From Rhodothermales bacterium (lineage in GTDB: Bacteria > Bacteroidota > Rhodothermia > Rhodothermales > UBA10348), in the NCBI GenBank assembly GCA_040221055.1, contig JAVJVN010000011.1, forward strand, positions 127,376 through 191,375: a DNA stretch of 64,000 nucleotides, written 5' to 3'. The position numbers and the translations under genes were made by a program. Below are positions 1-64,000 of this stretch, one piece after another. The notes beneath the pieces are model-generated. The model was given only the letters and a program-made list of their open reading frames with translations. It ran no database searches and had not been told where the DNA came from. The first letter of the stretch is position 1. Every line of letters starts with the position of its first letter.

Positions 1-597
1 CGAATGGGGAGCGGAACGTACGATATGGATGGCATTGCGCGCGTCCGGGTGAACGATGCGGATGCGTTCCGGTGCCACGAAATTCGCGTCAATGAGTTCG
101 TCGGCCAGCCGGGGGTCACGGACCACGAGGATGGCGTCGGCACCGTGCAGGAGATCGCGGAACGCCGCGTCTTCCATGACCTGATCGGGGAGTCCCGCCC
201 CCCCGACGTGGAGCTCCCCGCGCCGTGCCCGCTCAATGGCGAAAACGGATGTGTTCGGAGCAACCCCCGCCGAGCCCACCAGGTAGTCCAGTGTAGAGAG
301 CGCATGCAGGGGAATGCCCAGGGCAAAGCACAGGCCTTTGGCCGACGAAATGCCAATCCGGAGCCCGGTGTAGGATCCGGGTCCGGCCACGACCACCACG
401 CCGGTGAGGGCTGCACGAGCGTTCGCTGCGCCGTCCGGGCCGTTCCCACCCGCCTCCTTCAGCAATTCGTGCATGAACGGAGCCACGCTGCGCGCATGTT
501 GGCGCGGCGCATCGGTTTGTCGCAGGAGCAAGCCGGCCTCGGTCTCGAGGGCCACGCTGCATCGCTCACCTGATGTATCGATCGCCATCCACATCAT
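1..597 (-). CDS. tsaB: tRNA threonylcarbamoyladenosine biosynthesis protein TsaB (3' end cut off by window)
   Basis: The reverse strand reads from ATG at 597 to the left edge of the window without a stop, giving 199 codons of a family that is usually about 220-240 residues, so only the C-terminus is missing. The N-terminus has the AIDTS motif of the ASKHA fold, and GPGSYTGLRIG about residue 70 is a near-exact TsaB signature. TsaB is the inactive ASKHA partner that dimerises with TsaD and, with TsaE, adds threonylcarbamoyl to A37 of ANN-decoding tRNAs in the cytoplasm. A second ATG follows immediately at 594, so the exact start is uncertain by one codon. The gene is divergent from the EF-G-like gene, and the two share a gap of about 110 bp. 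Confidence 0.9.
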   Translation of the reverse strand, partial: MMWMAIDTSGERCSVALETEAGLLLRQTDAPRQHARSVAPFMHELLKEAGGNGPDGAANARAALTGVVVVAGPGSYTGLRIGISSAKGLCFALGIPLHALSTLDYLVGSAGVAPNTSVFAIERARRGELHVGGAGLPDQVMEDAAFRDLLHGADAILVVRDPRLADELIDANFVAPERIRIVHPDARNAIHIVRSAPHS

Positions 598-647
598 TTC
601 GTCCGGATAGGGGATTCCCTTACACCTGACAGGGCAACCGGTTCGGG

Positions 648-676
648 TTGACAAATAATCGGGTGCGCGTATTTTG
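648..676 (+). promoter_or_regulatory. Candidate promoter of the EF-G-like/amidase/MamK-like operon
   Basis: A perfect TTGACA at 648-653 is followed by an AT-rich block with TATTTTGG at 670-677. The latter matches the Bacteroidota -7 consensus TAnnTTTG with one mismatch. The start codon of the downstream gene is at 707. It is the only obvious promoter-like element in the tsaB/EF-G intergenic region. Assigned by eye, with no transcription data. Confidence 0.45.
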
Positions 677-706
677 GAATTCCGAATACAAGACCGTCAG
701 GACACC

Positions 707-2824
707 ATGAAAGTTTACGATGCCGACCATATCCGGAATGTTGCCCTGGTAGGACACCAGGGCAGCGGTAAAACCATGCTTGCCGAATCCATGCTCTACG
801 CCGCCGGGGCGTTGAAACGCATGGGTACCATTGAAGACGGAACGACGGTTTCCGACTACCACTCGAGTGAAAAGGAGCGCGGCATGTCCGTGTTTGCATC
901 GCTCATGCACGTGGAGTACCTGGGCAAGAAGATCAATGTGATCGACACGCCGGGCTACCCGGACTTCATGGGAGAGGTGTCTGCGTCCTTGCACGTGGTG
1001 GATTCTGCGCTTTTCGTCATCAACGCGGCAGAAGGGGTGCAGGTGGGTACTGAGTTGGCGTGGCAGGCGGCCGTCGACCAGGGTACGCCGTCCATGTTCG
1101 TCATCAACCAACTCGACCGGCCCGATACGGATTTCCGGGATGTGGTGTCCCAGATCAAGGATCGGTTCGGGCGGGGCGCGACGGTCGTCCAACTGCCGGT
1201 GGGTGCCGGGAAACGCGCCGTGATCGACGTGCTCCTCATGAAGCAGGTTTCGTTCGATGATCACGGCAAGATGACCGTGGGCCCCATCGATGCGGAATTC
1301 TCGGAAGAGGCGGACCAACTGCACAACGAACTCGTGGAGAACATCGCCGAGAACGACGAGAGCCTGATGGAGCTGTATTTCGAGCAGGGCGAACTCTCGG
1401 AGGACCAGATGCGGGCCGGACTTCGGGAAGCCATGATCCGGCATCAGTTGTTTCCCATCTTCCTGACCAGTGCCACGGCCAACATCGGAACGGCCCGGCT
1501 CATGGAATTCGTGGGCAACGTGTGTCCGACGCCGAACCAGATGCCGCCGGCCCGCCTGGCCGATGGCGGCACGATTGCGCCGGACTCCAGCGCCGAACCG
1601 GTGGCCCTCATTTACCGGACCATGTCGGAGTCGCACGTCGGTGACTTCTCGTTCTTCCGCGTGTATTCAGGCACGCTGCAGACGGGCATGGATCTGGTCA
1701 ACGCCGATACGGGCGTCACGGAACGCCTGGGACAACTCTATTCCATCAACGGTCACGAGCGCGACAGTGTGGAACGGATGTACGCGGGCGACCTGGGTGC
1801 GCTCGTCAAATTGAAGAACACCCATACGAACAATACCCTCCATGCCAAGGGCAGCAAGGCGGTCATGGAAAAGATTGAGTTCCCGGCCCCGCGGTTCTCG
1901 GCCGCCGTCGTACCCGCAAAGGAAGGAGAGGAAGACAAACTGGCTGCGGGACTGCATCAGCTGCACGAGGAAGACCCGTCGTTGCACATTGTCCACGATC
2001 AGCTGCTGGGCCAGCTCGTTATCCTGGGACAAGGGGACGTGCACCTCGATATCGCCAAATTCCGGCTGAAGAACCGGTTCGGCGTGGACGTGGAATACAC
2101 GAAACCGAAGGTGGCCTACCGGGAAACCGTCCAGAACCAGGCGCGCGCCAAGTACCGCCACAAGAAACAGACGGGTGGTGCAGGACAGTTCGCCGACATT
2201 GCCATCCTGGTCGAGCCGCTGAACGGTGATTTTGTCCCACCGGATGACATCAAAATGCGCGGCGAGCACACCGAAGAAACCTCTTGGGGGTCCAAGGTGC
2301 ATTTCGTGGACGGCATTGTGGGCGGTGTGATCGACATGCGCCGCTTCTTCGGAGCCATCCAGAAGGGGATCATGGAGGCCTGTCAGCGCGGGCCCGTGGC
2401 CGGTTATCCGGTCGGGGATGTCCGCGTGGTGGTGTACGATGGGGGAATGCATGCGGTGGATTCGAATGATGCCGCGTTCAAGACTGCGGCTCGCGCCTGC
2501 TTCCGCGATGCGTTCCGCCAGGCCAATCCGGTACTGATGGAGCCCATCCACGACGTGGAGGTCCTCATACCGGATTCCTATACGGGTGACGTCATGGGCG
2601 ACATGAACACGCGGCGCGCCCGCATCCAGGGAATCGAGACCGAAGGGCCGTTCCAGAAGGTCGTGGCCAAGGTGCCCGAGGCGGAATTGTACCGCTATTC
2701 CACATCGCTGAGGTCCATGACCCAGGGGCGCGGCCTGCATCGATCGAAGTTCGATTCGTATGAGGCCATGCCGCGTCACGTCCAGGAATCCGTGGCGGCT
2801 GAGGCACAAATCGAGGACGATTGA
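707..2824 (+). CDS. Elongation factor G-like translational GTPase (EF-G2 type)
   Basis: A 705-residue protein with full EF-G architecture. The G1 loop GHQGSGKT lies at residues 16-23, G3 reads DTPGYPDF near residue 84, G4 reads NQLD near residue 140, and domains II-V follow. Canonical EF-G has AHxDxGKT, DTPGH and NKxD. Variant G motifs of this kind mark the EF-G2/FusA2 paralogue clade rather than the housekeeping translocase. Family knowledge suggests ribosome-associated GTPase activity, but the role of this clade is not well defined. An in-frame ATG upstream at 674 would overlap the proposed promoter, so I chose 707, where the N-terminus matches family members. It is first of three closely spaced genes (31-bp and 13-bp gaps). 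Confidence 0.88.
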   Translation: MKVYDADHIRNVALVGHQGSGKTMLAESMLYAAGALKRMGTIEDGTTVSDYHSSEKERGMSVFASLMHVEYLGKKINVIDTPGYPDFMGEVSASLHVVDSALFVINAAEGVQVGTELAWQAAVDQGTPSMFVINQLDRPDTDFRDVVSQIKDRFGRGATVVQLPVGAGKRAVIDVLLMKQVSFDDHGKMTVGPIDAEFSEEADQLHNELVENIAENDESLMELYFEQGELSEDQMRAGLREAMIRHQLFPIFLTSATANIGTARLMEFVGNVCPTPNQMPPARLADGGTIAPDSSAEPVALIYRTMSESHVGDFSFFRVYSGTLQTGMDLVNADTGVTERLGQLYSINGHERDSVERMYAGDLGALVKLKNTHTNNTLHAKGSKAVMEKIEFPAPRFSAAVVPAKEGEEDKLAAGLHQLHEEDPSLHIVHDQLLGQLVILGQGDVHLDIAKFRLKNRFGVDVEYTKPKVAYRETVQNQARAKYRHKKQTGGAGQFADIAILVEPLNGDFVPPDDIKMRGEHTEETSWGSKVHFVDGIVGGVIDMRRFFGAIQKGIMEACQRGPVAGYPVGDVRVVVYDGGMHAVDSNDAAFKTAARACFRDAFRQANPVLMEPIHDVEVLIPDSYTGDVMGDMNTRRARIQGIETEGPFQKVVAKVPEAELYRYSTSLRSMTQGRGLHRSKFDSYEAMPRHVQESVAAEAQIEDD

Positions 2825-2855
2825 GTTTGGAGCCGGACACTGCTCCACGTCCGCC

Positions 2856-3899
2856 ATGTCCCGCAAGGAAATTCTTCGTCGTGTCTACGAAGAGAACAAA
2901 CGCATAAACGAAGATCGTCTGGGCGGGAGGGCCCCATACGGTCGTCGCGTCGCCGTGGGTGTGGGCGGATTCGGCATTCTGGTCGTCGTGCTGGTCGTGG
3001 CCATCATCAGTCTGACGGCCGATGATTCCTCGGAGCGACGGCGGTTGGCGGATGGCGCGACGGTGGGCGGCGGTCGTTCGGATGCGCGCCTGGAAATGCC
3101 GGTCCAACGCGATTCGGGATTGGTGGACCTGGAGTCGGTTGCGCCCGTCGGGCCGCCCGTGGGCAGCCTGGACGGTGCAGGAGTCCCGATGGCCGCCCTG
3201 TTCGATCTGGGGGTGCGGACCATTGTCCTTGACCCCGGGCATGGAGGGCGGGACGGGGGAACCGCCGGTGCGTCGGGACTGCTCGAGAAGGAGATCGTGC
3301 TCGACGTGGCCCGACGTCTGGAGCGCCGGTTGGAGCAGTCGGGACACTATGACGTGTTGCTGACGCGGACGGCGGATTCCACGCTTTCGCTCCGCCAGCG
3401 GGTGGAGTTTTCGAATGAGGTGGGCGCCGACCTGTTCATTTCGTTGCACGTGAACTGGTTTCCGTCGGACTCGGTGAATGCCATTGAGACCTATTACTTC
3501 GGGTCCCACTCCGACAATACAGTATTGCGTCTGGCAGAGCGGGAGAACCAGAATTCGGATTATTCGGTGGCGGAGTTCAACCGACTGATGTCAAACGTGG
3601 GAGAGCGTGTGAAAGGGGAAGAATCGCGCACCCTGGCGCTGGCCGTGCAGCGCAGCATCATCCGGAATACCCGGGAGCGGATTGGAGCCGTTCAGAATTG
3701 GGGGATCAAATCAGGTCCTTTCGTAGTGCTTGTAGGAACGGAAGCCCCTGGCATTCTTGCGGAAATTGGCGTACTTAGTAATGACGCCGAGGAATCCCGC
3801 CTGGCTACGGCGGAGTACCGGGAGCTGTTGGCCCTCTTCCTGGAGGAGGGCATAGTCAATTACCTGCAAACCCTGACGTCCGATACCCCGTCAGAGTAG
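2856..3899 (+). CDS. N-acetylmuramoyl-L-alanine amidase (Amidase_3), membrane-anchored
   Basis: A 347-residue protein with a basic N-terminus, one membrane segment at about residues 32-53, a low-complexity linker, and an Amidase_3 domain from about residue 122 to the end. Zinc ligands are recognisable in DPGHGG, the Glu of LLEKEIV and SLHVN, and the catalytic Glu is in LAEIGVLSN. It should cleave the amide between MurNAc and L-Ala in the periplasm, as AmiA/B/C do during daughter-cell separation. The start at 2856 is preferred over longer in-frame options because it gives a compact N-in signal anchor and lies 31 bp after the EF-G-like gene. The next gene, 13 bp downstream, encodes an actin-like protein, which suggests a shared role in cell wall or division. 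Confidence 0.88.
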   Translation: MSRKEILRRVYEENKRINEDRLGGRAPYGRRVAVGVGGFGILVVVLVVAIISLTADDSSERRRLADGATVGGGRSDARLEMPVQRDSGLVDLESVAPVGPPVGSLDGAGVPMAALFDLGVRTIVLDPGHGGRDGGTAGASGLLEKEIVLDVARRLERRLEQSGHYDVLLTRTADSTLSLRQRVEFSNEVGADLFISLHVNWFPSDSVNAIETYYFGSHSDNTVLRLAERENQNSDYSVAEFNRLMSNVGERVKGEESRTLALAVQRSIIRNTRERIGAVQNWGIKSGPFVVLVGTEAPGILAEIGVLSNDAEESRLATAEYRELLALFLEEGIVNYLQTLTSDTPSE

Positions 3900-3912
3900 A
3901 CAAAAACACATC

Positions 3913-4944
3913 ATGGCTGCGAAAAAGACGACTACTGCAAAAAAGGATACGCTGTACATTGGCATTGACCTGGGGACCTCCCGTAGCGCCATCGTGGCCA
4001 GCAATGGCAAACGCGACTGGGAACAGAGCTACGTCGGTTGGCCCAAGGACTTCGTGGCGCGCAAAATGCTCGGCAAGTCCATCCTGTTCGGTGAGGAAGC
4101 TGTCGAGCACCGGTTGTCACTGAATCTGTCGCGGCCGTTGGAGCAGGGCGTCATCCGGGATGGCACCGTCCGCGACGAGGAAGCGGTTCGCGAGTTGGTC
4201 CATCATCTCATCCAGAAAGTGAACCCCGGTTCGTCGACCGAGATTTTTGCCGCCGTCGGCGTCCCCGCCGAAGCGCTCCGCGTGAACAAGATGGCCATCC
4301 GGGATGCGGTAAAGGAATATGCCGACCGCCTGATGGTCGTCTCCGAGCCGTTTGCCGTGGCGTACGGGCTCGGCGTCCTGAACAACGCGCTGATCATAGA
4401 TATCGGCGCCGGTACCATGGACTTCTGCATCATGCATGGCACCATGCCGGGTGAGGAGGACCAGCGTACGCTCACCATGGCTGGCGACTGGATTGACCGC
4501 AATCTCATGGAGCTGCTGAAGGAGCGGCATCCCACGGCCCGCTTCTCTGAAACACTCGTCCGCGCCGCCAAGGAATCCGGTGGCTTCGTGGGCAGCGGCA
4601 AGAACCGCGTCAAGCTGAAGGTCCCGGTGGACGGGGTCTCCACGTCGCTCGACATCACGAATGAGATGCAGCGCGTGTGCGAAAGCCTGGTCCCGGCCAT
4701 GGCGGAAGCCGTCATGGATTTGATTTCCCGATACGAGCCGGACTTCCAGGACGAAGTCAAGCAGAACATCTTCCTGGCCGGCGGTGGCAGCCAGATCCGT
4801 GGCCTCGACCTCGCGCTGACCGATGCGCTCAAGGATTACGGCTCGTTCGCGGTGAACATTGTGGACGATCCGCTCTATTCGGGCGCGGAAGGCGCCCTCG
4901 CACTCGCTCAGGACATGCCGGACGAGTACTGGGAGGATATGTGA
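3913..4944 (+). CDS. MamK-like actin-family filament protein
   Basis: A 343-residue member of the actin/MreB/ParM superfamily. The phosphate-1 motif GIDLGTS is at residues 17-23, phosphate-2 DIGAGTMDF at about 163-171, and the adenosine motif LAGGGSQIRGL at about 288-298. Several stretches match my memory of the magnetosome actin MamK better than MreB: VVSEPF followed by AYGL, GTMPGEEDQRTLTMAG, QNIFLAGGGS, and a C-terminal MPDEYW. It is expected to bind ATP and form cytoplasmic filaments. No magnetosome gene is near. It lies 13 bp after a cell-wall amidase and is followed by a strong terminator. A lysine/threonine-rich tail of about 12 residues precedes the fold. Family assignment is firm; the exact clade needs a tree. 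Confidence 0.82.
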   Translation: MAAKKTTTAKKDTLYIGIDLGTSRSAIVASNGKRDWEQSYVGWPKDFVARKMLGKSILFGEEAVEHRLSLNLSRPLEQGVIRDGTVRDEEAVRELVHHLIQKVNPGSSTEIFAAVGVPAEALRVNKMAIRDAVKEYADRLMVVSEPFAVAYGLGVLNNALIIDIGAGTMDFCIMHGTMPGEEDQRTLTMAGDWIDRNLMELLKERHPTARFSETLVRAAKESGGFVGSGKNRVKLKVPVDGVSTSLDITNEMQRVCESLVPAMAEAVMDLISRYEPDFQDEVKQNIFLAGGGSQIRGLDLALTDALKDYGSFAVNIVDDPLYSGAEGALALAQDMPDEYWEDM

Positions 4945-4981
4945 TTCCGGACGGCCCGGTTCGCCGGGTGATTACCGAATG

Positions 4982-5021
4982 AAAAAGGCCCCTTCCGCAC
5001 GGAGTGGAAGGGGCCTTTTTT
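4982..5021 (+). terminator. Bidirectional rho-independent terminator
   Basis: A perfect 15-bp stem pairs 4982-4996 with 5006-5020 around a 9-nt loop. It is flanked by five A on the left and six T on the right. It can end the MamK-like operon on the plus strand, and on the minus strand the tRNA-Met transcript, whose 3' end is at 5026. Confidence 0.93.
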
Positions 5022-5025
5022 CGTG

Positions 5026-5099
5026 TGGCGAGAGAGAGACTTGAACTCTCGACCTCCGGGTTATGAATCCGACGCTCTAACCAGCTGAGCTACCTCGCC
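5026..5099 (-). tRNA. tRNA-Met (CAU anticodon)
   Basis: A 74-nt cloverleaf on the minus strand. The 7-bp acceptor stem GGCGAGG/TCTCGCC carries discriminator A. The D arm has GCTC/GAGC, and the anticodon loop TTCATAA gives CAU. The T arm is GAGAG-TTCAAGT-CTCTC. CCA is not encoded. The G1-C72 pair and the lack of the three-GC anticodon stem argue against initiator tRNA. A CAU tRNA read as Ile after lysidine modification cannot be excluded. There is an A-C mismatch at the base of the anticodon loop (31-39). Confidence 0.93.
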
Positions 5100-5230
5100 G
5101 TTCGGGCCCGAAATTACGGCTCCGGCCAGCAGAGGTCAACGCCCGATCCCATTGCGGGTTCTTCCTGAACGCTTCTTCACATGGCGTGGCCTTGTCGGGA
5201 TCCAAGTCTGCCCGCACTCGTCACACCGCC

Positions 5231-6388
5231 ATGTTCTGGAATCGACTCATCAATCAGGCGCGTGTGCGCGACGCGCTGAAGCGCGCGGTGGACAGCGAGC
5301 GGGTGGCCCACGCCTGGTTGTTCCACGGTCCGGACGGATCGGGAAAGCGGGCGGCGGCCATAGCGTTTGCTCAGATGCTCCAGTGCACGCAGCGTCAGGA
5401 CGGGCAAGCGTGTGGGGAGTGCCTGGCCTGTGACAAGGTCGCACGGCTCATCCACCCGGACGTCCACGTGCTCATGCCGCACACGAACGACGCCACAATG
5501 GACGATTTGAATGCTCGCGTGGCGCTTCTGGCGGAGTCTCCGTACGAAATCGTGGATTTCCAGCGGCGGCCGTCGCTCGACGGATCGGGAGGTGGGACGA
5601 ACAAACAGGTGGCCTATCTGGTGGATCGGGTCCAGGAGGACATCCGGCGTCCGATGGGCTATCGCCCGGCCGAGGGCGTGTACCGGATTGCCATCCTGTT
5701 GGATGCCGATCTCATGCGCACCGAGGCGGCGAATGCCTTCCTGAAGATGCTGGAAGAACCCGGACCGCAAACCGTGTTCATGCTCCTGACGAGTCGGCTC
5801 GACCACATGCTTCCGACCATCATGAGCCGATGCCAGCAGGTCCGTTTCGATCGACTCCATGCCGATGACATTGCCGCCGGTTTGGTGACGGAAGGACTGG
5901 CCGATGCAGATCTGGCCGGTGTCCTCGCGCGCATGGCCGATGGATCCTACAGCCTGGCCCGCTCCATGGCCCAGTCAGACGATCTGCGGGGCAGCCGGGA
6001 AGAGGTGCTGGATTTCCTGCGGCAATCGTATGTCGGAAACGGGCATGTCCTTTTGCAGAAGGTGGATGCCATGGCGAATATGGGCCGTGAACCCCTCAAA
6101 TTCGTGTTGCAGGTGCTGCTCGGCATGCTCCGCGACCTGTTGCTGCTCTCTGCCGCCGGACCGGACGCCCCCATCGTGAATGTGGATCGACGGGACGTGC
6201 TCCGGAAGTTCCTGGAAGGCCTGCCGGATGCCCGCCTTGAAACCATGATCGAGAGCGTGGAGCGGTCCATGATGCTCGTGGAGCGCAACACGAATGCACG
6301 TCTCTTGTTGTCGGTCCTGTCCATGTCCCTCGGAAAGGCCATGCGGGGCGACCGGGAGGCGTTGGTGCCGCTGTCGCTTACGGCTTGA
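5231..6388 (+). CDS. holB: DNA polymerase III delta' subunit (HolB)
   Basis: A 385-residue AAA+ clamp-loader subunit. The P-loop-like GPDGSGKR is at residues 33-40. A zinc module follows with C52, C61, C64 and C67. Further on are the conserved NAFLKMLEEPG, the sensor segment TSRLDHMLPTIMSRCQ with its SRC arginine finger, and a helical C-terminal collar. Delta' works with DnaX and HolA to load the sliding clamp on primed DNA. The start at 5231 gives the usual N-terminus (FWNRLINQ). An upstream in-frame ATG at 5186 adds residues unlike the family. The 3' end overlaps the convergent GroES-like gene by 11 bp. Confidence 0.9.
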   Translation: MFWNRLINQARVRDALKRAVDSERVAHAWLFHGPDGSGKRAAAIAFAQMLQCTQRQDGQACGECLACDKVARLIHPDVHVLMPHTNDATMDDLNARVALLAESPYEIVDFQRRPSLDGSGGGTNKQVAYLVDRVQEDIRRPMGYRPAEGVYRIAILLDADLMRTEAANAFLKMLEEPGPQTVFMLLTSRLDHMLPTIMSRCQQVRFDRLHADDIAAGLVTEGLADADLAGVLARMADGSYSLARSMAQSDDLRGSREEVLDFLRQSYVGNGHVLLQKVDAMANMGREPLKFVLQVLLGMLRDLLLLSAAGPDAPIVNVDRRDVLRKFLEGLPDARLETMIESVERSMMLVERNTNARLLLSVLSMSLGKAMRGDREALVPLSLTA

Positions 6389-6767
6389 GCGAGCCGAGGA
6401 TGTCGTCGGCCGACGGGCGCACGAGGGCGAGGATGGCACCGTGGGGGACAATCAGGAAGGCATCGCCTTCAAACTCGATTTCGATGGCTTCCTTGCGGAG
6501 GAACCACGCGGTGTCGCCTTTCTGGGCCTGCAGCGGCAGGTAGCGTACGGCCTCGCCGCCTCGCGACCACGGCTCACCCTCTGAGAATTCCGGATTCGGC
6601 GTGACGTAGCCCGGTCCGACGCTGATCACCGTTCCACCCTGGACGCGCTCTTTCTCGGCGACCGATGCGGGCAGGACGAGTCCGGACGAGGTCTTGCGTT
6701 CGCCCTGGTCCGGAGACACCAGGACACGGTCTCCGACCATGATCAGTTCACGCATCCTGTTGGCCAT
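6378..6767 (-). CDS. GroES/Cpn10-family protein, solo and slightly enlarged
   Basis: A 129-residue protein with the Cpn10 core: DRVLVSP at the start, a mobile-loop-like SSGLVLP followed by AEKERVQGG, then GTVISVGPG, KGDTAWF, and a final ILALVRPS. GroES is normally 95-100 residues. Here there is an insertion of roughly 20 residues between the GPG turn and the KGD strand, plus a short C-terminal tail. GroES caps the GroEL chamber. No groEL lies beside it, and the housekeeping groES is usually next to groEL, so this looks like a second, specialised co-chaperonin. An alternative start is the ATG for MRELIMVG at 6755. It overlaps holB tail to tail. Confidence 0.78.
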   Translation of the reverse strand: MANRMRELIMVGDRVLVSPDQGERKTSSGLVLPASVAEKERVQGGTVISVGPGYVTPNPEFSEGEPWSRGGEAVRYLPLQAQKGDTAWFLRKEAIEIEFEGDAFLIVPHGAILALVRPSADDILGSLKP

Positions 6768-6815
6768 TGATGGGCGTCGGGTTGATGTGGGGCATCGGAT
6801 TGATTTGAAGGAGCG

Positions 6816-8012
6816 TCAGGTCAGACCAGTCGTCCTGCGCGCGAAGGCATCCATTCGGTCAATGCCCTCCTCCCGGCTGTAGAATGCACTGCGCGTCAGT
6901 GCGTTCGTGCTCCACGTGGAAAGCTCGGTGAAGTCGGCCGGGGAGAGGCCGTGTTGTTCCAGTTCCGTCCACGTACGGAGGAGTCCGGTACCGTGGCGGG
7001 TGATTTCGTCTCCGAGCGGGCCCCCGCGGTCGCACACTGCCAGGATGGGAGCACCGGAGGACAGGGCCGGTATGAGCTTCGACGGTATGAACGAACTCCC
7101 AGCCCCGGCCCGCTCCGTGATGACGTAAAGGTCGCACCACGCAAGCCACTGTGCCAGTTGGGCTTCGTCCGTCAAGGGGGCCAGGATGAAACGCGGGTCG
7201 GCCCATGAGGCAATGTGATCCCGGAGTTCTCCGGCACGGGCTCCGTCCGTGTGGATGCGGAATTCGAAGGGCCAGTCCACCGCATGGAGGTAGGCACAGA
7301 ACGACAGCAGGTCCTGTTTGGAACCCGTGTTTCCGGAGTACAAAAGGCGTACCGGATTGTGGCACGCCGTGCGTTTGTGGGCCAACAACCGAACGTGCTC
7401 CGCGAGCGAGCCGTGCAGCCAGTTGGGGAGGAGGTGGACATCCGCCGGTGCACCCGGGATTCCGGAAAGCGCACGCACCATGGGCTCTGAAATCGTACTC
7501 CAGACTGGTGCACGCCGGAAAAGGGCATTCTGGATCCACGTCAGTACGCCGGATGCAGCACCGGCGAGCCCTCCGGCGGCTGCCGCCTGCGCCGACAGGT
7601 CCTGCACGTTCAGCCATAGCGGAGCACGTGAACGACGGGCGGCCAGGACGCCGTAGGCCACGGCGCCCACCAGCGGACAGAAAACGAGGACCAGATCGAA
7701 TGCACCATGCTCCGGCAAGCGGCGAGCCAGCGAGAGGAAGAAAGACGCCTCGTACACCAATCGCTGGGGGAGGCTGTTCGGATTCCGGGGAATGAAGATA
7801 CCATGGCGCTCCACGCGCAGCCGGCCTTCCGTAGCGTCCTCGATGGACCACCCGTTGCGTCCCGACTTGTCCGTCCATTCGGGGTAGTACGAGTAGGCGC
7901 ACTTGACCGTGACCTCATGGCCGCGTTCAGCCAGGCCATCGCAAAGATCGGAAAACAGGACACCTCCACCCAGGTCGGGTCGGAACACGTTGACGATGAC
8001 AAGGATGCGCAT
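6816..8012 (-). CDS. Glycosyltransferase family 4-like (WcaI/WbuB type)
   Basis: A 398-residue GT-B fold protein. The N-terminal domain starts MRILVIVNVFRPDLGGG with a glycine-rich acceptor loop. Mid-protein there is NVQDL, then LLPNW and YSGNTGSKQ at the start of the nucleotide-sugar domain, and a C-terminal ITERAGAGSSFIPSK segment of GT4 type. It probably transfers a sugar to a polysaccharide intermediate at the cytoplasmic face; donor and acceptor cannot be read from sequence. It lies downstream of a terminator, so it is a separate unit from the purF side, and 48 bp upstream of the GroES-like gene. Confidence 0.78.
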   Translation of the reverse strand: MRILVIVNVFRPDLGGGVLFSDLCDGLAERGHEVTVKCAYSYYPEWTDKSGRNGWSIEDATEGRLRVERHGIFIPRNPNSLPQRLVYEASFFLSLARRLPEHGAFDLVLVFCPLVGAVAYGVLAARRSRAPLWLNVQDLSAQAAAAGGLAGAASGVLTWIQNALFRRAPVWSTISEPMVRALSGIPGAPADVHLLPNWLHGSLAEHVRLLAHKRTACHNPVRLLYSGNTGSKQDLLSFCAYLHAVDWPFEFRIHTDGARAGELRDHIASWADPRFILAPLTDEAQLAQWLAWCDLYVITERAGAGSSFIPSKLIPALSSGAPILAVCDRGGPLGDEITRHGTGLLRTWTELEQHGLSPADFTELSTWSTNALTRSAFYSREEGIDRMDAFARRTTGLT

Positions 8013-8030
8013 GCCTGAAGTTACGACAAG

Positions 8031-8060
8031 AAAAAAGCACAGTCGCTGGGCGACTGTGCT
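8031..8060 (-). terminator. Rho-independent terminator, minus strand
   Basis: A perfect 10-bp stem pairs 8036-8045 with 8051-8060 around loop CTGGG. On the minus strand the hairpin is followed by a run of T (A run at 8031-8036 on plus). It would end a transcript coming from the right: the small ORF at 8132-8260 and any read-through from purF. Confidence 0.88.
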
Positions 8061-8131
8061 CGTTTCGGGTGGACTACGATCGGCTGAGCAGGCTTCTCGA
8101 AATCCGTTTCGGAGCGGATGCAGCCCGGGGG

Positions 8132-8260
8132 CTACAGGAGTTGAAAGACCGTGAGAACAATCAGACCTACGACGCCCGCTCCAAGAGTCATCGTTCTGAT
8201 TGCACGATCGACAGGGTTACGCATGTGGGCGTGGCTGTAGTGTTCGGTAGTTACGGACAT
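8132..8260 (-). CDS. Possible 42-residue single-pass membrane peptide
   Basis: ATG at 8260 opens a 42-codon frame with an N-terminal histidine-containing stretch and a hydrophobic C-terminal half (LGAGVVGLIVLTVFQLL). It resembles a tail-anchored micropeptide. There is no clear Shine-Dalgarno site. The nearest support is its setting: a promoter-like element about 45 bp upstream and a strong terminator 70 bp downstream form a compact unit of about 270 nt. A shorter start (MRNPVDRAIR) would give 30 codons. The transcript could instead be a small RNA with the frame incidental. No homologue is recognised. Confidence 0.35.
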   Translation of the reverse strand: MSVTTEHYSHAHMRNPVDRAIRTMTLGAGVVGLIVLTVFQLL

Positions 8261-8306
8261 CGAGCGGGAAGGTACAACGCGTGCTCCCGGTTGGAAACGC
8301 TGAGCC

Positions 8307-8340
8307 CAAAATTTGCGCACACATATACTCAATTCACAAA
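8307..8340 (-). promoter_or_regulatory. Candidate Bacteroidota-type promoter
   Basis: On the minus strand TTTG (8340-8337) is followed after 22 nt by AAATTTTG (8314-8307). This resembles the Bacteroidota -33 TTTG and -7 TAnnTTTG elements with one mismatch and a slightly long spacer. It points toward the small ORF starting at 8260. It lies just outside the purF stop (8362), so it would create a separate short transcript. The remaining non-coding parts of 8013-8361 show nothing else. Confidence 0.35.
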
Positions 8341-8361
8341 AACTTCACCAAAACGGGTGCA

Positions 8362-9864
8362 TCACCACTCGTTTTCGTCCTTCAGCGCCTTCGATTCGAC
8401 CGGAACAGGGTAGTTCTTCGAGAAACACGCATTGCAGTAGCCGTGCTCCCTTTCATTGCTCGCAGCAACGGCGCGCATCATGCCTTCCACGGACAGGAAC
8501 GCCAGCGAATCGACTTCCAACCACTCGGCCATGGCATCCAGATCGCCCTCGAACCGGTTGGCGAGCAATTCCTCCTTCGTGGGAAAATCCATGCCGTAGT
8601 AACACGGTGCTACGACGGGCGGGGACGCCACGCGGAAATGGACTTCCCGTGCTCCCGCGGCGCGCACCATCCGGACCAACTGCCGGGCCGTTGTGCCCCG
8701 CACGATGGAGTCGTCCACCATAACCACAACACGGTCCTTGATGACCCCTTCCACGGTATTGAACTTGCTCCGGACCCGCTGCTCCCGGGCCTTCTGACCC
8801 GGTGCGATGAAGGTCCGACCCACATAGTGGTTCCGGATGAGACCGATTTCGTATTTCGCGCGCTGACCGAGGTTCTTGCACTCGCTGACGTATCCGAGCG
8901 TCGCGGTATTGGACGAGTCCGGTACCGAAATGACGATGGGGCGGGCTTCGTCCTCAGGGACATCAGGCAGCGGAGCATCGTGCGCCAGTTCCTTGCCCAT
9001 CTTGCGGCGCACTTTGTCCACCATTTCCCCGAAGATCTTGGAATCGGGGCGCGAGAAGTAGACGTACTCGAAGACGCACTGGCTGACGCCATGATTGCGA
9101 GCCAACTGGAAGGACTGGAACGATCCGGTTCGGCATCCTTCATCGTCAATGACCAGAACCTCGCCGGGCTCCACGTCCCGCACATAGGTGGCTCCGATGA
9201 GATCGAAGGCGCAGGTTTCGGAGGCAATGCACCAGCCGGTTCCGAGGGAGGAATCGGGTTGTTCCATCAATCCGAGCGCCAGGGGCCGGAATCCGTTCGG
9301 GTCGCGAACGGCGATCAGCGACGTATCGGTCAGGATGACCAGCGAAAACGCACCCTCCAACTGGGATACGGCATCGATGATCTTGTCGACCTGTTTGCGC
9401 CGGGTACTCTGGGCAATGAGGTGCATGACCAGTTCACTGTCCGACGTGCTGGAAAACAGCGTGCCGCGCTCAATGAAGCTGTTCCGGATTTCCCGGGCGT
9501 TGGAAATATTGCCGTTGTGGGCCAAGGCCAGATTCCCGTCGCGGTAATGCACCTTGAAGGGTTGGATATTGGCCATGTTGTCGGCCGCGCCCGAGGTGGA
9601 GTACCGGTTGTGGCCTATGCCGGACGAACCCAGCAGCAGCGTTTCAAAGACGCTCTGATCCTTGAATACATCGAGGACCAGTCCGGGTCCCTTGTGGGAC
9701 GGCATGATTTTCTTGCCCCGCGCCTCGTCGAAAACACTCGTCACTATGCCGGCTGATTCCTGGCCGCGGTGTTGGAGTGCGTGGAGACCGAGGTAGATTT
9801 TGTGGGCAGCGTTTTCGGCATGGAACATGCCGACGATGCCACAGGACTCTTTGTGTTGGCGCAT
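8362..9864 (-). CDS. purF: Amidophosphoribosyltransferase (PurF), Fe-S/propeptide type
   Basis: A 500-residue enzyme making 5-phosphoribosylamine from PRPP and glutamine, the first step of purine synthesis. The N-terminal nucleophile is Cys8 (CGIVGMFH) after a 7-residue propeptide MRQHKES, so self-processing is expected. The glutaminase domain carries LQHRGQES. The PRPP loop is VVVMVDDSIVRGTT. Four cysteines fit the 4Fe-4S ligands of Bacillus-type PurF: SQCVFEY, APCYYG and CNAC. The start at 9864 is set by the propeptide; longer in-frame starts would run into the upstream CBS gene. It follows that gene by 7 bp, implying co-transcription. Confidence 0.95.
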   Translation of the reverse strand: MRQHKESCGIVGMFHAENAAHKIYLGLHALQHRGQESAGIVTSVFDEARGKKIMPSHKGPGLVLDVFKDQSVFETLLLGSSGIGHNRYSTSGAADNMANIQPFKVHYRDGNLALAHNGNISNAREIRNSFIERGTLFSSTSDSELVMHLIAQSTRRKQVDKIIDAVSQLEGAFSLVILTDTSLIAVRDPNGFRPLALGLMEQPDSSLGTGWCIASETCAFDLIGATYVRDVEPGEVLVIDDEGCRTGSFQSFQLARNHGVSQCVFEYVYFSRPDSKIFGEMVDKVRRKMGKELAHDAPLPDVPEDEARPIVISVPDSSNTATLGYVSECKNLGQRAKYEIGLIRNHYVGRTFIAPGQKAREQRVRSKFNTVEGVIKDRVVVMVDDSIVRGTTARQLVRMVRAAGAREVHFRVASPPVVAPCYYGMDFPTKEELLANRFEGDLDAMAEWLEVDSLAFLSVEGMMRAVAASNEREHGYCNACFSKNYPVPVESKALKDENEW

Positions 9865-9871
9865 GGTCGCT

Positions 9872-11173
9872 TCAATGCCCCGGCGGGGGCTCGGTTTCAG
9901 GGAGGGTGACCCGTACGGAGACGACGCGGTTGTTGTCCACTTCCTCCACCACCAGTCGCATTCCGTCATGGTCGAACGCATCCCCGGCATCGGGGATTTC
10001 CCCCGCCAGATGAAAAATCAGTCCGCCCAGCGTCTCGAAATCATACTCTTCCGTATCGATGTCCAGATCGGTGACGTCGTTGAGTTCGTCCAGGTCAATG
10101 CGCGCATCGAACAGGAATTCGCGGTCGGTGAGCTGCTCGTACATGGCCGGCTCCGACTCGTCGTGTTCATCCCGGATATCGCCCACGATCTCTTCCAACA
10201 CGTCTTCCAGCGTCACCAATCCGGCGGTACCGCCATATTCGTCCACCACGATGGCAATATGGGTCTTGCGCGCCTGGAAGTCGCTGAGCAGGTCGTCCAG
10301 CTTCTTGTACATGGGTACGAAAATGGCCGGCCGGGCCATTCGGGTCCAGTCCACATGGTCGGAATCCGGCTTTTCCGTGATGTGGCGAAGTACATCCTTG
10401 GCGTAGACCATACCCATGATGTTGTCCAGATGCTCCACGTACAGCGGCAGTCGGGAACGTCCGTTCTGGCGGATGAGCTTGATGGCTTCCTCCAGCGTCG
10501 CACCGGCGTGCAGGGCCACGATATCCAGCCGGCTGACCATGATTTCCCGGACACTGGTGTCACCGAACTCGACGATGGAGTGGATGAGTTCCCGCTCCTC
10601 GAGTTCAATGTGGCCGTGGGCTTCTCCGATTTCCGCCATGGTTTTGAGATCCTGGGCCGATACGCGCGCTGACGTGTGTCGGAATTGTTTCTGCAGGCTC
10701 TGGGTGGTTCTGGACAGGAGGGTGGACAGCGGGTAGAGCAACCGGTGCAGAACGAGAAGCACGCCAGACATCCGCTTGGCAAACTGTACGGGTCGACGGT
10801 TCGCGATGAGCTTGGGTGTGATTTCCGATACGACCAACAACACGAACGTGAGCACGAGGACCTCCAGGATGACCGTGAGGACGGGACTCCAGTCGTTCGC
10901 AACGGCCACACTGTGGGTGAGGATGGCCGCCAATATGGCCGCACCCACATTCACGAACGTATTCAACACCAGGATGGTGATCAGGATGGACCGCGGCGTC
11001 TCGAGCAGCTTTCCGACCCGTTTTGCGGCCGGGTCATCACTGTTGGCCAAGGCTTCCCGTTGGGTACTGTCCAAAGTGAACAGCGCGACTTCCGAGCCGG
11101 AGAAGAGGGCCGAAAGCACCAGCAGGAGCACCATTACCAGTGCTCCTGCCAGGAGTGTTTCCGCAGACATCAT
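9872..11173 (-). CDS. CorC/HlyC-family membrane protein (DUF21-CBS-CorC)
   Basis: A protein of about 433 residues with an N-terminal DUF21/CNNM membrane domain (three to four hydrophobic segments, first with SALFSGSEVALF), a pair of CBS domains in the middle (SRLPLYVEHLDNIMG and HIAIVVDEYGGTAGLVT), and a C-terminal CorC_HlyC FAD-like domain. Relatives act in magnesium or cobalt efflux or as membrane ion transport regulators. An in-frame ATG at 11236 would add 21 residues; 11173 gives the usual short N-tail before the first helix. It is 7 bp upstream of purF. Confidence 0.85.
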   Translation of the reverse strand: MMSAETLLAGALVMVLLLVLSALFSGSEVALFTLDSTQREALANSDDPAAKRVGKLLETPRSILITILVLNTFVNVGAAILAAILTHSVAVANDWSPVLTVILEVLVLTFVLLVVSEITPKLIANRRPVQFAKRMSGVLLVLHRLLYPLSTLLSRTTQSLQKQFRHTSARVSAQDLKTMAEIGEAHGHIELEERELIHSIVEFGDTSVREIMVSRLDIVALHAGATLEEAIKLIRQNGRSRLPLYVEHLDNIMGMVYAKDVLRHITEKPDSDHVDWTRMARPAIFVPMYKKLDDLLSDFQARKTHIAIVVDEYGGTAGLVTLEDVLEEIVGDIRDEHDESEPAMYEQLTDREFLFDARIDLDELNDVTDLDIDTEEYDFETLGGLIFHLAGEIPDAGDAFDHDGMRLVVEEVDNNRVVSVRVTLPETEPPPGH

Positions 11174-11250
11174 GTCCTGTTGCAGTACGAACAGGAACGG
11201 GAAAAATGCAGGAGACGGAGGGTGATCGGGGTCCAAGACGGGGAGCTAGC

Positions 11251-12618
11251 CTAGAAGTACTGCTGTGTGATGATGACGTAGAGCAGGATGACCGCTACAG
11301 CCAGCGGGCAGACGAATTTGATGAGGATGCCGAAAATATTCGACATCGGCAGACGGTGGCCGCTCGACTCCAACGACGCAAGGGTCGCGGGGATTCCCCA
11401 CTTCCAACCTGCGAACACACAGATGAGCAGCGCGCCGATGGACAATGAGTAGTTGCCCCATATGATGTTCTGCAGATCCAGGAAGGAGATTCCCAGACCG
11501 CCGGTTGTGGTGAAGAAGTCGGATGCACCCTGGGAAAGGGCGCTCGGGATTGCGAACGCGAAGCATCCGGCCGTCAACAGGAGAGCGGCCTTGTTCCTCG
11601 ACCAACCTTTTTCGTCAACGAAGTAGGAGACCACGACTTCGAGAAGCGAAATCGTGGACGTGAGCGCAGCAATTGCCAACAGGGCATAGAATCCGATGGC
11701 GAAGAGTTGACCGGCGGGCAACTGGCTGAATACCGTGGGAAGCACCACGAATACAAGACCGGGGCCGCCATTCGGGTCAACACCTGCCGAGAACAGGGCC
11801 GGGAAAATGATGAGGCCGGCCAGAAGCGCGATGGACGTGTCAAAAATGGCGACAATGATACCGGCTTGAGGCAGGTTCTCCTTTTCAGGGAAGTAGGAGC
11901 CATAGGTGATCATGGCCCCCATGCCCAGGGAGAGGCTGAAAAGGGCCTGACCGAGTGCAGCCACGACCACGGGCACGGTGACCTTCGAAAAATCGAAAGT
12001 GAACAGGTAGGCCAATCCTTCGTCCCCGCCCGGCAATGTCATGGAGCGCACAGCCATGACGATGAGCATGAGAAGGAGGATGGGCATGAGGATCTTGGTG
12101 GCCTTCTCGATGCCGCCCGAAATGCCGCCCCGGACCACAATGGCTGTCAGCACGAGGAAGGTGAATGTCAGCCCGATCATGAGACCGGGGTTGCCGATCA
12201 GGGCATTGAACACGGCTCCGCTTTCTTCGGCCGTGGTCACTCCACCGATGGCTCCACTGACGGCGCCCCAGAGGTACGACAGCGTCCAGCCCGCCAGTAC
12301 GGAATAGAACGACAGGATGGCGAAACCCGTCAGGATGCCCAAACCCCCGAGCCACGGCCAGAGCGAACCGGGGACAAGTGCCTTGAATGCACCGACCGGA
12401 TTCCTTTCCGTCTTGCGACCGATGGACAGTTCAGCCAGTACGACGGGAACGCCGATGGCGAAGACGAAAACGAGGTAGATGAGCACGAAGGCACCACCAC
12501 CGTTTTCACCGGCCGTGTACGGGAAACGCCAGATGTTGCCGAGACCGATGGCAGAACCGGCCGCAGCCAGGATGAATCCGAGTTTGCCGCTCCACTGTCC
12601 GCGCGATGGGGAAGCCAT
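11251..12618 (-). CDS. Neurotransmitter:sodium symporter (NSS/LeuT) family transporter
   Basis: A 455-residue protein with the LeuT-fold signature GSAIGLGNIWRFPY at about residues 18-31 followed by a GGGAF turn. About twelve hydrophobic segments follow. Prokaryotic members import amino acids with sodium, in line with a saline habitat, but the substrate is not predictable here. The start MASPSRGQWSGKLGF at 12618 is the natural family N-terminus; longer in-frame starts add a proline-rich stretch. It ends about 80 bp before the CBS protein on the same strand. Confidence 0.88.
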   Translation of the reverse strand: MASPSRGQWSGKLGFILAAAGSAIGLGNIWRFPYTAGENGGGAFVLIYLVFVFAIGVPVVLAELSIGRKTERNPVGAFKALVPGSLWPWLGGLGILTGFAILSFYSVLAGWTLSYLWGAVSGAIGGVTTAEESGAVFNALIGNPGLMIGLTFTFLVLTAIVVRGGISGGIEKATKILMPILLLMLIVMAVRSMTLPGGDEGLAYLFTFDFSKVTVPVVVAALGQALFSLSLGMGAMITYGSYFPEKENLPQAGIIVAIFDTSIALLAGLIIFPALFSAGVDPNGGPGLVFVVLPTVFSQLPAGQLFAIGFYALLAIAALTSTISLLEVVVSYFVDEKGWSRNKAALLLTAGCFAFAIPSALSQGASDFFTTTGGLGISFLDLQNIIWGNYSLSIGALLICVFAGWKWGIPATLASLESSGHRLPMSNIFGILIKFVCPLAVAVILLYVIITQQYF

Positions 12619-12679
12619 GTACGTGTGCCTGTTGGTTGGTGTGTGAGGAAGGGGTGAAGGCGGATGCAATAACCCCCAT

Positions 12680-12726
12680 GGATCGAAAAAATGCAAGCGG
12701 GGCGGGGCCGAAAGGCCCCGCCCCGC
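12680..12726 (-). terminator. Rho-independent terminator of ssb
   Basis: A 13-bp GC-only stem pairs 12697-12709 with 12714-12726 around a tetraloop (GAAA on plus, TTTC on the transcribed strand). On the minus strand it is followed after four bases by six T. It lies 20 bp beyond the ssb stop and separates ssb from the NSS transporter. Confidence 0.88.
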
Positions 12727-12746
12727 AGGGGGTTGTCACCACGATC

Positions 12747-13253
12747 TCAGAAAGGCAGGTCGTCGTCCGGTTCGAACGTGTAGTCGTCCGCACCGGAATC
12801 GGCGGCCGTGGATGTGCCCTTTGGCTTGGCGGAGGTTCCCGGGGACGCGCTGGATGCGGATGCGGGACGGGAGGCGCGTGCGGGCGACGATCCGCCGCCT
12901 GAACCGCCGTCGCCATCGCCACGACCACTCAGGATCATCATTTCCCGTGCCTTGATCTCGGTCACGTACTTGGTGTTTCCGTCCCGGTCGTCATACGATC
13001 GGGTCTGCAGGGATCCTTCGAAATACACCTGGGATCCCTTGTGCAGGTATTCATTGCAGATTTCGCCGAGTCGACCCCAGGCCACAATGCTGTGCCATTC
13101 GGTGCGCTCAATCCACTCGCCCGATGCATCCTTGTAGGACTCGTTCGTGGCGAGTCGCAGGTTGCAGACCGCCGTACCGGTTCCTGTGTAGCGCAACTCC
13201 GGGTCCTGCCCCAGATTGCCGACCAGGATGACTTTGTTTACTCCACGTGCCAT
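12747..13253 (-). CDS. ssb: Single-stranded DNA-binding protein
   Basis: A 168-residue SSB. The OB fold occupies about residues 1-108, beginning [19 protein letters not shown] and including [10 protein letters not shown] and [12 protein letters not shown] Gly/Ser/Ala-rich linker follows, and the acidic tip DDDLPF ends the protein, the docking site for replication and repair partners. The start is fixed by the standard N-terminus and by a strong ribosome-binding site 7 nt upstream. It is probably a single-gene unit with its own terminator. Its leader holds a long hairpin (see 13293-13410). Confidence 0.95.
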
Positions 13254-13260
13254 TTATTAC

Positions 13261-13267
13261 ACCTCCT
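13261..13267 (-). promoter_or_regulatory. Strong Shine-Dalgarno site of ssb
   Basis: AGGAGGT on the minus strand, 7 nt from the ssb ATG. It stands out because most genes in this window have weak or no Shine-Dalgarno sites, as is common in Bacteroidota. Confidence 0.8.
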
Positions 13268-13292
13268 GAACTGTGTGTTTCTTCATTGGTTA

Positions 13293-13410
13293 CCCCTGGC
13301 GATTCGAACCACCGCCCGTGAGGACAGTGGCGATATGTGTCCATCGGACCACAAACCCGGTTTGGAAAACCAGATGGCGCGGTCCGACCTGTCCTGAATC
13401 CGCCAGGAGA
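13293..13410 (-). ncRNA. Candidate structured RNA or 5' leader element of ssb
   Basis: A rod-like fold of about 118 nt in the 265-bp gene-free interval. Helices pair 13293-13301 with 13401-13409, 13302-13305 with 13396-13399, 13321-13327 with 13389-13395, 13344-13350 with 13381-13387, and 13357-13362 with 13368-13373, about 33 bp in total. Two asymmetric bulges of 15 and 16 nt fall on the same side. Two pairs (13294/13408 and 13358/13372) are G-U on the minus strand but C-A mismatches on the plus strand, which favours a minus-strand RNA. The 3' end lies about 25 nt before the ssb ribosome-binding site. It could be an ssb regulatory leader or a separate small RNA. It does not match tRNA, SRP RNA, RNase P or tmRNA by eye. 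Confidence 0.45.
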
Positions 13411-13518
13411 TGTAAAGGGTGCCCGACGGGCTGAAATCCCTTTGCTTTGTATTCATAGAGCCAAAGAGACGCCAGACGTAACTTCCGACACCGAACTAAC
13501 AGGCTTACGAACCTACGC

Positions 13519-14328
13519 ATGGCCGACAAGATCTACGAAAAAACTTTTCAAGAATCGGCCGACGGGCTGGAGGCCTGGAACGATTTCGTGGCCATTGTGC
13601 GCCAATTGCGGCGCGACTGTCCATGGGACCGGGAGCAGACGCACGAGAGCATCAAGCATCTCCTCATTGAAGAGGCCTATGAGACGGTGGAGGCCATTGA
13701 TGACCAGGACTGGACCGGTCTCCGGAAGGAACTCGGCGACCTGTTGCTGCACGTGGTATTCCATGCCGTGATCGCTGCCGAGACTGGCGCGTTCACGGTG
13801 AAGGAGGTTATTGAATCGGAAACGGAAAAACTGGTGCGCCGCCATCCCCACGTATTCGGGGATACCACGGTGGGCAGCGTGGACGACGTCCTCACCAACT
13901 GGGAATCCATCAAGATCCGGGAGGGTGAGAAGAAATCCGCCCTGGACGGGGTTCCTCGGCATCTTCCGACGCTCCTCCGGGCCTTCAGGATGCAGGAAAA
14001 GGCGGCCGGCGTGGGCTTCGATTTTCCGAAGCGCGACGATGCCTGGGACAAGGTCACGGAAGAACTCGCCGAGTTCCGGGAGGTGGTCGAGTCCAACGAT
14101 ACCTTCGAGCGGAAGGAGGAAGAACTGGGCGATCTGCTGTTCGCCATCGTGAACCACGCCCGTCAGGCCGGATTGAATCCGGAAAACGCCCTTTCACGCA
14201 CGAACGACAAGTTCATCCGTCGATTCCGTGAGGTGGAACGCCGTCTGGACGCCCAGGGCATTTCCGTGGTGGACGCCTCGCTGGAAGAGATGGACGCCCA
14301 CTGGGACGCCATCAAGGGCGAGGAATAG
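13519..14328 (+). CDS. mazG: Nucleoside triphosphate pyrophosphohydrolase MazG
   Basis: A 269-residue protein with two MazG domains. The first carries CPWDREQTHESIKHLLIEEAYE and then KELGDLLLHVVFH, giving the EExxE...ExxD magnesium site. The second has EELAEFREVV and KEEELGDLLFAIVNHAR. It hydrolyses (d)NTPs to NMP and pyrophosphate, which limits aberrant nucleotides and can affect ppGpp levels. Length and layout match full-length MazG. It is divergent from ssb and ends 11 bp before the convergent amidohydrolase. Confidence 0.93.
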   Translation: MADKIYEKTFQESADGLEAWNDFVAIVRQLRRDCPWDREQTHESIKHLLIEEAYETVEAIDDQDWTGLRKELGDLLLHVVFHAVIAAETGAFTVKEVIESETEKLVRRHPHVFGDTTVGSVDDVLTNWESIKIREGEKKSALDGVPRHLPTLLRAFRMQEKAAGVGFDFPKRDDAWDKVTEELAEFREVVESNDTFERKEEELGDLLFAIVNHARQAGLNPENALSRTNDKFIRRFREVERRLDAQGISVVDASLEEMDAHWDAIKGEE

Positions 14329-14339
14329 GCCGGGGACGG

Positions 14340-15674
14340 TCAGTTGTCCGCCGGCGCGACGTCCACCGGCAGGCGGCGGCCCTGGTCCCGGTTCAGGAAT
14401 TCCTCGTAGAGCTGGATGTGACGGCTGTCGATGGGCACATTGAATCCGTCAATGAAGAGTCCCACGATCTCGGACTGGAGCTCGAAGGGATCGCCGGTCG
14501 AAACGAACAGGTTCGCCTTCTTGCCGACTTCGATCGAGCCGTAGTCATCGGCAATGCCCAGCATGGTGGCCGGGGCCAAGGTCACGGCCTCCAGCGCTGC
14601 CTCGCGACCCATGCCGTATGCGGCGGCAAAGCCTGCATTGAAGGGCAAGTTGCGGACGTTTTCCACTTCACCGGACCGGAGCGCCACCATTACACCGGCG
14701 TCGTGGAGCAAAGCGGCATTGGCATATGCCCGGTCGTAGCGATCCGAACCCCGTGACGGCGTCGCCAATACCGGACCGACGAACGCCGGGATGCCGGCTT
14801 CGGCTATCCGCTCCGCCACGCGCCAGCCCTCGGCCACGCCGGACAGGATGACATTCGGGAGTTCGCGCTCGGCGATCCAATCCAGCGCCGCGCTGATGTC
14901 GGCTTCGGCATCGGCCTTGATCATGAGCGGGATGTCTCCCTGGACCACGGGCCGGAGGGCGGCCATTTCAGGCGAATATACAGGACGGTCCTTGCCCGCA
15001 GGCTCCGCCTCCCACGCGCTGGAAATGCGATCGTAATCCTCGGCGCGATCCCAGATCTCGTTCAGTTTGGCCATGGCATCCTTCCATGCCTTTTCAGGAT
15101 CCTGATCGCCGCCACCGCCACCGCCGAATCCGAAGAACCGCGACCGCTTGCGCGGGAACTCGAGCACCATGAGCCGGGCGCCACCCGCGTCCATCTGTTC
15201 AGGCGTATAGCCGACCAGGTTGATGGCAGCGGCCGTTCCGGGGAAAAGTCCACCGGAGGGTTCGGTAATGACCGTGGTCACCCCGTTGGTGCGCGTAACG
15301 GGTATGGCCACCGAGTTCGGGTTGACAGCCGTGAGCGCATCCATGTGTGGGGTTATGTCACCCACTTCGTTGGTGTCATTGGTTTCGTCGACCGAGCCGA
15401 CTTCCACCAGACCGAGTTGCGTACCGGAATCGATCATGCCCGGGTACACATGCATACCACTGGCGTCGATGACCGTGGCCCCTTCCGGGATGGATACGTT
15501 TTCTCCGACTGCCGTAATGCGGTCACCCTGGATGACGACCGTACCGCGTTCGATGGTCCCGTTGGCCACCGTCTCAATGCGGGCGTTCGTGATGGCGTAA
15601 GTGCCCTGCTGTGGCCGCGCATCCTGTTGGACGAACATCACGAGGGCGAGGAGGGTCAGTGTGAGGATATTCAT
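14340..15674 (-). CDS. Secreted amidohydrolase-like protein lacking the HxH metal motif (paralogue 1)
   Basis: A 444-residue protein with a hydrophobic N-terminal signal segment, then the composite beta-sandwich of amidohydrolases (YAITNARIETVANGTIERG, GDRITAVGE) and a TIM-barrel region ending in the family C-terminus (TLAPATMLGIADDYGSIEVGK, ANLFVSTGDPF). Where active enzymes have DxHxH after PG(L/M)ID, this one reads PGMIDSGTQLGL, so the first two metal-binding histidines are gone. It also has a short Gly-rich stretch after RSRFFGFGG. It may be a non-catalytic partner of the middle paralogue, or use a different metal set. Its ATG overlaps the stop of the next gene upstream (ATGA), so the two are translationally coupled. 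Confidence 0.8.
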   Translation of the reverse strand: MNILTLTLLALVMFVQQDARPQQGTYAITNARIETVANGTIERGTVVIQGDRITAVGENVSIPEGATVIDASGMHVYPGMIDSGTQLGLVEVGSVDETNDTNEVGDITPHMDALTAVNPNSVAIPVTRTNGVTTVITEPSGGLFPGTAAAINLVGYTPEQMDAGGARLMVLEFPRKRSRFFGFGGGGGGDQDPEKAWKDAMAKLNEIWDRAEDYDRISSAWEAEPAGKDRPVYSPEMAALRPVVQGDIPLMIKADAEADISAALDWIAERELPNVILSGVAEGWRVAERIAEAGIPAFVGPVLATPSRGSDRYDRAYANAALLHDAGVMVALRSGEVENVRNLPFNAGFAAAYGMGREAALEAVTLAPATMLGIADDYGSIEVGKKANLFVSTGDPFELQSEIVGLFIDGFNVPIDSRHIQLYEEFLNRDQGRRLPVDVAPADN

Positions 15675-17065
15675 TTTTCGACGTCCTGGATGTGTGCGAC
15701 TTCCTCTTCATGGACGTGGCCTTCCTGCTCCATGAACGTGTCCAAACGGGCAGATGGGGAGATTTCAAGCCGCATGTCGTCCGGATCGTTCGTCCGGTCG
15801 AAATAGCGGACCCCGTCCACGTACGTCTGCTCGGCGATCGCGTAGATGCTGAGCGGATGTGCACTGAACACGGCCACGTCGCCGTCCTTGCCGACTTCAA
15901 TCGAGCCGACGCGGTCCTGGATGCCCAACTGGATGGCGGGGTTGATGGTGATCAGGGCCAGGGCCTCATCGTCCGTGAGATCGCCGTACCGCTGCGTCTT
16001 GGCGGCCTCGTGGTACAGGTGGCGGTTGAGCTCACCGGAGTCGGAGTTGATGGACGTCCGGACGCCGTTGCGGGTCAGGATGGCGGCATTCCAGGCCGTC
16101 GAGTAGTAGACCTCGAATTTGTAGGACCACCAGTCTGCGAAAACCGAGGCCATGGCACCGTAGGCTGCCAGCTCGGGAGCGACCTTGAAGGCCTCATTGG
16201 CGTGCTGGAAGGTAATCCGTTCCACACCGTAGTCTTCGAGCACACGCAGCAGCATGAGGATTTCGTCGGCCCGGTAGGAATGGCAATGGACCAGGATATC
16301 CCCGCGCAGGATGTCTGCCATGATCCCGGAGCGTTCGTTGTACACGGGCGGAATGGCCCGCGGATCGGTACTCGCGTTGAAGGCATCCCACGCTTCCATG
16401 TAGCGTTTGCCTTCTTCAAAGGCGTCACGCAACACCTGCTCGACCCCCATGCGGGTAGCGGGCACGATGGCACCCGTTCCGCCGCTGCCCCGCCGGCCGT
16501 GGACCCGCGTGGGGTTCTCGCCGAGTGCGAACTTGATGGTGCGTGGTGCGCCATCGAAGCGGATGGCATCCGGATCGCTGAAGCCCCAGCGGTGCTTGAT
16601 GGTCTCGTTCTGTCCACCGATCACGTTGGCCGATCCGTGCATGATGTGCGACGTGGTCACGCCGCCCGCCAATGCCCGGTAGATGCCCAGATGATACGGA
16701 TTCGTGACGTCCTCCATCCGGACCTCCGCCGTGACGGGGGACGATCCTTCGTTGATGCTGGAGAGGGCAATGTGGGCGTGGGCGTCAATGATGCCCGGCA
16801 TGATGAACTTGCCGGAGGCGTCCACGACCTCGACGCCGCGGGGCGCCCGGAGGCCGGAGCCGACGCCGGTGATCTTGCCGCTCTCAATGAGTACGTCCGC
16901 GTTCTCGAGCGTTCCGTTCGTGACGGTAAGGACGGTGCCGCCCCGAAGGAGCACGTCCTGGGCCATGGCTGGCGTACCTGCCAGGAGGGCCGCCAGGAAC
17001 GCAACCTGTAAAAAGGCCCGGGTCCAATCGTTCATGGGATTCTGCATAATCATGGCGTTTGACAT
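15671..17065 (-). CDS. Secreted metal-dependent amidohydrolase (paralogue 2, HxH present)
   Basis: About 464 residues with a signal peptide ending near TPAMAQ. The catalytic motif PGIIDAHAHIALSS supplies the first two metal histidines. Further candidates are LVHCHSYRADEI, ITFQHANEA and SINSDSGE, which give later histidines and the catalytic aspartate. KFALGEN could provide a bridging lysine. The family includes imidazolonepropionase-like and prolidase-like enzymes; the substrate is unknown and is probably a periplasmic cyclic amide or peptide. ATG at 17065 overlaps the stop of paralogue 3 as TGATG; ATG at 17035 gives a shorter signal peptide and is an alternative. It is the only member of the three-gene set that looks catalytically complete. 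Confidence 0.82.
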   Translation of the reverse strand: MSNAMIMQNPMNDWTRAFLQVAFLAALLAGTPAMAQDVLLRGGTVLTVTNGTLENADVLIESGKITGVGSGLRAPRGVEVVDASGKFIMPGIIDAHAHIALSSINEGSSPVTAEVRMEDVTNPYHLGIYRALAGGVTTSHIMHGSANVIGGQNETIKHRWGFSDPDAIRFDGAPRTIKFALGENPTRVHGRRGSGGTGAIVPATRMGVEQVLRDAFEEGKRYMEAWDAFNASTDPRAIPPVYNERSGIMADILRGDILVHCHSYRADEILMLLRVLEDYGVERITFQHANEAFKVAPELAAYGAMASVFADWWSYKFEVYYSTAWNAAILTRNGVRTSINSDSGELNRHLYHEAAKTQRYGDLTDDEALALITINPAIQLGIQDRVGSIEVGKDGDVAVFSAHPLSIYAIAEQTYVDGVRYFDRTNDPDDMRLEISPSARLDTFMEQEGHVHEEEVAHIQDVEK

Positions 17066-18450
17066 CAATTGGTGTACGGCCGACCGTCGACGAAAACAGT
17101 CTGTACCTTCATGTCTTTCGAAAAGAGATCGCCCTTGACCAGGACGAGGTTGGCCATCTTGCCGACATCCACGGTTCCCATGACGGACTCCATGCCGACA
17201 TATGCAGCGGCGTTGACAGTCAGGGCCGCCAACGCGTCGTCCACGGACAACCCCGCGTCCAGATAGGCGCGGAGATTGGCCATGACGTCCTTTGCTTCGA
17301 CGCCGTAGGACGCAAAGGCAAAGGGCAAGCCGTGCTCGGCGAACAGGGCCGGCATGCCCAGGTAGTCCTGCCGGGACTGCAATTGACGGGCTTCCAGGTT
17401 GCGCCGCTCCGCTTCCGTATCCCGGTACGTGGCCGTCCGCGTGTCGGGATCGTAATTCTCCAGGATGTAGGCCAGCGAATCATCCGTCACCTTTTCCATC
17501 CAGTCCGGCTTGTCCGGCAGGTCCAGGGTGACGGCCAGGGGCGCACGCGACGCCGTCAACTTGTCGAGGACATCGAAGCCCTGCGACAGACCGGACAGCA
17601 TCAGCCGGAATCCCAGGGCCTCCTGGAGATCCAGGGCACGGTGGATTTCCAGCGCGTCGTCGGTGTGGATGAGGAGGGGGCGCTCACCGGCAACAACCGG
17701 AAAGAACGCATCGTGGACCGGGTCCTGGGGTGGGCGGGACAGTCCCGTGGGGTCCTGGGCATACAGGTCGCCGACACGCATCCGACGGTCCGATTCCCGG
17801 TACAGTTGACGCATCTTGGCCATGATGGCCATGGGGGTTCCCGGATACACGCCACGGGCGCCCTCGAATTCCATGAACAGGGCCATCGGGCTTCCATAAC
17901 GCATCCCCTGGGCGTCGAGCAACACCACGGCAGCGGTTCCGGGCAGCATGCCGCCATGCGGGACGACGTTCGCGGCGGTGAAACCGAGCATGCGATGCGC
18001 ATCCATCGATTTGTGGGACGGGTCCAGGAAATCACGGACGTCCCGTTCAGGCTGGATTCCCGCACGGTCATTCGGCGGGTTGCCGCGGTCCTCGACCGCA
18101 GGCAGATTGTTTTCGCGGGGCGGCTCCGGTATGCCGACGTGGGAGAGGGCATCAATAAAGCCGGCGACGACCGTCAATGAGTCTCCGTCCACGATCCGGG
18201 CGTCCCAGGGGGCTTCCACGCGGGCGCCGACGGCGGTGATGACACCGTCCTTGACGACCACGGTGCCGCGCTCGATGACGCGACCCGGGGCCTGGACAAT
18301 CCGGACGTTCTGGATGGCATACGTGCCGGTGATTTCCGGGATGTCCGGGCTGTTCGATTGCGCCAGGGCGGGCCATGCGGAAAGCAACAGGACTGCAACC
18401 GTGACCAAGGCCCTGGTCATGGCGGCGGTCGCTCGGAATATGGGGGTCAT
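17065..18450 (-). CDS. Secreted amidohydrolase-like protein with altered metal site (paralogue 3)
   Basis: About 461 residues. A signal peptide (VAVLLLSAWPALAQ) is followed by the amidohydrolase beta-sandwich (TYAIQNVRIVQAPGRVIERG). The motif region reads VVAGFIDALSHVGIPEP: only one of the two HxH histidines is left and shifted. The C-terminal family block (ALTVNAAAYVGMESVMGTVDVGK) is intact. It is closest to paralogue 1 in layout, suggesting duplication and decay of the metal site. Start 18450 is chosen for a standard signal peptide; an ATG at 18420 also works. It follows the EutN/CcmL gene by 20 bp, so co-transcription is likely. Confidence 0.8.
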   Translation of the reverse strand: MTPIFRATAAMTRALVTVAVLLLSAWPALAQSNSPDIPEITGTYAIQNVRIVQAPGRVIERGTVVVKDGVITAVGARVEAPWDARIVDGDSLTVVAGFIDALSHVGIPEPPRENNLPAVEDRGNPPNDRAGIQPERDVRDFLDPSHKSMDAHRMLGFTAANVVPHGGMLPGTAAVVLLDAQGMRYGSPMALFMEFEGARGVYPGTPMAIMAKMRQLYRESDRRMRVGDLYAQDPTGLSRPPQDPVHDAFFPVVAGERPLLIHTDDALEIHRALDLQEALGFRLMLSGLSQGFDVLDKLTASRAPLAVTLDLPDKPDWMEKVTDDSLAYILENYDPDTRTATYRDTEAERRNLEARQLQSRQDYLGMPALFAEHGLPFAFASYGVEAKDVMANLRAYLDAGLSVDDALAALTVNAAAYVGMESVMGTVDVGKMANLVLVKGDLFSKDMKVQTVFVDGRPYTN

Positions 18451-18470
18451 CGCTCTTGGTGTTTGTTGAA

Positions 18471-18749
18471 TCAGGCTTCGGCCGACCATCCGTCAATGAT
18501 GCCCAGGATGATCACGTTGGCCGGGATATCGCCGCCCTTCATGAGTTGGCGGACGACCGACCCCTCCTTGGCTACCAGGACCACATCGTCCACGCCTGCA
18601 CCGTAGCCGGGGTCAATGGCCAGCATGTCCAGTTCGCCGTCCAGGTCCCCGAGGGTATCGATGGGATGGACAATGAGAAGCGTTCCCAGGCGGAAGGCCT
18701 CGTGCTTGCGGGTCGATACGATGGTTCCGGTGACGCGGCACAGCTGCAT
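18471..18749 (-). CDS. EutN/CcmL-family bacterial microcompartment vertex protein (BMC-P)
   Basis: A 92-residue protein across the full BMC-P fold. It starts MQLCRVTGTIVSTRKHE and ends NVIILGIIDGWS. The central LAIDPGYGAGVDDVVLVAKEGS matches the D-x-(V/P)GAG-(V/I)(D/G)-(E/D)xVL core, and the conserved SVVRQ segment follows. These proteins form pentamers that cap the vertices of carboxysomes and metabolosomes. No hexameric shell gene (BMC-H/T) is in the window. It lies 15 bp after an AAA+ ATPase and 20 bp before three amidohydrolases, so it may be an orphan vertex protein recruited to another role or a satellite of a shell locus elsewhere. Confidence 0.88.
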   Translation of the reverse strand: MQLCRVTGTIVSTRKHEAFRLGTLLIVHPIDTLGDLDGELDMLAIDPGYGAGVDDVVLVAKEGSVVRQLMKGGDIPANVIILGIIDGWSAEA

Positions 18750-18764
18750 CTGGGGGAGCTCCGG

Positions 18765-20585
18765 TTACTTTACGAGGTGTTGCAATTCGTCCACCCGGCG
18801 CACGATGGACTCACGATCCATGGTCCGGTAGATTTCCGGGAGGAGAGCTTTGCTGGTGCACTCCATGACCGCCACGAGCGTCTGAAGTTCCACCTCGAGC
18901 GGATAGGTGGGTGGCATGAAGTCGTCCACCACTTCCTTCAGTATGCGCGTGGTGACATTGCCTTTGGTGCGGCCATCGGCGGCCGCGCGGAATTTTGCCC
19001 GCGTAAGAAGCGCTTCCATATCGGCCCCGGAAAACGTCCGTTCACCGTTCAGCAGGGCGTCCGGGATGTCGGACATGGGCAGGGAGACACCCGTCCGCTT
19101 CATCATGACGGTCAGCAATTCCTCGCGTTCCGCCCGCGTGGAAGGGTAGAAGAGGGCAATGTGTTCTTCGGCGCGACCCTGCCGCTTGAGGTCGACCGGC
19201 ATGTAGTCCGGCCGCGCGGTGAGCAGGAAGAAAATGATCTTGCCGCGGTGCGACGGATCGCTCATGAACTGGGCAATCTGTCCGAAGACGCGTTTCGAGA
19301 CGCCGGAATCGCCCTCGGCGTCCCGGTTGCCCAGGGCGGCATCTGCTTCGTCGATCATGACGGCGACGGGGGTCATGGCCTCGAGCAACGTCAGGATTTT
19401 TTCCAGGTTCGATTCGGTCTGCCCCTGCCACTGGCTCCGGAAGTTCTTCAGCTTCACCATCGGGATCCCGATTTCGCCCGAGAAGCACAGGATGGTGAAG
19501 GTTTTCCCGGTTCCGACCGGTCCACTCACCAGGTAACCCATGGGCATGACGTCGGGCCGGCCGGCCTTGATGGCCTTGGCGGCCTGCCGCAGGTGGGTCT
19601 TGGCTTCGTTGTGACCGGCGACGTGGTCGAGCGTGAGGTCGGTCTCCACGAACTCCAGCATGCCGTAGGCTTCCGCCTCAATGAACTCCTTCTTCATGTC
19701 CGAGAGGACATCGAAGGTGAGCTTCGTGCGGTTCTCCAGGACATCGGCCAGAATGGTCCGGAGCTGGATGAACCCGAGGCCGGCCGTATTGGCGGCCAAT
19801 CCGCGCGCGTCGACGGCCGAAAACTGCGCGTACAGTTCCTCGCGGCCCTTCAGGTACCAGTCCACGAACTGCCTCCGTTCCGTTTCACCCGGAATGGGAA
19901 TCCGGATTTCAGCCGTATATGGGCTCTGCACCAGTTGCTGGTTGAGCTCAGACAGGTTCTGGGCGACGAGCGTGACCGTGAAGTCGCTGCTCATGAAGAG
20001 CGGATCGTGCGACCATTTCTGCAGGAAAACGAGGGCGTTGCGGTCTTCCGCGGAATACGTGGCGGCCTCGGCCATCGGAACCACGGTCTCCGCATAATCG
20101 ATGACGCAGGCAATCCGTTTTCCGTCGGCGAGACGGGTCCGGAAATAGTTCTGCAGCACCGATAGCACGCGGACGGGATCCTTGGGCAGCTTCTGGGCGA
20201 AATCCGTCCCGAAAATCGTGTCGTATCCGGACAGGGCCTGGTTGAAATCCTTCTGGCTGGCCTTGTCAGCGAAGTGGATGCCGCTGGACCGGTCGTAGAA
20301 GAGGACGATGTCCCGCGAGGCGAACAGGTCCTGGATGAGGAAGTCCGTCAGCGAGACATACGTCGTGTTGCCGTCCTCGTCCTGCGAGGGCACGAGGTCG
20401 CGGACCGCTCCGTACAGGATGAACTGCGTGAGCGTCTTCGTGAAATACTTCCGCGCGAATTCCTGGGCCCAGGCCGGGTAATGGGCCGTGTACTGCTCCA
20501 GGAGGGAGGGCAACGAGGGCGACTCGACTTCGAGCTCGGCCGGTGGGGTTTCGTCCGGGGTGTCAGGCGATGGTGATTTCGTCAT
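18765..20585 (-). CDS. Double-module AAA+ ATPase, N-terminal module degenerate
   Basis: A 606-residue protein. Residues 1-310 look like an AAA-type module without a P-loop, keeping a Walker B-like [10 protein letters not shown]. The second module has Walker A GPVGTGKT at about residues 355-362, Walker [13 protein letters not shown] near 404, sensor-1 FFLLTARPD, and a [13 protein letters not shown] sensor-2 region. A helical C-terminal tail follows. A proline-rich tail of about 25 residues opens the protein. It should be an ATP-driven remodelling factor in the cytoplasm. It is next to a EutN/CcmL gene, and its start overlaps the end of the aldolase gene by 23 bp. Its client is unknown; a role in assembling or remodelling an EutN-containing complex is inference. 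Confidence 0.8.
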
Positions 20586-21633
20586 TCAGATAGATGTCTT
20601 GGATGGCGTTCAGGATGTCGACTCCTTCCTTCATGGGGCGCTGGAAGGCCTTGCGTCCTGAAATCAGACCCATACCACCGGCGCGCTTGTTGATGACGGC
20701 CGTTTTGACCGCTTGTTGCAGATCGTTCGATCCGCTGGCACCGCCGGAGTTGATGAGTCCTGCCCGCCCCATGTACCCGTTCGCCACCTGGTAGCGCGTG
20801 AGGTCGATGGGGTGGTCGCTCGAGAGCTCGCTGTAAATGCGCTCATCCAATTTGCCGTAGCTGGAGTTGCCGCTGTTCAAGGCGCGGTATCCGCCGTTCT
20901 GCTCGGGCTGCTTCTGCTTGAGGATATCGGCTTCGATGGTGGCCCCGAGATGGTTCGCCTGGCCGGTCAGGTCGGCACTGGTCTCGTGGTTCACACCGTC
21001 CACCGTGAATTCGCTGTTGCGCATGTAGCACCAAAGGATGGTCATCATGCCCAGTTCGTGGGCAATGGCGAACGCCTCGGTGACTTCCTCCAACTGCCGG
21101 TTGGACTCTTCCGAACCGAAATAGATGGTGGCACCCACGCCGACGCATCCCATGTTCCAGGCTTCTTCTATCCGGGCGAACAGGATCTGGTCGTACGTAT
21201 TCGGATAGGTGACCAGTTCATTGTGGTTGAACTTCATGATGAAGGGGATGCGATGCGCGTACTTGCGCGCAATGCTGCCCAGTGCGCCATAGGTGGATGC
21301 GACGCCGTTGCACCCTCCCTCGATGGCCAGCTTCACGATATTCTCGGGATCGAAGTAAATGGGGTTCTTGGCAAACGATGCGCCCGCGGAATGCTCGATC
21401 CCCTGATCCACGGGAAGGATGGAGATGTACCCCGTGCCGCCCAGCCGACCGGTTCCGAAGAGTTGCTGCATGGAGCGGAGCACCTGGGGATTGCGGTCCG
21501 AGCCCATCCATACGCGCTCGACGAAGTCGGGCCCGGGCAGATGGAGGTGCTCCTTGGCGATGGTCGTGCTCTTGTGGTCCAGCAGGTACGACGCCTCGGC
21601 GCCCAGGATGTCGGCAATGTCGGTAGTGGTCAT
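20563..21633 (-). CDS. fbaB: Class I fructose-bisphosphate aldolase (FbaB/DhnA family)
   Basis: A 356-residue archaeal-type class I aldolase. Recognisable segments include [42 protein letters not shown], and [20 protein letters not shown] near the end with Schiff-base and phosphate-binding residues. It interconverts fructose 1,6-bisphosphate with dihydroxyacetone phosphate and glyceraldehyde 3-phosphate without metal. It is the first gene of a probable operon with the AAA+ ATPase and EutN/CcmL gene (23-bp overlap with the former). Some microcompartment loci contain aldolases, though usually class II, so the association is suggestive only. Confidence 0.9.
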
Positions 21634-21679
21634 GACGGGAATTCAGAATTGATGGAAGCCTGCGATCGGAACCTGCATG

Positions 21680-22828
21680 TTAGCGGTTTCGGGGCCGGAC
21701 GGCAACCCGGATTTCTTCCGGAATCGCTTCCGGATGGCGAAAATAATGAGGAATTTCTTCCGCGAGCAGCGGGGCGAGGATCAAACCCTTCGATCCGAGC
21801 CCCGTGAAGACGTGGACTCCGGGTGTGCCGGGCAATGGACCCACCATGGGGAGCCGGATGCCCGGGACTGTGGCGCGACAGCCTGCCAGGCGCTCCACGA
21901 CCGGCGACCCGGCCAGCGACGGCATCATGGTGATGGCCCGGTCCAGGAGGGCGTCGCCCATGTCCACGTCGGGCTCCATGTGGGAAAAGGTGTGTTCATA
22001 GGTACTGCCGACGAAGAAGGTGTCGCCTTCGTCCACGATGTAGCCGGCGCCGGACAGTGAGGGGAGCATTGCCGCGGCGTCCGTGGCGGGCGGGAGCCCG
22101 GCGGGGCGTGCGACACGGACCGATTGTCCCTTCACGGCGTGCAGGTGCAGACGCGGCAACTGCCCGCGCATGAGTTCCCCACACCACGGGGGCAGCATTC
22201 CGCCGCCCAACGCGAGCAGCATGCGGCGGGCCACCACCGGCGCGCCGTCGGCGAAGTGGGCGGTCACGCACGCGTCGGCCCCGGCCGACGCGTGCCACCG
22301 GCGGAGCCGGGCCGGGAACCGGGTGACCGCCCCTCGCCGGACGGCCAGCCGGACGACGGCGTCCACGAACTCCGGGATGGACAGGGTCATTCCGCCGTAG
22401 ATGTCCAGGAGCCCGAAAGGGGCGCGTACGAAGGACCATCCCTTCGTGTCGGTTGGATCGGTCGTTTCTCCGGTCAAGGGCTCCGCATGCCACCGGGCCA
22501 TATCCGGGAACTCCTCGGCAGACTTCCGGCAGTCCTCGGCTTGCTGGGGTGTCATGGCCGAGCGCAGCAGGCCGGATCGGACGTGGGGCCGGAAGTCGGC
22601 GGCATCAATGAGGCGATCCAGGGCCGGAAGCGCCTCCCGCACGCGCCACGGGGGGCGCGACCGGAGGCCCATGAGCGGACTGGCGAGACCTGCCCCGACG
22701 CCGGAGGCGCCTGCGGCCGGGTGCGACGCATCGACCAGCAGGACCCGCTCGTGGCGGGCCAACTCGGCCGCCGCGCAGGCACCGGCCAGTCCGGCACCGA
22801 CGACGAGCGTATCGAACGAACAATTCAT
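21680..22828 (-). CDS. FAD-dependent oxidoreductase (DAO family, MnmC-C/DadA-like)
   Basis: A 382-residue flavoprotein. The dinucleotide-binding motif VVGAGLAG is at residues 9-16, followed by LLVDASHPAAGASGVGAG. Residues near the C-terminus (GSTYEHTF, RATVPGIRLPMVGPLPG, FTGLGSKGL) match the oxidoreductase domain of MnmC and D-amino-acid oxidases. It may process cmnm5U in tRNA without a methyltransferase partner, or oxidise an amino acid. The start at 22828 leaves a two-residue N-tail before the fold. It is divergent from thiO, another DAO-family enzyme, with 58 bp between them. There is no room for a TPP riboswitch. Confidence 0.78.
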   Translation of the reverse strand: MNCSFDTLVVGAGLAGACAAAELARHERVLLVDASHPAAGASGVGAGLASPLMGLRSRPPWRVREALPALDRLIDAADFRPHVRSGLLRSAMTPQQAEDCRKSAEEFPDMARWHAEPLTGETTDPTDTKGWSFVRAPFGLLDIYGGMTLSIPEFVDAVVRLAVRRGAVTRFPARLRRWHASAGADACVTAHFADGAPVVARRMLLALGGGMLPPWCGELMRGQLPRLHLHAVKGQSVRVARPAGLPPATDAAAMLPSLSGAGYIVDEGDTFFVGSTYEHTFSHMEPDVDMGDALLDRAITMMPSLAGSPVVERLAGCRATVPGIRLPMVGPLPGTPGVHVFTGLGSKGLILAPLLAEEIPHYFRHPEAIPEEIRVAVRPRNR

Positions 22829-22886
22829 GGCCACACGGGTGGAGGAGCGGGACAACGTCAATGGACATCCTTACGTTACGGTACGC

Positions 22887-24050
22887 ATGCAAAAGACGCA
22901 GACCATAATCATCGGCGGCGGCATCATTGGCCTGTCCATTGCCTGGGAACTCGTCCGGCGGGGGCAATCGGTCGTCGTACTGGAGCGCGATCACGTCGGA
23001 TTGCACGCCTCGCGGGCGGCGGCGGGCATGCTGGCCGCGGTCGCCGAGTTGGGATTCGAGGAATTCGATCTGTATGCGTTCTGCGCGGACTCGGTCCGTC
23101 GCTGGCCCGTGTTTGCCCGCGAACTGGAGCAGGACAGCGGCCTGCCGGTGGACTACCGCGCCCACGGAACGATCGTGGCGGCCAGGGACCGGGATGCCGC
23201 AGCGGGCATGCGCCGTGCGTACGAATTCCAGCGGGAACACGATTTCGACGTTTCCTGGTTGACGCGCGACGAGGCCCTGGATATCGAACCGTTCCTGTCG
23301 CCGAACATTGCTGCGGCCATGTTCGCGAAGGAGGATCATGCGGTGGACAACCGTGCCGTTCTGCAAGCGCTCGAGGCGGCCATCCGGGCGCGCGGGGGGA
23401 CGGTCCGCGAAAACGCGCCGGTCCGGGAGGTCCGGTTCGGCAGCGGGCCACCGGAAGTCTGGTTCGGGACGCGAGGCAAGGATGGCGCCGAAGACAAGGA
23501 AGAGCAGCTCGAATCCATGTCGGCCGAGCAGATCGTGCTGGCCGCGGGACCCTGGTCGCGCGACATTCCCGGCCTGCCCGATGTCGCCAGGCCGCCCGTA
23601 CGGCCGGTAAAAGGGCAGATCCTGGAACTGCACATGCAGGCACCCTTCTCGCTCAAACACGTCGTGCGTGGCAAGCGGGCCTACCTGGTGCCCCGATCCG
23701 ACGGTCGGCTGATAGTCGGGGCCACCAATGAGGAGATGGGTTTCGACCTGGACGTGACGGCTGGCGGAATGTGGTCCATCCTGGATGGCGCATGGGAACT
23801 CGTCCCGGGTATCATGGATCTGCCGGTCCTGGGTATTGACGTGGGTCTGCGTCCCGCAAGCCGGGATCATCAACCCATGATCGGCTGGTCGACCACGCCG
23901 GGTCTGTTCGTGGCAACCGGACACTATCGGCATGGTATCATGCTGTCGGCGGCCACGGCGCACGCGGCGGCGAATGCCCTCACCGGCGGTACGCTTCCCG
24001 CACTCCTGGCGCCGTTCGACCCCACGCGCTTCACGCACTCAGCATCCTGA
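22887..24050 (+). CDS. thiO: Glycine oxidase ThiO
   Basis: A 387-residue DAO-family flavoenzyme with IIIGGGIIGLSIAWEL at the N-terminus, HASRAAAGML, a C-terminal RPASRDHQPMIG, and ATGHYRHGIML, all typical of ThiO. It oxidises glycine to iminoacetate (dehydroglycine), the third precursor of the thiazole ring in aerobic thiamine synthesis. It heads a thiO-thiS-thiG-thiE-thiD run. The ATG at 22887 is preferred; the long upstream open frame is antisense to the FAD oxidoreductase gene and does not resemble ThiO. Confidence 0.9.
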   Translation: MQKTQTIIIGGGIIGLSIAWELVRRGQSVVVLERDHVGLHASRAAAGMLAAVAELGFEEFDLYAFCADSVRRWPVFARELEQDSGLPVDYRAHGTIVAARDRDAAAGMRRAYEFQREHDFDVSWLTRDEALDIEPFLSPNIAAAMFAKEDHAVDNRAVLQALEAAIRARGGTVRENAPVREVRFGSGPPEVWFGTRGKDGAEDKEEQLESMSAEQIVLAAGPWSRDIPGLPDVARPPVRPVKGQILELHMQAPFSLKHVVRGKRAYLVPRSDGRLIVGATNEEMGFDLDVTAGGMWSILDGAWELVPGIMDLPVLGIDVGLRPASRDHQPMIGWSTTPGLFVATGHYRHGIMLSAATAHAAANALTGGTLPALLAPFDPTRFTHSAS

Positions 24051-24060
24051 ATCCAGCAGC

Positions 24061-24267
24061 ATGAAACTTTCAGTGAACGGAGAATGGCGAACCCTTTCGG
24101 AGGACGACGTGGCTTTGGCGGCGTTCCTTGAGCGCGAGGGCATGGACACGGCCAAGGGGATTGCGGTGGCGGTCAATGACCGGGTCGCCCCACGTTCCAA
24201 ATGGACCGACATCCGGCTTTCCGACGGGGACCGGGTGGAAATCGTCACTGCACGGCAGGGAGGCTGA
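24061..24267 (+). CDS. thiS: Sulfur carrier protein ThiS
   Basis: A 68-residue ubiquitin-fold protein ending in Gly-Gly (TARQGG). That end is adenylated and converted to thiocarboxylate to donate sulfur to the thiazole. The N-terminus [12 protein letters not shown] fits the family. It lies 10 bp after thiO and 5 bp before thiG. No thiF adenylyltransferase is present in the window, so it must be elsewhere. Confidence 0.92.
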
Positions 24268-24272
24268 ACACC

Positions 24273-25079
24273 ATGCAAGACCATTTGCTTTCCGACGCCA
24301 GCGAAATCCTGCGCATTGGACCGCTCTCCCTGACGTCGCGCCTTCTGGTCGGGACGAGTGGCTACCCGAATCCCTCGGTCATGATGGAAGCCATCGAGGC
24401 CTCGGGGACCCAGCTCATAACCGTGGCCGTGCGTCGCGTGAACCTGAATGACCGGGGCGGGGAGGACTTCATGGACCTGCTGGCCTCGTTGCCGGTGGAC
24501 CTGCTGCCCAATACGGCCGGCTGTTATACGGCCCGCGAAGCGGTCCTGGTGGCCGAGTTGGCCCGGGAAGCACTGGAAACGGACCTCATCAAATTGGAGG
24601 TCATCGGCGACGACGAAACGCTCATGCCCGATACGGAACAATTGCTGAAGGCAGCCCGCGAACTGATCGATTCCGGATTCACCGTGATGGCGTATGCCAA
24701 CGACGATCCCGTGACGTGCCGCAAACTCGCAGACATGGGATGCGCCGCGGTCATGCCGTTGGCCTCGCCCATCGGCAGCGGAATGGGACTTGTGAACCCC
24801 TACAACCTGTCCCTCATCCGGGAATTGCTGCCCGATATCCCGTTGCTCGTGGACGCCGGTATCGGGACGGCAAGCGATGCGGCGCTGGCCATGGAACTGG
24901 GTTATGACGGCATACTGCTGAACACGGCCATTTCGCAGGCGAAGCATCCCGTACGGATGGCGGCAGCCATGCGGCATGCTGTGGAAGCGGGGCGTCTGGC
25001 GTGGCTGGCGGGACGGGTGCCCAAGCGTTATTATGCGAAAGCCTCTTCCAGTCCGGAGGGGCGCATAGAAACCGCCTGA
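24273..25079 (+). CDS. thiG: Thiazole synthase ThiG
   Basis: A 268-residue TIM-barrel enzyme. It carries [69 protein letters not shown] and [12 protein letters not shown], all standard for ThiG. The catalytic lysine is the one in LIKLEV. It joins DXP, dehydroglycine and ThiS thiocarboxylate into the thiazole carboxylate. A good AGGGAGG-like site precedes the ATG at 24273. Confidence 0.95.
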
Positions 25080-25091
25080 CGAGGATGCCCC

Positions 25092-25709
25092 ATGGACCTG
25101 CCTCGATTGATGCTCATCGCGGACGGGTTTACGCGCGATGACGTGTACGCCAAGGTCCGCAGCGCCGCGGAATTCGGTGTGCCCTGGATCCAGCTCCGGG
25201 ACCACAGTGCCCGGACCGACGTGTTCGAACATGCTGCGGGTCGTTTGGTGGCCGAATTGCAGCGGATAAACCCGCGACTCCTGATTTCCATCAATTCCCG
25301 GATTGCCGTGTGCGAATCCATGGGATTGCCCCTGCACACCGGATTCCATGGCGTTTCGGTTTCGGAAGGAGTGAACATCCTGGGGTACGATGCACTGGTC
25401 GGCGCCTCCGTGCACTCCCGCTTCGAGGCCGTCGATGCGTCGCGGGACGGAGCCAAGTATGTCATTTTCAGTCCGGTGTACGAATCACCGACCCATCCCG
25501 GCAAGAAAGGGTGGGGTCTGGAACTGCTCCGAACGGTCTGTTCGTCGGTGCCGGACATCCCGGTGATGGCCATGGGCGGCATCATGCCGGAACACGTGAC
25601 CGGGTGCCTGACGGCCGGTGCCCACGGCGTGGCCACGCATTTCGGAATCATGGGCGCCATGAACATTCGCGAGGCGGTTTCAGAGTATCTTCGCGTTGTC
25701 CCCCGCTGA
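25092..25709 (+). CDS. thiE: Thiamine phosphate synthase-like protein (ThiE/TenI)
   Basis: A 205-residue TIM barrel with WIQLRDHSARTD, a GVSVSEG strand, GASVHSRFEAVDASRDGAKYVIFSPVYES with PTHPGKKGWGL, and MAMGGIMPEHV. It should couple HMP pyrophosphate with thiazole phosphate. Canonical ThiE has QLRDK; here Lys is His, and the C-terminal phosphate loop reads HGVATHFGIMGA rather than GVAVxSAI. It could therefore be a TenI-like thiazole tautomerase. Position between thiG and thiD supports a thiamine role either way. Confidence 0.82.
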   Translation: MDLPRLMLIADGFTRDDVYAKVRSAAEFGVPWIQLRDHSARTDVFEHAAGRLVAELQRINPRLLISINSRIAVCESMGLPLHTGFHGVSVSEGVNILGYDALVGASVHSRFEAVDASRDGAKYVIFSPVYESPTHPGKKGWGLELLRTVCSSVPDIPVMAMGGIMPEHVTGCLTAGAHGVATHFGIMGAMNIREAVSEYLRVVPR

Positions 25710-25740
25710 TCCATCCTCCACACTTTCCACGTTGAAATCC

Positions 25741-26571
25741 ATGGTCCATGCTGTTCCGCCCATAGCGCTTACGATAGCCGGAAGTGACTCCGGGGGAGGT
25801 GCCGGCATCCAGGCGGACATCAAGGCCATGCAGGCCAATGGCGCGTTTGCCGCCAGTGTCGTCACGGCCATCACGGCGCAGAATACCACGTCGGTATCGA
25901 GCGTTTTCGAACTGCCGGTGTCCGTGATTGCCGACCAGATCGATGCGGTCATGAGCGACCTGGCGGTCCGGACCGTGAAGGCCGGAATGCTGAGTTCGTC
26001 GGAAATCATATCGACGGTCGCCGAGCGTCTCAGGCACTGGAACGTGAAATCCTTCGTGCTGGACCCGGTCATGGTCTCCAAGAGCGGGTACAACCTGTTG
26101 CGGGAGGACGCCGTGGAAGCCCTTCGGAACGAGTTGTTTCCCCTGGCCACGCTGGTCACCCCGAACGCCCTGGAAGCGTCCCGGCTCACGGGACTGGGTC
26201 CCATCCGTTCCATTGCCGATGCCCGCCGGGCAGCCCGTATCATCCACGAAATGGGCGCCAAGGCGGTGCTGGTCAAGGGCGGTCATCTGGAGCACGAGAC
26301 CGAGGCGGTTGACGTGCTGTACGACGGAACGAACCTGCATCTGTTCAGGGAAGCCCGGGTGGACACCAAGCACACACACGGTACGGGTTGCACGTACGCA
26401 TCGGCCATCGCCGCCGGTCTGGCCCGCGGTCTGGCCCTGGATGTGGCCGTGGCCCGCGCAAAACTCTACGTGACGAAAGCCATCCGTCATGGCCTCGCCA
26501 TGGGCTCCGGCCACGGACCGGTGGACCACTTCTACTTTTTCCGGGAGAACGCCACCTTTCCATACGGATGA
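25741..26571 (+). CDS. thiD: Hydroxymethylpyrimidine (phosphate) kinase ThiD
   Basis: A 276-residue ribokinase-fold enzyme with ALTIAGSDSGGGAGIQADIK at the N-terminus and the catalytic HGTGCTYASAIAAGLARG near the C-terminus. It phosphorylates HMP and HMP-P to HMP-PP. ATG at 25741 is chosen; a TTG at 25696 would overlap thiE. Its stop overlaps the permease start (ATGA at 26568-26571), so thiamine and transport genes are translationally coupled. Confidence 0.93.
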   Translation: MVHAVPPIALTIAGSDSGGGAGIQADIKAMQANGAFAASVVTAITAQNTTSVSSVFELPVSVIADQIDAVMSDLAVRTVKAGMLSSSEIISTVAERLRHWNVKSFVLDPVMVSKSGYNLLREDAVEALRNELFPLATLVTPNALEASRLTGLGPIRSIADARRAARIIHEMGAKAVLVKGGHLEHETEAVDVLYDGTNLHLFREARVDTKHTHGTGCTYASAIAAGLARGLALDVAVARAKLYVTKAIRHGLAMGSGHGPVDHFYFFRENATFPYG

Positions 26572-27920
26572 CCGAACTCCGCAAGGCGCTCACCACCTTT
26601 GACGGGGTTGCCCTCCTCATCGGCATCACCATCGGATCGGGAATCTACTCGACCCCGTACCTGATTGCCGGGTATTTCGGATCGTACACGGGCGTTGTCG
26701 CCACCTGGTTGGTGGTCTCGCTGTTCGTGTTCACCGGTGGCCTGATTTACGCCGAACTGGGCTCCCGTATGCCCACTACGGGTGGCGAATATGCCTATAT
26801 CCGGCACGCGTATGGTCGCCGGGCCGGATTCCTGTTCGGCTGGGCCCAGTTGTTCATCATCCGGACGAGCCCCGCCGCGGGCCTCGCCATCGTAGCCGCG
26901 GATTACATCGCGTTCTTCGTGCCGTTGCCGGGATCGCGGCATACGATGGTCGCCCTGGGCATCATTGCCCTGCTGGGCGTCTTCAATTACATGGATGTCC
27001 GATGGTCGGCCCTGTTCCAGCGGGCCACGACGGTCATGAAGGTGGGTGGACTGGTGCTGTTTGCGCTGCTGTTCGCGGTCCTGCTGGGCGGCAGCGAGAG
27101 CCAATTGCACTCCGTTGCCGCGCCGCTCGGCGACGGGGGGTTCCTGTCCCGCCTCATTCCCGCGCTCATGCTGATCGTGTTTACGCACACGGGGTTCGAT
27201 CGCGTCGGGTACGTGGCCGGAGAAATGACCAATCCGCGTCAGATCATTCCGCGGTCCATGATGATAGGTCTGGGCATCGTGATCGGCGTTTACGTCACCA
27301 CAATCAGCATTTACCACTACGTCCTCGGCATGGAGGCGCTCCGGGCCACCACCATTCCGGCGGCGGCCGTGGCGCAGGAGATGCTGGGGCCGCTCGGCGC
27401 ATCGGCCATCGCCATCCTGGCCATCGTATCGGCCGTATCCTCCATCAACGGAACCATGTTGTCGTCGAGTCGGGTGTACTACGCCATGGCGCGTGACCGT
27501 CTGCTTTTCCGCTCCTTTGATTACATCCATCCCCGCTTCCGGACGCCCTCCCGGGCCGTGGTGGCCCATGCCGTGTGGGGTGGGGTCATTCTCGTGGCCC
27601 GCAGTGAATTCGAGACGATCGCGGCCGGAATGGTATTTGCCATCCTGATCTTCTACACCATGACGACCTTGGCCCTGTTCAAATTCAGGCGCGAGCACGT
27701 GGGCGAGGACGACGAGGAGGAGAACGGGAAGATCTTCCGGGTGCCCTTCTGGCCGGTGCTGCCCGCGTGCTATCTTGTGGGCGTGGTCGGACTGTTGGTT
27801 TTCCGGGCGGTCTTCCAATGGCGGGAGTCGTTCGTGGATCTGATGATGGTCCTGACCGGTATTCCGGTATCCTATTTTTGGCTTTCGCGCAACCATGCTC
27901 CAGAAGACCGATCCCCGTAA
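26568..27920 (+). CDS. APC-superfamily amino acid permease
   Basis: A 450-residue protein with about 12 hydrophobic segments. It starts with the APC hallmark LLIGITIGSGIYSTPYLIA and has EYAYIRHAYGRRAGFLFGW, a FTHTGFDRVGYVAGEMTNP signature in TM6-7, and a SRVYYAMARDR loop. It resembles L-type amino-acid exchangers. Substrate unknown. It overlaps thiD by 4 bp upstream and the aminotransferase gene by 26 bp downstream, suggesting a linked supply route for an amino acid. Confidence 0.87.
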   Translation: MTELRKALTTFDGVALLIGITIGSGIYSTPYLIAGYFGSYTGVVATWLVVSLFVFTGGLIYAELGSRMPTTGGEYAYIRHAYGRRAGFLFGWAQLFIIRTSPAAGLAIVAADYIAFFVPLPGSRHTMVALGIIALLGVFNYMDVRWSALFQRATTVMKVGGLVLFALLFAVLLGGSESQLHSVAAPLGDGGFLSRLIPALMLIVFTHTGFDRVGYVAGEMTNPRQIIPRSMMIGLGIVIGVYVTTISIYHYVLGMEALRATTIPAAAVAQEMLGPLGASAIAILAIVSAVSSINGTMLSSSRVYYAMARDRLLFRSFDYIHPRFRTPSRAVVAHAVWGGVILVARSEFETIAAGMVFAILIFYTMTTLALFKFRREHVGEDDEEENGKIFRVPFWPVLPACYLVGVVGLLVFRAVFQWRESFVDLMMVLTGIPVSYFWLSRNHAPEDRSP

Positions 27921-28800
27921 CCGGGATCTCATCGTGAACATCAACGGCCGTCTCCTGCACAGGGATGAGGCCGGTATCAGTCCATTCGACAGCCTGGTCC
28001 AGGGGGGTGACGGTGTTTGGGAGGGACTGCGGCTGTACAAAGGCCGGATTTTCCGGCTGGAGGAGCACCTGGACCGGCTGGTGGGGTCTGCCAAGGCGTT
28101 GGCGTTCCAGGAGATTCCATCGAAGTCGGCCCTGATCGAAGCGCTTCGACGCACGTTGGAGGCCAACGGCATGGACGATGGCGTCCACATCCGGCTGACA
28201 GTGTCGCGCGGTACGAAAACCACGTCCGGCATGGATCCCCGGTTGAACACGTCCGGCCCGACGGTGATCGTGCTTGCCGAATGGAAGGCGCCGGTCTACG
28301 ACAAGGGCGGGCTGTCCATGATCACATCGTCCGTACGGCGGTTCCCGCCTGACTGCCTGGACCCCAAGATCCACCACAACAATCTGCTGCCGTCCATCCT
28401 GGCCAAGATCGAGGCGAATGTGGCCGGGGCCGATTCGGCGCTCATGCTGGACAAGGAGGGCTTCATTGCCGAAGCGAACGGGACGCACGTATTCCTGGTC
28501 CGGGACGGCGTGGTGTGGACGTCGCGGACGGATGCGTGTCCGGAAGGCATCACCCGGCAGACCGTCCTGGAGCTGTGTGCCGAGCACGGGGTTATGACCC
28601 GGGTGGAACGGGTGTCTACGACGGACGCGTACCGGGCCGACGAAATGTTCTGTTCCGGGACCATGGGGGAACTGGCCGCCGTAACGCGTCTGGACGGGCG
28701 GGTCATCGGGACAGGTGAGCCGGGACCGGTCACGGCCCGGTTGTCCGCCCTGTACCATGAAGCCGTACTGCACACCGGGTACCCTATCCTGTCACCATGA
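27895..28800 (+). CDS. Class IV PLP aminotransferase (D-amino acid/branched-chain type)
   Basis: A 301-residue fold-type IV enzyme. The catalytic lysine is in DPKIHHNNLLPSILAK, which resembles the D-alanine aminotransferase motif more than IlvE. FIAEANGTHVFLV and TCPEGITRQ-like sequence (CPEGITRQTVLEL) bind PLP, and FCSGTMGELAAV closes the active site. Reactions could be D-amino acid, branched-chain or aminodeoxychorismate related; motif similarity favours the first. It is coupled to the permease upstream and to the Mre11-like gene downstream (4-bp overlap). Confidence 0.85.
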   Translation: MLQKTDPRNRDLIVNINGRLLHRDEAGISPFDSLVQGGDGVWEGLRLYKGRIFRLEEHLDRLVGSAKALAFQEIPSKSALIEALRRTLEANGMDDGVHIRLTVSRGTKTTSGMDPRLNTSGPTVIVLAEWKAPVYDKGGLSMITSSVRRFPPDCLDPKIHHNNLLPSILAKIEANVAGADSALMLDKEGFIAEANGTHVFLVRDGVVWTSRTDACPEGITRQTVLELCAEHGVMTRVERVSTTDAYRADEMFCSGTMGELAAVTRLDGRVIGTGEPGPVTARLSALYHEAVLHTGYPILSP

Positions 28801-30014
28801 AACTGCTGCTTACCGGGGATATTCATCTGGGTCGCGCCTCCACGCGTACCGGCGAGGACGGTGCGTCCGTGCACAGGACCGTCGCCGCATGGGAGCGCAT
28901 GGTCGACCTGGCCATTCGCGAGGGCGTTCGTGTGGTGTGTCTGAGTGGCGACATCGTGGACGGGGAAAACAGGTACTGGGAGTCCGTGGGGCCGCTTGAG
29001 GAGGGGATTGAACGGCTCGGCAAGGCGGGCGTGTTGACCCTGGCCGTGTCGGGCAACCACGACCACGAGGTGTTTCCGAGGTTGGCCCGGAATCTGCCCG
29101 GGACCGTATTCCGGCTGCTCGGGGAAGGCGGCCGGTGGGAGCGCACCACGATTGAGGATGCCGACGGTAAGCCGGCACTTGCGGTCGACGGATGGTCGTT
29201 TCCGTCACAGTACGTGCGGGAAGATCCGGTAGCCGCGTACCCGTTTTCGCGCCCCGGTGACCAGCCGGTTCTTGGTATGATCCACGGGGATCTGGGAGTG
29301 ACCGGTTCGATGTACGCTCCGTTGTCGCTGGATACCCTGTCGCGGGCTTCCGTGGATGCGTGGCTGCTGGGGCACATCCACGTTCCGTCCCTGTCGGGCG
29401 ACGTGCCCTGGGTGTTGTATCCAGGCTCGCCCCAGGCCATGGATCCCGGGGAGAGGGGACTTCATGGGCCCTGGATGGTGGACGTGGTCGATGGTCGCCT
29501 GGGGCGGCCCCGGCAGGTACTGGGCTCGTCGGTCTGGTACGATCAGATTGACGTTGACGTGTCGGACTGGACCGATCCCGAGCAGGATCTGCGCCGCGTC
29601 CTGGGACGCTTCGTGGCGGATATCCGGGAACGCTGCGGGAGCAGCCCCGACATCGTGTCCGTGCGCCCGGTGCTGACCGGTCGCTCCGAATTCCATAAGG
29701 CCATCAGGGAGCGGATGGAATCGCTCGTCGAGACGCCGGACGGATACACTGAAAAGGGCGTCCAGGTGCGGATGGACCGGTGGACAGACCGGGTGCTTCC
29801 GGCGCTCGAAACCGATGCTTGGTCGGGAACGCAAACGGTCCAGGGCGAGCTCCTGGCGTTGACGACCGAGGCCATCCCCGACCACGTACTGGACGCGCTC
29901 CGGCGCCGGTTGGCGAACTCCGGGGATGCCGGGATGTCCGGGCTGTCGGAGCAGGAACTGGAAGATTATGTTCGCGAGGCCGCTGCCGTGCTGCTGTCGG
30001 AGGTCCTGCGATGA
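28797..30014 (+). CDS. Mre11/SbcD-like metallophosphoesterase (YhaO-like)
   Basis: A 405-residue nuclease-type protein with all five phosphoesterase motifs in order: TGDIHLG, LSGDIVDGE, VSGNHDHE, MIHGDLG and LLGHIHVPS. A C-terminal capping region of about 180 residues follows. Mre11/SbcD proteins process DNA ends with an SMC-like partner. Here the partner is the next gene, overlapping by 4 bp (ATGA), matching the YhaO-YhaN arrangement. Cytoplasmic. Start at 28797 overlaps the aminotransferase stop. Confidence 0.88.
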   Translation: MKLLLTGDIHLGRASTRTGEDGASVHRTVAAWERMVDLAIREGVRVVCLSGDIVDGENRYWESVGPLEEGIERLGKAGVLTLAVSGNHDHEVFPRLARNLPGTVFRLLGEGGRWERTTIEDADGKPALAVDGWSFPSQYVREDPVAAYPFSRPGDQPVLGMIHGDLGVTGSMYAPLSLDTLSRASVDAWLLGHIHVPSLSGDVPWVLYPGSPQAMDPGERGLHGPWMVDVVDGRLGRPRQVLGSSVWYDQIDVDVSDWTDPEQDLRRVLGRFVADIRERCGSSPDIVSVRPVLTGRSEFHKAIRERMESLVETPDGYTEKGVQVRMDRWTDRVLPALETDAWSGTQTVQGELLALTTEAIPDHVLDALRRRLANSGDAGMSGLSEQELEDYVREAAAVLLSEVLR

Positions 30015-33000
30015 GCATCCGATTGAAGCAGATCGAGGTGCTCCGGGCTCGGGGTATTTCGAGTGGGGAATCGTTCACCGTCCGGGACCTGGCGCCCCGC
30101 TTGAACCTGATATCCGGCCCCAATGGTTCGGGAAAGAGCACCCTTGCGCTGGCCATCCGCCAGACCCTCTGGCCATCGGCCCGGGACCTCGAAAGTGCGT
30201 TCCTTCACGCCGAATGGGAGCATGACGGGGCTTCGGTCACCGTGGATATCGAAGGCGGTTACCCGACCAGGGCGTCGGTCATGCCAGACGTGGGACCTGC
30301 CGAGCGCCGCGGGCGCTACCTGTTGGCCCTGCACGATATGGTGGTGGCAGAAACAGATTCGGAATCGGAATTCGTCCAACGACTGGTCCGCGATGCCATG
30401 GGAGGCGTTGACCTTGCCGGCGCGGAAGCGCGGCTCAGGTGGTCTACGGGTCCAACGCGCCCACTGAAACTGGAAAGAGCGCTGAACGCGGCAGAAAAGG
30501 CGGTTCGAGAGGCTTTGGGGCGGCAACGGGAACTGGCTGCAGATGAGGACCGATTGGCCGATCTGGATGCAGCCATCCGGAAGACGGAGGCGGCGGAGTC
30601 GGAACTGCAGGCGGTCCGGCTGGCACGTGTGGTGAAGACCCACCAGGAGGAATTGGATGTCCTGGAGCGGCGCATGGCGGAGTATCCCGATGCGGTTCGG
30701 ACACTGCGTGGGTCTGAATCCCGGGACCTGGCCCGGATCCGGGAAGAAATCGGACGACTTGAGGTGGAGGAAGCCAAGCTCGACCAGGCCCGTGCTCGTG
30801 CGCACAACGCCATCAAGCAATCGGGCTTCGATGAACAGCCGCCGTCGGACGCCGACCTGGAGTCCTGGATTTCGGGGGCCCGACGGCTCGAGGACCTGGA
30901 ACGGCGCCGGAGCGAGGCCGCCGGAGCGGTATCAGATTCCCGTACCGTGCTGGACAAAGCCTGGTCTGTCATCAGTGAGGTCGGTTCCCATCCTGAGGGA
31001 GGAGTGCTGGAGCGGGAGCATGCCCACGCTTGGAATGAACTGTGGAAGGAGTGGGCATCCCATCACGTCCGGGTGCTGGGCCTTGACGCCCAGCGGTCCA
31101 TGATCGAACGGTTGTTGGACTCGGACCGGAATTCCGGTGCAGGCAGGCTGATGGATCCGGATCCCGCCGCACTGGACCTGGCGCAGCGCATCCTGGCCCG
31201 CTGGTTGCGATCGGCACCGGACACCGGATGGTCCATGCCCCTGATGGTCGCGTTGATCCTGTTGACCATCGCTTGCCTTGTTCTGGCCTGGCTCGTTTCG
31301 CCCTTGTTCGGATTGGGAGTGCTGATTCCGGTCGCGTTGTACCTGTGGAATCGGGCAGGGACGGACCCGACAGCCAGCCGGGCGTATGTGGAGACCGAGT
31401 GGCGCCGGGAAGGCGTTTCACTGGATGCGCCGCAGTGGACCGAGGAGTCCGTGCTGGCCCTGTATAACCGGCTCGGCGAGGCAAAGGCCGGACAGGACAT
31501 TGCCCGTGCAGCACACTCGCGGCTGGATGCGTTGGACGATCAGGCACGGCAGTTGGAGCACGAGCGTTCACGCCTGTCCGGGCGCACAAATCAGCTGGAG
31601 GCGGACTCCGGACTTCGCGTCAAGGATCACATGGAAGATGCCGCCTGGCTGGGCACGCTGGCGCAGCGCATGGTCATCGTGGACAAGGCCAGGGAGGAGT
31701 TGGCCCGCTCAGAAGGGACGCTTGCCGCCGTCACAAAGGAACGGAATGCACTCCTGGAGCGACTGAACGGAAGTATGGGTCGGTTCCTGGATGGTCCGCT
31801 GGTCGATTCCGACCATGCGGTCGCCGCGGTCAACAGCTTGGCCAAGCGTACGGCCGAGTGGAATTCCCGGAAGAAGGACCTGGAGGATGCCCGGGAGGCG
31901 TTGGAGGTTCGGGTGCGGCCGGCCCTGGCCAAGTGGCGTGAGGAAGAATCGGACCTGCTGTCCCGGGTAGGGCTCGATGGCGATACGGCCTGGCAACTGG
32001 ACAGACTGCTGGAACAGTTCGAGGCGTACGGAAGCGTGGCCACGGAGCATATGAAGCGGGAAGGGCTGCTTGCGGATGCCCGTGCGCGTTTTGCCGAAGC
32101 CATCGCGACCGGCACGGCCGACACAGAAGGGGAAGCCCTCGAGTCCCTGACGCTGGCCGACCTGAAAGCACGCGAATCCGGGCTGGAGGAGTTGGTTGCC
32201 GGCGCCGAGGGGCTGCGCGAGAAACGCACCACGATCCGAACGAACATCGAACATGCCCGACAAGGTTACGAACTGACACGCGCGCTGGAAGAGCGGGATG
32301 CCGTGCAGGGCCAGCTCCAGGCCCTGCGTCATGAGGCCCGGCAACAGCTGGCCGGTCAGGTGGTGGCGGAGCACGTCCGGACAGAAGCCATGAAGCGTTC
32401 AATACCGGCCGTGTTCAGCCGGGCACAGGACCTGTTGGCCCGCTTCACGTCCGGAGCACTGCGCCTGGAAGTGGATTTGACCTCCGAAACCCCGCGGATG
32501 GTAGCCAAATCCGATTCGGGGGTAGCCCGCTCCATGGGTCACCTTTCGGTGGGAGAACGGGTGCAGGTTTTGATGGCCGTCCGCGTGGCATTCCTGGAGC
32601 ACGAGGAACCCCTGGCGCTGCCCCTGCTCGTGGACGAAGCGTTGGGCACGAGCGACGACGACCGCGCCCGGACCATCATTGACACGCTGCTGCAATTGGC
32701 CGTAGACGGGCGGCAGATCTTCTACTTCACCGCCCAGTCAGACGAACTCTCCAAGTGGACGGAACGCATTTCACAGCACGGCGGGTTTTCGGATGGGGAC
32801 TGGACACGGATTGATCTGGCGGATGTCCGCAACCTGGAGGCAGCCCGGCGGTCTCCGCTGCCTGCGCCGCGCGAACCCGTGGAGCGTGATCTGCCTGCGC
32901 CCGGCCATCACTCCCACGCCGACTATCTCCGTGTATTGGGCGTGCCCGGACTGGAGCCACTGACCCGCGCCCCGGGCCAGGAGCATATCGGGCACGTGGT

Positions 33001-33517
33001 GGAAGACACGCAGCAACTGTACGCCTTGCTCCGTGCCCGCGTGGACACCGTTCACGCATGGGAAACGCTGGACGGGACCCATTCACCGATGGCGAGCCTG
33101 GATGCGGACAACGCTGCCGAGGCCCATGCTTTCCGGGCGGGTGTCCGTGCCCGGATTGCCGTGCTGAAGGATGCGGTTGATTTGTGGCGTAGGGGACGCG
33201 GACGTCCGGTGGACCGGAGTGTGCTGGAAGCGAGTGGGGCCGTATCGGCGACCCATATGGAATCCGCAACGGACCTTGCCCGACGCGTGGGTGGTGAGGC
33301 GTCCCGCGTGCTGGCAGGACTGGAGGCAGGGGAGGTAAGCCGATTCCACAAGGCGAAAATCACGGAACTCCGGGACTGGCTCCTGGATCACGACTATCTT
33401 GACCCGGCAGCCCCCCTGGGTGCCGACGCAGCGCGTATCCAACTGCTTGCCCGGCATCAGGAGGTCCCCCCTGAAACCATCGATCGGATTGTACACCTGC
33501 TATGGACTACGGACTGA
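30011..33517 (+). CDS. YhaN/SbcC-like coiled-coil ATPase with central membrane segments and long C-terminal extension
   Basis: A 1168-residue SMC/Rad50-like protein. Walker A GPNGSGKST is at residues 36-44, long charged coiled coils run to about 860, the ABC signature is LSVGERVQ, and Walker B LPLLVDEALGTSDDD is near 871. Two hydrophobic segments interrupt the coil at about residues 407-449, as in YhaN, where the zinc hook of Rad50 would sit. Beyond the ATPase there is an extra region of about 250 residues (about 913-1168) of helical character that I do not recognise. It is the partner of the Mre11-like protein. Long upstream in-frame codons exist, but ATG at 30011 fits the ATPase N-terminus and the ATGA coupling. 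Confidence 0.87.
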   Translation: MSIRLKQIEVLRARGISSGESFTVRDLAPRLNLISGPNGSGKSTLALAIRQTLWPSARDLESAFLHAEWEHDGASVTVDIEGGYPTRASVMPDVGPAERRGRYLLALHDMVVAETDSESEFVQRLVRDAMGGVDLAGAEARLRWSTGPTRPLKLERALNAAEKAVREALGRQRELAADEDRLADLDAAIRKTEAAESELQAVRLARVVKTHQEELDVLERRMAEYPDAVRTLRGSESRDLARIREEIGRLEVEEAKLDQARARAHNAIKQSGFDEQPPSDADLESWISGARRLEDLERRRSEAAGAVSDSRTVLDKAWSVISEVGSHPEGGVLEREHAHAWNELWKEWASHHVRVLGLDAQRSMIERLLDSDRNSGAGRLMDPDPAALDLAQRILARWLRSAPDTGWSMPLMVALILLTIACLVLAWLVSPLFGLGVLIPVALYLWNRAGTDPTASRAYVETEWRREGVSLDAPQWTEESVLALYNRLGEAKAGQDIARAAHSRLDALDDQARQLEHERSRLSGRTNQLEADSGLRVKDHMEDAAWLGTLAQRMVIVDKAREELARSEGTLAAVTKERNALLERLNGSMGRFLDGPLVDSDHAVAAVNSLAKRTAEWNSRKKDLEDAREALEVRVRPALAKWREEESDLLSRVGLDGDTAWQLDRLLEQFEAYGSVATEHMKREGLLADARARFAEAIATGTADTEGEALESLTLADLKARESGLEELVAGAEGLREKRTTIRTNIEHARQGYELTRALEERDAVQGQLQALRHEARQQLAGQVVAEHVRTEAMKRSIPAVFSRAQDLLARFTSGALRLEVDLTSETPRMVAKSDSGVARSMGHLSVGERVQVLMAVRVAFLEHEEPLALPLLVDEALGTSDDDRARTIIDTLLQLAVDGRQIFYFTAQSDELSKWTERISQHGGFSDGDWTRIDLADVRNLEAARRSPLPAPREPVERDLPAPGHHSHADYLRVLGVPGLEPLTRAPGQEHIGHVVEDTQQLYALLRARVDTVHAWETLDGTHSPMASLDADNAAEAHAFRAGVRARIAVLKDAVDLWRRGRGRPVDRSVLEASGAVSATHMESATDLARRVGGEASRVLAGLEAGEVSRFHKAKITELRDWLLDHDYLDPAAPLGADAARIQLLARHQEVPPETIDRIVHLLWTTD

Positions 33518-34293
33518 AGGACCACGTCATCATGGTTGCCGCCTCCAGCAAGGGGCTCGGACGCGGTATTGCGGAATCGGTGGCCGCATCCGGTGCTCGC
33601 GTCTCCATGGCCAGCCGGACGGCCGCCGACATCACCGCAGCGGCCGCCGAGGTGTCCAGGACCCATGGCGTGCAAGCGGAGGGGTACGTGATGGATGCCA
33701 CCGTTGGCGCGTCCATCCAGGCCTGGGCGCAGGCCACGCGGGAACGGTTCGGTCGGATAGACGGCCTGGTGGTGAACGCAGGAGGTCCCAAGCCCGGCAA
33801 GTTCGATGATTTTGACGACGCCGACTGGCAGGCTGGATTCGAACTCACGCTCATGAGCGCGGTGCGCATGATCCGCGCCGTGCTCCCGGTCATGCGGGAG
33901 CAGGGAAGCGGGAGCATAGTGACCGTCACCTCGTCCTCCATCAAGGAGCCCATCGACATCCTGTTGCTGTCCAATGTGTTCCGGTCGGGCGTCGTGAGCC
34001 TGGTCAAAAGCCTGTCGGCCGATCTGGCGGCGGAGGGCATCCGCATCAACAATCTCGTCCCGGGCATGGTGGATACGGACCGGATCCAGTCCAACGATGC
34101 CTACAAGGCCGAGTCCCTCGGCATTCCGGTTGAAGAATATGCCCGCTCTCGCCAGGCGGCCATCCCCATGGGCCGGTATGGTACGCCCCGCGAGTTCGGT
34201 GACGCGGGCGCATTCCTGCTGTCCAATGCGGCCTCCTACATCACCGGCGCCACCCTCATGGTGGACGGCGGAAAGAGCCGCACGGTCTGGTAG
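33502..34293 (+). CDS. SDR-family oxidoreductase (BKR-like) with non-canonical active site
   Basis: A 263-residue Rossmann protein. The cofactor loop is ASSKGLGRGIAE rather than TGxxxGIG, and VVNAGGPKPG is the NAG motif. The catalytic Ser triplet TVTSSSIK is present. Where YxxxK is expected it reads LLSNVFRSGVVSLVKSL, so Tyr and Lys are replaced by Ser and Arg. This pattern is known in the BKR-like SDR subgroup, whose activity is not well established. The C-terminal PMGRYGTPREFGDAGAFLLS and ITGATLMVDGG are normal. It overlaps the YhaN-like gene by 16 bp and is last in the plus-strand run. Confidence 0.85.
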   Translation: MDYGLKDHVIMVAASSKGLGRGIAESVAASGARVSMASRTAADITAAAAEVSRTHGVQAEGYVMDATVGASIQAWAQATRERFGRIDGLVVNAGGPKPGKFDDFDDADWQAGFELTLMSAVRMIRAVLPVMREQGSGSIVTVTSSSIKEPIDILLLSNVFRSGVVSLVKSLSADLAAEGIRINNLVPGMVDTDRIQSNDAYKAESLGIPVEEYARSRQAAIPMGRYGTPREFGDAGAFLLSNAASYITGATLMVDGGKSRTVW

Positions 34294-34296
34294 ACC

Positions 34297-35025
34297 TTAC
34301 ATGGGCGCAATGACGGGCAGGTCGAAGTACGTGCCGGTATGCGGCTCGGCGTTCAGGGTGTAGTGCCACCACTCGGCGGCATAGTTGGTGAATCCGGCCT
34401 CGCCCATGATGTCGACCAGCAGGTCCCGATTGGCACGGGCCTGGGCGGTGATGGACGCGTCCGCCGTGTGGGACACCACATCGAAATAGTCGTACGGCGT
34501 CCCGAAATCCAGCAGCACACCGTCGCGGGCCAGGGCCAGGTCAACCGTGCTGCCGCGGGAATGTCCGGACCGTTCAGCAATGTATCCCTGGGCAAACAGG
34601 CTGTCCTTGGGCACACGCGGGTAGTAGGCGGCCCGCATGAGGGTATCGGCCGGGTCGGCCGCCCAGGCCATGAAGTCGTTCACGGCCGTCTGGGGACGAT
34701 AGCAGTCGAACACCTGCAGGGTGAGGCCGCGGGCCTCGGCCAGTGCCTGGGCTCGGGCCAGTCCAGCCGCGGCCTCCGGCGTCAGCAGGCAGACCGGGTC
34801 GACGTACCCCGCGACGGGTCGGCCCAGGAAATTCTCGTTCGTCAGGTAACGCAGGTCGTGGATGACGCCGGGTGCAACCGTGGAGAGGGCGACTAACGGG
34901 TTGTCCGAGGCTGATTCAGTGGATTCAGAGCTGGAGGCTGGTGCCTCACCCTCACCCGCGCAGGCGGAGAGCAAGCAGAGCAGCAAGAAAGGAATGAACA
35001 GGAGGCGCTTCGGGAGATATTTCAT
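34297..35025 (-). CDS. D-alanyl-D-alanine dipeptidase lipoprotein (VanX/DdpX family)
   Basis: A 242-residue predicted lipoprotein with lipobox LLSAC (Cys22). The M15D zinc motifs are SGHSRGSTVDLAL at about residue 153 and EWWHY near 216, with a conserved DCYRP arginine segment upstream. VanX-type enzymes hydrolyse D-Ala-D-Ala. In non-resistant bacteria they recycle peptidoglycan dipeptide in the periplasm. The start at 35025 is chosen because it places a compact signal peptide before the lipobox. No van regulatory genes accompany it. Confidence 0.88.
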   Translation of the reverse strand: MKYLPKRLLFIPFLLLCLLSACAGEGEAPASSSESTESASDNPLVALSTVAPGVIHDLRYLTNENFLGRPVAGYVDPVCLLTPEAAAGLARAQALAEARGLTLQVFDCYRPQTAVNDFMAWAADPADTLMRAAYYPRVPKDSLFAQGYIAERSGHSRGSTVDLALARDGVLLDFGTPYDYFDVVSHTADASITAQARANRDLLVDIMGEAGFTNYAAEWWHYTLNAEPHTGTYFDLPVIAPM

Positions 35026-35115
35026 GGGCGGGGGACCCGGGATCCAGGCAGGGAAGGCAGCCCGGGGTGGCGTTATTGGTATCGGAATGGACGAACATGG
35101 GCGGTAACAGGCCAC

Positions 35116-36291
35116 TCAGCCCATCCCTTCCAATATACGGGCTATCCGTCCGGCGGCATGGGACCACGTGAATCCGTCCACGACACGCTGCCGGCCCTGC
35201 CGGCCCATCCGGTTCGCGTATTCGGGGTCCGAGAGCAGTCGGATGAGCCCGTCGGCCAGCGCAACCGGGTCGTCCGGCGGGACCAGCACGCCGCTTTCTC
35301 CTTCGGCGATGGCGTCGGGTATGCCGCCGGTCAGCGCACCGATGACCGGCGTTTCGCAGGCGTTGGCCTCCAGGAAAACGATACCGAAGCCTTCCACATC
35401 GGGATCGGCCTGGCGCGCGGGGAGGGCAAATACCTGGGCTGCGGAATAACACGCACGAAGGCGATTCCACGGCAGCCGGCCGGCGAACACCACCTGCGCC
35501 TCGACGCCCTCCCCGCGCGCCAGGGCCTCCAGGGCGTTGGCATCCGGGCCATCACCGGCAACAACGTAGACCGCGTCCGGCACGGCTTCCAGCACCCGGG
35601 GCAAGGCCCGGATGACGGTATCCACGCCTTTCCGGCCTACCAGACGACACACGGACAGGATCATGGGGCGGTTTCCGATGCCCAGTTCGTCCCGCAGAGC
35701 CTGCTGATCGGCCTCCCGGGCCGGCGAAAACACCTCGGGATCTGTTCCGTTGTTGACCACATGAACGGAAGAGTCCGGGACGCCGTACGGTTCCAACAGG
35801 GAAGCAGAGTAGTGACTGACGGGCACGAACCGATCGGCACTGCGGACCGCCGATCTCCGAAGCCGATCATACAACAAGCGCCCACCGGGAAAGCCCAACG
35901 GCTCCAGCAACAATTCCCGGCCATGGACGGCCAGGGCGACCGGAACCCGGCGCGACGAACCGGCACCCGCCAGACGAAGCGCGAGTGCAGCGGGCCATGC
36001 CACGGCAAGGGCGACATCCGGAGGAGCGTGCGTCGGACTGGCCGTGGCCAAAAGGGACCGGAGCTGGCGGCGCGCACGCAGCGGGAACGCATCGTACGTC
36101 GCGGCCACCCGAACAACCCGGACTCCGGCATCACGGAACGACGCATCCACGCTCGCATCCCCGGAAAGCGCCGGACAGACGACGGTAACGGCGTGTCCCT
36201 CGCGCACGAGTCCCCGGGCGATTTCCGCCGACCACGTCTGCGTGCCACCCACGTCCGGGGGAAAATCCTGGGTGACCAGCAGAACGTGCAT
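35116..36291 (-). CDS. Glycosyltransferase family 4 (PimA/GT4-like)
   Basis: A 391-residue GT-B enzyme. N-terminal HVLLVTQDFPPDVGGTQTW, donor-domain ILSVCRLVGRKGVDTVI, and the EX7E-like FGIVFLEANACETPVIGALTGG near the C-terminus are classic GT4 features. It likely adds a hexose to a lipid or polysaccharide acceptor; the substrate is unknown. Its start overlaps the stop of the upstream membrane-protein gene by 1 nt (TGATG). It belongs to a minus-strand unit with two membrane proteins. Confidence 0.85.
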   Translation of the reverse strand: MHVLLVTQDFPPDVGGTQTWSAEIARGLVREGHAVTVVCPALSGDASVDASFRDAGVRVVRVAATYDAFPLRARRQLRSLLATASPTHAPPDVALAVAWPAALALRLAGAGSSRRVPVALAVHGRELLLEPLGFPGGRLLYDRLRRSAVRSADRFVPVSHYSASLLEPYGVPDSSVHVVNNGTDPEVFSPAREADQQALRDELGIGNRPMILSVCRLVGRKGVDTVIRALPRVLEAVPDAVYVVAGDGPDANALEALARGEGVEAQVVFAGRLPWNRLRACYSAAQVFALPARQADPDVEGFGIVFLEANACETPVIGALTGGIPDAIAEGESGVLVPPDDPVALADGLIRLLSDPEYANRMGRQGRQRVVDGFTWSHAAGRIARILEGMG

Positions 36292-37187
36292 CAGGACGAG
36301 GTCAGCCGGCGGACAATGGCGCGTTGATCCAGGCGCACGGATCGCAGGAGCCAGTCAATACCGTCCGACCAGCGATACGCCAGCAGGATCAGGATCATGT
36401 TGTTGGCCGGGAAATTGATGCGCATGGTCACCAGTATACCCACATGCATGACAATCAGCACCGTCATGATGTAGGGGCGCCACCGGGGCGATATGAGCAT
36501 GACGCCGAAGAGCTCCGCCAAGAGACCGAAGCCCAGGATGAGCGTCCCCAGCCATCGGTTGTCCAGGATGAGTTGCTGGGCCCAGTTCAGGTCATACTCG
36601 CCGGATTTGCCAAGCACATCCACGGCCCGTTCCTGGATCCACATCCAGAGGTGTGCGCCGTCAATCCAGAAGGGTCCGGACGCGATCAACTTGCTGAACG
36701 CCGCCGTAGTATACCCGAAGCCGAGGAAGAACAGGATGATCCCGAGGGCGAACCGGCGTGCCTCCTTTTCCTGACGGAACGCCACGAACGCCACGCCCAG
36801 TGCCAGGACGGTGAGCCCGACGACGTTCGAGCCATATGAGATCTCGCCCAGGCTGTACCGGGACACGTACTGCAGATGGAAGAGGGCAATGAGCAGCGCA
36901 TAGCCGTAGCGGCTCATGCGTGCGTATCCGGCAATGGCCGCACCGGACATGAGAATGGCATTCGCAATGGACAACCCATTGTCGAACATGAAGGAGATGT
37001 CCACGACGCGGGCCAATCCAAGTGGCAGAACGACATCCTGGATGTTCGGAATGTAAAGCCCCCACTCCCAGCCGAACCACAGGGCCCAGCCCACCATGAT
37101 GGCCTCGAACAGCCGGAAAAACAGGATTTCACCCGCGGTTTCACGGCGCTCCGGTTGGAACAGCGTATGCATGAGTCGCTCCATCAT
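36291..37187 (-). CDS. Polytopic membrane protein, HTTM-like, function unknown
   Basis: A 298-residue protein with about six or seven hydrophobic segments. Motifs include FFRLFEAIMVGWALWFGWEW at the N-terminus, YTTAAFSKLIASGPFWIDG in the middle and FGLLAELFGVMLI. The YxxAxxxK-x-xxGPxW segment resembles HTTM/vitamin K-dependent carboxylase-like membrane proteins. Function is not assigned. Its start overlaps the stop of the upstream gene by 4 bp, and its stop overlaps the glycosyltransferase start. Confidence 0.6.
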   Translation of the reverse strand: MMERLMHTLFQPERRETAGEILFFRLFEAIMVGWALWFGWEWGLYIPNIQDVVLPLGLARVVDISFMFDNGLSIANAILMSGAAIAGYARMSRYGYALLIALFHLQYVSRYSLGEISYGSNVVGLTVLALGVAFVAFRQEKEARRFALGIILFFLGFGYTTAAFSKLIASGPFWIDGAHLWMWIQERAVDVLGKSGEYDLNWAQQLILDNRWLGTLILGFGLLAELFGVMLISPRWRPYIMTVLIVMHVGILVTMRINFPANNMILILLAYRWSDGIDWLLRSVRLDQRAIVRRLTSS

Positions 37188-37657
37188 GGTGCCACCTCCG
37201 GATTCAGCAGGGTCGAATCGGGCGTCATCAGGATCCAGGGTTGCCAGGCCGTTTCAATGTGCCCGTCGTCACCGAGCGAGCCCGACACGCGGTACACGAG
37301 CAGCGAGCGGTCATGGATGGATTCCACGAACAAGGAACGCAATGCGCCCACACGACGATCGGTCCAGACCGCCGACTTGGAGACGAAATTGGCCACATCG
37401 TTCTGATTGATGCCTTGCGACTCCACACCGAAGGGCTCGCCCTCCAGGGCATTGAACGTGGTGGGCTCCCATGAAATCATGCGGAGGTCCTCGTCACTCA
37501 CATCCCGGACCACGGAGCGGGTCCAGGTATTTCCGGCCTGGGAGAACATGGGGTAGATGGAAAACGGCCAGAATTCCCCTAAATTCGTGGCGACCAAGAG
37601 GGCATACACCACAAAGGTGCCCAAAAGCCATTTCCTGGCTCTTTCCAAATACGGCAT
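37184..37657 (-). CDS. Small membrane-anchored protein of unknown function
   Basis: A 157-residue protein with one N-terminal membrane segment (WLLGTFVVYALLVATNL) and the segment FWPFSIYPMFSQAG, which recurs in my memory of small proteins next to HTTM-type genes. The rest is soluble and probably periplasmic. ATG at 37657 is used; a longer frame to 37714 overlaps the divergent gene. It is coupled (ATGA) to the downstream polytopic protein, so they probably act together. Confidence 0.6.
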   Translation of the reverse strand: MPYLERARKWLLGTFVVYALLVATNLGEFWPFSIYPMFSQAGNTWTRSVVRDVSDEDLRMISWEPTTFNALEGEPFGVESQGINQNDVANFVSKSAVWTDRRVGALRSLFVESIHDRSLLVYRVSGSLGDDGHIETAWQPWILMTPDSTLLNPEVAP

Positions 37658-37720
37658 AGTGTTGAATTGTCTGATTCCGGCGCCCATCCCAAGTCCAATC
37701 GCGAAACCGCCCATCGGTTG

Positions 37721-38629
37721 ATGGACCGGTGGAGGGAATTCCGGAAAACACGCACGGGTCAGACCTTGGTCCGTTTCGTGCGGATTCTGTTACTGATCTC
37801 CATCCTCGGGCTGCTGGCGTGGCAACTTACGTCCATAGGTTGGGGGGAGATGCTGGCGCATCTGCCGATTCATCCACTCTTCTATATCCTGTTCCTGTTA
37901 CTCTATTTCTCGCTTCCGGTTGCCGAGAGTGTCATTTACCGTGTGACGTGGCGGTTCGATGTCGTCCGCGCATTCCCGGCGTTCATCAAAAAGCGGGTGT
38001 ACAATCGTGACGTCATCGGCTATGCCGGGGAGGTGTATTTCTTCGACTGGGCCCGGAAACAGATCGGGCTGTCGAAGCGGGAGATTGCCGAGACCATCCG
38101 GGACAACAACATTATTTCCTCGGTGTCCTCCACGCTGGTGTCCATCGTACTCCTGGCGGTCTTCCTCTCGGTGGGGGAGTTGTCCCTGGAGCGATTGCTG
38201 GGTAAACAGAGCCTGACATGGATCCTGGTCGGATTGGCGGGATTGATCGTTCTCATCCCGGTCTGGGTCAAGTTCCGCCGGTTCCTCTTCAGCATGAGGC
38301 TGAAGCCGGCGGCTACGATTTTCGGGATCCAGATCGGTCGCCTGCTGCTCGGGCAGGTCCTCCAGATCGGGATGTGGGCGGTGGTCATGCCCGACATCGG
38401 TCTGTCGGTATGGTTCACCTATGCGGCCGTGAGCATCATCCTGACACGGATCCCGTTCCTGCCCAACCAGATGCTGATATTCACGAGTATTGGTCTGGGC
38501 TTGTCCGGCTCCATGAGTGTACCCCAGGCGCCATTGGCCGGAATGCTGGTCGTGTCCGCCGGGTTGGACAAATTGCTGAATGCGGTCCTCTTCGGCTGGA
38601 TCACGTTGACCAAAAGGGATTCACGCTAA
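37721..38629 (+). CDS. Polytopic membrane protein, LPG-synthase-TM/UPF0104-like
   Basis: A 302-residue protein with about seven hydrophobic segments, beginning LVRFVRILLLISILGLLAW. TRIPFLPNQMLIFTSIGLGLSG near the C-terminus resembles lysylphosphatidylglycerol-synthase-like membrane domains. Function unknown. ATG at 37721 is chosen; a TTG at 37667 would give 320 residues but leaves only 9 bp to the divergent gene. It stands alone on the plus strand. Confidence 0.6.
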   Translation: MDRWREFRKTRTGQTLVRFVRILLLISILGLLAWQLTSIGWGEMLAHLPIHPLFYILFLLLYFSLPVAESVIYRVTWRFDVVRAFPAFIKKRVYNRDVIGYAGEVYFFDWARKQIGLSKREIAETIRDNNIISSVSSTLVSIVLLAVFLSVGELSLERLLGKQSLTWILVGLAGLIVLIPVWVKFRRFLFSMRLKPAATIFGIQIGRLLLGQVLQIGMWAVVMPDIGLSVWFTYAAVSIILTRIPFLPNQMLIFTSIGLGLSGSMSVPQAPLAGMLVVSAGLDKLLNAVLFGWITLTKRDSR

Positions 38630-38658
38630 TTGCACGGATCCGGATGAACGTACCCGGG

Positions 38659-38693
38659 TTGACCCGGATGAAACAAAGGACAAAATAGTCTTT
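38659..38693 (+). promoter_or_regulatory. Possible promoter with operator-like inverted repeat upstream of scdA
   Basis: TTGACC at 38659-38664 could be a -35/-33 element, with TAGTCTTT at 38686-38693 as a downstream element. Overlapping it is an imperfect inverted repeat, AAAGGAC (38675-38681) against GTCTTT (38688-38693). A CRP/FNR- or NsrR-class regulator would fit a nitric-oxide-repair gene, but the half-sites are not a clean match to any consensus I know. Confidence 0.3.
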
Positions 38694-38715
38694 AATCCCA
38701 AACGAGCATCCAGCC

Positions 38716-39393
38716 ATGATCGATCTCAGCGTCTCCCCGAAGCCTTTCGAATTGCGTACCGTTGGCGAGGTAGTCACCGAGGACTACCGGCGCGGCATTA
38801 CGTTCAAGCAGTTCGGGATTGACTTCTGCTGTGGAGGAGGGAAGTCCATCGCCGAGGCCTGTGCCGCAAAGAAGGTGGACGTCGAGACGCTCCGGAAGGC
38901 CATTGAAAACGTATCGGAGACCGGCGCTCCCGGCGTTCCGGCTCGGGCGGCGACCTGGTCCGCATCGTTCCTGGCCGACTATATCGTGAACCAGCACCAT
39001 GCCTACGTCCGGGAGCGGGTACCCGTACTGCGCAAGTTCACGGCGCGGGTGGCCGCCGTCCACGGTCACCACTACACCGAACTGCAGGAAATCCGGGACA
39101 TCTTCAGCACGCTGGCGGATGAGCTGGAAGCCCACATGGCGGACGAGGAGGCCATTTTCCCGGAAATCGGCCGGGCCGATGTGAGCGGGCGGTTGGGCGA
39201 ACTCGAGCAGGAACATACCGAGGCCGGGGAGGCCATGGCCCGCATCCGTGCGTTGTCCGGCGACTACACGCCTCCCGAAGGAGCGTGCAATACATTCCGT
39301 GCAGCGTACGCCGGGCTCAAGGAGTTCGAGGAGGATCTGCACGCCCACGTGCATCTGGAAAACAACATCCTGTTTCCGAAGCTGATGGGGTAG
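38716..39393 (+). CDS. scdA: Iron-sulfur cluster repair di-iron protein (ScdA/YtfE/RIC)
   Basis: A 225-residue protein. The N-terminal ScdA_N domain has FGIDFCCGGGKS with the CC pair at residues 38-39. The hemerythrin-like HHE domain follows with histidines in YIVNQHHAYV, VHGHHYTEL, ELEAHMADEE and DLHAHVHLEN, and the carboxylates needed for a di-iron site. RIC proteins restore iron-sulfur clusters damaged by nitric oxide or oxidative stress. It has its own upstream regulatory-looking region. Length matches the family. Confidence 0.93.
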   Translation: MIDLSVSPKPFELRTVGEVVTEDYRRGITFKQFGIDFCCGGGKSIAEACAAKKVDVETLRKAIENVSETGAPGVPARAATWSASFLADYIVNQHHAYVRERVPVLRKFTARVAAVHGHHYTELQEIRDIFSTLADELEAHMADEEAIFPEIGRADVSGRLGELEQEHTEAGEAMARIRALSGDYTPPEGACNTFRAAYAGLKEFEEDLHAHVHLENNILFPKLMG

Positions 39394-39468
39394 CCCGGGG
39401 CCGGGTGGATTATTGGCGATCGGCGTAGATTGCGGTGCAATATCGCACGCTCCCACTCCGGTTGAACC

Positions 39469-42210
39469 ATGAAAGGCACCTCCCTCGCGCAGTATCGCAT
39501 TGAAGACGAGCTCGGTCGGGGCGGGATGGGTATTGTGTACCGTGCCACGGATACGAAGCTGGACCGGACCGTCGCCCTGAAGGTCCTTCCGGCAGCGGCG
39601 CTGGCCAGTGACGAGGATAGAGCCCGGTTTTACCGGGAAGCGAAGGCGGCCGCCGCGTTGAATCATCCCCACATCGCGGCCATCTACCAGATAGACGAAG
39701 CCGTGCCCGTGGCCGCAGACGGTTCGGAGGTCAACGCCAGCGATGGGCCGCGCCCGTTCATCGCTATGGAGTTCATTCCGGGCGATACGCTCCAGGAGCG
39801 GATCCGGTCGGGTCCCCTGAAACTTGCCGATGCTATACGACTGGCTTCGGAAATGGCCGATGCGCTCACGGCAGCTCACGCCAAGGGCATTGTCCACCGG
39901 GATATCAAGAGCGCGAACATCATGCTCACGGCCGATGGAAAGGCCAAGGTGTTGGACTTCGGGCTTGCCCAGACATCGGCATCGACCAAGCTGACCCGGA
40001 TGGGGTCCACGTTGGGGACCGTGGCCTACATGAGCCCGGAGCAGGCACGAGGCGAAGAGGTCGACGGCCGGAGCGACATGTATTCCCTGGGGACGGTCCT
40101 GTACGAGATGGTGACCGGCCGACTCCCGTTTGGCGGCGAGTACGAACAGGCGGTAGTGTACGGCATATTGAACGAGCATCCGGAGCCCCTGACGGCGCTT
40201 CGCACCGGCGTTCCCATGGAACTGGAGCGGATTACGCTGAAATTGCTGGCCAAGGATGCGGCGGACCGTTATCAGTCGGGCGCGGATTTGATGGTGGATC
40301 TGAAGCACGTGCACGTCGGATCGGGTCACGTTTCGACCGCGCACGCAAGCCTTCACTCGGCTTCCCGACCCGCACTTTCAGCTGCACCCATGTCGGGGAA
40401 TCGGTCGTCAGCCGCATCCGGATGGCGCCCGGCGCTGGGCGGGTTGGTTTTCGGGATCGTGCTGGTCGCCGTCGTCGCGTGGCTGATGTGGCCGGCAGCC
40501 CCCGTTCGGCGGCCCGCCAATGTTTCCGTACCCCTGGGATCTGTCGGAAACCTGAGCTTTCCCGAGTTGTCGCCATCGGGTGAGTGGCTGGCGTTCAAGG
40601 GATCGTCCGGGGACAAGGTCGGCATATACTTGCGCAATATGGCGACGGGCACCCTGCGGTACGTCGAGGGATCTGCCGCATCCGGGGACCGCCAATTGAC
40701 CTTCTCGCCTGACGGTGTCCACTTGGCCTTCACGGACGGCTTCAACAACGGAGTGATGGTGGTGGTCATTCCGGCAGGCCTGCCTCGACGGGTCACGGAT
40801 TTCGGGCGCATTGCATTCTGGACATCTCCGACCGAGTTCGTGATGACCGACGACAAACCCGGCGGGGGAGACCTGTACCGGGGGTTCCTGGACGGCTCGC
40901 CACCGGTCCGCATTGAGGTGCCAGATCCCAAACTGCCGGATGGCTTCGGCAATGTGGCATACTCGGTGATCCCGGGAAGTTCGCGGGCCTTCGGTCACCA
41001 ATTGCAGCGAGCCGAGGGAGGAGGATTTTCGGGATCGGCGAAAATTTTCACGATCGATCTGGACACCGGGGAGCTGGACATCATCGAGGAAAATGCCCTG
41101 AATCCCACGTTCGTAGCCGGGGGGTGGTTGCTCTATCAGATCGGTGGGGATGCCGGTGCATCGGTCGTTCGACCCGTCGACGTCCGAACGGGCCGGTTCA
41201 CGGGTCAGCCACAGGACGTGTACCTGGATGGCCTCACGGTTGAATGGTCCATGTACACGGTATCGGCCAGCGGGGATTTGTTGTTCATTGAACATGAAAG
41301 CACCTCCGGTACGGCTGGCCGGCGGGTACTGTGGCTGGCCAACGTCGAATCGGGGAATATCACGCGGCTGTCTGACTTCCTGGATACCGTGGACGAGGGC
41401 GGCGCGTTCTATCCGGTGTTCTCTCCGGATGAGCAGTCCATCCTCTACGGGGTAGCCACGGGTGACCGGTCGGACGTCCATGCCACGACCGTCCATGGCG
41501 ACCCGCCCATACAATACACCTTCAACGGCCTGTTCGGCTACGGGTCGTTCTCACCGGATGGCCAGACGTTGTACATGATGGGGTTCTCGGGCCAAGGGGA
41601 AGACTCCCTGATCACCATTCATCGCATGCCGACGGACCGTTCGACCCCCCCGCGTCCCCTGGAAGAGGATGCGGCCTTCCCGATCGCGACACCGGATGGC
41701 CGGGAATTGGTACTTGCAAGAGGTTTCTTGACATCGAATGCCCGACTGGATCGCTACGATCTGGCGGACGGAACGAATACGAACATTGAATCCGGACTGC
41801 CGGAAATCGGCTATCCAGATGTCTCGCCGGACGGTCGATTCGTGGCGTTCCAGTCACCGCTCCGGGCCATTTCAACCAGTGTATTCATTCGTTCCATGGA
41901 CGGGATCCAATCGTTCCGTCTTCCGGGCACCACGAACCAGATGCCAAGGTGGTCGGCCGACGGCAAATGGCTTTTCTTGTTCCAGGACGGCATGATCGTT
42001 CGATATCCGGTTCGTACACAGCCGACGTTCAATGTGCTGGGAGCGGCTGAAGTCTTGTTGAGCACCGGGAACGCGGCAGGATTCGATGTGTCGCGGGACG
42101 GATCATCCATTGTCGTGGCGGCCCGTACCGTACGTTGGCGCAACATCGACAGCGCACCGGCCACCCTGGTCTGGCTGCAGAACTGGACATCGACACTCGA
42201 ACGTCAATGA
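39469..42210 (+). CDS. Transmembrane Ser/Thr protein kinase with TolB-like propeller sensor
   Basis: A 913-residue PknB-type kinase. The glycine loop GRGGMGIVYRA is at about residues 15-25, VALK holds the ATP lysine, HRDIKSAN is near 143, DFG near 164 and MSPEQARG near 187. A single membrane segment lies at about 322-343. The periplasmic part is a six-bladed TolB/PD40-like propeller with repeated FSPDG/SPSGEW motifs. Kinases of this architecture sense extracellular ligands or cell-envelope state. It is followed after 63 bp by a DUF5916 outer-membrane protein. No partner phosphatase is in view. Confidence 0.88.
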   Translation: MKGTSLAQYRIEDELGRGGMGIVYRATDTKLDRTVALKVLPAAALASDEDRARFYREAKAAAALNHPHIAAIYQIDEAVPVAADGSEVNASDGPRPFIAMEFIPGDTLQERIRSGPLKLADAIRLASEMADALTAAHAKGIVHRDIKSANIMLTADGKAKVLDFGLAQTSASTKLTRMGSTLGTVAYMSPEQARGEEVDGRSDMYSLGTVLYEMVTGRLPFGGEYEQAVVYGILNEHPEPLTALRTGVPMELERITLKLLAKDAADRYQSGADLMVDLKHVHVGSGHVSTAHASLHSASRPALSAAPMSGNRSSAASGWRPALGGLVFGIVLVAVVAWLMWPAAPVRRPANVSVPLGSVGNLSFPELSPSGEWLAFKGSSGDKVGIYLRNMATGTLRYVEGSAASGDRQLTFSPDGVHLAFTDGFNNGVMVVVIPAGLPRRVTDFGRIAFWTSPTEFVMTDDKPGGGDLYRGFLDGSPPVRIEVPDPKLPDGFGNVAYSVIPGSSRAFGHQLQRAEGGGFSGSAKIFTIDLDTGELDIIEENALNPTFVAGGWLLYQIGGDAGASVVRPVDVRTGRFTGQPQDVYLDGLTVEWSMYTVSASGDLLFIEHESTSGTAGRRVLWLANVESGNITRLSDFLDTVDEGGAFYPVFSPDEQSILYGVATGDRSDVHATTVHGDPPIQYTFNGLFGYGSFSPDGQTLYMMGFSGQGEDSLITIHRMPTDRSTPPRPLEEDAAFPIATPDGRELVLARGFLTSNARLDRYDLADGTNTNIESGLPEIGYPDVSPDGRFVAFQSPLRAISTSVFIRSMDGIQSFRLPGTTNQMPRWSADGKWLFLFQDGMIVRYPVRTQPTFNVLGAAEVLLSTGNAAGFDVSRDGSSIVVAARTVRWRNIDSAPATLVWLQNWTSTLERQ

Positions 42211-42273
42211 CGTGAATCTCCTGCCCGGCAGGTCCGTAGGGACGTCGGAACCCGTCACCATACCGGTCTGTCC

Positions 42274-44457
42274 ATGCGCCTCGTCCTTGCTGTTGTTTGC
42301 TCGATGATGTTGTCCACGCCGCTGTTCGCCCAGTCGACGCGCGACTCCGATGTGCGGATAGGGGCGCAGAACGAGATTACAGCCGTCTATACCGACACAC
42401 CGCCTCGGATTGACGGGGTCCTTGACGATGCCGTTTGGGCTACGGCCCACGTGGTGGATTCCTTCGTACAGCTCGATCCGGACGAAGGTCAGCCGCCGGC
42501 GCATCCGTCGGCCATGCGGATTGCCTACGACGAGAACAACCTGTATTTCGGGCTGAGTTTCTATGATTCGGAGCCGGATCTCATCCGGGCCCGGAATCTG
42601 GAACGGGGTGGGCCGAACGGCAACGACGACATGTTCTGGCTGCTCATTGACACCTACGACGACAACCGTAACGCGTATCTGTTCGAGACCAATGTCCTGG
42701 GTACCCAGGACGATGCCATCATCACGGATGAGAGCATGTCGCACAGCGATTGGCAGTGGGACGGGATTTACGAGAGCGAGGGGCGGATTGCCGAGGACGG
42801 TTGGCATGTGGAGTTGGCCATCCCGTTCAAGACCATCCGGTTCGAGAATGCGGACGAACTCACCATGGGTGTGGCCCTCATGCGTTTCCTGAACCGGACC
42901 GGGGAGCGATCCATGTGGCCGTTCATACCCAGGCGCTATTCGGCCGGGATTTTCCAGGTCTCCCAATATGCGTCCCTGAAGGGGATACGCAACGTGGAGC
43001 GGGGCCGGAACGTGCTCATCAAGCCCTATATCATCGGGGGCGCGCAGGAAACGCGCGTGGATCCCGTGACGAACGCCTACGTGACCGATACGCAGCAGGA
43101 CGCGGGCCTGGACGTCAAATGGGCCGTCAATCCGAACGTGACGCTGGACGTCACGCTGAACACGGATTTCGCCCAGGTCGAATCGGACAACGTGCAGCTG
43201 GACCTGACCCGGTTCAACCTGTTCTTCCCGGAGAAGCGGGAGTTCTTCCTTGAGCGGGCGGGACTGTTCCAGTTCGGGATTGCCCGGGATACCGAAACGT
43301 TCTTTTCGCGTCGGATAGGGATTTCGAACGATATCCTGGCAGGGGCCCGTGTGGTGGGGCAGTTCGACAACCTGTCCATTGGACTGATGAACATCCAGAC
43401 GCGCTCGAATGACATCCTGGATGCGGCGAACAACTCCGTTGCCCGCATCCGTGCCGATGTTTTCGGGCGGACAACGGTCGGCGCCATCCTGACCAACCTG
43501 GACCAGGGCGACCGGAGCAATCGTGCATTCGGTGTGGATGCGCGCAAGCGGTTCATGGGCAACAGCGAGGTCTCCGCATGGTACACCGACGTCCGCGACA
43601 CCGATCCGGCCCGGTCCGATGCGGCAGGTGCCATTGCCGCGACCCTTCGCCAGGCCGACTGGCGCGTCGGCGCTGCCTATACCAATATCGGTCGGCACTT
43701 CAGCCCGGCCCTCGGCTTCGTCCGCCGGCAGGACATGAAACGGTATTCCGTTTCGGCGGGATACGAGCCCCAGGTCAATGGCCGGTTCATCCGTTCCTAT
43801 TCCGTGTCCTCGTCCGCCGATCTCGTGGACGGTCAGGACAACCGCAAACAATCGTCGGATGTGAACCTGAACGGCAGCGTCCGCCTGCGGGCCAACGACC
43901 GGGTGAACGTGGGATTCGGACGGAACTACGAACGCCTGGACGGGTCGTTCTTCATCCGGCCAAATGCAGAGATCACGGCCGGGGAGTACGTCTCCAATTC
44001 CGTCAGCGTTGGTTTCCGCACCGACAACAGCAAATTTCTCTCCGCCAATGGTTCGTACGGGTATTCGGACTTTTTCGGGGGGACCCGGGACCGGTACCAG
44101 TTCACCGTGGGCCTCCGAACGGGCAAGTACCTCAACATGGAGACGGGGATCTCGCACAGCGTATTCGAGCTGCCCATCCAGAACGGGTCATTCGATGCCA
44201 CGACGTTCTCCATGAACATCAACGCGGCCTGGAGCCGGAAACTGTTCGCGAAGGCGCTCGTCCAGTACGACAATTTCTCCGGCAACCTGCAGGCCAACAT
44301 CCGGATTGACTGGATCCATTCCCCGGGCGCCGACCTGTTCCTGGTATTCAACACCAACTACAACTTCCTGGACGCCGAGGATCAATTCGACGTTCGTGCA
44401 GCCACGTTGAATAACCGGGTTGGCGTAGCGAAACTCACGTACGTAATCCAGTTGTAA
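42274..44457 (+). CDS. CBM9-like/DUF5916 outer-membrane protein
   Basis: A 727-residue secreted protein with signal peptide to about residue 20 (TPLFAQ). A carbohydrate-binding family 9-like domain occupies about 30-220 (PPRIDGVLDDAVW and LYFGLSFYDSEPDLI). A DUF5916 beta-barrel follows, with DFAQVESDNVQLDLTRF and FFPEKREFFLERAGLF as signatures, and the C-terminus ends in an amphipathic strand. It is expected in the outer membrane. Family function is unknown; CBM9-like domains suggest glycan contact. It follows the kinase gene. Confidence 0.85.
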   Translation: MRLVLAVVCSMMLSTPLFAQSTRDSDVRIGAQNEITAVYTDTPPRIDGVLDDAVWATAHVVDSFVQLDPDEGQPPAHPSAMRIAYDENNLYFGLSFYDSEPDLIRARNLERGGPNGNDDMFWLLIDTYDDNRNAYLFETNVLGTQDDAIITDESMSHSDWQWDGIYESEGRIAEDGWHVELAIPFKTIRFENADELTMGVALMRFLNRTGERSMWPFIPRRYSAGIFQVSQYASLKGIRNVERGRNVLIKPYIIGGAQETRVDPVTNAYVTDTQQDAGLDVKWAVNPNVTLDVTLNTDFAQVESDNVQLDLTRFNLFFPEKREFFLERAGLFQFGIARDTETFFSRRIGISNDILAGARVVGQFDNLSIGLMNIQTRSNDILDAANNSVARIRADVFGRTTVGAILTNLDQGDRSNRAFGVDARKRFMGNSEVSAWYTDVRDTDPARSDAAGAIAATLRQADWRVGAAYTNIGRHFSPALGFVRRQDMKRYSVSAGYEPQVNGRFIRSYSVSSSADLVDGQDNRKQSSDVNLNGSVRLRANDRVNVGFGRNYERLDGSFFIRPNAEITAGEYVSNSVSVGFRTDNSKFLSANGSYGYSDFFGGTRDRYQFTVGLRTGKYLNMETGISHSVFELPIQNGSFDATTFSMNINAAWSRKLFAKALVQYDNFSGNLQANIRIDWIHSPGADLFLVFNTNYNFLDAEDQFDVRAATLNNRVGVAKLTYVIQL

Positions 44458-44464
44458 CGTACGT

Positions 44465-44493
44465 TCCGGTGTCCACGATGTGAGAACACCGGA
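44465..44493 (+). other. Intergenic hairpin before the P-type ATPase operon
   Basis: An 8-bp perfect stem pairs 44465-44472 with 44486-44493 around a 13-nt loop. There is no T run, so it is not a standard terminator. It lies between the DUF5916 gene and the ATPase start and may be an mRNA end-protection or attenuation element. Confidence 0.3.
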
Positions 44494-44504
44494 GTCAGCG
44501 GGTC

Positions 44505-47255
44505 ATGAAAGCAGAACCAGGCACGTTGGAAACGCGGCAGGCCTGGCATTCGCTTGACCTGGCCGGGTTGCTCGCGCACCTCGGGGCGACGGACCGTGGC
44601 CTGAGCGGGGAAGAAGCCGCACGGCGCTTGGGGCAGTACGGCCCCAACCGTCTTCCGGAGCACGAACCGCCCGCGTGGTGGATGATCGGACTCCGGCAGT
44701 TCAAGAGCCCGCTCATCTACATCCTGCTGGTCGCCGCGGCGGTGTCCCTGGTCATTGATCATGCGGTCGATGCGGTGTTCATCGGGTTCGTCGTGACCAT
44801 GAATGCCCTGATTGGCGGTTTCCAGGAGTGGAAGGCGGAGCAGAGCAGCCAGGCACTCCAGAAATTGCTCCACATCCAGACCTGGGTGGAACGGGACGGA
44901 CACCGGATCCAGTTGGATGCAGAGGACCTGGTTCCGGGTGATATCGTGTCGTTGGAGTCCGGCAATCGGGTGCCGGCAGACATCCGCCTGTTGGAAGTGA
45001 ATGGGGTGGAAGTGGACGAGTCCCTGTTGACGGGTGAGTCGGTAGCAGTGACGAAGAATCCCGTGTGGACCGGTGGCGCAGATACGCCCGTCGGCGACCG
45101 GGTCAATATGGTGTTCGCCGGTTCGACCGTGGTTCGGGGGCGCGCCCGCGGTGTGGTCGTTTCGACCGGCAGCCACACCGCCATCGGAGAAATCGCCACC
45201 GACGTGCTGCGGGTTGGTGGCGGGCGCGCGCCCCTGCTGGACCGTATGGAGCGCTTCACCCGGGTCATTGCCGTTGCCGTCCTGCTGGCCTCCGTGGTCG
45301 TAGCCGTCGGCGGGATCCTGCTCCGGGGCTACAGTCCCGAAGACATGTTCCTGTTCGCGGTCGCCCTGGCCGTTTCGGCCATTCCTGAGGGGCTTCCCGT
45401 GGCCATGACCGTGGCGTTGGCCATTGCCACGACCCGGATGGCGCGGCGCGGCGTCATCGTGCGCCAGTTGGCGGCCGTGGAGGGCCTGGGCAGCTGTACC
45501 CTGATTGCCAGCGACAAGACCGGTACCCTGACGTGCAATGAACTCACAGTACGCCGAGTGGTGCTGGCCGACGGCCGGACCTGGGACGTGTCCGGAGAGG
45601 GGTATGCCGGGGAGGGTGCCTTCGTGGCTGCAGACGGAACGGATAGGGACGACGGGCTCGACCCACTCCTTGAGGCCGTTACCTTGTGCAACGAGGCCGA
45701 ATTGCGGCCGGAAAACGATGCGTGGACGTGGCGCGGCGATCCCACCGAGGTCGCTCTGCTGTCCGCCGCCTGGAAACACGGTGTACAACGGGAGGCCTTG
45801 CTCGAGGCGCATCCCCAGGTTGCCAGTATCCCGTTCGAGCCGGAAGCACAATATGCCGCCACGTTCCATGACGGGGCAGTTGCAGCGCAGGGCGTATCAT
45901 CCGGAAACAGCGTCCACGTGTTCGTGAAAGGAGCCCCCGAGCGCGTAATGGGCATGTGCGACCTGACCGACGCAGAGCGGACCCACGCACGAGAGATCGC
46001 GGAATCGATGGCCACCGACGGCCTGCGGGTGCTGGCCGTGGCAAGCGGGACCGCGCCTCGTGACGGAATCCGGCCGCTCGAAGGAACGGGCGGCGTGGAC
46101 GCCCCGAACCATCTCACGCTTCTTGGATTCACGGGGATGATCGACCCGCTCCGGGCCGGCGCTGCCGAGGCCGTGGCTGCCTGCCGGGCGTCGGGGATCG
46201 AAGTCTGTATGATTACTGGCGACCACCCGGTTACCGCTCTGGCCATTGCCCGGGAACTCGGACTCGCGGTCTCGGAAGATGAGGTGGTTTCCGGTCCGGA
46301 CGTGACCGCGGCCAGTCCAGAAGAGCGGATGGACATGATGCGCCGCGCCCGGGTCTTTGCACGCATTGCTCCGCGGCAGAAACTCGAACTGGTGGAGGCG
46401 GCCCAGACGGCCGGGCATTATGTGGCCGTAACCGGCGACGGTGTGAACGATGCCCCCGCGCTGCGACAGGCCAACATCGGCGTCGCCATGGGGGCTTCGG
46501 GGACCGACGTGGCCCGGGATGCCGCCGAACTCGTGATCACGGATGACAATTTTGCGACGATCGTCGGTGGTATAGAAGAAGGTCGCGTGGCGTTCGACAA
46601 CGTCAGGAAGGTAATCTACCTGGCCCTCTCCACAGGGCTCGCGGAGGTGCTCATGCTGGGGGCGGTAATCGTGGCCGGATGGCCCATGACCCCGGACGGA
46701 TTGTTCATCCTTCCCCTGCTTCCGGTCCAGATCCTGTGGCTGAACCTGGTCACGAACGGCATCCAGGACGTTGCACTGGCGTTCGAGCCGGCGGAAGGCG
46801 ACGTCCTGGCGCGCCGGCCACGGCCTCCCGGAGAGCGCATCTTCAACCGACTCATGGTGGAGCGGTCCGTGCTGGCCGCCCTGTTCATGTCGGTGGCGGG
46901 GCTGGTGGCCTTCTGGTGGATGCTGGACGTGGCGGAGTGGACGGTCGAGGCCAGCCGGAATGGTCTTCTGCTGCTGGTCGTCCTGTTCCAGAATCTCCAC
47001 ATCGGCAACGTCCGCTCCGAGACCCGGTCCATTTTCCGCCTTTCACCCCTGAAGAGTCCGGTTCTGATGTTCGGTGTCCTGCTGGCCTTCAGCATCCATA
47101 TGCTCGCCATGCACGTTCCACTGTTGCAGCGGGCCCTCGGGACAGAGCCCGTGTCTTTGGAGCAGTTTGCGGCCCTGTTCGTCGTGGCCATGGGGATTAT
47201 CTTGGTAATGGAACTCCACAAATTGATCTGGAGGTACAGGCATGCCACGAATTGA
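44505..47255 (+). CDS. P-type cation-transporting ATPase (P2A, calcium type)
   Basis: A 916-residue pump. Segments in order: N-terminal cation_ATPase_N, the LTGES actuator loop, the M4 motif SAIPEGLPVAMT that sets calcium-type specificity, phosphorylation site DKTGTLT with Asp337, nucleotide-binding KGAPERV, TGDGVNDAPAL at about residues 642-652, and four C-terminal helices. Expected to move calcium (or manganese) out of the cytoplasm in exchange for protons. Its end overlaps the LolA-like gene by 14 bp, making it first of a six-gene operon to 52250. Confidence 0.9.
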   Translation: MKAEPGTLETRQAWHSLDLAGLLAHLGATDRGLSGEEAARRLGQYGPNRLPEHEPPAWWMIGLRQFKSPLIYILLVAAAVSLVIDHAVDAVFIGFVVTMNALIGGFQEWKAEQSSQALQKLLHIQTWVERDGHRIQLDAEDLVPGDIVSLESGNRVPADIRLLEVNGVEVDESLLTGESVAVTKNPVWTGGADTPVGDRVNMVFAGSTVVRGRARGVVVSTGSHTAIGEIATDVLRVGGGRAPLLDRMERFTRVIAVAVLLASVVVAVGGILLRGYSPEDMFLFAVALAVSAIPEGLPVAMTVALAIATTRMARRGVIVRQLAAVEGLGSCTLIASDKTGTLTCNELTVRRVVLADGRTWDVSGEGYAGEGAFVAADGTDRDDGLDPLLEAVTLCNEAELRPENDAWTWRGDPTEVALLSAAWKHGVQREALLEAHPQVASIPFEPEAQYAATFHDGAVAAQGVSSGNSVHVFVKGAPERVMGMCDLTDAERTHAREIAESMATDGLRVLAVASGTAPRDGIRPLEGTGGVDAPNHLTLLGFTGMIDPLRAGAAEAVAACRASGIEVCMITGDHPVTALAIARELGLAVSEDEVVSGPDVTAASPEERMDMMRRARVFARIAPRQKLELVEAAQTAGHYVAVTGDGVNDAPALRQANIGVAMGASGTDVARDAAELVITDDNFATIVGGIEEGRVAFDNVRKVIYLALSTGLAEVLMLGAVIVAGWPMTPDGLFILPLLPVQILWLNLVTNGIQDVALAFEPAEGDVLARRPRPPGERIFNRLMVERSVLAALFMSVAGLVAFWWMLDVAEWTVEASRNGLLLLVVLFQNLHIGNVRSETRSIFRLSPLKSPVLMFGVLLAFSIHMLAMHVPLLQRALGTEPVSLEQFAALFVVAMGIILVMELHKLIWRYRHATN

Positions 47256-48012
47256 ACAGCGCATTGGCGCCCTTTCCGCTATCGTCCTGATCCTCCTGCT
47301 GGCCGGAGCGCCGGTCTCCGCCCAGCCGGATGCCCGTACCATCCTGGAGCGCGCAGACGCCCTGACCCGTGGGGAGACCCAGCAGGGTACGTACACCATG
47401 ACCATCGTCCGCCCGGACTGGGAGCGCTCCACCACGTTCGAGTTCTGGTCGAAAGGCACCGACCTGTCCTTCATCCGTGTCCTTGAACCGGCCCGAGACA
47501 AGGGCATTGCCTTCCTGAAACGGGATCGGGAAATGTGGAATTTCATTCCGCGCGTGAACCGGGTCATCAAGATTCCGCCGTCCATGATGCTGCAATCCTG
47601 GATGGGGTCGGACTTCACGAACGACGACCTGGTCAAGGAGTCCAGCGTGGTGGACGACTACGAGCATCGCCTGCTGGGTGAGGAAACCCTTGAGGACGGT
47701 GCGGCCTGGCGCTTGGAATTGGTGCCGAAGCCCACCACGGCCGTGGCTTGGGACCGGATTGAACAGTGGATCCGCAAGGAGGATTACGTTCCGCTGAAGG
47801 CCGTCTACTTCAACGAGCGTGGTGAGCAGATCCGGACCATGCTCTTCGAGGATATCCGCCCGGCAGGAGGGCGGACGGTGCCCCTCCGGATGGTGCTCAT
47901 CGAGGAAACGCGTCCCGGCAGACGGACCATCCTGCAGGTCGACGACATCACGTACGACGTGCCGATCCCCGAGTCCGTCTTTTCCCAACAGAACCTGAGG
48001 CGAGGAAGTTGA
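47242..48012 (+). CDS. Outer-membrane lipoprotein-sorting protein (LolA-like)
   Basis: A 256-residue periplasmic protein. Signal peptide ends near PVSAQ at residue 28. Recognisable family segments are TYTMTIVRPDWERS, DKGIAFLKRDREMWNFIPRVNRVIKIPPSMMLQSWMG split by turns, and YVPLKAVYFNERGE. Members of this LolA/LppX-like fold carry lipids or lipoproteins across the periplasm. It lies between a P-type ATPase and an ABC exporter set, with 1 bp before the next gene. Confidence 0.82.
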   Translation: MPRIEQRIGALSAIVLILLLAGAPVSAQPDARTILERADALTRGETQQGTYTMTIVRPDWERSTTFEFWSKGTDLSFIRVLEPARDKGIAFLKRDREMWNFIPRVNRVIKIPPSMMLQSWMGSDFTNDDLVKESSVVDDYEHRLLGEETLEDGAAWRLELVPKPTTAVAWDRIEQWIRKEDYVPLKAVYFNERGEQIRTMLFEDIRPAGGRTVPLRMVLIEETRPGRRTILQVDDITYDVPIPESVFSQQNLRRGS

Positions 48013-48013
48013 C

Positions 48014-49240
48014 GTGTACCTGAAACTGGCCTGGCGGAATGTGTGGCGGAATCGGCGACGGTCGCTGATAACCATGTCCGCCGTCATTTTCAGCGTGCTG
48101 CTCATTACCGTCATGCGTTCCCTGCAATACGGCTCGTACGATGCCATGGAATCGCAGGCGGTTCAGACGCTGACCGGGCATCTGCAAATCCAGGCACCGG
48201 GTTACCAGGAAGAACAGACCTTCGCGTACCTGCTGGATGATCCGGGTTGGCGCGAGGCGGTGGCCGGTGACGACTGGGTGGAGACCACGACGCGACGGCT
48301 GACCGGATTCGGTTTGGTCAGCGGCGATTCGGCGAGCGCGGGGGCCATGATCCTGGGCATCGAGCCCTCGAAGGAATTGCGCGTGTCGACCTTCATGAAT
48401 CGGGTCGTGGCCGGTACCTTGCTGGAGGATGCGTCGACCAATGAAGCCGTCCTCGGCCATCTGCTGGCCCGGAATCTGGACGTGGCGACGGGCGATACCG
48501 TCGTGGTCATCACGCAGGGCTACCGGGGACAGATGGGGGCCGATGTATACCGTGTGCGCGGCCTCATCCGCACCGGGGCCGCGGAAATGGACCGCTCCAT
48601 CATGGTTATCACGCTCTCCGACGCCCAATTCCTGTTCTCCACGGGGGAAGGGGTGACCCAGATCGTGGTCAGCGGAGCGGACTTCCGGGACGCACCGGCG
48701 AAGGCGGCCGAACTGCAGGCCCGTTTGCCAGCTGATCGGTTCGCCGTGCTGGATTGGAATACCCTCATGCCGGAATTGAGACAGATGATCTTCCTGGACA
48801 ACATGGGAGGGATCATCTTTCTGTTCTTCATGCTCCTGCTGGTCGGATTCGAGCTGTTCAATACAACCACAATGAGTGTCATGGAGCGGATGCGGGAATT
48901 CGGCATCCTGCAGGCCATCGGGATGCAACCCGGCTCACTCGCCCGCGTGGTTCTGGTGGAACTGCTCCTGAAACTGGGCATGGCCGTCGCGCTGAGTGCC
49001 CTGCTGTCCGGGGCCCTGCTGTGGTACCTGCACGGCAATCCCATTCCCCTGACGGCGGAACTGGTGGAGATGTACGAAGAGTTCGGCTTCTCGGTGGAAT
49101 CGCTGCTTTTTTCAACGCGTCCCGCCGTCTTCCTGGAGCCGTTCGTGTCCATCCTGGTCATTGCCCTGTTGACGACCATCTATCCCGTGGTCCGGGTGTT
49201 CCGGCTCGACATTACGGCCGCGCTGCGGAGGGAGACATGA
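48014..49240 (+). CDS. ABC transporter permease, FtsX/LolC-like (first of pair)
   Basis: A 408-residue permease starting at GTG. One N-terminal helix (LAWRNVWRNRRRSLITMSAV), a large periplasmic MacB_PCD-type domain, and three C-terminal helices of the FtsX family (FLFFMLLLVGFELF) with the TMSVMERMREFGILQAIGM coupling helix. It probably pairs with the next gene as a LolCE-like heterodimer that pulls substrates from the inner membrane. The stop overlaps the next start (ATGA). Confidence 0.86.
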   Translation: MYLKLAWRNVWRNRRRSLITMSAVIFSVLLITVMRSLQYGSYDAMESQAVQTLTGHLQIQAPGYQEEQTFAYLLDDPGWREAVAGDDWVETTTRRLTGFGLVSGDSASAGAMILGIEPSKELRVSTFMNRVVAGTLLEDASTNEAVLGHLLARNLDVATGDTVVVITQGYRGQMGADVYRVRGLIRTGAAEMDRSIMVITLSDAQFLFSTGEGVTQIVVSGADFRDAPAKAAELQARLPADRFAVLDWNTLMPELRQMIFLDNMGGIIFLFFMLLLVGFELFNTTTMSVMERMREFGILQAIGMQPGSLARVVLVELLLKLGMAVALSALLSGALLWYLHGNPIPLTAELVEMYEEFGFSVESLLFSTRPAVFLEPFVSILVIALLTTIYPVVRVFRLDITAALRRET

Positions 49241-50445
49241 AACTGGAAGCCCGCATAGCCTGGCGCAGCGTGTGGCGTCAGCCGGGACGCTCGTTCGTCC
49301 TGATGGGCGCCGTGGCCCTGGCGGTGTTCACGTTTGTCGGATCCACGGCCTTCACGGATGGTTTCGGTCAGGAAATGATCCGTTCTGCGGTTGATCTGCA
49401 GGGGGGACACATCCGGATGAGCGCGGCCGACTACGAAGAAAACCCGACGTTGCAGGCGGTGGTCCCGGACTCGGTCCTGGACGAGGTGGTCTTGACCGAG
49501 TCTGGTACACGCTTCGCATCCCAGATCATTTCCATGGGAATGGTGAATGCGCCCGAACAGTCGGCGGCCGTGCAGATCAACGGGGTTGACGTCGTGCGGG
49601 AATCCCGGGTGACCACTATTCCGGAATTGGTCTTCGAAGGGTCCTGGCTCTCCGATTCAACGGATATCGTGATCGGCGCCGAGTTGGCCGACCGGTTGGG
49701 TGTGCGACTCGGGGAGAAGGTGGTCCTCATGGCGAACAACACCTCGAACGAGGTGGGCGCGGCTGCGTACCGCATATCCGGACTGTACCGGAGCAGCATG
49801 CGGCCGTTCGATCGCATGCAGGTGTTCGTGACCCTTCCGGCCGCGCGTCACCTGCTGGGGTTGTCGGCGGGTGTATCGACCGTCACCATCGTCCTGGAGG
49901 ACCTGGGAGCGGTCAACGAGCGGGCGGAGGAACTCCGGGCGGCCTGGCCGGACCTGGATGTCCTGACGTGGCAGGACCGCAATCCCATGCTGGAGATGGC
50001 CGAAGCCGCCTACAATTGGTCGGCCTGGCTTATGGCCGTCATCCTGTTCACCGCCGTTGGATTCATCCTCGTGAATGCCTTCCTGATGGTGATTTTCGAG
50101 CGCGTAAAAGAATTCGGCGTCATGTTGGCTACCGGCACCCGCCCGGCCGTCATCCGTCGCATGCTGGTCATGGAAGCTTTGTTCATTTCCTTGCTGGGTA
50201 TGGCCGGTGGCGTCGTGCTGTCGGTCGTGGGCCTGGGCTACTGGTTCGTCAACGGGTTGGACCTCGGAGCGTTCAGTTCCGGGCTCACCGCTTACGGCAT
50301 AAGCCCGGTTATCCATCCGGTCCTGGATCCGTTCCACCTGGTGCCCGGATTCGTCATCATCTTTGTCATGGTTCTGCTGTCGGTTCAGTATCCGGCCTGG
50401 CGGGCCAGCCGATTCCATGCCGTGGAGGCGCTTCATCATGACTGA
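49237..50445 (+). CDS. ABC transporter permease, FtsX/LolE-like (second of pair)
   Basis: A 402-residue permease with the same plan as its neighbour: N-terminal IAWRSVWRQPGRSFVLMGAVAL, MacB_PCD-like periplasmic domain, and C-terminal helices with VIFERVKEFGVMLATG. ATG at 49237 is fixed by the ATGA overlap; upstream in-frame codons are antisense to nothing useful. It overlaps the ATPase gene by 8 bp. Confidence 0.86.
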   Translation: MKLEARIAWRSVWRQPGRSFVLMGAVALAVFTFVGSTAFTDGFGQEMIRSAVDLQGGHIRMSAADYEENPTLQAVVPDSVLDEVVLTESGTRFASQIISMGMVNAPEQSAAVQINGVDVVRESRVTTIPELVFEGSWLSDSTDIVIGAELADRLGVRLGEKVVLMANNTSNEVGAAAYRISGLYRSSMRPFDRMQVFVTLPAARHLLGLSAGVSTVTIVLEDLGAVNERAEELRAAWPDLDVLTWQDRNPMLEMAEAAYNWSAWLMAVILFTAVGFILVNAFLMVIFERVKEFGVMLATGTRPAVIRRMLVMEALFISLLGMAGGVVLSVVGLGYWFVNGLDLGAFSSGLTAYGISPVIHPVLDPFHLVPGFVIIFVMVLLSVQYPAWRASRFHAVEALHHD

Positions 50446-51133
50446 TCACATCATCGGACGGGACCTGGACAAGGTCTATGAAGACAAGGACAGCATGCCG
50501 GTGCATGCCCTTCGCGGCGTGGACATCGACATCGCACCGGGTGAGTTCACGGCGCTGGCCGGTCCCTCCGGATCGGGAAAAACCACGCTGCTCAACATCC
50601 TGAGTGGCCTGGACAAGCCAACGCGGGGAACGGTCCATATCGGCGACAAGGAAATTACGGCCATGTCCCGGCATGATCTGGCCAATTTCCGGTTGCACAA
50701 CCTGGGCTTCGTGTTCCAGTCCTATAACCTGCTGCCGGTGCTGACCGCCGAGGAAAATGCAGAATTCACCCTGCTCATGAGAGGCGTTCCCGACGTGGAG
50801 CGCCGGAGATTGGTCCATGAGCAGCTTGCTGCGCTCGGCATTGAACCCGACATGATGCGGCGACGCCCCTCCGAACTCAGCGGTGGGCAGCAACAACGCA
50901 TTGCCGTCGCACGGGCGCTCGTCGGCCAGCCCAAGATTGTGCTGGCCGACGAGCCCACGGCCAACCTGGATTCGGAAACGGGGGCCCGCCTGCTGGACCT
51001 CATGAAGCAGATGAATGAGCAGACGGGGATCACCTTCCTCTTTTCCACCCATGACCCCATGGTCATTGAGCGCGCTCGCAGACTCATCCTGCTGAAGGAC
51101 GGTCAGATTGCGCGTGATGAACACCGGGATTGA
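50438..51133 (+). CDS. ABC transporter ATPase (LolD/MacB type)
   Basis: A 231-residue ATPase. Walker A GPSGSGKTT is at residues 42-50, Q-loop FQSYNLLPVLTAEEN, signature LSGGQQQR at about 147, Walker B IVLADEPTANLD, and switch His in FLFSTHDP. It energises the two FtsX-type permeases encoded just upstream. The mechanotransmission family exports lipoproteins, peptides or lipids. The outer-membrane gene follows one nucleotide after the stop. Confidence 0.9.
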   Translation: MTDHIIGRDLDKVYEDKDSMPVHALRGVDIDIAPGEFTALAGPSGSGKTTLLNILSGLDKPTRGTVHIGDKEITAMSRHDLANFRLHNLGFVFQSYNLLPVLTAEENAEFTLLMRGVPDVERRRLVHEQLAALGIEPDMMRRRPSELSGGQQQRIAVARALVGQPKIVLADEPTANLDSETGARLLDLMKQMNEQTGITFLFSTHDPMVIERARRLILLKDGQIARDEHRD

Positions 51134-51134
51134 C

Positions 51135-52250
51135 ATGCGCTGCCGGCTATGTCCATTCCTTCTGGCCGTGCTACTGGTGCTCGCCGCGGCCGCTTATCCC
51201 CCAGAATTGAATGCGCAAGGTCTTCCTGGTGAGTTGACGGCCACGGGATCCGTGAAGGAGTGGGTACTGGCTTCGCGGTCGGTCATCACCGACGACCCCT
51301 GGCACCTCTCCCTGACGCGGGCCCGCGTGCAACTGGCGACCGCGCCCGCCACATGGCAGGCCGAGGCCTGGTTCGATGCCGAGTTCCGGGCGGGCTCCTT
51401 CCTGGAGACCCCCGATGCCGCGTTTGCCGATCAACTGGCCGCCGCCACTCGCGTCCAACCGCTCGTCGACTTGACCACGTCGCGCCGATTCTCGGACCAG
51501 GCCGAAGGGCGGCTTTCCGTGTTCCGCGCGACCCTGACGCGGGAAGGGGAGCGTGCGCGTGTATCCGTAGGGCGGCAACGCATTGCATGGGGCAGCGGCA
51601 TGGTCTGGAATCCCACCGACTTGTTCAATCCCCAGCCACCGACGGCCATCGAGCGGGACGAGCGGGCTGCGGTGGATGCGGTGCGCGTAGCGGTGCCCCT
51701 GGGCGTGGTAACCGGGCTGGACGTGGTGCTGGCCCCGGTGCGGGACCTGGAGCGGGGCCGATACGCCGCGCGCTACCGGGGACACATCGGTGAATATGAT
51801 GTGGCGGTGTCGGGCGGCGTCTTCGACCGGCGATGGGTCGGCGGCGTGGATGTGGCCGGATACGTCCGGAACGCGGGCGTGCGTGCCGAGGCCGCAGTCG
51901 ACGACGCCGCCCGACTACGGGCCACCTTGAATGCGGACTACACCTTCCGCAACGGGGTTTACATCATCGTTGAGGGCCATTACAACGGTGGAGGGGATGC
52001 CGCATACATGCAGGACCGGTACTACACGGCGGTCATTGCCAGCAAAAGTGTCCACCCGTTGGTGTCCGTCTCGATGTATGCCATCCAGAACCTGGAGGAC
52101 GGAAGTGGGCTCATTGGGCCATCCGTTGCCGCCAGCGTGCGTGACAACCTGGACCTGACTCTCAGCACATATGTGCTGCACGGCGGGGGACAGACCGAAT
52201 TCGGGGCCGGCCACGGCGTCTGGTTCGGCGGCCTGCAATTCTGGTGGTAA
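51135..52250 (+). CDS. Outer-membrane beta-barrel protein, DUF1302-like
   Basis: A 371-residue protein with signal peptide FLLAVLLVLAAAAYP ending near LNAQG, followed by alternating beta strands, RQRIAWGSGMVWNPTDLFNP (a porin-like motif), and a C-terminus ending in aromatic residues FGGLQFWW, as outer-membrane barrels do. It completes the LolA-like/ABC/P-type ATPase operon and is a plausible outer-membrane exit or acceptor. Start 51135 lies one nucleotide after the ATPase stop; ATG at 51117 would add six residues. It ends exactly where the convergent permease gene ends. Confidence 0.75.
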   Translation: MRCRLCPFLLAVLLVLAAAAYPPELNAQGLPGELTATGSVKEWVLASRSVITDDPWHLSLTRARVQLATAPATWQAEAWFDAEFRAGSFLETPDAAFADQLAAATRVQPLVDLTTSRRFSDQAEGRLSVFRATLTREGERARVSVGRQRIAWGSGMVWNPTDLFNPQPPTAIERDERAAVDAVRVAVPLGVVTGLDVVLAPVRDLERGRYAARYRGHIGEYDVAVSGGVFDRRWVGGVDVAGYVRNAGVRAEAAVDDAARLRATLNADYTFRNGVYIIVEGHYNGGGDAAYMQDRYYTAVIASKSVHPLVSVSMYAIQNLEDGSGLIGPSVAASVRDNLDLTLSTYVLHGGGQTEFGAGHGVWFGGLQFWW

Positions 52251-54833
52251 TCAGGCCTGTGTCCGGAGGCTCTCCACCGGGTTCATGTTGGCGGCCCGCA
52301 GCGCCTGCCACGCCACGGTCGAGATGGCAACCAATACCGCCAGGAGACCACTCAGCCCGAACGTCCACCACGTCAGTTCGGTGCGGTAGGCGAATCCGGA
52401 AAGCCAGTCATCGAACAGCATCCAGGCCAACGGGGTCGCCAGGAGAAACGCGATCGTGACCAGCAACACGAACTCCCGGGAAAGGAGCGCCGCCAGACCG
52501 GCCGGGTCGGCACCCAGTACCTTCCGGATACCGATTTCCCGGGTGCGCTGGACCACCGTGAACGCCGCGAGTCCCAACAGGCCCAGGCACGCAATGAAGA
52601 TGGCGAGCCCGGAGAAGATGGAGAACAGGTTGGCCATCCGCTCTTCCGTCCGGTATTGGGCGTTCAGTCGCTCATCCTGGAATACGAAATCCAGGGGACG
52701 CTCCGGGATAATTCGACCCCAGACGTCACGAAGGTGGTCAATGGCATTCGGTACCGAACCGGCCGCTGTCCTCACCAGGATGTGCCCCATGTACCCACCG
52801 GCATGCATGATGACCGGCTCGATGGGTTCATGGAGGGGGGCAAAATGAAAGTCCTCTGCCACGCCGACGACTGTCGCGCTGGCTTGCCTGGAAGGCGTGT
52901 ACACTTCCTGACCCACGGCCTCGTCGGGCGTCCACCCGAACAAGGCTGCGGCTTGTTCATTCAGCACGACCGCCCGGGGGGTGGTGCCTTCGCGTTGCGT
53001 TTCTTCGGCGGTCGGTCCACGCCCGGCCAGCAGGCGGATCCCCATCAGTTCCACCCATGATTCATCAATCTGAAGCACCCCGATGAGGTGCCGTTCGTCC
53101 GGCCTTGGATCCGGTCCGGCGTTGAACGTCCAGACACCCGCGCCACCCGACGGGGGGGACGACACCGCGGCGACCGATACGATGGAATTCGAGGAACGCA
53201 TGGCCTCCTGAAGGACATCCAGGCGATCCCGTGCGGTATTGTCGATCGGAATGACCACCAGCTGTTGCTCGTCATAGCCCAACTCCTTGTCCCGCATGAA
53301 ATCCAATTGCCGATGGATGGTAATGGTCCCTGCAATCAAGACGACGGTCACCGCGAATTGGACCACGACCAAGCCGCGACGCAGCAGCACACCTCCTTTG
53401 CTGTTGGCATGGGTCCCTTTCAGCACTCGGGCAGGCAGCAGATTGGATAGACCGAACGCCGGCCACGCACCAGCCAGCAGACTGACGCCCAGCCACGCCG
53501 ACAGCAGATACACAGGCCGGATCAACGCGGCCACGGTCTGCGCCTGACCGGTGAAGGCATTGTACGCGGGCAAGGCGAGCAGCACCAAGCCGAATGCCAG
53601 CAGCATGCCGACGGCCGTCAGCATGAGGGCCTCGCCGACGAACTGGCTGAATATCTGTCGCCCTTCCGCTCCAAGGACTTTCCGCATGCCCACTTCCCGT
53701 GCCCGGTTCACGCTCCGGGCCGTTGCCAGATTCATGTAGTTGATGCATGCGATCAACAGAATGAGGATGGCAATGGCACTGAACATCCGGACATGGCGGA
53801 TGTCTCCCTGCGGAGACCAATCGGCCGATACGTTGCTGTGCAGGTAAACGTCCGTAATCGGGGTCACGTGCAGCAATGGTTTGGACGGATTGTCTCCGAA
53901 GCGCTCGGTCAGCAGACGGTCAAGGCCGGATTGGAGTTGTGAGAAGGTTGCACCGGGTGCAAGCAGGGCGTACGTGTGGTACTGCGAGCTGTCAAACGAC
54001 ACGTCCCGGGAAGCCGCGAGGGTCGAAAACGATGCGGCCATGGTGAACTGGATATGCGATGCAGACGGGACATCCCGCATGACACCCGTAACCGAGAACA
54101 CGTTTTCACTATTCAGGATGAGCGTATTGCCTACCACGTCGGTCGTGCCGAAGTACTTTCGCGCGCTGGATTCGGTAAGCACCAGGGAATTCGGTTCAAC
54201 CAGCGCCGACGTCGGATCCCCGGACACCAGCGGGAACGAAAACACATTGAACAGACCCGAGTCGGCGTAGACCATACCCGATTCCTTCAGGGCCTCGGCC
54301 TCCGGATGGTCGGTTTGCCAGAAGGCCTCCCGGATCCTGTAAAAACGTACGGCGTCCTCCACTTCGGACAATTCTGCCTTGGCCACCGGACCCGGGGCCG
54401 TGGTGGTCATGGCCACCTCCATCTGCGTATCGCCGAATATCCAGGTCATGTGGATGCGGGCGATCCGGTCGGCTTTATCGTGGAAACGGTCAAACGACTG
54501 CTCGTGACTGACGAACAAAACGGTCAGAATGGCAACCGCCATTCCGACGGCCAATCCCGCGACATTGATGATGGAAAAACCGGGATACCGCCGGGCGTGA
54601 CGGAACGATACGGACACGTAATTCTTGAGCATGATGGGTCCTGATGGCACGTGGACGGAATCTCGGATGGTATAGGGGCGGACAAAGCGCAGGCAGTCGT
54701 ACCAGAGCCCCATGGTCGCGATCAGACGGCCGTGTCGACGGAGCCGGTCGGCGTGGATTTCGAGGACATCGCCCTCAATGTCTTCCAGGACCTCCGGTCG
54801 GCAGAGCATCCGCAAGAGACGAATCATGACCAT
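52251..54833 (-). CDS. MacB-like double-unit ABC permease with permease-prefix domain
   Basis: An 860-residue permease. A short cytoplasmic prefix (about 1-65, RPEVLEDIEGDVLEIHADRL) is followed by two MacB_PCD/FtsX units, each with a periplasmic domain and C-terminal helices (second unit ends RTREIGIRKVLGADPAGL then LRAANMNPVESLR). This large self-contained form is typical of Bacteroidota, usually partnered by a PadR regulator, as here. ATG at 54833 is used; ATG at 54827 overlaps the PadR stop as ATGA and is equally plausible. Substrate is unknown; likely antimicrobial or cell-envelope molecules. No ATPase subunit lies beside it. Confidence 0.87.
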   Translation of the reverse strand: MVMIRLLRMLCRPEVLEDIEGDVLEIHADRLRRHGRLIATMGLWYDCLRFVRPYTIRDSVHVPSGPIMLKNYVSVSFRHARRYPGFSIINVAGLAVGMAVAILTVLFVSHEQSFDRFHDKADRIARIHMTWIFGDTQMEVAMTTTAPGPVAKAELSEVEDAVRFYRIREAFWQTDHPEAEALKESGMVYADSGLFNVFSFPLVSGDPTSALVEPNSLVLTESSARKYFGTTDVVGNTLILNSENVFSVTGVMRDVPSASHIQFTMAASFSTLAASRDVSFDSSQYHTYALLAPGATFSQLQSGLDRLLTERFGDNPSKPLLHVTPITDVYLHSNVSADWSPQGDIRHVRMFSAIAILILLIACINYMNLATARSVNRAREVGMRKVLGAEGRQIFSQFVGEALMLTAVGMLLAFGLVLLALPAYNAFTGQAQTVAALIRPVYLLSAWLGVSLLAGAWPAFGLSNLLPARVLKGTHANSKGGVLLRRGLVVVQFAVTVVLIAGTITIHRQLDFMRDKELGYDEQQLVVIPIDNTARDRLDVLQEAMRSSNSIVSVAAVSSPPSGGAGVWTFNAGPDPRPDERHLIGVLQIDESWVELMGIRLLAGRGPTAEETQREGTTPRAVVLNEQAAALFGWTPDEAVGQEVYTPSRQASATVVGVAEDFHFAPLHEPIEPVIMHAGGYMGHILVRTAAGSVPNAIDHLRDVWGRIIPERPLDFVFQDERLNAQYRTEERMANLFSIFSGLAIFIACLGLLGLAAFTVVQRTREIGIRKVLGADPAGLAALLSREFVLLVTIAFLLATPLAWMLFDDWLSGFAYRTELTWWTFGLSGLLAVLVAISTVAWQALRAANMNPVESLRTQA

Positions 54834-55168
54834 ATCATCTCCGGAATCTGGTTCCAGGCGGTTTCGCGGAACGCACGCGCATCCATCAAGGCCTGCTTCC
54901 CACTGCCGGTGAGCGTGAAGAGACGCTTGCGACGACCACCGCGCTCGGCGGTGGGCTCGCCCATGGCGGACCGGAGGAAGCCTTTCTTTTCGAGCCGATT
55001 CAGGCTGGAATGGACGGCGCTTATGTGTACCGTCCGGCCGGTCCGGGACGTGAGCTCGTCCCGGATGGCCACGCCGTAGGCTTCGCCGTGCAGGACGGCC
55101 ACCATGAGCAGGACCTGCTCTTCAAAGGATCCCAACGAAAAATCGGACACAAGCGGCACCGGATTCAC
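54824..55168 (-). CDS. PadR-family transcriptional regulator
   Basis: A 114-residue winged-helix protein. SFEEQVLLMVAVLHGEAYGV, then ISAVHSSLNRLEKKGFLRS, GRRKRLFTLTGSGKQAL match the PadR N-terminal DNA-binding domain, with little C-terminal dimerisation helix. Its stop overlaps the permease start, so it probably represses that operon and is relieved by the exported compound. Confidence 0.87.
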   Translation of the reverse strand: MNPVPLVSDFSLGSFEEQVLLMVAVLHGEAYGVAIRDELTSRTGRTVHISAVHSSLNRLEKKGFLRSAMGEPTAERGGRRKRLFTLTGSGKQALMDARAFRETAWNQIPEMIWS

Positions 55169-55231
55169 TGATGAAAGGCCAGCCTACGACCGGGATCGCG
55201 TTGGGTTACACAAAAGTGAAAGTAATCCGAT

Positions 55232-55702
55232 TCACGCCCGGGCCAGCTTCCATGCTTCCCGGAGCGTCACGAGTATGGCCCAGGCCAGTGCGACCACCAC
55301 GCCCAGGATGACGATTTCCCGCCAGGGCGATGGTACGAAGCGCATGCCGAGGATCATGAGTACGATGGCGACCAGCATGCCCCACGCGCGGGCCAATGTC
55401 CTCCAATCTGCGCCGATGAGTCCCATGCCGTACAACGGGGCCAGCAGGCCGTACAGCAATGGTGGGGAAACCAGCAGATGCTCCGCGCGCGAGCGGAGTC
55501 GGGGAAGGAATCCGCGCTGGATGGCCAGGACGCCCTCGCCGAATCCGAACGCGACCAGGCTGACAACCGTGGCTGCCCAATGCACGGCCGTGAATTCATC
55601 GAATGGAGCCTCCAGCGCCATGGGAACGAGCCTCCACAGCCCGCGCAGTACGATCAATGCGAATCCCACAAGGCTCCAGACGGCAAATGCACGTCCTGTC
55701 AT
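55232..55702 (-). CDS. Small four-helix membrane protein of unknown function
   Basis: A 156-residue protein with about four hydrophobic helices (FAVWSLVGFALIVL, VVSLVAFGFGEGVLA, LLYGLLAPLYGMGLIG, VILGVVVALAWAILV). The GEGxxA segment and basic loop between helices 2 and 3 are its main features. No family recognised. It lies 5 bp downstream of the CBS gene and is probably co-transcribed with it. Confidence 0.6.
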   Translation of the reverse strand: MTGRAFAVWSLVGFALIVLRGLWRLVPMALEAPFDEFTAVHWAATVVSLVAFGFGEGVLAIQRGFLPRLRSRAEHLLVSPPLLYGLLAPLYGMGLIGADWRTLARAWGMLVAIVLMILGMRFVPSPWREIVILGVVVALAWAILVTLREAWKLARA

Positions 55703-55707
55703 TCAGC

Positions 55708-56136
55708 TCAGCGGGTAATGTAGTTTTCCAGTTGTTCGATGAGGTTCTCCTGGTCCTTGAGCTTGCATTTGACCAGGTCACCCATCGAGACCATTCCCAC
55801 GACCCGACCGTTTTCGACCACCGGCAAGTGCCGGATGCGCCGGTCGGTCATGAGGGACATCGCTTCGTCCACGGACACCGATTCGGGTGCGGTAATCACC
55901 CGTTCCGTCATGACATCGGCCACCCGCGTCTCCTTCGATGCCTTGCCCTGAAGGATGACCTTCCGCGCGTAATCCCGCTCGGAAATGATGCCTACGAGCT
56001 GCACATCGTCCAGCACAACCAACGCGCCCACCCCTCTATGTGCCATGACCTCAATGGCGGTATATACCGATGCATCCGGCCGTACCGACCAGACATCGCG
56101 ACCTTTCCTGTGCAGGATATGCTTGATGCTTGTCAT
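55708..56136 (-). CDS. CBS-domain-pair protein
   Basis: A 142-residue stand-alone CBS pair. First domain: HRGVGALVVLDDVQLVGIISERDYARK; second: RRIRHLPVVENGRVVGMVSMGDLVK. Such proteins sense adenine nucleotides or other ligands. The neighbours are uncharacterised membrane proteins; it overlaps the upstream gene by 4 bp, so it may regulate one of them. Confidence 0.85.
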   Translation of the reverse strand: MTSIKHILHRKGRDVWSVRPDASVYTAIEVMAHRGVGALVVLDDVQLVGIISERDYARKVILQGKASKETRVADVMTERVITAPESVSVDEAMSLMTDRRIRHLPVVENGRVVGMVSMGDLVKCKLKDQENLIEQLENYITR

Positions 56137-56837
56137 GGTGTTCTCCTCCGTTGATTGGGAACGATGTGCAGAAGTCCGGAGAGCATGGCCAACGCCAGAA
56201 AAGCGCCCGTGTACAGCTTGGCCGATTCTTCCAGGATGTGGGAGAGGGTAGTAGGTGGATCAGAAATCGAGTCGATGACGGTATGCGCGAGGAACATCAC
56301 GAAACCCGCAACGAGCAGCGCGAGCATGTTCGGATACCGGAGCAGGACGGGCAGGAACCATGCGCCTACCAGCAACGCGGCGCATCCGTAGAGCAGGACC
56401 AACGCATCGTTCCAATTGCGGAACGGACCGGAATCCGGCGCTGCATCGCCCATCATGCCGCCCAGTCGTTCGTGGATCTGCAGCAATTCATCGATGGCCA
56501 GAAGGCCCAGACCCGCCGCGGCGCAGAACCAGAAAAGGCGCGCCGCTCGCGGTTCGCCCGCACCGGACAGCATCCACGCCACAAGCGAAAACGACGAGGC
56601 CGCTGCCAGGTAGAGTGCGGAAAGCACGGTCACCGAACCGCGTTCATCCGAAAAGTTGAACTCGGCGACTTCGCCGCCGGGGACCAGTACGACGGAAAGC
56701 CCAAGCCACACCGCAGTTGCGCCGACCGTTGCCACGATCGGCCCTTTCATGTCCGATGTCGCGGCGCGGCGATTGAGGGTCGCTTCGGCGACCCGGGATT
56801 TCCAGGATTGGACTATTTGCATGCTTTCGTGGCGCAC
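56133..56837 (-). CDS. Six-helix membrane protein of unknown function
   Basis: A 234-residue protein with about six hydrophobic segments and an acidic charged motif AIDELLQIHERLGGMMG in the middle and SISDPPTTLSHILEESAKL in a later loop. Conserved Asp, Glu and His residues in membrane loops recall metal-binding membrane hydrolases or ceramidase-like folds, but I cannot assign it. A start at 56822 would be shorter. It is coupled to the CBS gene (4-bp overlap). Confidence 0.55.
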   Translation of the reverse strand: MRHESMQIVQSWKSRVAEATLNRRAATSDMKGPIVATVGATAVWLGLSVVLVPGGEVAEFNFSDERGSVTVLSALYLAAASSFSLVAWMLSGAGEPRAARLFWFCAAAGLGLLAIDELLQIHERLGGMMGDAAPDSGPFRNWNDALVLLYGCAALLVGAWFLPVLLRYPNMLALLVAGFVMFLAHTVIDSISDPPTTLSHILEESAKLYTGAFLALAMLSGLLHIVPNQRRRTP

Positions 56838-56853
56838 CCGGTGGATGCCTCTC

Positions 56854-58182
56854 TCAGTTCTGGCGCAGCATGTTGCCTCGTGGCTGTTTGCGCCGGGGGT
56901 TGTTCAATTTCGTCGGGATATCCCAACGGAATTGCCCGTTTTGTTTGTACACGTGACCGTCTTTCATCACGAACCGGACGTCATAGAGGGCGGCAATGTC
57001 GTCCAGCGGGTTGGCGGGCATGGCAATGACGTCGGCATTCCGACCGGCCGCAATACGACCCGAGTTGGCACCGAGCAGATCTGCCGCATGCATGGTGGCC
57101 ATGCGCAGGATGTGGGCATTCGGCAGTTCCGCATCCACGTAGCTGAACAGGAAGCTGATGGTCTGTTCGCCGCGGGTACGGCCTTCCTCATAGTAAACCA
57201 CGTCAGATCCGAAGGCCATCGGCACACCCAGGGCATACGCACGCTTGTTGCGGTCGATGTTCGATTGGTAGCGTCGATCGCCCACCCGTGATGCCGGAAA
57301 GTCCGTCCCGACCAGGTATGTGCCGCGGTCCTTCATCAATTGCAGGGTTTCGTCGCTCGGACTGAATCCGTGTTCGATGGAGTCCACACCGCCGAGAACC
57401 GCATTCCGGATGCCTTCATCGGATGTCGCATGGGCCATGACGCCGACGCCCATGGCATGTGCTTCGTCAACGGCTGTCTTGACGTCCTCGACCGAATAAT
57501 AGTAGGGTTGGTTGTCGATGATGAGTTTCACGAACGTGGCGCCGTAATGCACATTTTCCCGGACCGCGCGGATGATTTCCTCCTTCGAATCGGCATAGAA
57601 GTATTCCGGCTCACCCAATGCCGGTTTCTCAGGGTTCATCTGGAACTGTCCGCCGAAAGGGGCAATCATGCGACCGGCCGTTACCATGTTCGGGCCGGGA
57701 ATCCAGCCGCCTTCAATGGCACGGCGCAGCGTTACATCACCGTAGAGTCCGTTGTTGCCGGTATCCCGGACCCAGACGAAGCCGGCCTCCAGCATGGATC
57801 GCGCCAGCATGGTGCCCTGTGCCACACGCATGGACGTGTCCTCGATGAGGGATGCGTAATAGTAGGAGCCATGGTCATCGATGTCGGATCCGTCCATTTC
57901 CTGCAGCGCCAGATGCGTATGCGCATCGATCAGCCCTGGCATGACGTACTGGTCAGACAGATCCACGACCAATGCATCGGACGGTGCCTGGACCGAGGGT
58001 CCGACCTGTGTGATCTTGCCATCGACCACCAGGATTTCCTGGTTGTCCAGGATCCGCCCATTTTCCACATCGATCAGATGGCCGGCTCGGATGACGTGCG
58101 TCTGTGCCAGGGACGGAGGTGCTGCGATCATGAATATGAGGGCTGCAGCACTCAGGAAACGGAAAGCGGGGGTGATTTTCAT
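56854..58182 (-). CDS. Secreted metal-dependent amidohydrolase (imidazolonepropionase-like)
   Basis: A 442-residue enzyme with a signal peptide ending at APPSLAQ. PGLIDAHTHLALQE gives the HxH pair, FVKLIIDNQPYYY holds the bridging lysine, MAHATSDEGI and SIEHGFSP give the third and fourth histidines, and MAFGSDVVYYEEG the catalytic Asp. This is a complete active site, unlike two of the tandem paralogues at 14-18 kb. Relatives include prolidases and carnosinase-like enzymes. ATG at 58182 is chosen for its compact signal peptide. It is divergent from the hybrid two-component regulator, which may control it. Confidence 0.85.
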   Translation of the reverse strand: MKITPAFRFLSAAALIFMIAAPPSLAQTHVIRAGHLIDVENGRILDNQEILVVDGKITQVGPSVQAPSDALVVDLSDQYVMPGLIDAHTHLALQEMDGSDIDDHGSYYYASLIEDTSMRVAQGTMLARSMLEAGFVWVRDTGNNGLYGDVTLRRAIEGGWIPGPNMVTAGRMIAPFGGQFQMNPEKPALGEPEYFYADSKEEIIRAVRENVHYGATFVKLIIDNQPYYYSVEDVKTAVDEAHAMGVGVMAHATSDEGIRNAVLGGVDSIEHGFSPSDETLQLMKDRGTYLVGTDFPASRVGDRRYQSNIDRNKRAYALGVPMAFGSDVVYYEEGRTRGEQTISFLFSYVDAELPNAHILRMATMHAADLLGANSGRIAAGRNADVIAMPANPLDDIAALYDVRFVMKDGHVYKQNGQFRWDIPTKLNNPRRKQPRGNMLRQN

Positions 58183-58232
58183 GAATCCGGTGGGTTTGTG
58201 GATATCCCATTGTACACAAAGGACATGGAGAT

Positions 58233-61200
58233 ATGCTACATACCGTACATTCAACCATTCATCGGACCCTTCCCGCCGCGCGCCACTCGGGGTCATCCTG
58301 CAAGCAAGCACACGTGATCAAGTCGATTCTTGACGTCGGATACCCTGGCGCCACCATTGCTGTCCTCCTGCTGATTCAGTCGCTGCATCCTGAGCTGCTG
58401 ATGGCACAGGCCAAGGTCACAGAAGTGGGACAGCCCGCCATTCAGTACTTCAGTCCACGAACGTACGGCGCACCGAACCAGAATTTCGGATTGGCGCAGG
58501 ATGAGGATGGCGTCATGTATTTCGCCAACCGCTCCGGCGTCCTTGAGTATGACGGCGCACGGTGGCGCCTGTCCCGCTCTCCGGACGACCGGACCGTTTG
58601 GGCGGTGGTTCCCTTCCCGGGGGGGCCTGTGCTGGCTGCCGGAGATGGATTCATTGCTGTACTGGGCGAAATCGGGCAGGAGGACATGGTCTCCATTCGC
58701 TTTGTGGACGGAGAAATTCGAAGCGGTGTACGGCACGATTCCACGGTGTACTTCACCGATGCAACCGCCATTCACACGTGGCGCCGGGAAGAAGGCTTTT
58801 CCCGATGGAAACAGGGGACCGCGTTCGGAAGGGTCTTCTCTGTCGCAGGCAAACTGTATGTGCACGATATCGCGCGTGGTCTGCTGGTCAAGGAAGACGA
58901 CATGCTCGTTCCAATTCCGGGCGGGGAACGTTTCAAGGAACAGGTCATCTTCGCGCTCATGGCTGATGGCGGAAGGGGGCTGATTGTCGGCTCCCAAGAG
59001 GGATTGCATAGACAGTATGGATCGGAGTTTCGACCCTGGTCCACGGAGGCCGATGCCCTGCTGGCTGGAACCGAAACGTCCCATGCCATCCTGCTTCCCG
59101 ATTCCACGATCGGTTTCGGATCCAATCGTGGACTGGTGGTCATTGATCGTGACGGTCGTCTTTTGCGCCATATCGATGACAGCTCGGGCCTCCAGAATGA
59201 GCTGGTGGAACGCTTGCTCGTGGACCGGCAGCAAGGGCTGTGGCTGGCCCATCAGAACGGTATTTCGCGACTGGAATTTCCGACATCGATCACCCGCTTC
59301 AACGATGTGGCCCTCCAGGGGGCCGAATCGATCGTGCGGCACAGTGGACGCCTGTACGTGTCAACGCGTACCGGTTTGATGGTCCTGGACCCCGTTCGTA
59401 CACCCGGGCGTGCGGCCTCCTTCCGGCAGCTGGGTGGCGTCACGACGGAGTGCTATGGTCTCCTGTCCGTCCCCGAAGCCCTCCTGGCAGCCTGCGAAGC
59501 CGGTGTCTATGCGTTGGACGGACCCGATGGCGCGGCAACCCTGGTCAGACCGAGCCGCGCGGCCATCGTGTTGACCCGTTCGCGGACCCATCCGGACGTG
59601 GTGTGGGTCGGGGAAGCCGACGGCATGGGGCGATTGCGCTTACGGAATGGACGGTGGTCTGACGACGGGAGCCTGGCCGGAACGAACGGATTCGTGCGCC
59701 ACCTGGAAGAGGACGTGAATGGCCATGTCTGGTTGGCCACGCGCTTGTCGGGAGTCCAGCGCATCCGGTACCCGGCCTACGAAGAACCCGAGGTGGAAAC
59801 CCTGGGGCCGGAATCGGGCTTGCCGGACGGCCGTCTCAGGGTCTTCCGCGTCGATGACGGTATCCTGATCGCGACACGGGATGGGCTGTACAGCGTGCAG
59901 GAATCCGGTCACGTCGTGCCCGATTCAACGTTCGACGTGGGTGTGGTGTCACGGTTGGTACAGGCGGGAAACCGCGACGTCTGGATGGTGTCCGACAGAG
60001 GAATAGCCCGATTCCGTGCCGGGGATGACGGGAAGTTCGGTCGTGCCGAATACCCCTTCCGGAGTGTTACGATGTTCGACACCTATGCCCTGTATCCGGA
60101 ATCGACCGGCATCTCATGGGCCGGCGGTGCTGAGTCCCTGTATCGCTACGACGAGCATGCGCAGCGCACGTTCGATTCCGGTTTCGACACGCTGCTGCGC
60201 GGCGTGATAGTCATCCCGGGTGACAGTGCCTTGGCCGTGACATCCACACCCGTCCTGGCATACGATCGGAATTCGCTACGGATGTCGTTTGCCACAGCAC
60301 GATTCAATGACGTATCGGGTGCGGAATACCGGACCTTCCTGGATGGATACGATGTCGATTGGTCAACCTGGTCCACGCGCTCTGATCGTGACATTCTCCG
60401 GCTTCGGGAAGGGACGTATCAATTCCTGGTCCAGGGTCGGGACCCGTCCGGTGTGCTCGGCAGTCAGGCTTCGTTCACGTTCAGGATCCTGCCTCCGTGG
60501 TGGCGAACCAGCGCGGCATACGTCCTGTACCTGGTGCTGTTTTTCGGACTGACGGCGACCGTGGACCGGTTCAGACGAACCCGCATTGAACGCCGTGAGC
60601 GGGTGAGGGCGTCGATTTCCGAAGCCAAATTGCGTGCATCGTTCGCCGAACAGCGGGCAGATGACCTGAAGCAGATGAATGACTCGCGATCACGCTTCTT
60701 CACATCCATCTCGCACGAGTACCGGACCCCACTGACACTCATCATGGGTCCACTGGAAGACCTCATGGAACGTTCGGGTCCTGAGTTGGCGGCCGATGCG
60801 CGCGAGGACATTTCCATGGCCCTCAGGAATGTCGGACGCCTGACACATCTGACGAACCAGTTGCTCGACATCGCTCGCCTGGAATCCGGTCAACTTACTC
60901 TGTCCCCAACCGTGATTGACATGGGGGCGTTCGTTCAGGAAATGAAGACCGTGTTCCAGTCTGCCGCCGACAAGAAGCGGCTGAGTCTTCTTGTGGACGT
61001 GGCTGACGCGCCCGTCGCTTCCATGGTCGACCCGGAGCACATGGAGAAGGTCTTCTTCAACCTTCTGGCGAATGCCGTCAAATACACGCCCCCGGGCGGT
61101 GTGGTCCGAATGGCCGTGGTGTTGTCCCCGCCCGGTTACATCCGGATTACAGTCGCGAACTCGAACGCAGGAGTGACGGCCGAAGATGTCCCGCGCTTGT

Positions 61201-62270
61201 TCGAACGATTCTTCCGGTCGCGAACGGCACGGGATGGCGGCGGGGTGGGTACCGGCATCGGTCTGTCCATCGTGAAGGACCTGGTGGAACTGCACGGCGG
61301 CACCGTCCATGCTGAAGCAGACGTGCACGGCACGTTGACGATCACCGTCCGGCTGGAACGGGTCGATGGTGATGCCATTCCGGGCACCATCCATGTCGGA
61401 TCGCTGACGGCACTGTTGGAGTCGTTCGAGGAGGACCGCACGATTCCGGATACCGTGCTTGCCGAGGATACCGCTGAAGACCGCCCGTGCGTGCTGATCG
61501 TGGAGGACAATGCCGAACTCCGGCAGCTCATTGCCCGCCGGCTTCGCCCTCGCTTCCGTGTCGCCATGGCCTCCGACGGGTTGGATGGGCTTGCCAAAGC
61601 GCGCAGCGTGATTCCTGATTTGGTCATCAGCGATGTCATGATGCCCGGCATGGACGGGTACGAACTGTGTAGCGCCATGAAGCATGACGATGAGTTGGCG
61701 TTCATCCCGGTCATTCTACTGACGGCCTTGAGCTCCGTTGAAGATCGTATTTCAGGGCAGGAGGGAGGTGCGGATGCGTTCCTCTCGAAGCCCTTCAATG
61801 ATCGGGAATTGGAGGCCACCGTGGACCGGCTGCTTCGCGGGCAACAGCGGCTCCGGGCCGTGTTGGCAGAGCGTGACGGGAGCGTCCCCGCACCGGCAAC
61901 AACGTTTGCCGATGTGGAAGACGCCATGCAGCACGACACCCTCATGCGCAGTATTGATCACGGACTGCACGATGAAGACTTTTCGGTCGATGTGATAGCC
62001 GCCGGAATAGACGTGAGCCGCGCGACGCTGTACAGGATGACCACGAAGCTGACGGGGATGTCGCCGGCTGCCCTCCTGCGGCAGCGCCGGCTGGACAAGG
62101 CCGCATCGCTCATAGCTGAGCAAGCCGGCAATATTGGCGAAGTCGCCTACTCCGTGGGCTTCAAAAGCGTATCGCACTTTACACAGGCCTTCCGAGAGCA
62201 GTTTGGGCATACGCCGTCACAACACCGCGGAAATGCCGACGAAGATGCCAAAATGGGACGTTTTGAGTAG
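58233..62270 (+). CDS. Hybrid two-component system sensor-regulator (propeller/HisKA/HATPase/REC/AraC)
   Basis: A 1345-residue one-protein signalling system. In order: signal peptide, two seven-bladed-propeller-type repeats region (about 60-680), Y_Y_Y domain (about 680-750), membrane helix at about 760-780, HisKA with SISHEYRTPLTL (His near 826), HATPase with NAVKYTPPGG and GTGIGLSIVKDL, receiver with phosphoacceptor in VISDVMMPGMDG near 1132, and a C-terminal AraC-type DNA-binding domain (about 1235-1330, IGEVAYSVGFKSVSHFTQAFREQFG). Such HTCS proteins usually control nearby glycan or peptide utilisation genes. A GTG at 58314 would place the signal peptide at the very start and is an alternative to ATG at 58233. 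Confidence 0.9.
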   Translation: MLHTVHSTIHRTLPAARHSGSSCKQAHVIKSILDVGYPGATIAVLLLIQSLHPELLMAQAKVTEVGQPAIQYFSPRTYGAPNQNFGLAQDEDGVMYFANRSGVLEYDGARWRLSRSPDDRTVWAVVPFPGGPVLAAGDGFIAVLGEIGQEDMVSIRFVDGEIRSGVRHDSTVYFTDATAIHTWRREEGFSRWKQGTAFGRVFSVAGKLYVHDIARGLLVKEDDMLVPIPGGERFKEQVIFALMADGGRGLIVGSQEGLHRQYGSEFRPWSTEADALLAGTETSHAILLPDSTIGFGSNRGLVVIDRDGRLLRHIDDSSGLQNELVERLLVDRQQGLWLAHQNGISRLEFPTSITRFNDVALQGAESIVRHSGRLYVSTRTGLMVLDPVRTPGRAASFRQLGGVTTECYGLLSVPEALLAACEAGVYALDGPDGAATLVRPSRAAIVLTRSRTHPDVVWVGEADGMGRLRLRNGRWSDDGSLAGTNGFVRHLEEDVNGHVWLATRLSGVQRIRYPAYEEPEVETLGPESGLPDGRLRVFRVDDGILIATRDGLYSVQESGHVVPDSTFDVGVVSRLVQAGNRDVWMVSDRGIARFRAGDDGKFGRAEYPFRSVTMFDTYALYPESTGISWAGGAESLYRYDEHAQRTFDSGFDTLLRGVIVIPGDSALAVTSTPVLAYDRNSLRMSFATARFNDVSGAEYRTFLDGYDVDWSTWSTRSDRDILRLREGTYQFLVQGRDPSGVLGSQASFTFRILPPWWRTSAAYVLYLVLFFGLTATVDRFRRTRIERRERVRASISEAKLRASFAEQRADDLKQMNDSRSRFFTSISHEYRTPLTLIMGPLEDLMERSGPELAADAREDISMALRNVGRLTHLTNQLLDIARLESGQLTLSPTVIDMGAFVQEMKTVFQSAADKKRLSLLVDVADAPVASMVDPEHMEKVFFNLLANAVKYTPPGGVVRMAVVLSPPGYIRITVANSNAGVTAEDVPRLFERFFRSRTARDGGGVGTGIGLSIVKDLVELHGGTVHAEADVHGTLTITVRLERVDGDAIPGTIHVGSLTALLESFEEDRTIPDTVLAEDTAEDRPCVLIVEDNAELRQLIARRLRPRFRVAMASDGLDGLAKARSVIPDLVISDVMMPGMDGYELCSAMKHDDELAFIPVILLTALSSVEDRISGQEGGADAFLSKPFNDRELEATVDRLLRGQQRLRAVLAERDGSVPAPATTFADVEDAMQHDTLMRSIDHGLHDEDFSVDVIAAGIDVSRATLYRMTTKLTGMSPAALLRQRRLDKAASLIAEQAGNIGEVAYSVGFKSVSHFTQAFREQFGHTPSQHRGNADEDAKMGRFE

Positions 62271-62377
62271 CTGGCGACAAACGTTGACCGGATTCCGATA
62301 ACGGGAAAGGGCACGCGGGGGGTAGTCTTGGGAGGTCCTTAAACAAGCACAAGCACTACCCCTCACCGGGCTCACAA

Positions 62378-63973
62378 ATGAAAAACGTACTATCAGGTTG
62401 TCTGTTGGCAGCCATGATTTTTGCTGGTTGCGACTCCACGGCGCTGCAAGGCACCGAGGACGCATCGAACGAGCAGGCCGTAGTCTCTCAGACTGAAGGC
62501 ACCCACCCATTGAACGCCAATGCCCCTGAAATCCAGGAGCGGCTCGGCAAGTCGGACGGTTCAATCATCTCCAATGGCACACTGCGACTGGGGGTAAACC
62601 GTGAGGGTAACCTCAACGTCCAGACCTACCCGACCTCGTATGCAGGTAACTGGGGTGTCGGACTCCAGTACATTTCTCCGAACGGCGGCGAATACGAATC
62701 CACTTTCCAGGGCTGTACCTGTGAAGGATGGGGCGTCGCAGATGCCGTTTCAGGTGTCAGCGGAGATGCGAATGATGCATTCGGTTACAACAATGTTGCC
62801 GTAGAGAGCTTCGTTGCCGACGGCGTGACCGCAACATCGGTTGTGAACGTTGGCGGTGTGTTTCGCGTAACGCATGCATACGCTCCTTCAGCTGCGACTC
62901 CGAACTTCTACGAAGTATCGGTTTCCATCGAGAACATCTCTGGAGCCGCCGTCAGTGATCTTCGGTATTCACGCGTGATGGACTGGGACATCGATCCAAC
63001 GCCATTCAGTGAAATCGTAACGGTTCAGGGAACGGCTGGCGCGAGCTCCGTGCTTCTGGCCGGCGACAATGGTTTCAACTCTTCAAATCCCCTCGTCCCT
63101 CGCTACTCATCCGTTTATGGGGACTTCGTTGACAACGGCCCGACCGATCACGGGGCATTCTTCGACTTCGGTTTCGGCGCGCTGGGTGCAGGTGAAACCT
63201 TTTCGTTCAAGACGTTTTATGGAGCGGCTGGTTCAGAAGTGGACGCTCTTGCTGCGCTGGGCGCTGTAAAGGCTGAAGTATATTCTTTGGGTCAGAGCAA
63301 CGGCAACGCCGATACCGGATCACCGGCAACGTTCATGTTTGGCTTCAAAGGCGTGGGTGGCGACGTCCAGTTCCCGACCAACGAAGCTCCAACAGCAGAC
63401 GCTGGTGCTGATCAGGCACTTTCAGCTGGCCAGGTTGCCGTTCTTGACGGTTCAGGTTCTTCCGATCCAGATGGAGACGAACTGACCTACTCATGGGTTG
63501 ACAGCAACAATCAGGAAGTCTCCACAGAGGCAACTCTTGATCTCGGCGCTCTGAACACCGGCACCTACGCGTTCACTCTCACGGTAAGCGACGGTGAGTT
63601 TGCCGACTCGGACGACGTTGCCGTTGTGGTGACCCCTGCTGCACTCTGGTTTGATATCAAGCCGGACGACACGAGCAATCGGATCAATTCCAAAAACAAA
63701 GGGGTCATCCCTACAGCCATTCTGGGTTCAGCAGGCTTTGACGTCAGCACCGTTGATGTTTCGAGCCTGGTCTTCGGCCCGGGGCAGACGCCTGAAGCAC
63801 ACGGCGAAGGTCACTCGGAGGACGTGAATGGCGATGGCTTCATGGACCTCGTGCTGCACTTCAGCACGCAGGGTTCCGGCCTCGCCAAGGGCGATACCGA
63901 AGGCTGTGTCTCCGGAATGACCCTGGACGGGTTTGATATCGCAGGATGCGACTACGCAGACGTATTCAAATAG
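62378..63973 (+). CDS. Secreted PKD-domain lipoprotein of unknown function
   Basis: A 531-residue predicted lipoprotein with lipobox IFAGC (Cys18) and a low-complexity linker. An N-terminal beta-rich domain spans about 60-310, then a PKD/REJ-type repeat at about 335-425 (ADAGADQALSAG, SGSSDPDGDELTYSW). A C-terminal domain (about 425-531) has WFDIKPDDTSNRINSKNKGV and EDVNGDGFMDLVLHF, a widespread domain in secreted and archaeal surface proteins. It uses more A/T-ending codons (GCT, ACT, TCA) than its neighbours, which may mean strong expression or transfer. It follows the hybrid regulator by 107 bp and is a candidate target. Confidence 0.75.
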   Translation: MKNVLSGCLLAAMIFAGCDSTALQGTEDASNEQAVVSQTEGTHPLNANAPEIQERLGKSDGSIISNGTLRLGVNREGNLNVQTYPTSYAGNWGVGLQYISPNGGEYESTFQGCTCEGWGVADAVSGVSGDANDAFGYNNVAVESFVADGVTATSVVNVGGVFRVTHAYAPSAATPNFYEVSVSIENISGAAVSDLRYSRVMDWDIDPTPFSEIVTVQGTAGASSVLLAGDNGFNSSNPLVPRYSSVYGDFVDNGPTDHGAFFDFGFGALGAGETFSFKTFYGAAGSEVDALAALGAVKAEVYSLGQSNGNADTGSPATFMFGFKGVGGDVQFPTNEAPTADAGADQALSAGQVAVLDGSGSSDPDGDELTYSWVDSNNQEVSTEATLDLGALNTGTYAFTLTVSDGEFADSDDVAVVVTPAALWFDIKPDDTSNRINSKNKGVIPTAILGSAGFDVSTVDVSSLVFGPGQTPEAHGEGHSEDVNGDGFMDLVLHFSTQGSGLAKGDTEGCVSGMTLDGFDIAGCDYADVFK

Positions 63974-64000
63974 GCTGTTGAATCGTCAAGATGTTCGACC

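Follow-up and report, generated by a model that had tools for sequence, protein, structure and literature searches.

Bacterial actins guide the synthesis of the cell wall (MreB) and division (FtsA), and we know of no bacterial actin that is wired to a wall hydrolase through a single membrane-spanning polypeptide. The window analysed here, the whole of a 64,000-nucleotide stretch of a contig from a Rhodothermales bacterium, carries an actin gene directly behind the gene of an N-acetylmuramoyl-L-alanine amidase. This arrangement raises the questions of which kind of actin is encoded, whether the pairing is more than an accident of gene order and what the two proteins could be doing together. An earlier note, made from the sequence alone, had proposed a MamK-like actin, perhaps an ancestral or a sister filament, employed outside a magnetosome context, in cell-envelope or division work.

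Identity of the actin

The actin gene (3913–4944, + strand) opens with an ATG and encodes 343 amino acids. Its translation contains the segments GTMPGEEDQ, VVSEPFAVAYGL and, at the C-terminus, MPDEYW, all of which the earlier note had cited as being of the MamK type. Family models point the same way. The NCBIfam MamK model NF040964 ranks first with 403.5 bits (cut-off 400), which places the protein in the MamK superfamily, and the scores obtained with the BeeR model (217.5 bits, cut-off 530) and the MreB model (94.6 bits, cut-off 293) exclude it from both of these families; the FtsA model yields 21.7 bits, and the 17 NCBIfam matches (E 0.1) include no ParM model. The closest solved chain is that of MamK 5ljw (E 6.8e-84), with 333 residues aligned without gaps at 41% identity. 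Likewise, the AF2 model of the actin (pLDDT 89.6, the low-confidence N-terminus being limited to residues 1–10) is closest in fold to MamK 5ljv (Z 42.3, rmsd 1.6, 325 aligned), followed by BeeR (Z 39.5, rmsd 2.8, 328 aligned) and MreB (Z 33.1, rmsd 2.6, 315 aligned). The proposal of a MamK-like rather than an MreB-like protein is therefore upheld by scores, solved structure and fold, and also by the trees described below. The only other actin-type match in the same genome (E 10) is a separate MreB-like gene, 27% identical. The 'MamK family' model NF040964 accepts many amidase-linked actins above its cut-off and others score just under it, so such actins are likely to be annotated, and probably misread, as MamK in many public genomes.

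Organization of the operon

The amidase gene (2856–3899, + strand; 347 amino acids) is the first of the pair. Its stop codon ends at 3899 and is separated from the actin ATG at 3913 by a spacer of 13 nucleotides (3900–3912, + strand), precisely the distance that had been claimed. The first possible start of the amidase frame lies at 2760; the ATG at 2856 is preferred because, in three close relatives (L039, L040 and L042), the open frame extends only five codons upstream of a GTG located at the same SRKE. Just 3' of the actin, a strong hairpin whose 3' arm contains a T run (4981–5021, + strand; -32 kcal/mol, z -6.8) stands between the actin and a tRNA-Met gene on the opposite strand. This hairpin, which the consensus scan does not list, is probably an intrinsic terminator that closes the operon. 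A search for a sigma-70-like promoter in 2400–5400 found none, the scan being uninformative for this bacterial group.

Upstream of the amidase lies a gene for an EF-G2-like GTPase (674–2824, + strand), which carries Pfam EF-G domains and matches NCBIfam elongation factor G / EF-G2 models, and to which the actin had also been linked. This part of the proposal is not supported. Of the 20 genomic regions fetched for comparison, 10 have EF-G2 adjoining the amidase, all of them within the window's family, where an eleventh region (L044) lies on a contig too short to judge; it was not found in any of the nine regions outside that family, one of which (L055) is on a contig too short to tell. EF-G2 was therefore rejected as a member of the conserved unit and is regarded as a neighbour within the window's family only. 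Further downstream, a Cpn10-like gene (Pfam; 6378–6767, - strand) was observed beside a gene that by eye is glycosyltransferase-like, and the corresponding regions of the closest relatives (L039–L042) gave no match to Cpn10.

Conservation of the actin–amidase pair

The link to the amidase, in contrast to that with EF-G2, is real and conserved across phyla. The actin is present in 20 of 60 genomes (the window's own and 59 relatives; E 1e-40 or better), the copies of the relatives being 60–80% identical to it, and in every one of these 20 genomes an amidase that matches closely (E 3.9e-60 or better) is positioned beside the actin. The 40 genomes without the actin have either a distant amidase only (37 genomes, E 1.3e-34 or worse) or none (three genomes, E 1e-15), such that actin and close amidase are jointly present or jointly absent in 60 of 60 genomes. 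The 20 fetched regions, drawn from 19 genomes (one contig carries the locus twice), without exception have the amidase immediately before the actin and in the same orientation, even where all other tested neighbours differ. The contig with two copies (C91 of G002) holds whole-locus copies, L040 and L041, in opposite orientation and with equal identities to the window, and represents either an inverted duplication or an assembly artefact. When a sample of the phylum was searched with the MamK model, 16 of 394 genomes matched (E 1e-50), all 16 from the window's order, with seven over the MamK cut-off and the other nine at 371–398 bits.

A scan of genome_contigs, for which four such actins were aligned with MamK as the query, returned 267 relatives, of which the best 80, mostly MAG records, were examined. 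By our own grouping these comprise 26 loci from Rhodothermales, 29 Desulfobacterota-like, 14 from Nitrospirota, nine from Proteobacteria and two from Aminicenantes, with two of them (L092 and L094) sharing one contig. An amidase homologue stands upstream of the actin in 80 of these best 80 of 267, its frame being broken in two (L104 and L137), and this recurrence takes the pairing beyond chance. As the closest 80 of 267, they bias the count towards near relatives, and broader groups were therefore sampled with the MamK model, using flanks of at most 1.5 kb, shorter at contig ends. In Nitrospirota, 30 of 245 genomes match, and the amidase accompanies 17 of 17 actins that are 51.6–56.6% identical to that of the window but none of the 13 at 40–46%. 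The same division is seen in Desulfobacterota (15 of 345 genomes match; amidase in 3/3 at 54% identity or more, 0/12 at 50% or less) and in Gammaproteobacteria (16 of 369; 5/7 at 52% or more, 0/9 at 42% or less), and the single match among 337 alphaproteobacterial genomes is the starting genome itself, with a broken amidase frame. Pooled with the 20 genomes of the order, an amidase is found in 46 of 48 genomes with an actin at least 51% identical and in none of 34 below that value. Two gammaproteobacterial loci lack an intact neighbouring amidase: L249 retains the tail motif described below and transmembrane remnants in two frames before the actin (L249:900–1560) with no amidase domain, and at L251 the 1.5 kb around the actin contain no amidase at all. 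The actin can thus persist without the enzyme.

The spacing between the two genes is mostly -62 to +74 nucleotides, often overlapping, with two loci at 179 and 366. The module spans at least five lineages among the loci read, and actin and amidase are the only families recurring in all five; there is no third conserved partner. A receiver-domain-like protein follows downstream in 11 of 14 Nitrospirota loci, and a promiscuous sensor-like family occurs in 12 loci from four lineages. Distance matrices of actin and amidase, compared over 72 of the 80 pairs, correlate at r = 0.94, a value that none of 999 permutations reached. This shows that the two travel together rather than that they bind; shared descent alone could also yield such a value. 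A plasmid search with the window's actin matched 15 records, all below 30% identity and MreB-like where annotated, and one with BeeR gave no matches.

Placement within the actin superfamily

Two trees of 82 rows each were built after L104, L145, near-duplicates and many rows resembling others had been set aside, and they hold no rows for ParM, FtsA or Alp proteins; two of the tree rows (L236 and L237) have an odd letter make-up. In the first tree, the window's actin lies inside a clade of 25 Rhodothermales rows (support 100/99) within an amidase-linked group (73/90), with the AMB-1 MamK on a lone long branch. In the second, which includes more MamK-type actins, a branch with support 91/93.6, which is not starred, separates the amidase-linked rows, together with L249 and L251, from all others, and the window's actin belongs to two starred sets, one of 11 rows (100/99) and one of 18 rows (99/94), neither of which contains MamK. 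Five MreB rows form a separate clade far outside (100/100), so the window's actin is not inside the MreB clade, and BeeR, on a long branch, is also placed outside the MamK-type rows (88/93). The MamK proteins of probable magnetotactic bacteria appear in two places of this tree, 12 Nitrospirota and Desulfobacterota rows forming a clade (100/100) and proteobacterial MamK standing elsewhere, with non-amidase actins (95/100).

These groupings appear to define a large amidase-linked branch of the MamK superfamily, no description of which was found in the literature searched (mostly non-subscription papers, with preprints outside the search). Nor was a MamK paired with an N-acetylmuramoyl-L-alanine amidase found there, most subscription papers also lying outside its scope, and the only co-mention of MamK and an amidase came from work on locust immunity. 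The amidase-linked branch supplies sister sequences for the question of how MamK originated.

Magnetosome context as judged by MamM

Since the NCBI MamK model calls the window's actin MamK (403.5 vs 400 bits), it could be argued that the protein is a MamK relic of magnetosome-like organelle positioning or still takes part in it. A MamM model, applied genome-wide with a cut-off of 350 bits as the magnetosome marker, speaks against this. None of 52 branch genomes exceeds the cut-off (0/23 in a first set and 0/29 in a second, including those of L249 and L251), and the best MamM score in the window's genome is 106 bits, whereas the controls are positive in four of four MamK-bearing Nitrospirota and in four of five strong-MamK Gammaproteobacteria, the fifth reaching 307.5 bits in a reading frame interrupted by a stop codon. 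In one Nitrospirota MamK region (L213), MamM scores 388.7 bits and is accompanied by weaker matches to MamP, MamB, MamE and MamQ (10 ORFs scanned). The marker is not fully sensitive, because two Desulfobacterota genomes whose actins group with MamK (G1014 and G1051) score 230 and 226 bits and are missed by the cut-off, a point in favour of the organelle reading. Against it, the MamK-type loci sampled outside the branch have neither the amidase nor the strict tail motif described below. Together, these observations make a magnetosome-related role highly improbable, and the view that this actin sits outside a magnetosome context is borne out by this single marker. Neither by genome context, as judged from one gene, MamM, nor by its grouping in the second tree is the window's actin a MamK in the strict sense.

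The amidase and its conserved tail

The product of the upstream gene belongs to the Amidase_3 family of Pfam (E 7.5e-42; 143.7 bits against a gathering score of 27) and consists of an N-terminal tail, a transmembrane helix (2967–3017, + strand; approximately residues 38–54, an AF2 helix that coincides with a hydrophobic segment in relatives) and a catalytic domain (3213–3881, + strand; residues 120–342). Within the latter, H129, E144, H198 and E303, which we take to be the catalytic residues, are invariant in 34 aligned sequences, and the model is closest to AmiA (8c2o, Z 30.2) and then to AmiC (4bin, Z 28.1). The E. coli enzymes AmiA, AmiB and AmiC are soluble periplasmic proteins; the window's amidase has a catalytic fold in common with them but differs in possessing a membrane anchor and a conserved N-terminal tail. 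In the AF2 model, the tail forms a helix at residues 3–22 (pLDDT ~85), and confidence is low at 59–89 and 95–115, the predicted periplasmic linker. This architecture, together with basic residues before the transmembrane helix, argues for a tail that lies in the cytoplasm.

The tail harbours a motif, ILRRVYEENKRI (2871–2906, + strand; residues 6–17), with the consensus IL[RKQ]x[VI]YE[ED]Nx[RK][IL]. In an alignment of 98 complete amidase copies, built without use of the motif and from which L095, L104, L105 and L137 of the original 102 had been dropped (contig edge or broken frame), residues 6–18 are as conserved as the catalytic domain (2.58 and 2.57 bits per column, respectively), whereas the regions between them are not (linker 0.75, transmembrane helix 0.97, periplasmic linker 0.70). 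As seven of the 98 are more than 95% identical to another, some being the same gene twice, the values were recounted on 91 distinct copies, giving 2.57 for the tail, 0.73, 0.95 and 0.69 for the same three regions and 2.56 for the catalytic domain. N14 is present in 90 of 90 filled rows of this distinct set. A relaxed form of the motif can be recognized in all but two copies (96 of 98; 89 of 91 distinct), the exceptions being L101, which a contig edge truncates, and L202, a variant; in G010 (L102) an A replaces the Y, and the amidase of Roseithermus sacchariphilus (L100) has two consecutive copies of the motif.

Among the amidases checked, the motif is restricted to those linked to the actin. 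It is absent from 10 of 10 unlinked amidases taken from actin-less genomes of the order, and from the transmembrane-anchored, 38% identical amidase of one relative without the actin (G059). The strict motif has no match in 127,363 amino acids around 40 non-amidase actin loci; of 25 amidase-linked loci, 18 contain it, in each case within the amidase frame. The exact pattern V-Y-E-[DE]-N matches two sites in the window's genome and its reversed control one; the second site, in what by eye is the C-terminus of a pyruvate dehydrogenase E1-like protein, was considered as a further client of the motif and rejected as probably due to chance.

On the side of the actin, seven positions (W36, W43, F47, G84, V92, V115 and A132) are branch-specific, defined as being present in at least 95% of 127 branch rows and at most 15% of 34 other MamK-type actins. 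Three of these, W36, W43 and F47, occur in at least 98% of the branch rows, some of which share a genome, and in 0–9% of the others; they constitute a candidate docking patch for the tail.

Conservation and co-occurrence thus point to a tail that probably docks on the actin, and, if it does, a cytoplasmic actin would position or control wall hydrolysis in the periplasm. Operon neighbours need not interact, and the pairing could instead reflect co-expression only, with the tail binding some other cytoplasmic partner of the divisome or elongasome and the actin working elsewhere; the actin of L251, with no amidase within 1.5 kb, would fit such an arrangement. Three observations weigh against it, namely the absence of the motif from the 10 unlinked amidases and the 40 non-amidase actin loci, the joint presence or absence of actin and close amidase in 60 of 60 genomes, and the retention of tail remnants without an enzyme domain in L249. 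Co-expression without contact is accordingly considered a distinctly unlikely explanation.

A proposed filament–amidase module

The reading that we consider probable is a module in which the tail of the amidase is docked on the actin filament and the filament controls where the wall is cut. The actin would polymerize in the cytoplasm, as MamK does, and the amidase would cross the inner membrane once, by a transmembrane helix that joins its cytoplasmic tail to a disordered linker in the periplasm and, beyond this, to a domain of AmiA/AmiC type that faces the peptidoglycan. Docking of the conserved 12-residue tail helix would then create a link made of one polypeptide, from the filament through tail helix and membrane to the amidase, and the position or assembly of the filament would set the place, and perhaps the moment, at which peptide stems are removed from peptidoglycan. 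Division and cell shaping are candidate settings for such steered cutting. The envelope or division role suggested by the earlier note is consistent with this scheme, although it is deduced from the partner and the tail of the partner. If correct, the pair would be a case of a cytoskeletal filament steering the site of wall cutting in apparently non-magnetic bacteria, and the tail a short docking motif open to test.

The same docking could serve another use. FtsEX–EnvC activates AmiA and AmiB across the membrane, and the filament might similarly be an allosteric switch that activates the amidase from the cytoplasmic side, rather than a positional scaffold. The AmiA/AmiC-like character of the catalytic domain fits this, as does its length of 211 residues compared with the 172 positions of the Pfam profile; two helices of the model (221–230 and 238–249) mark a candidate site of a regulatory insertion. 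However, the long disordered periplasmic linker (59–89 and 95–115; 0.70 bits per column) would be a poor lever for a signal, and a switch is judged unlikely, if less so than co-expression alone.

Comparison with known systems

The proposed positional module resembles MreB–RodZ, in which an actin filament is tied to wall work via a bitopic membrane protein, with the difference that in this pair a wall enzyme would double as the membrane linker; the window's genome also has its own MreB-like gene besides the paired actin. With MamK (5ljv, 5ljw, 5jyg), the window's actin has in common its superfamily, its fold and the ungapped alignment at 41% identity, and it is set apart by its separate branch, its operon with an amidase, a MamM score below the cut-off and the residues W36, W43 and F47. 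A wider and more speculative scenario, which we hold to be possible but rather doubtful, is that a widespread two-component machine exists in which an actin filament directly steers an amidase via a tail helix, and that MamK was recruited from this machine, or from a common ancestor, by exchange of the membrane partner.

Among the literature searched, the nearest published relatives without a magnetosome role are BeeR and Bbp. BeeR of Verrucomicrobiota (PDB 8r2n) is, like the window's actin, MamK-related and from non-magnetotactic bacteria; it is reported to have no known function and a disordered N-terminal extension of 30–50 amino acids (PMC11929497). The window's actin lacks an extension of this kind, reaches 217.5 of the 530 bits required by the BeeR model and belongs to the MamK-type rows, outside which BeeR falls. 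Bbp (big bacteria protein) is described in the main text of its report as a MamK-like actin of non-magnetotactic Desulfobacterota and Gammaproteobacteria, whose cluster in Ca. Electrothrix gigas contains a hypothetical and a Kelch protein, with an amidase unmentioned in that main text (PMC10580974). Compared by this published description, Bbp and the window's actin are both MamK-like and outside magnetosomes, but their neighbours differ.

Several further MamK-type actins were encountered in the course of the broader sampling. One genome (G917) has a MamM of 405 bits on another contig and two MamK-type actins (L215 and L216) outside a visible mam island, which by eye neighbour response-regulator-like and ClpX-like genes in one case and a CheW-like gene in the other. 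Two others (G1154 and G1310), with no MamM-like match at E 1e-55, carry tandem MamK-type actins (L220, L234, L221 and L235) that score 482–494 bits on the MamK model and lie near a protein with, by eye, a membrane helix and a coiled coil. Finally, four gammaproteobacterial MamK-type actins (L250, L252, L253 and L255), 39–42% identical to that of the window, are each encoded after a small protein that seems to have a transmembrane helix and a coiled coil, and these possibly represent the Bbp group.
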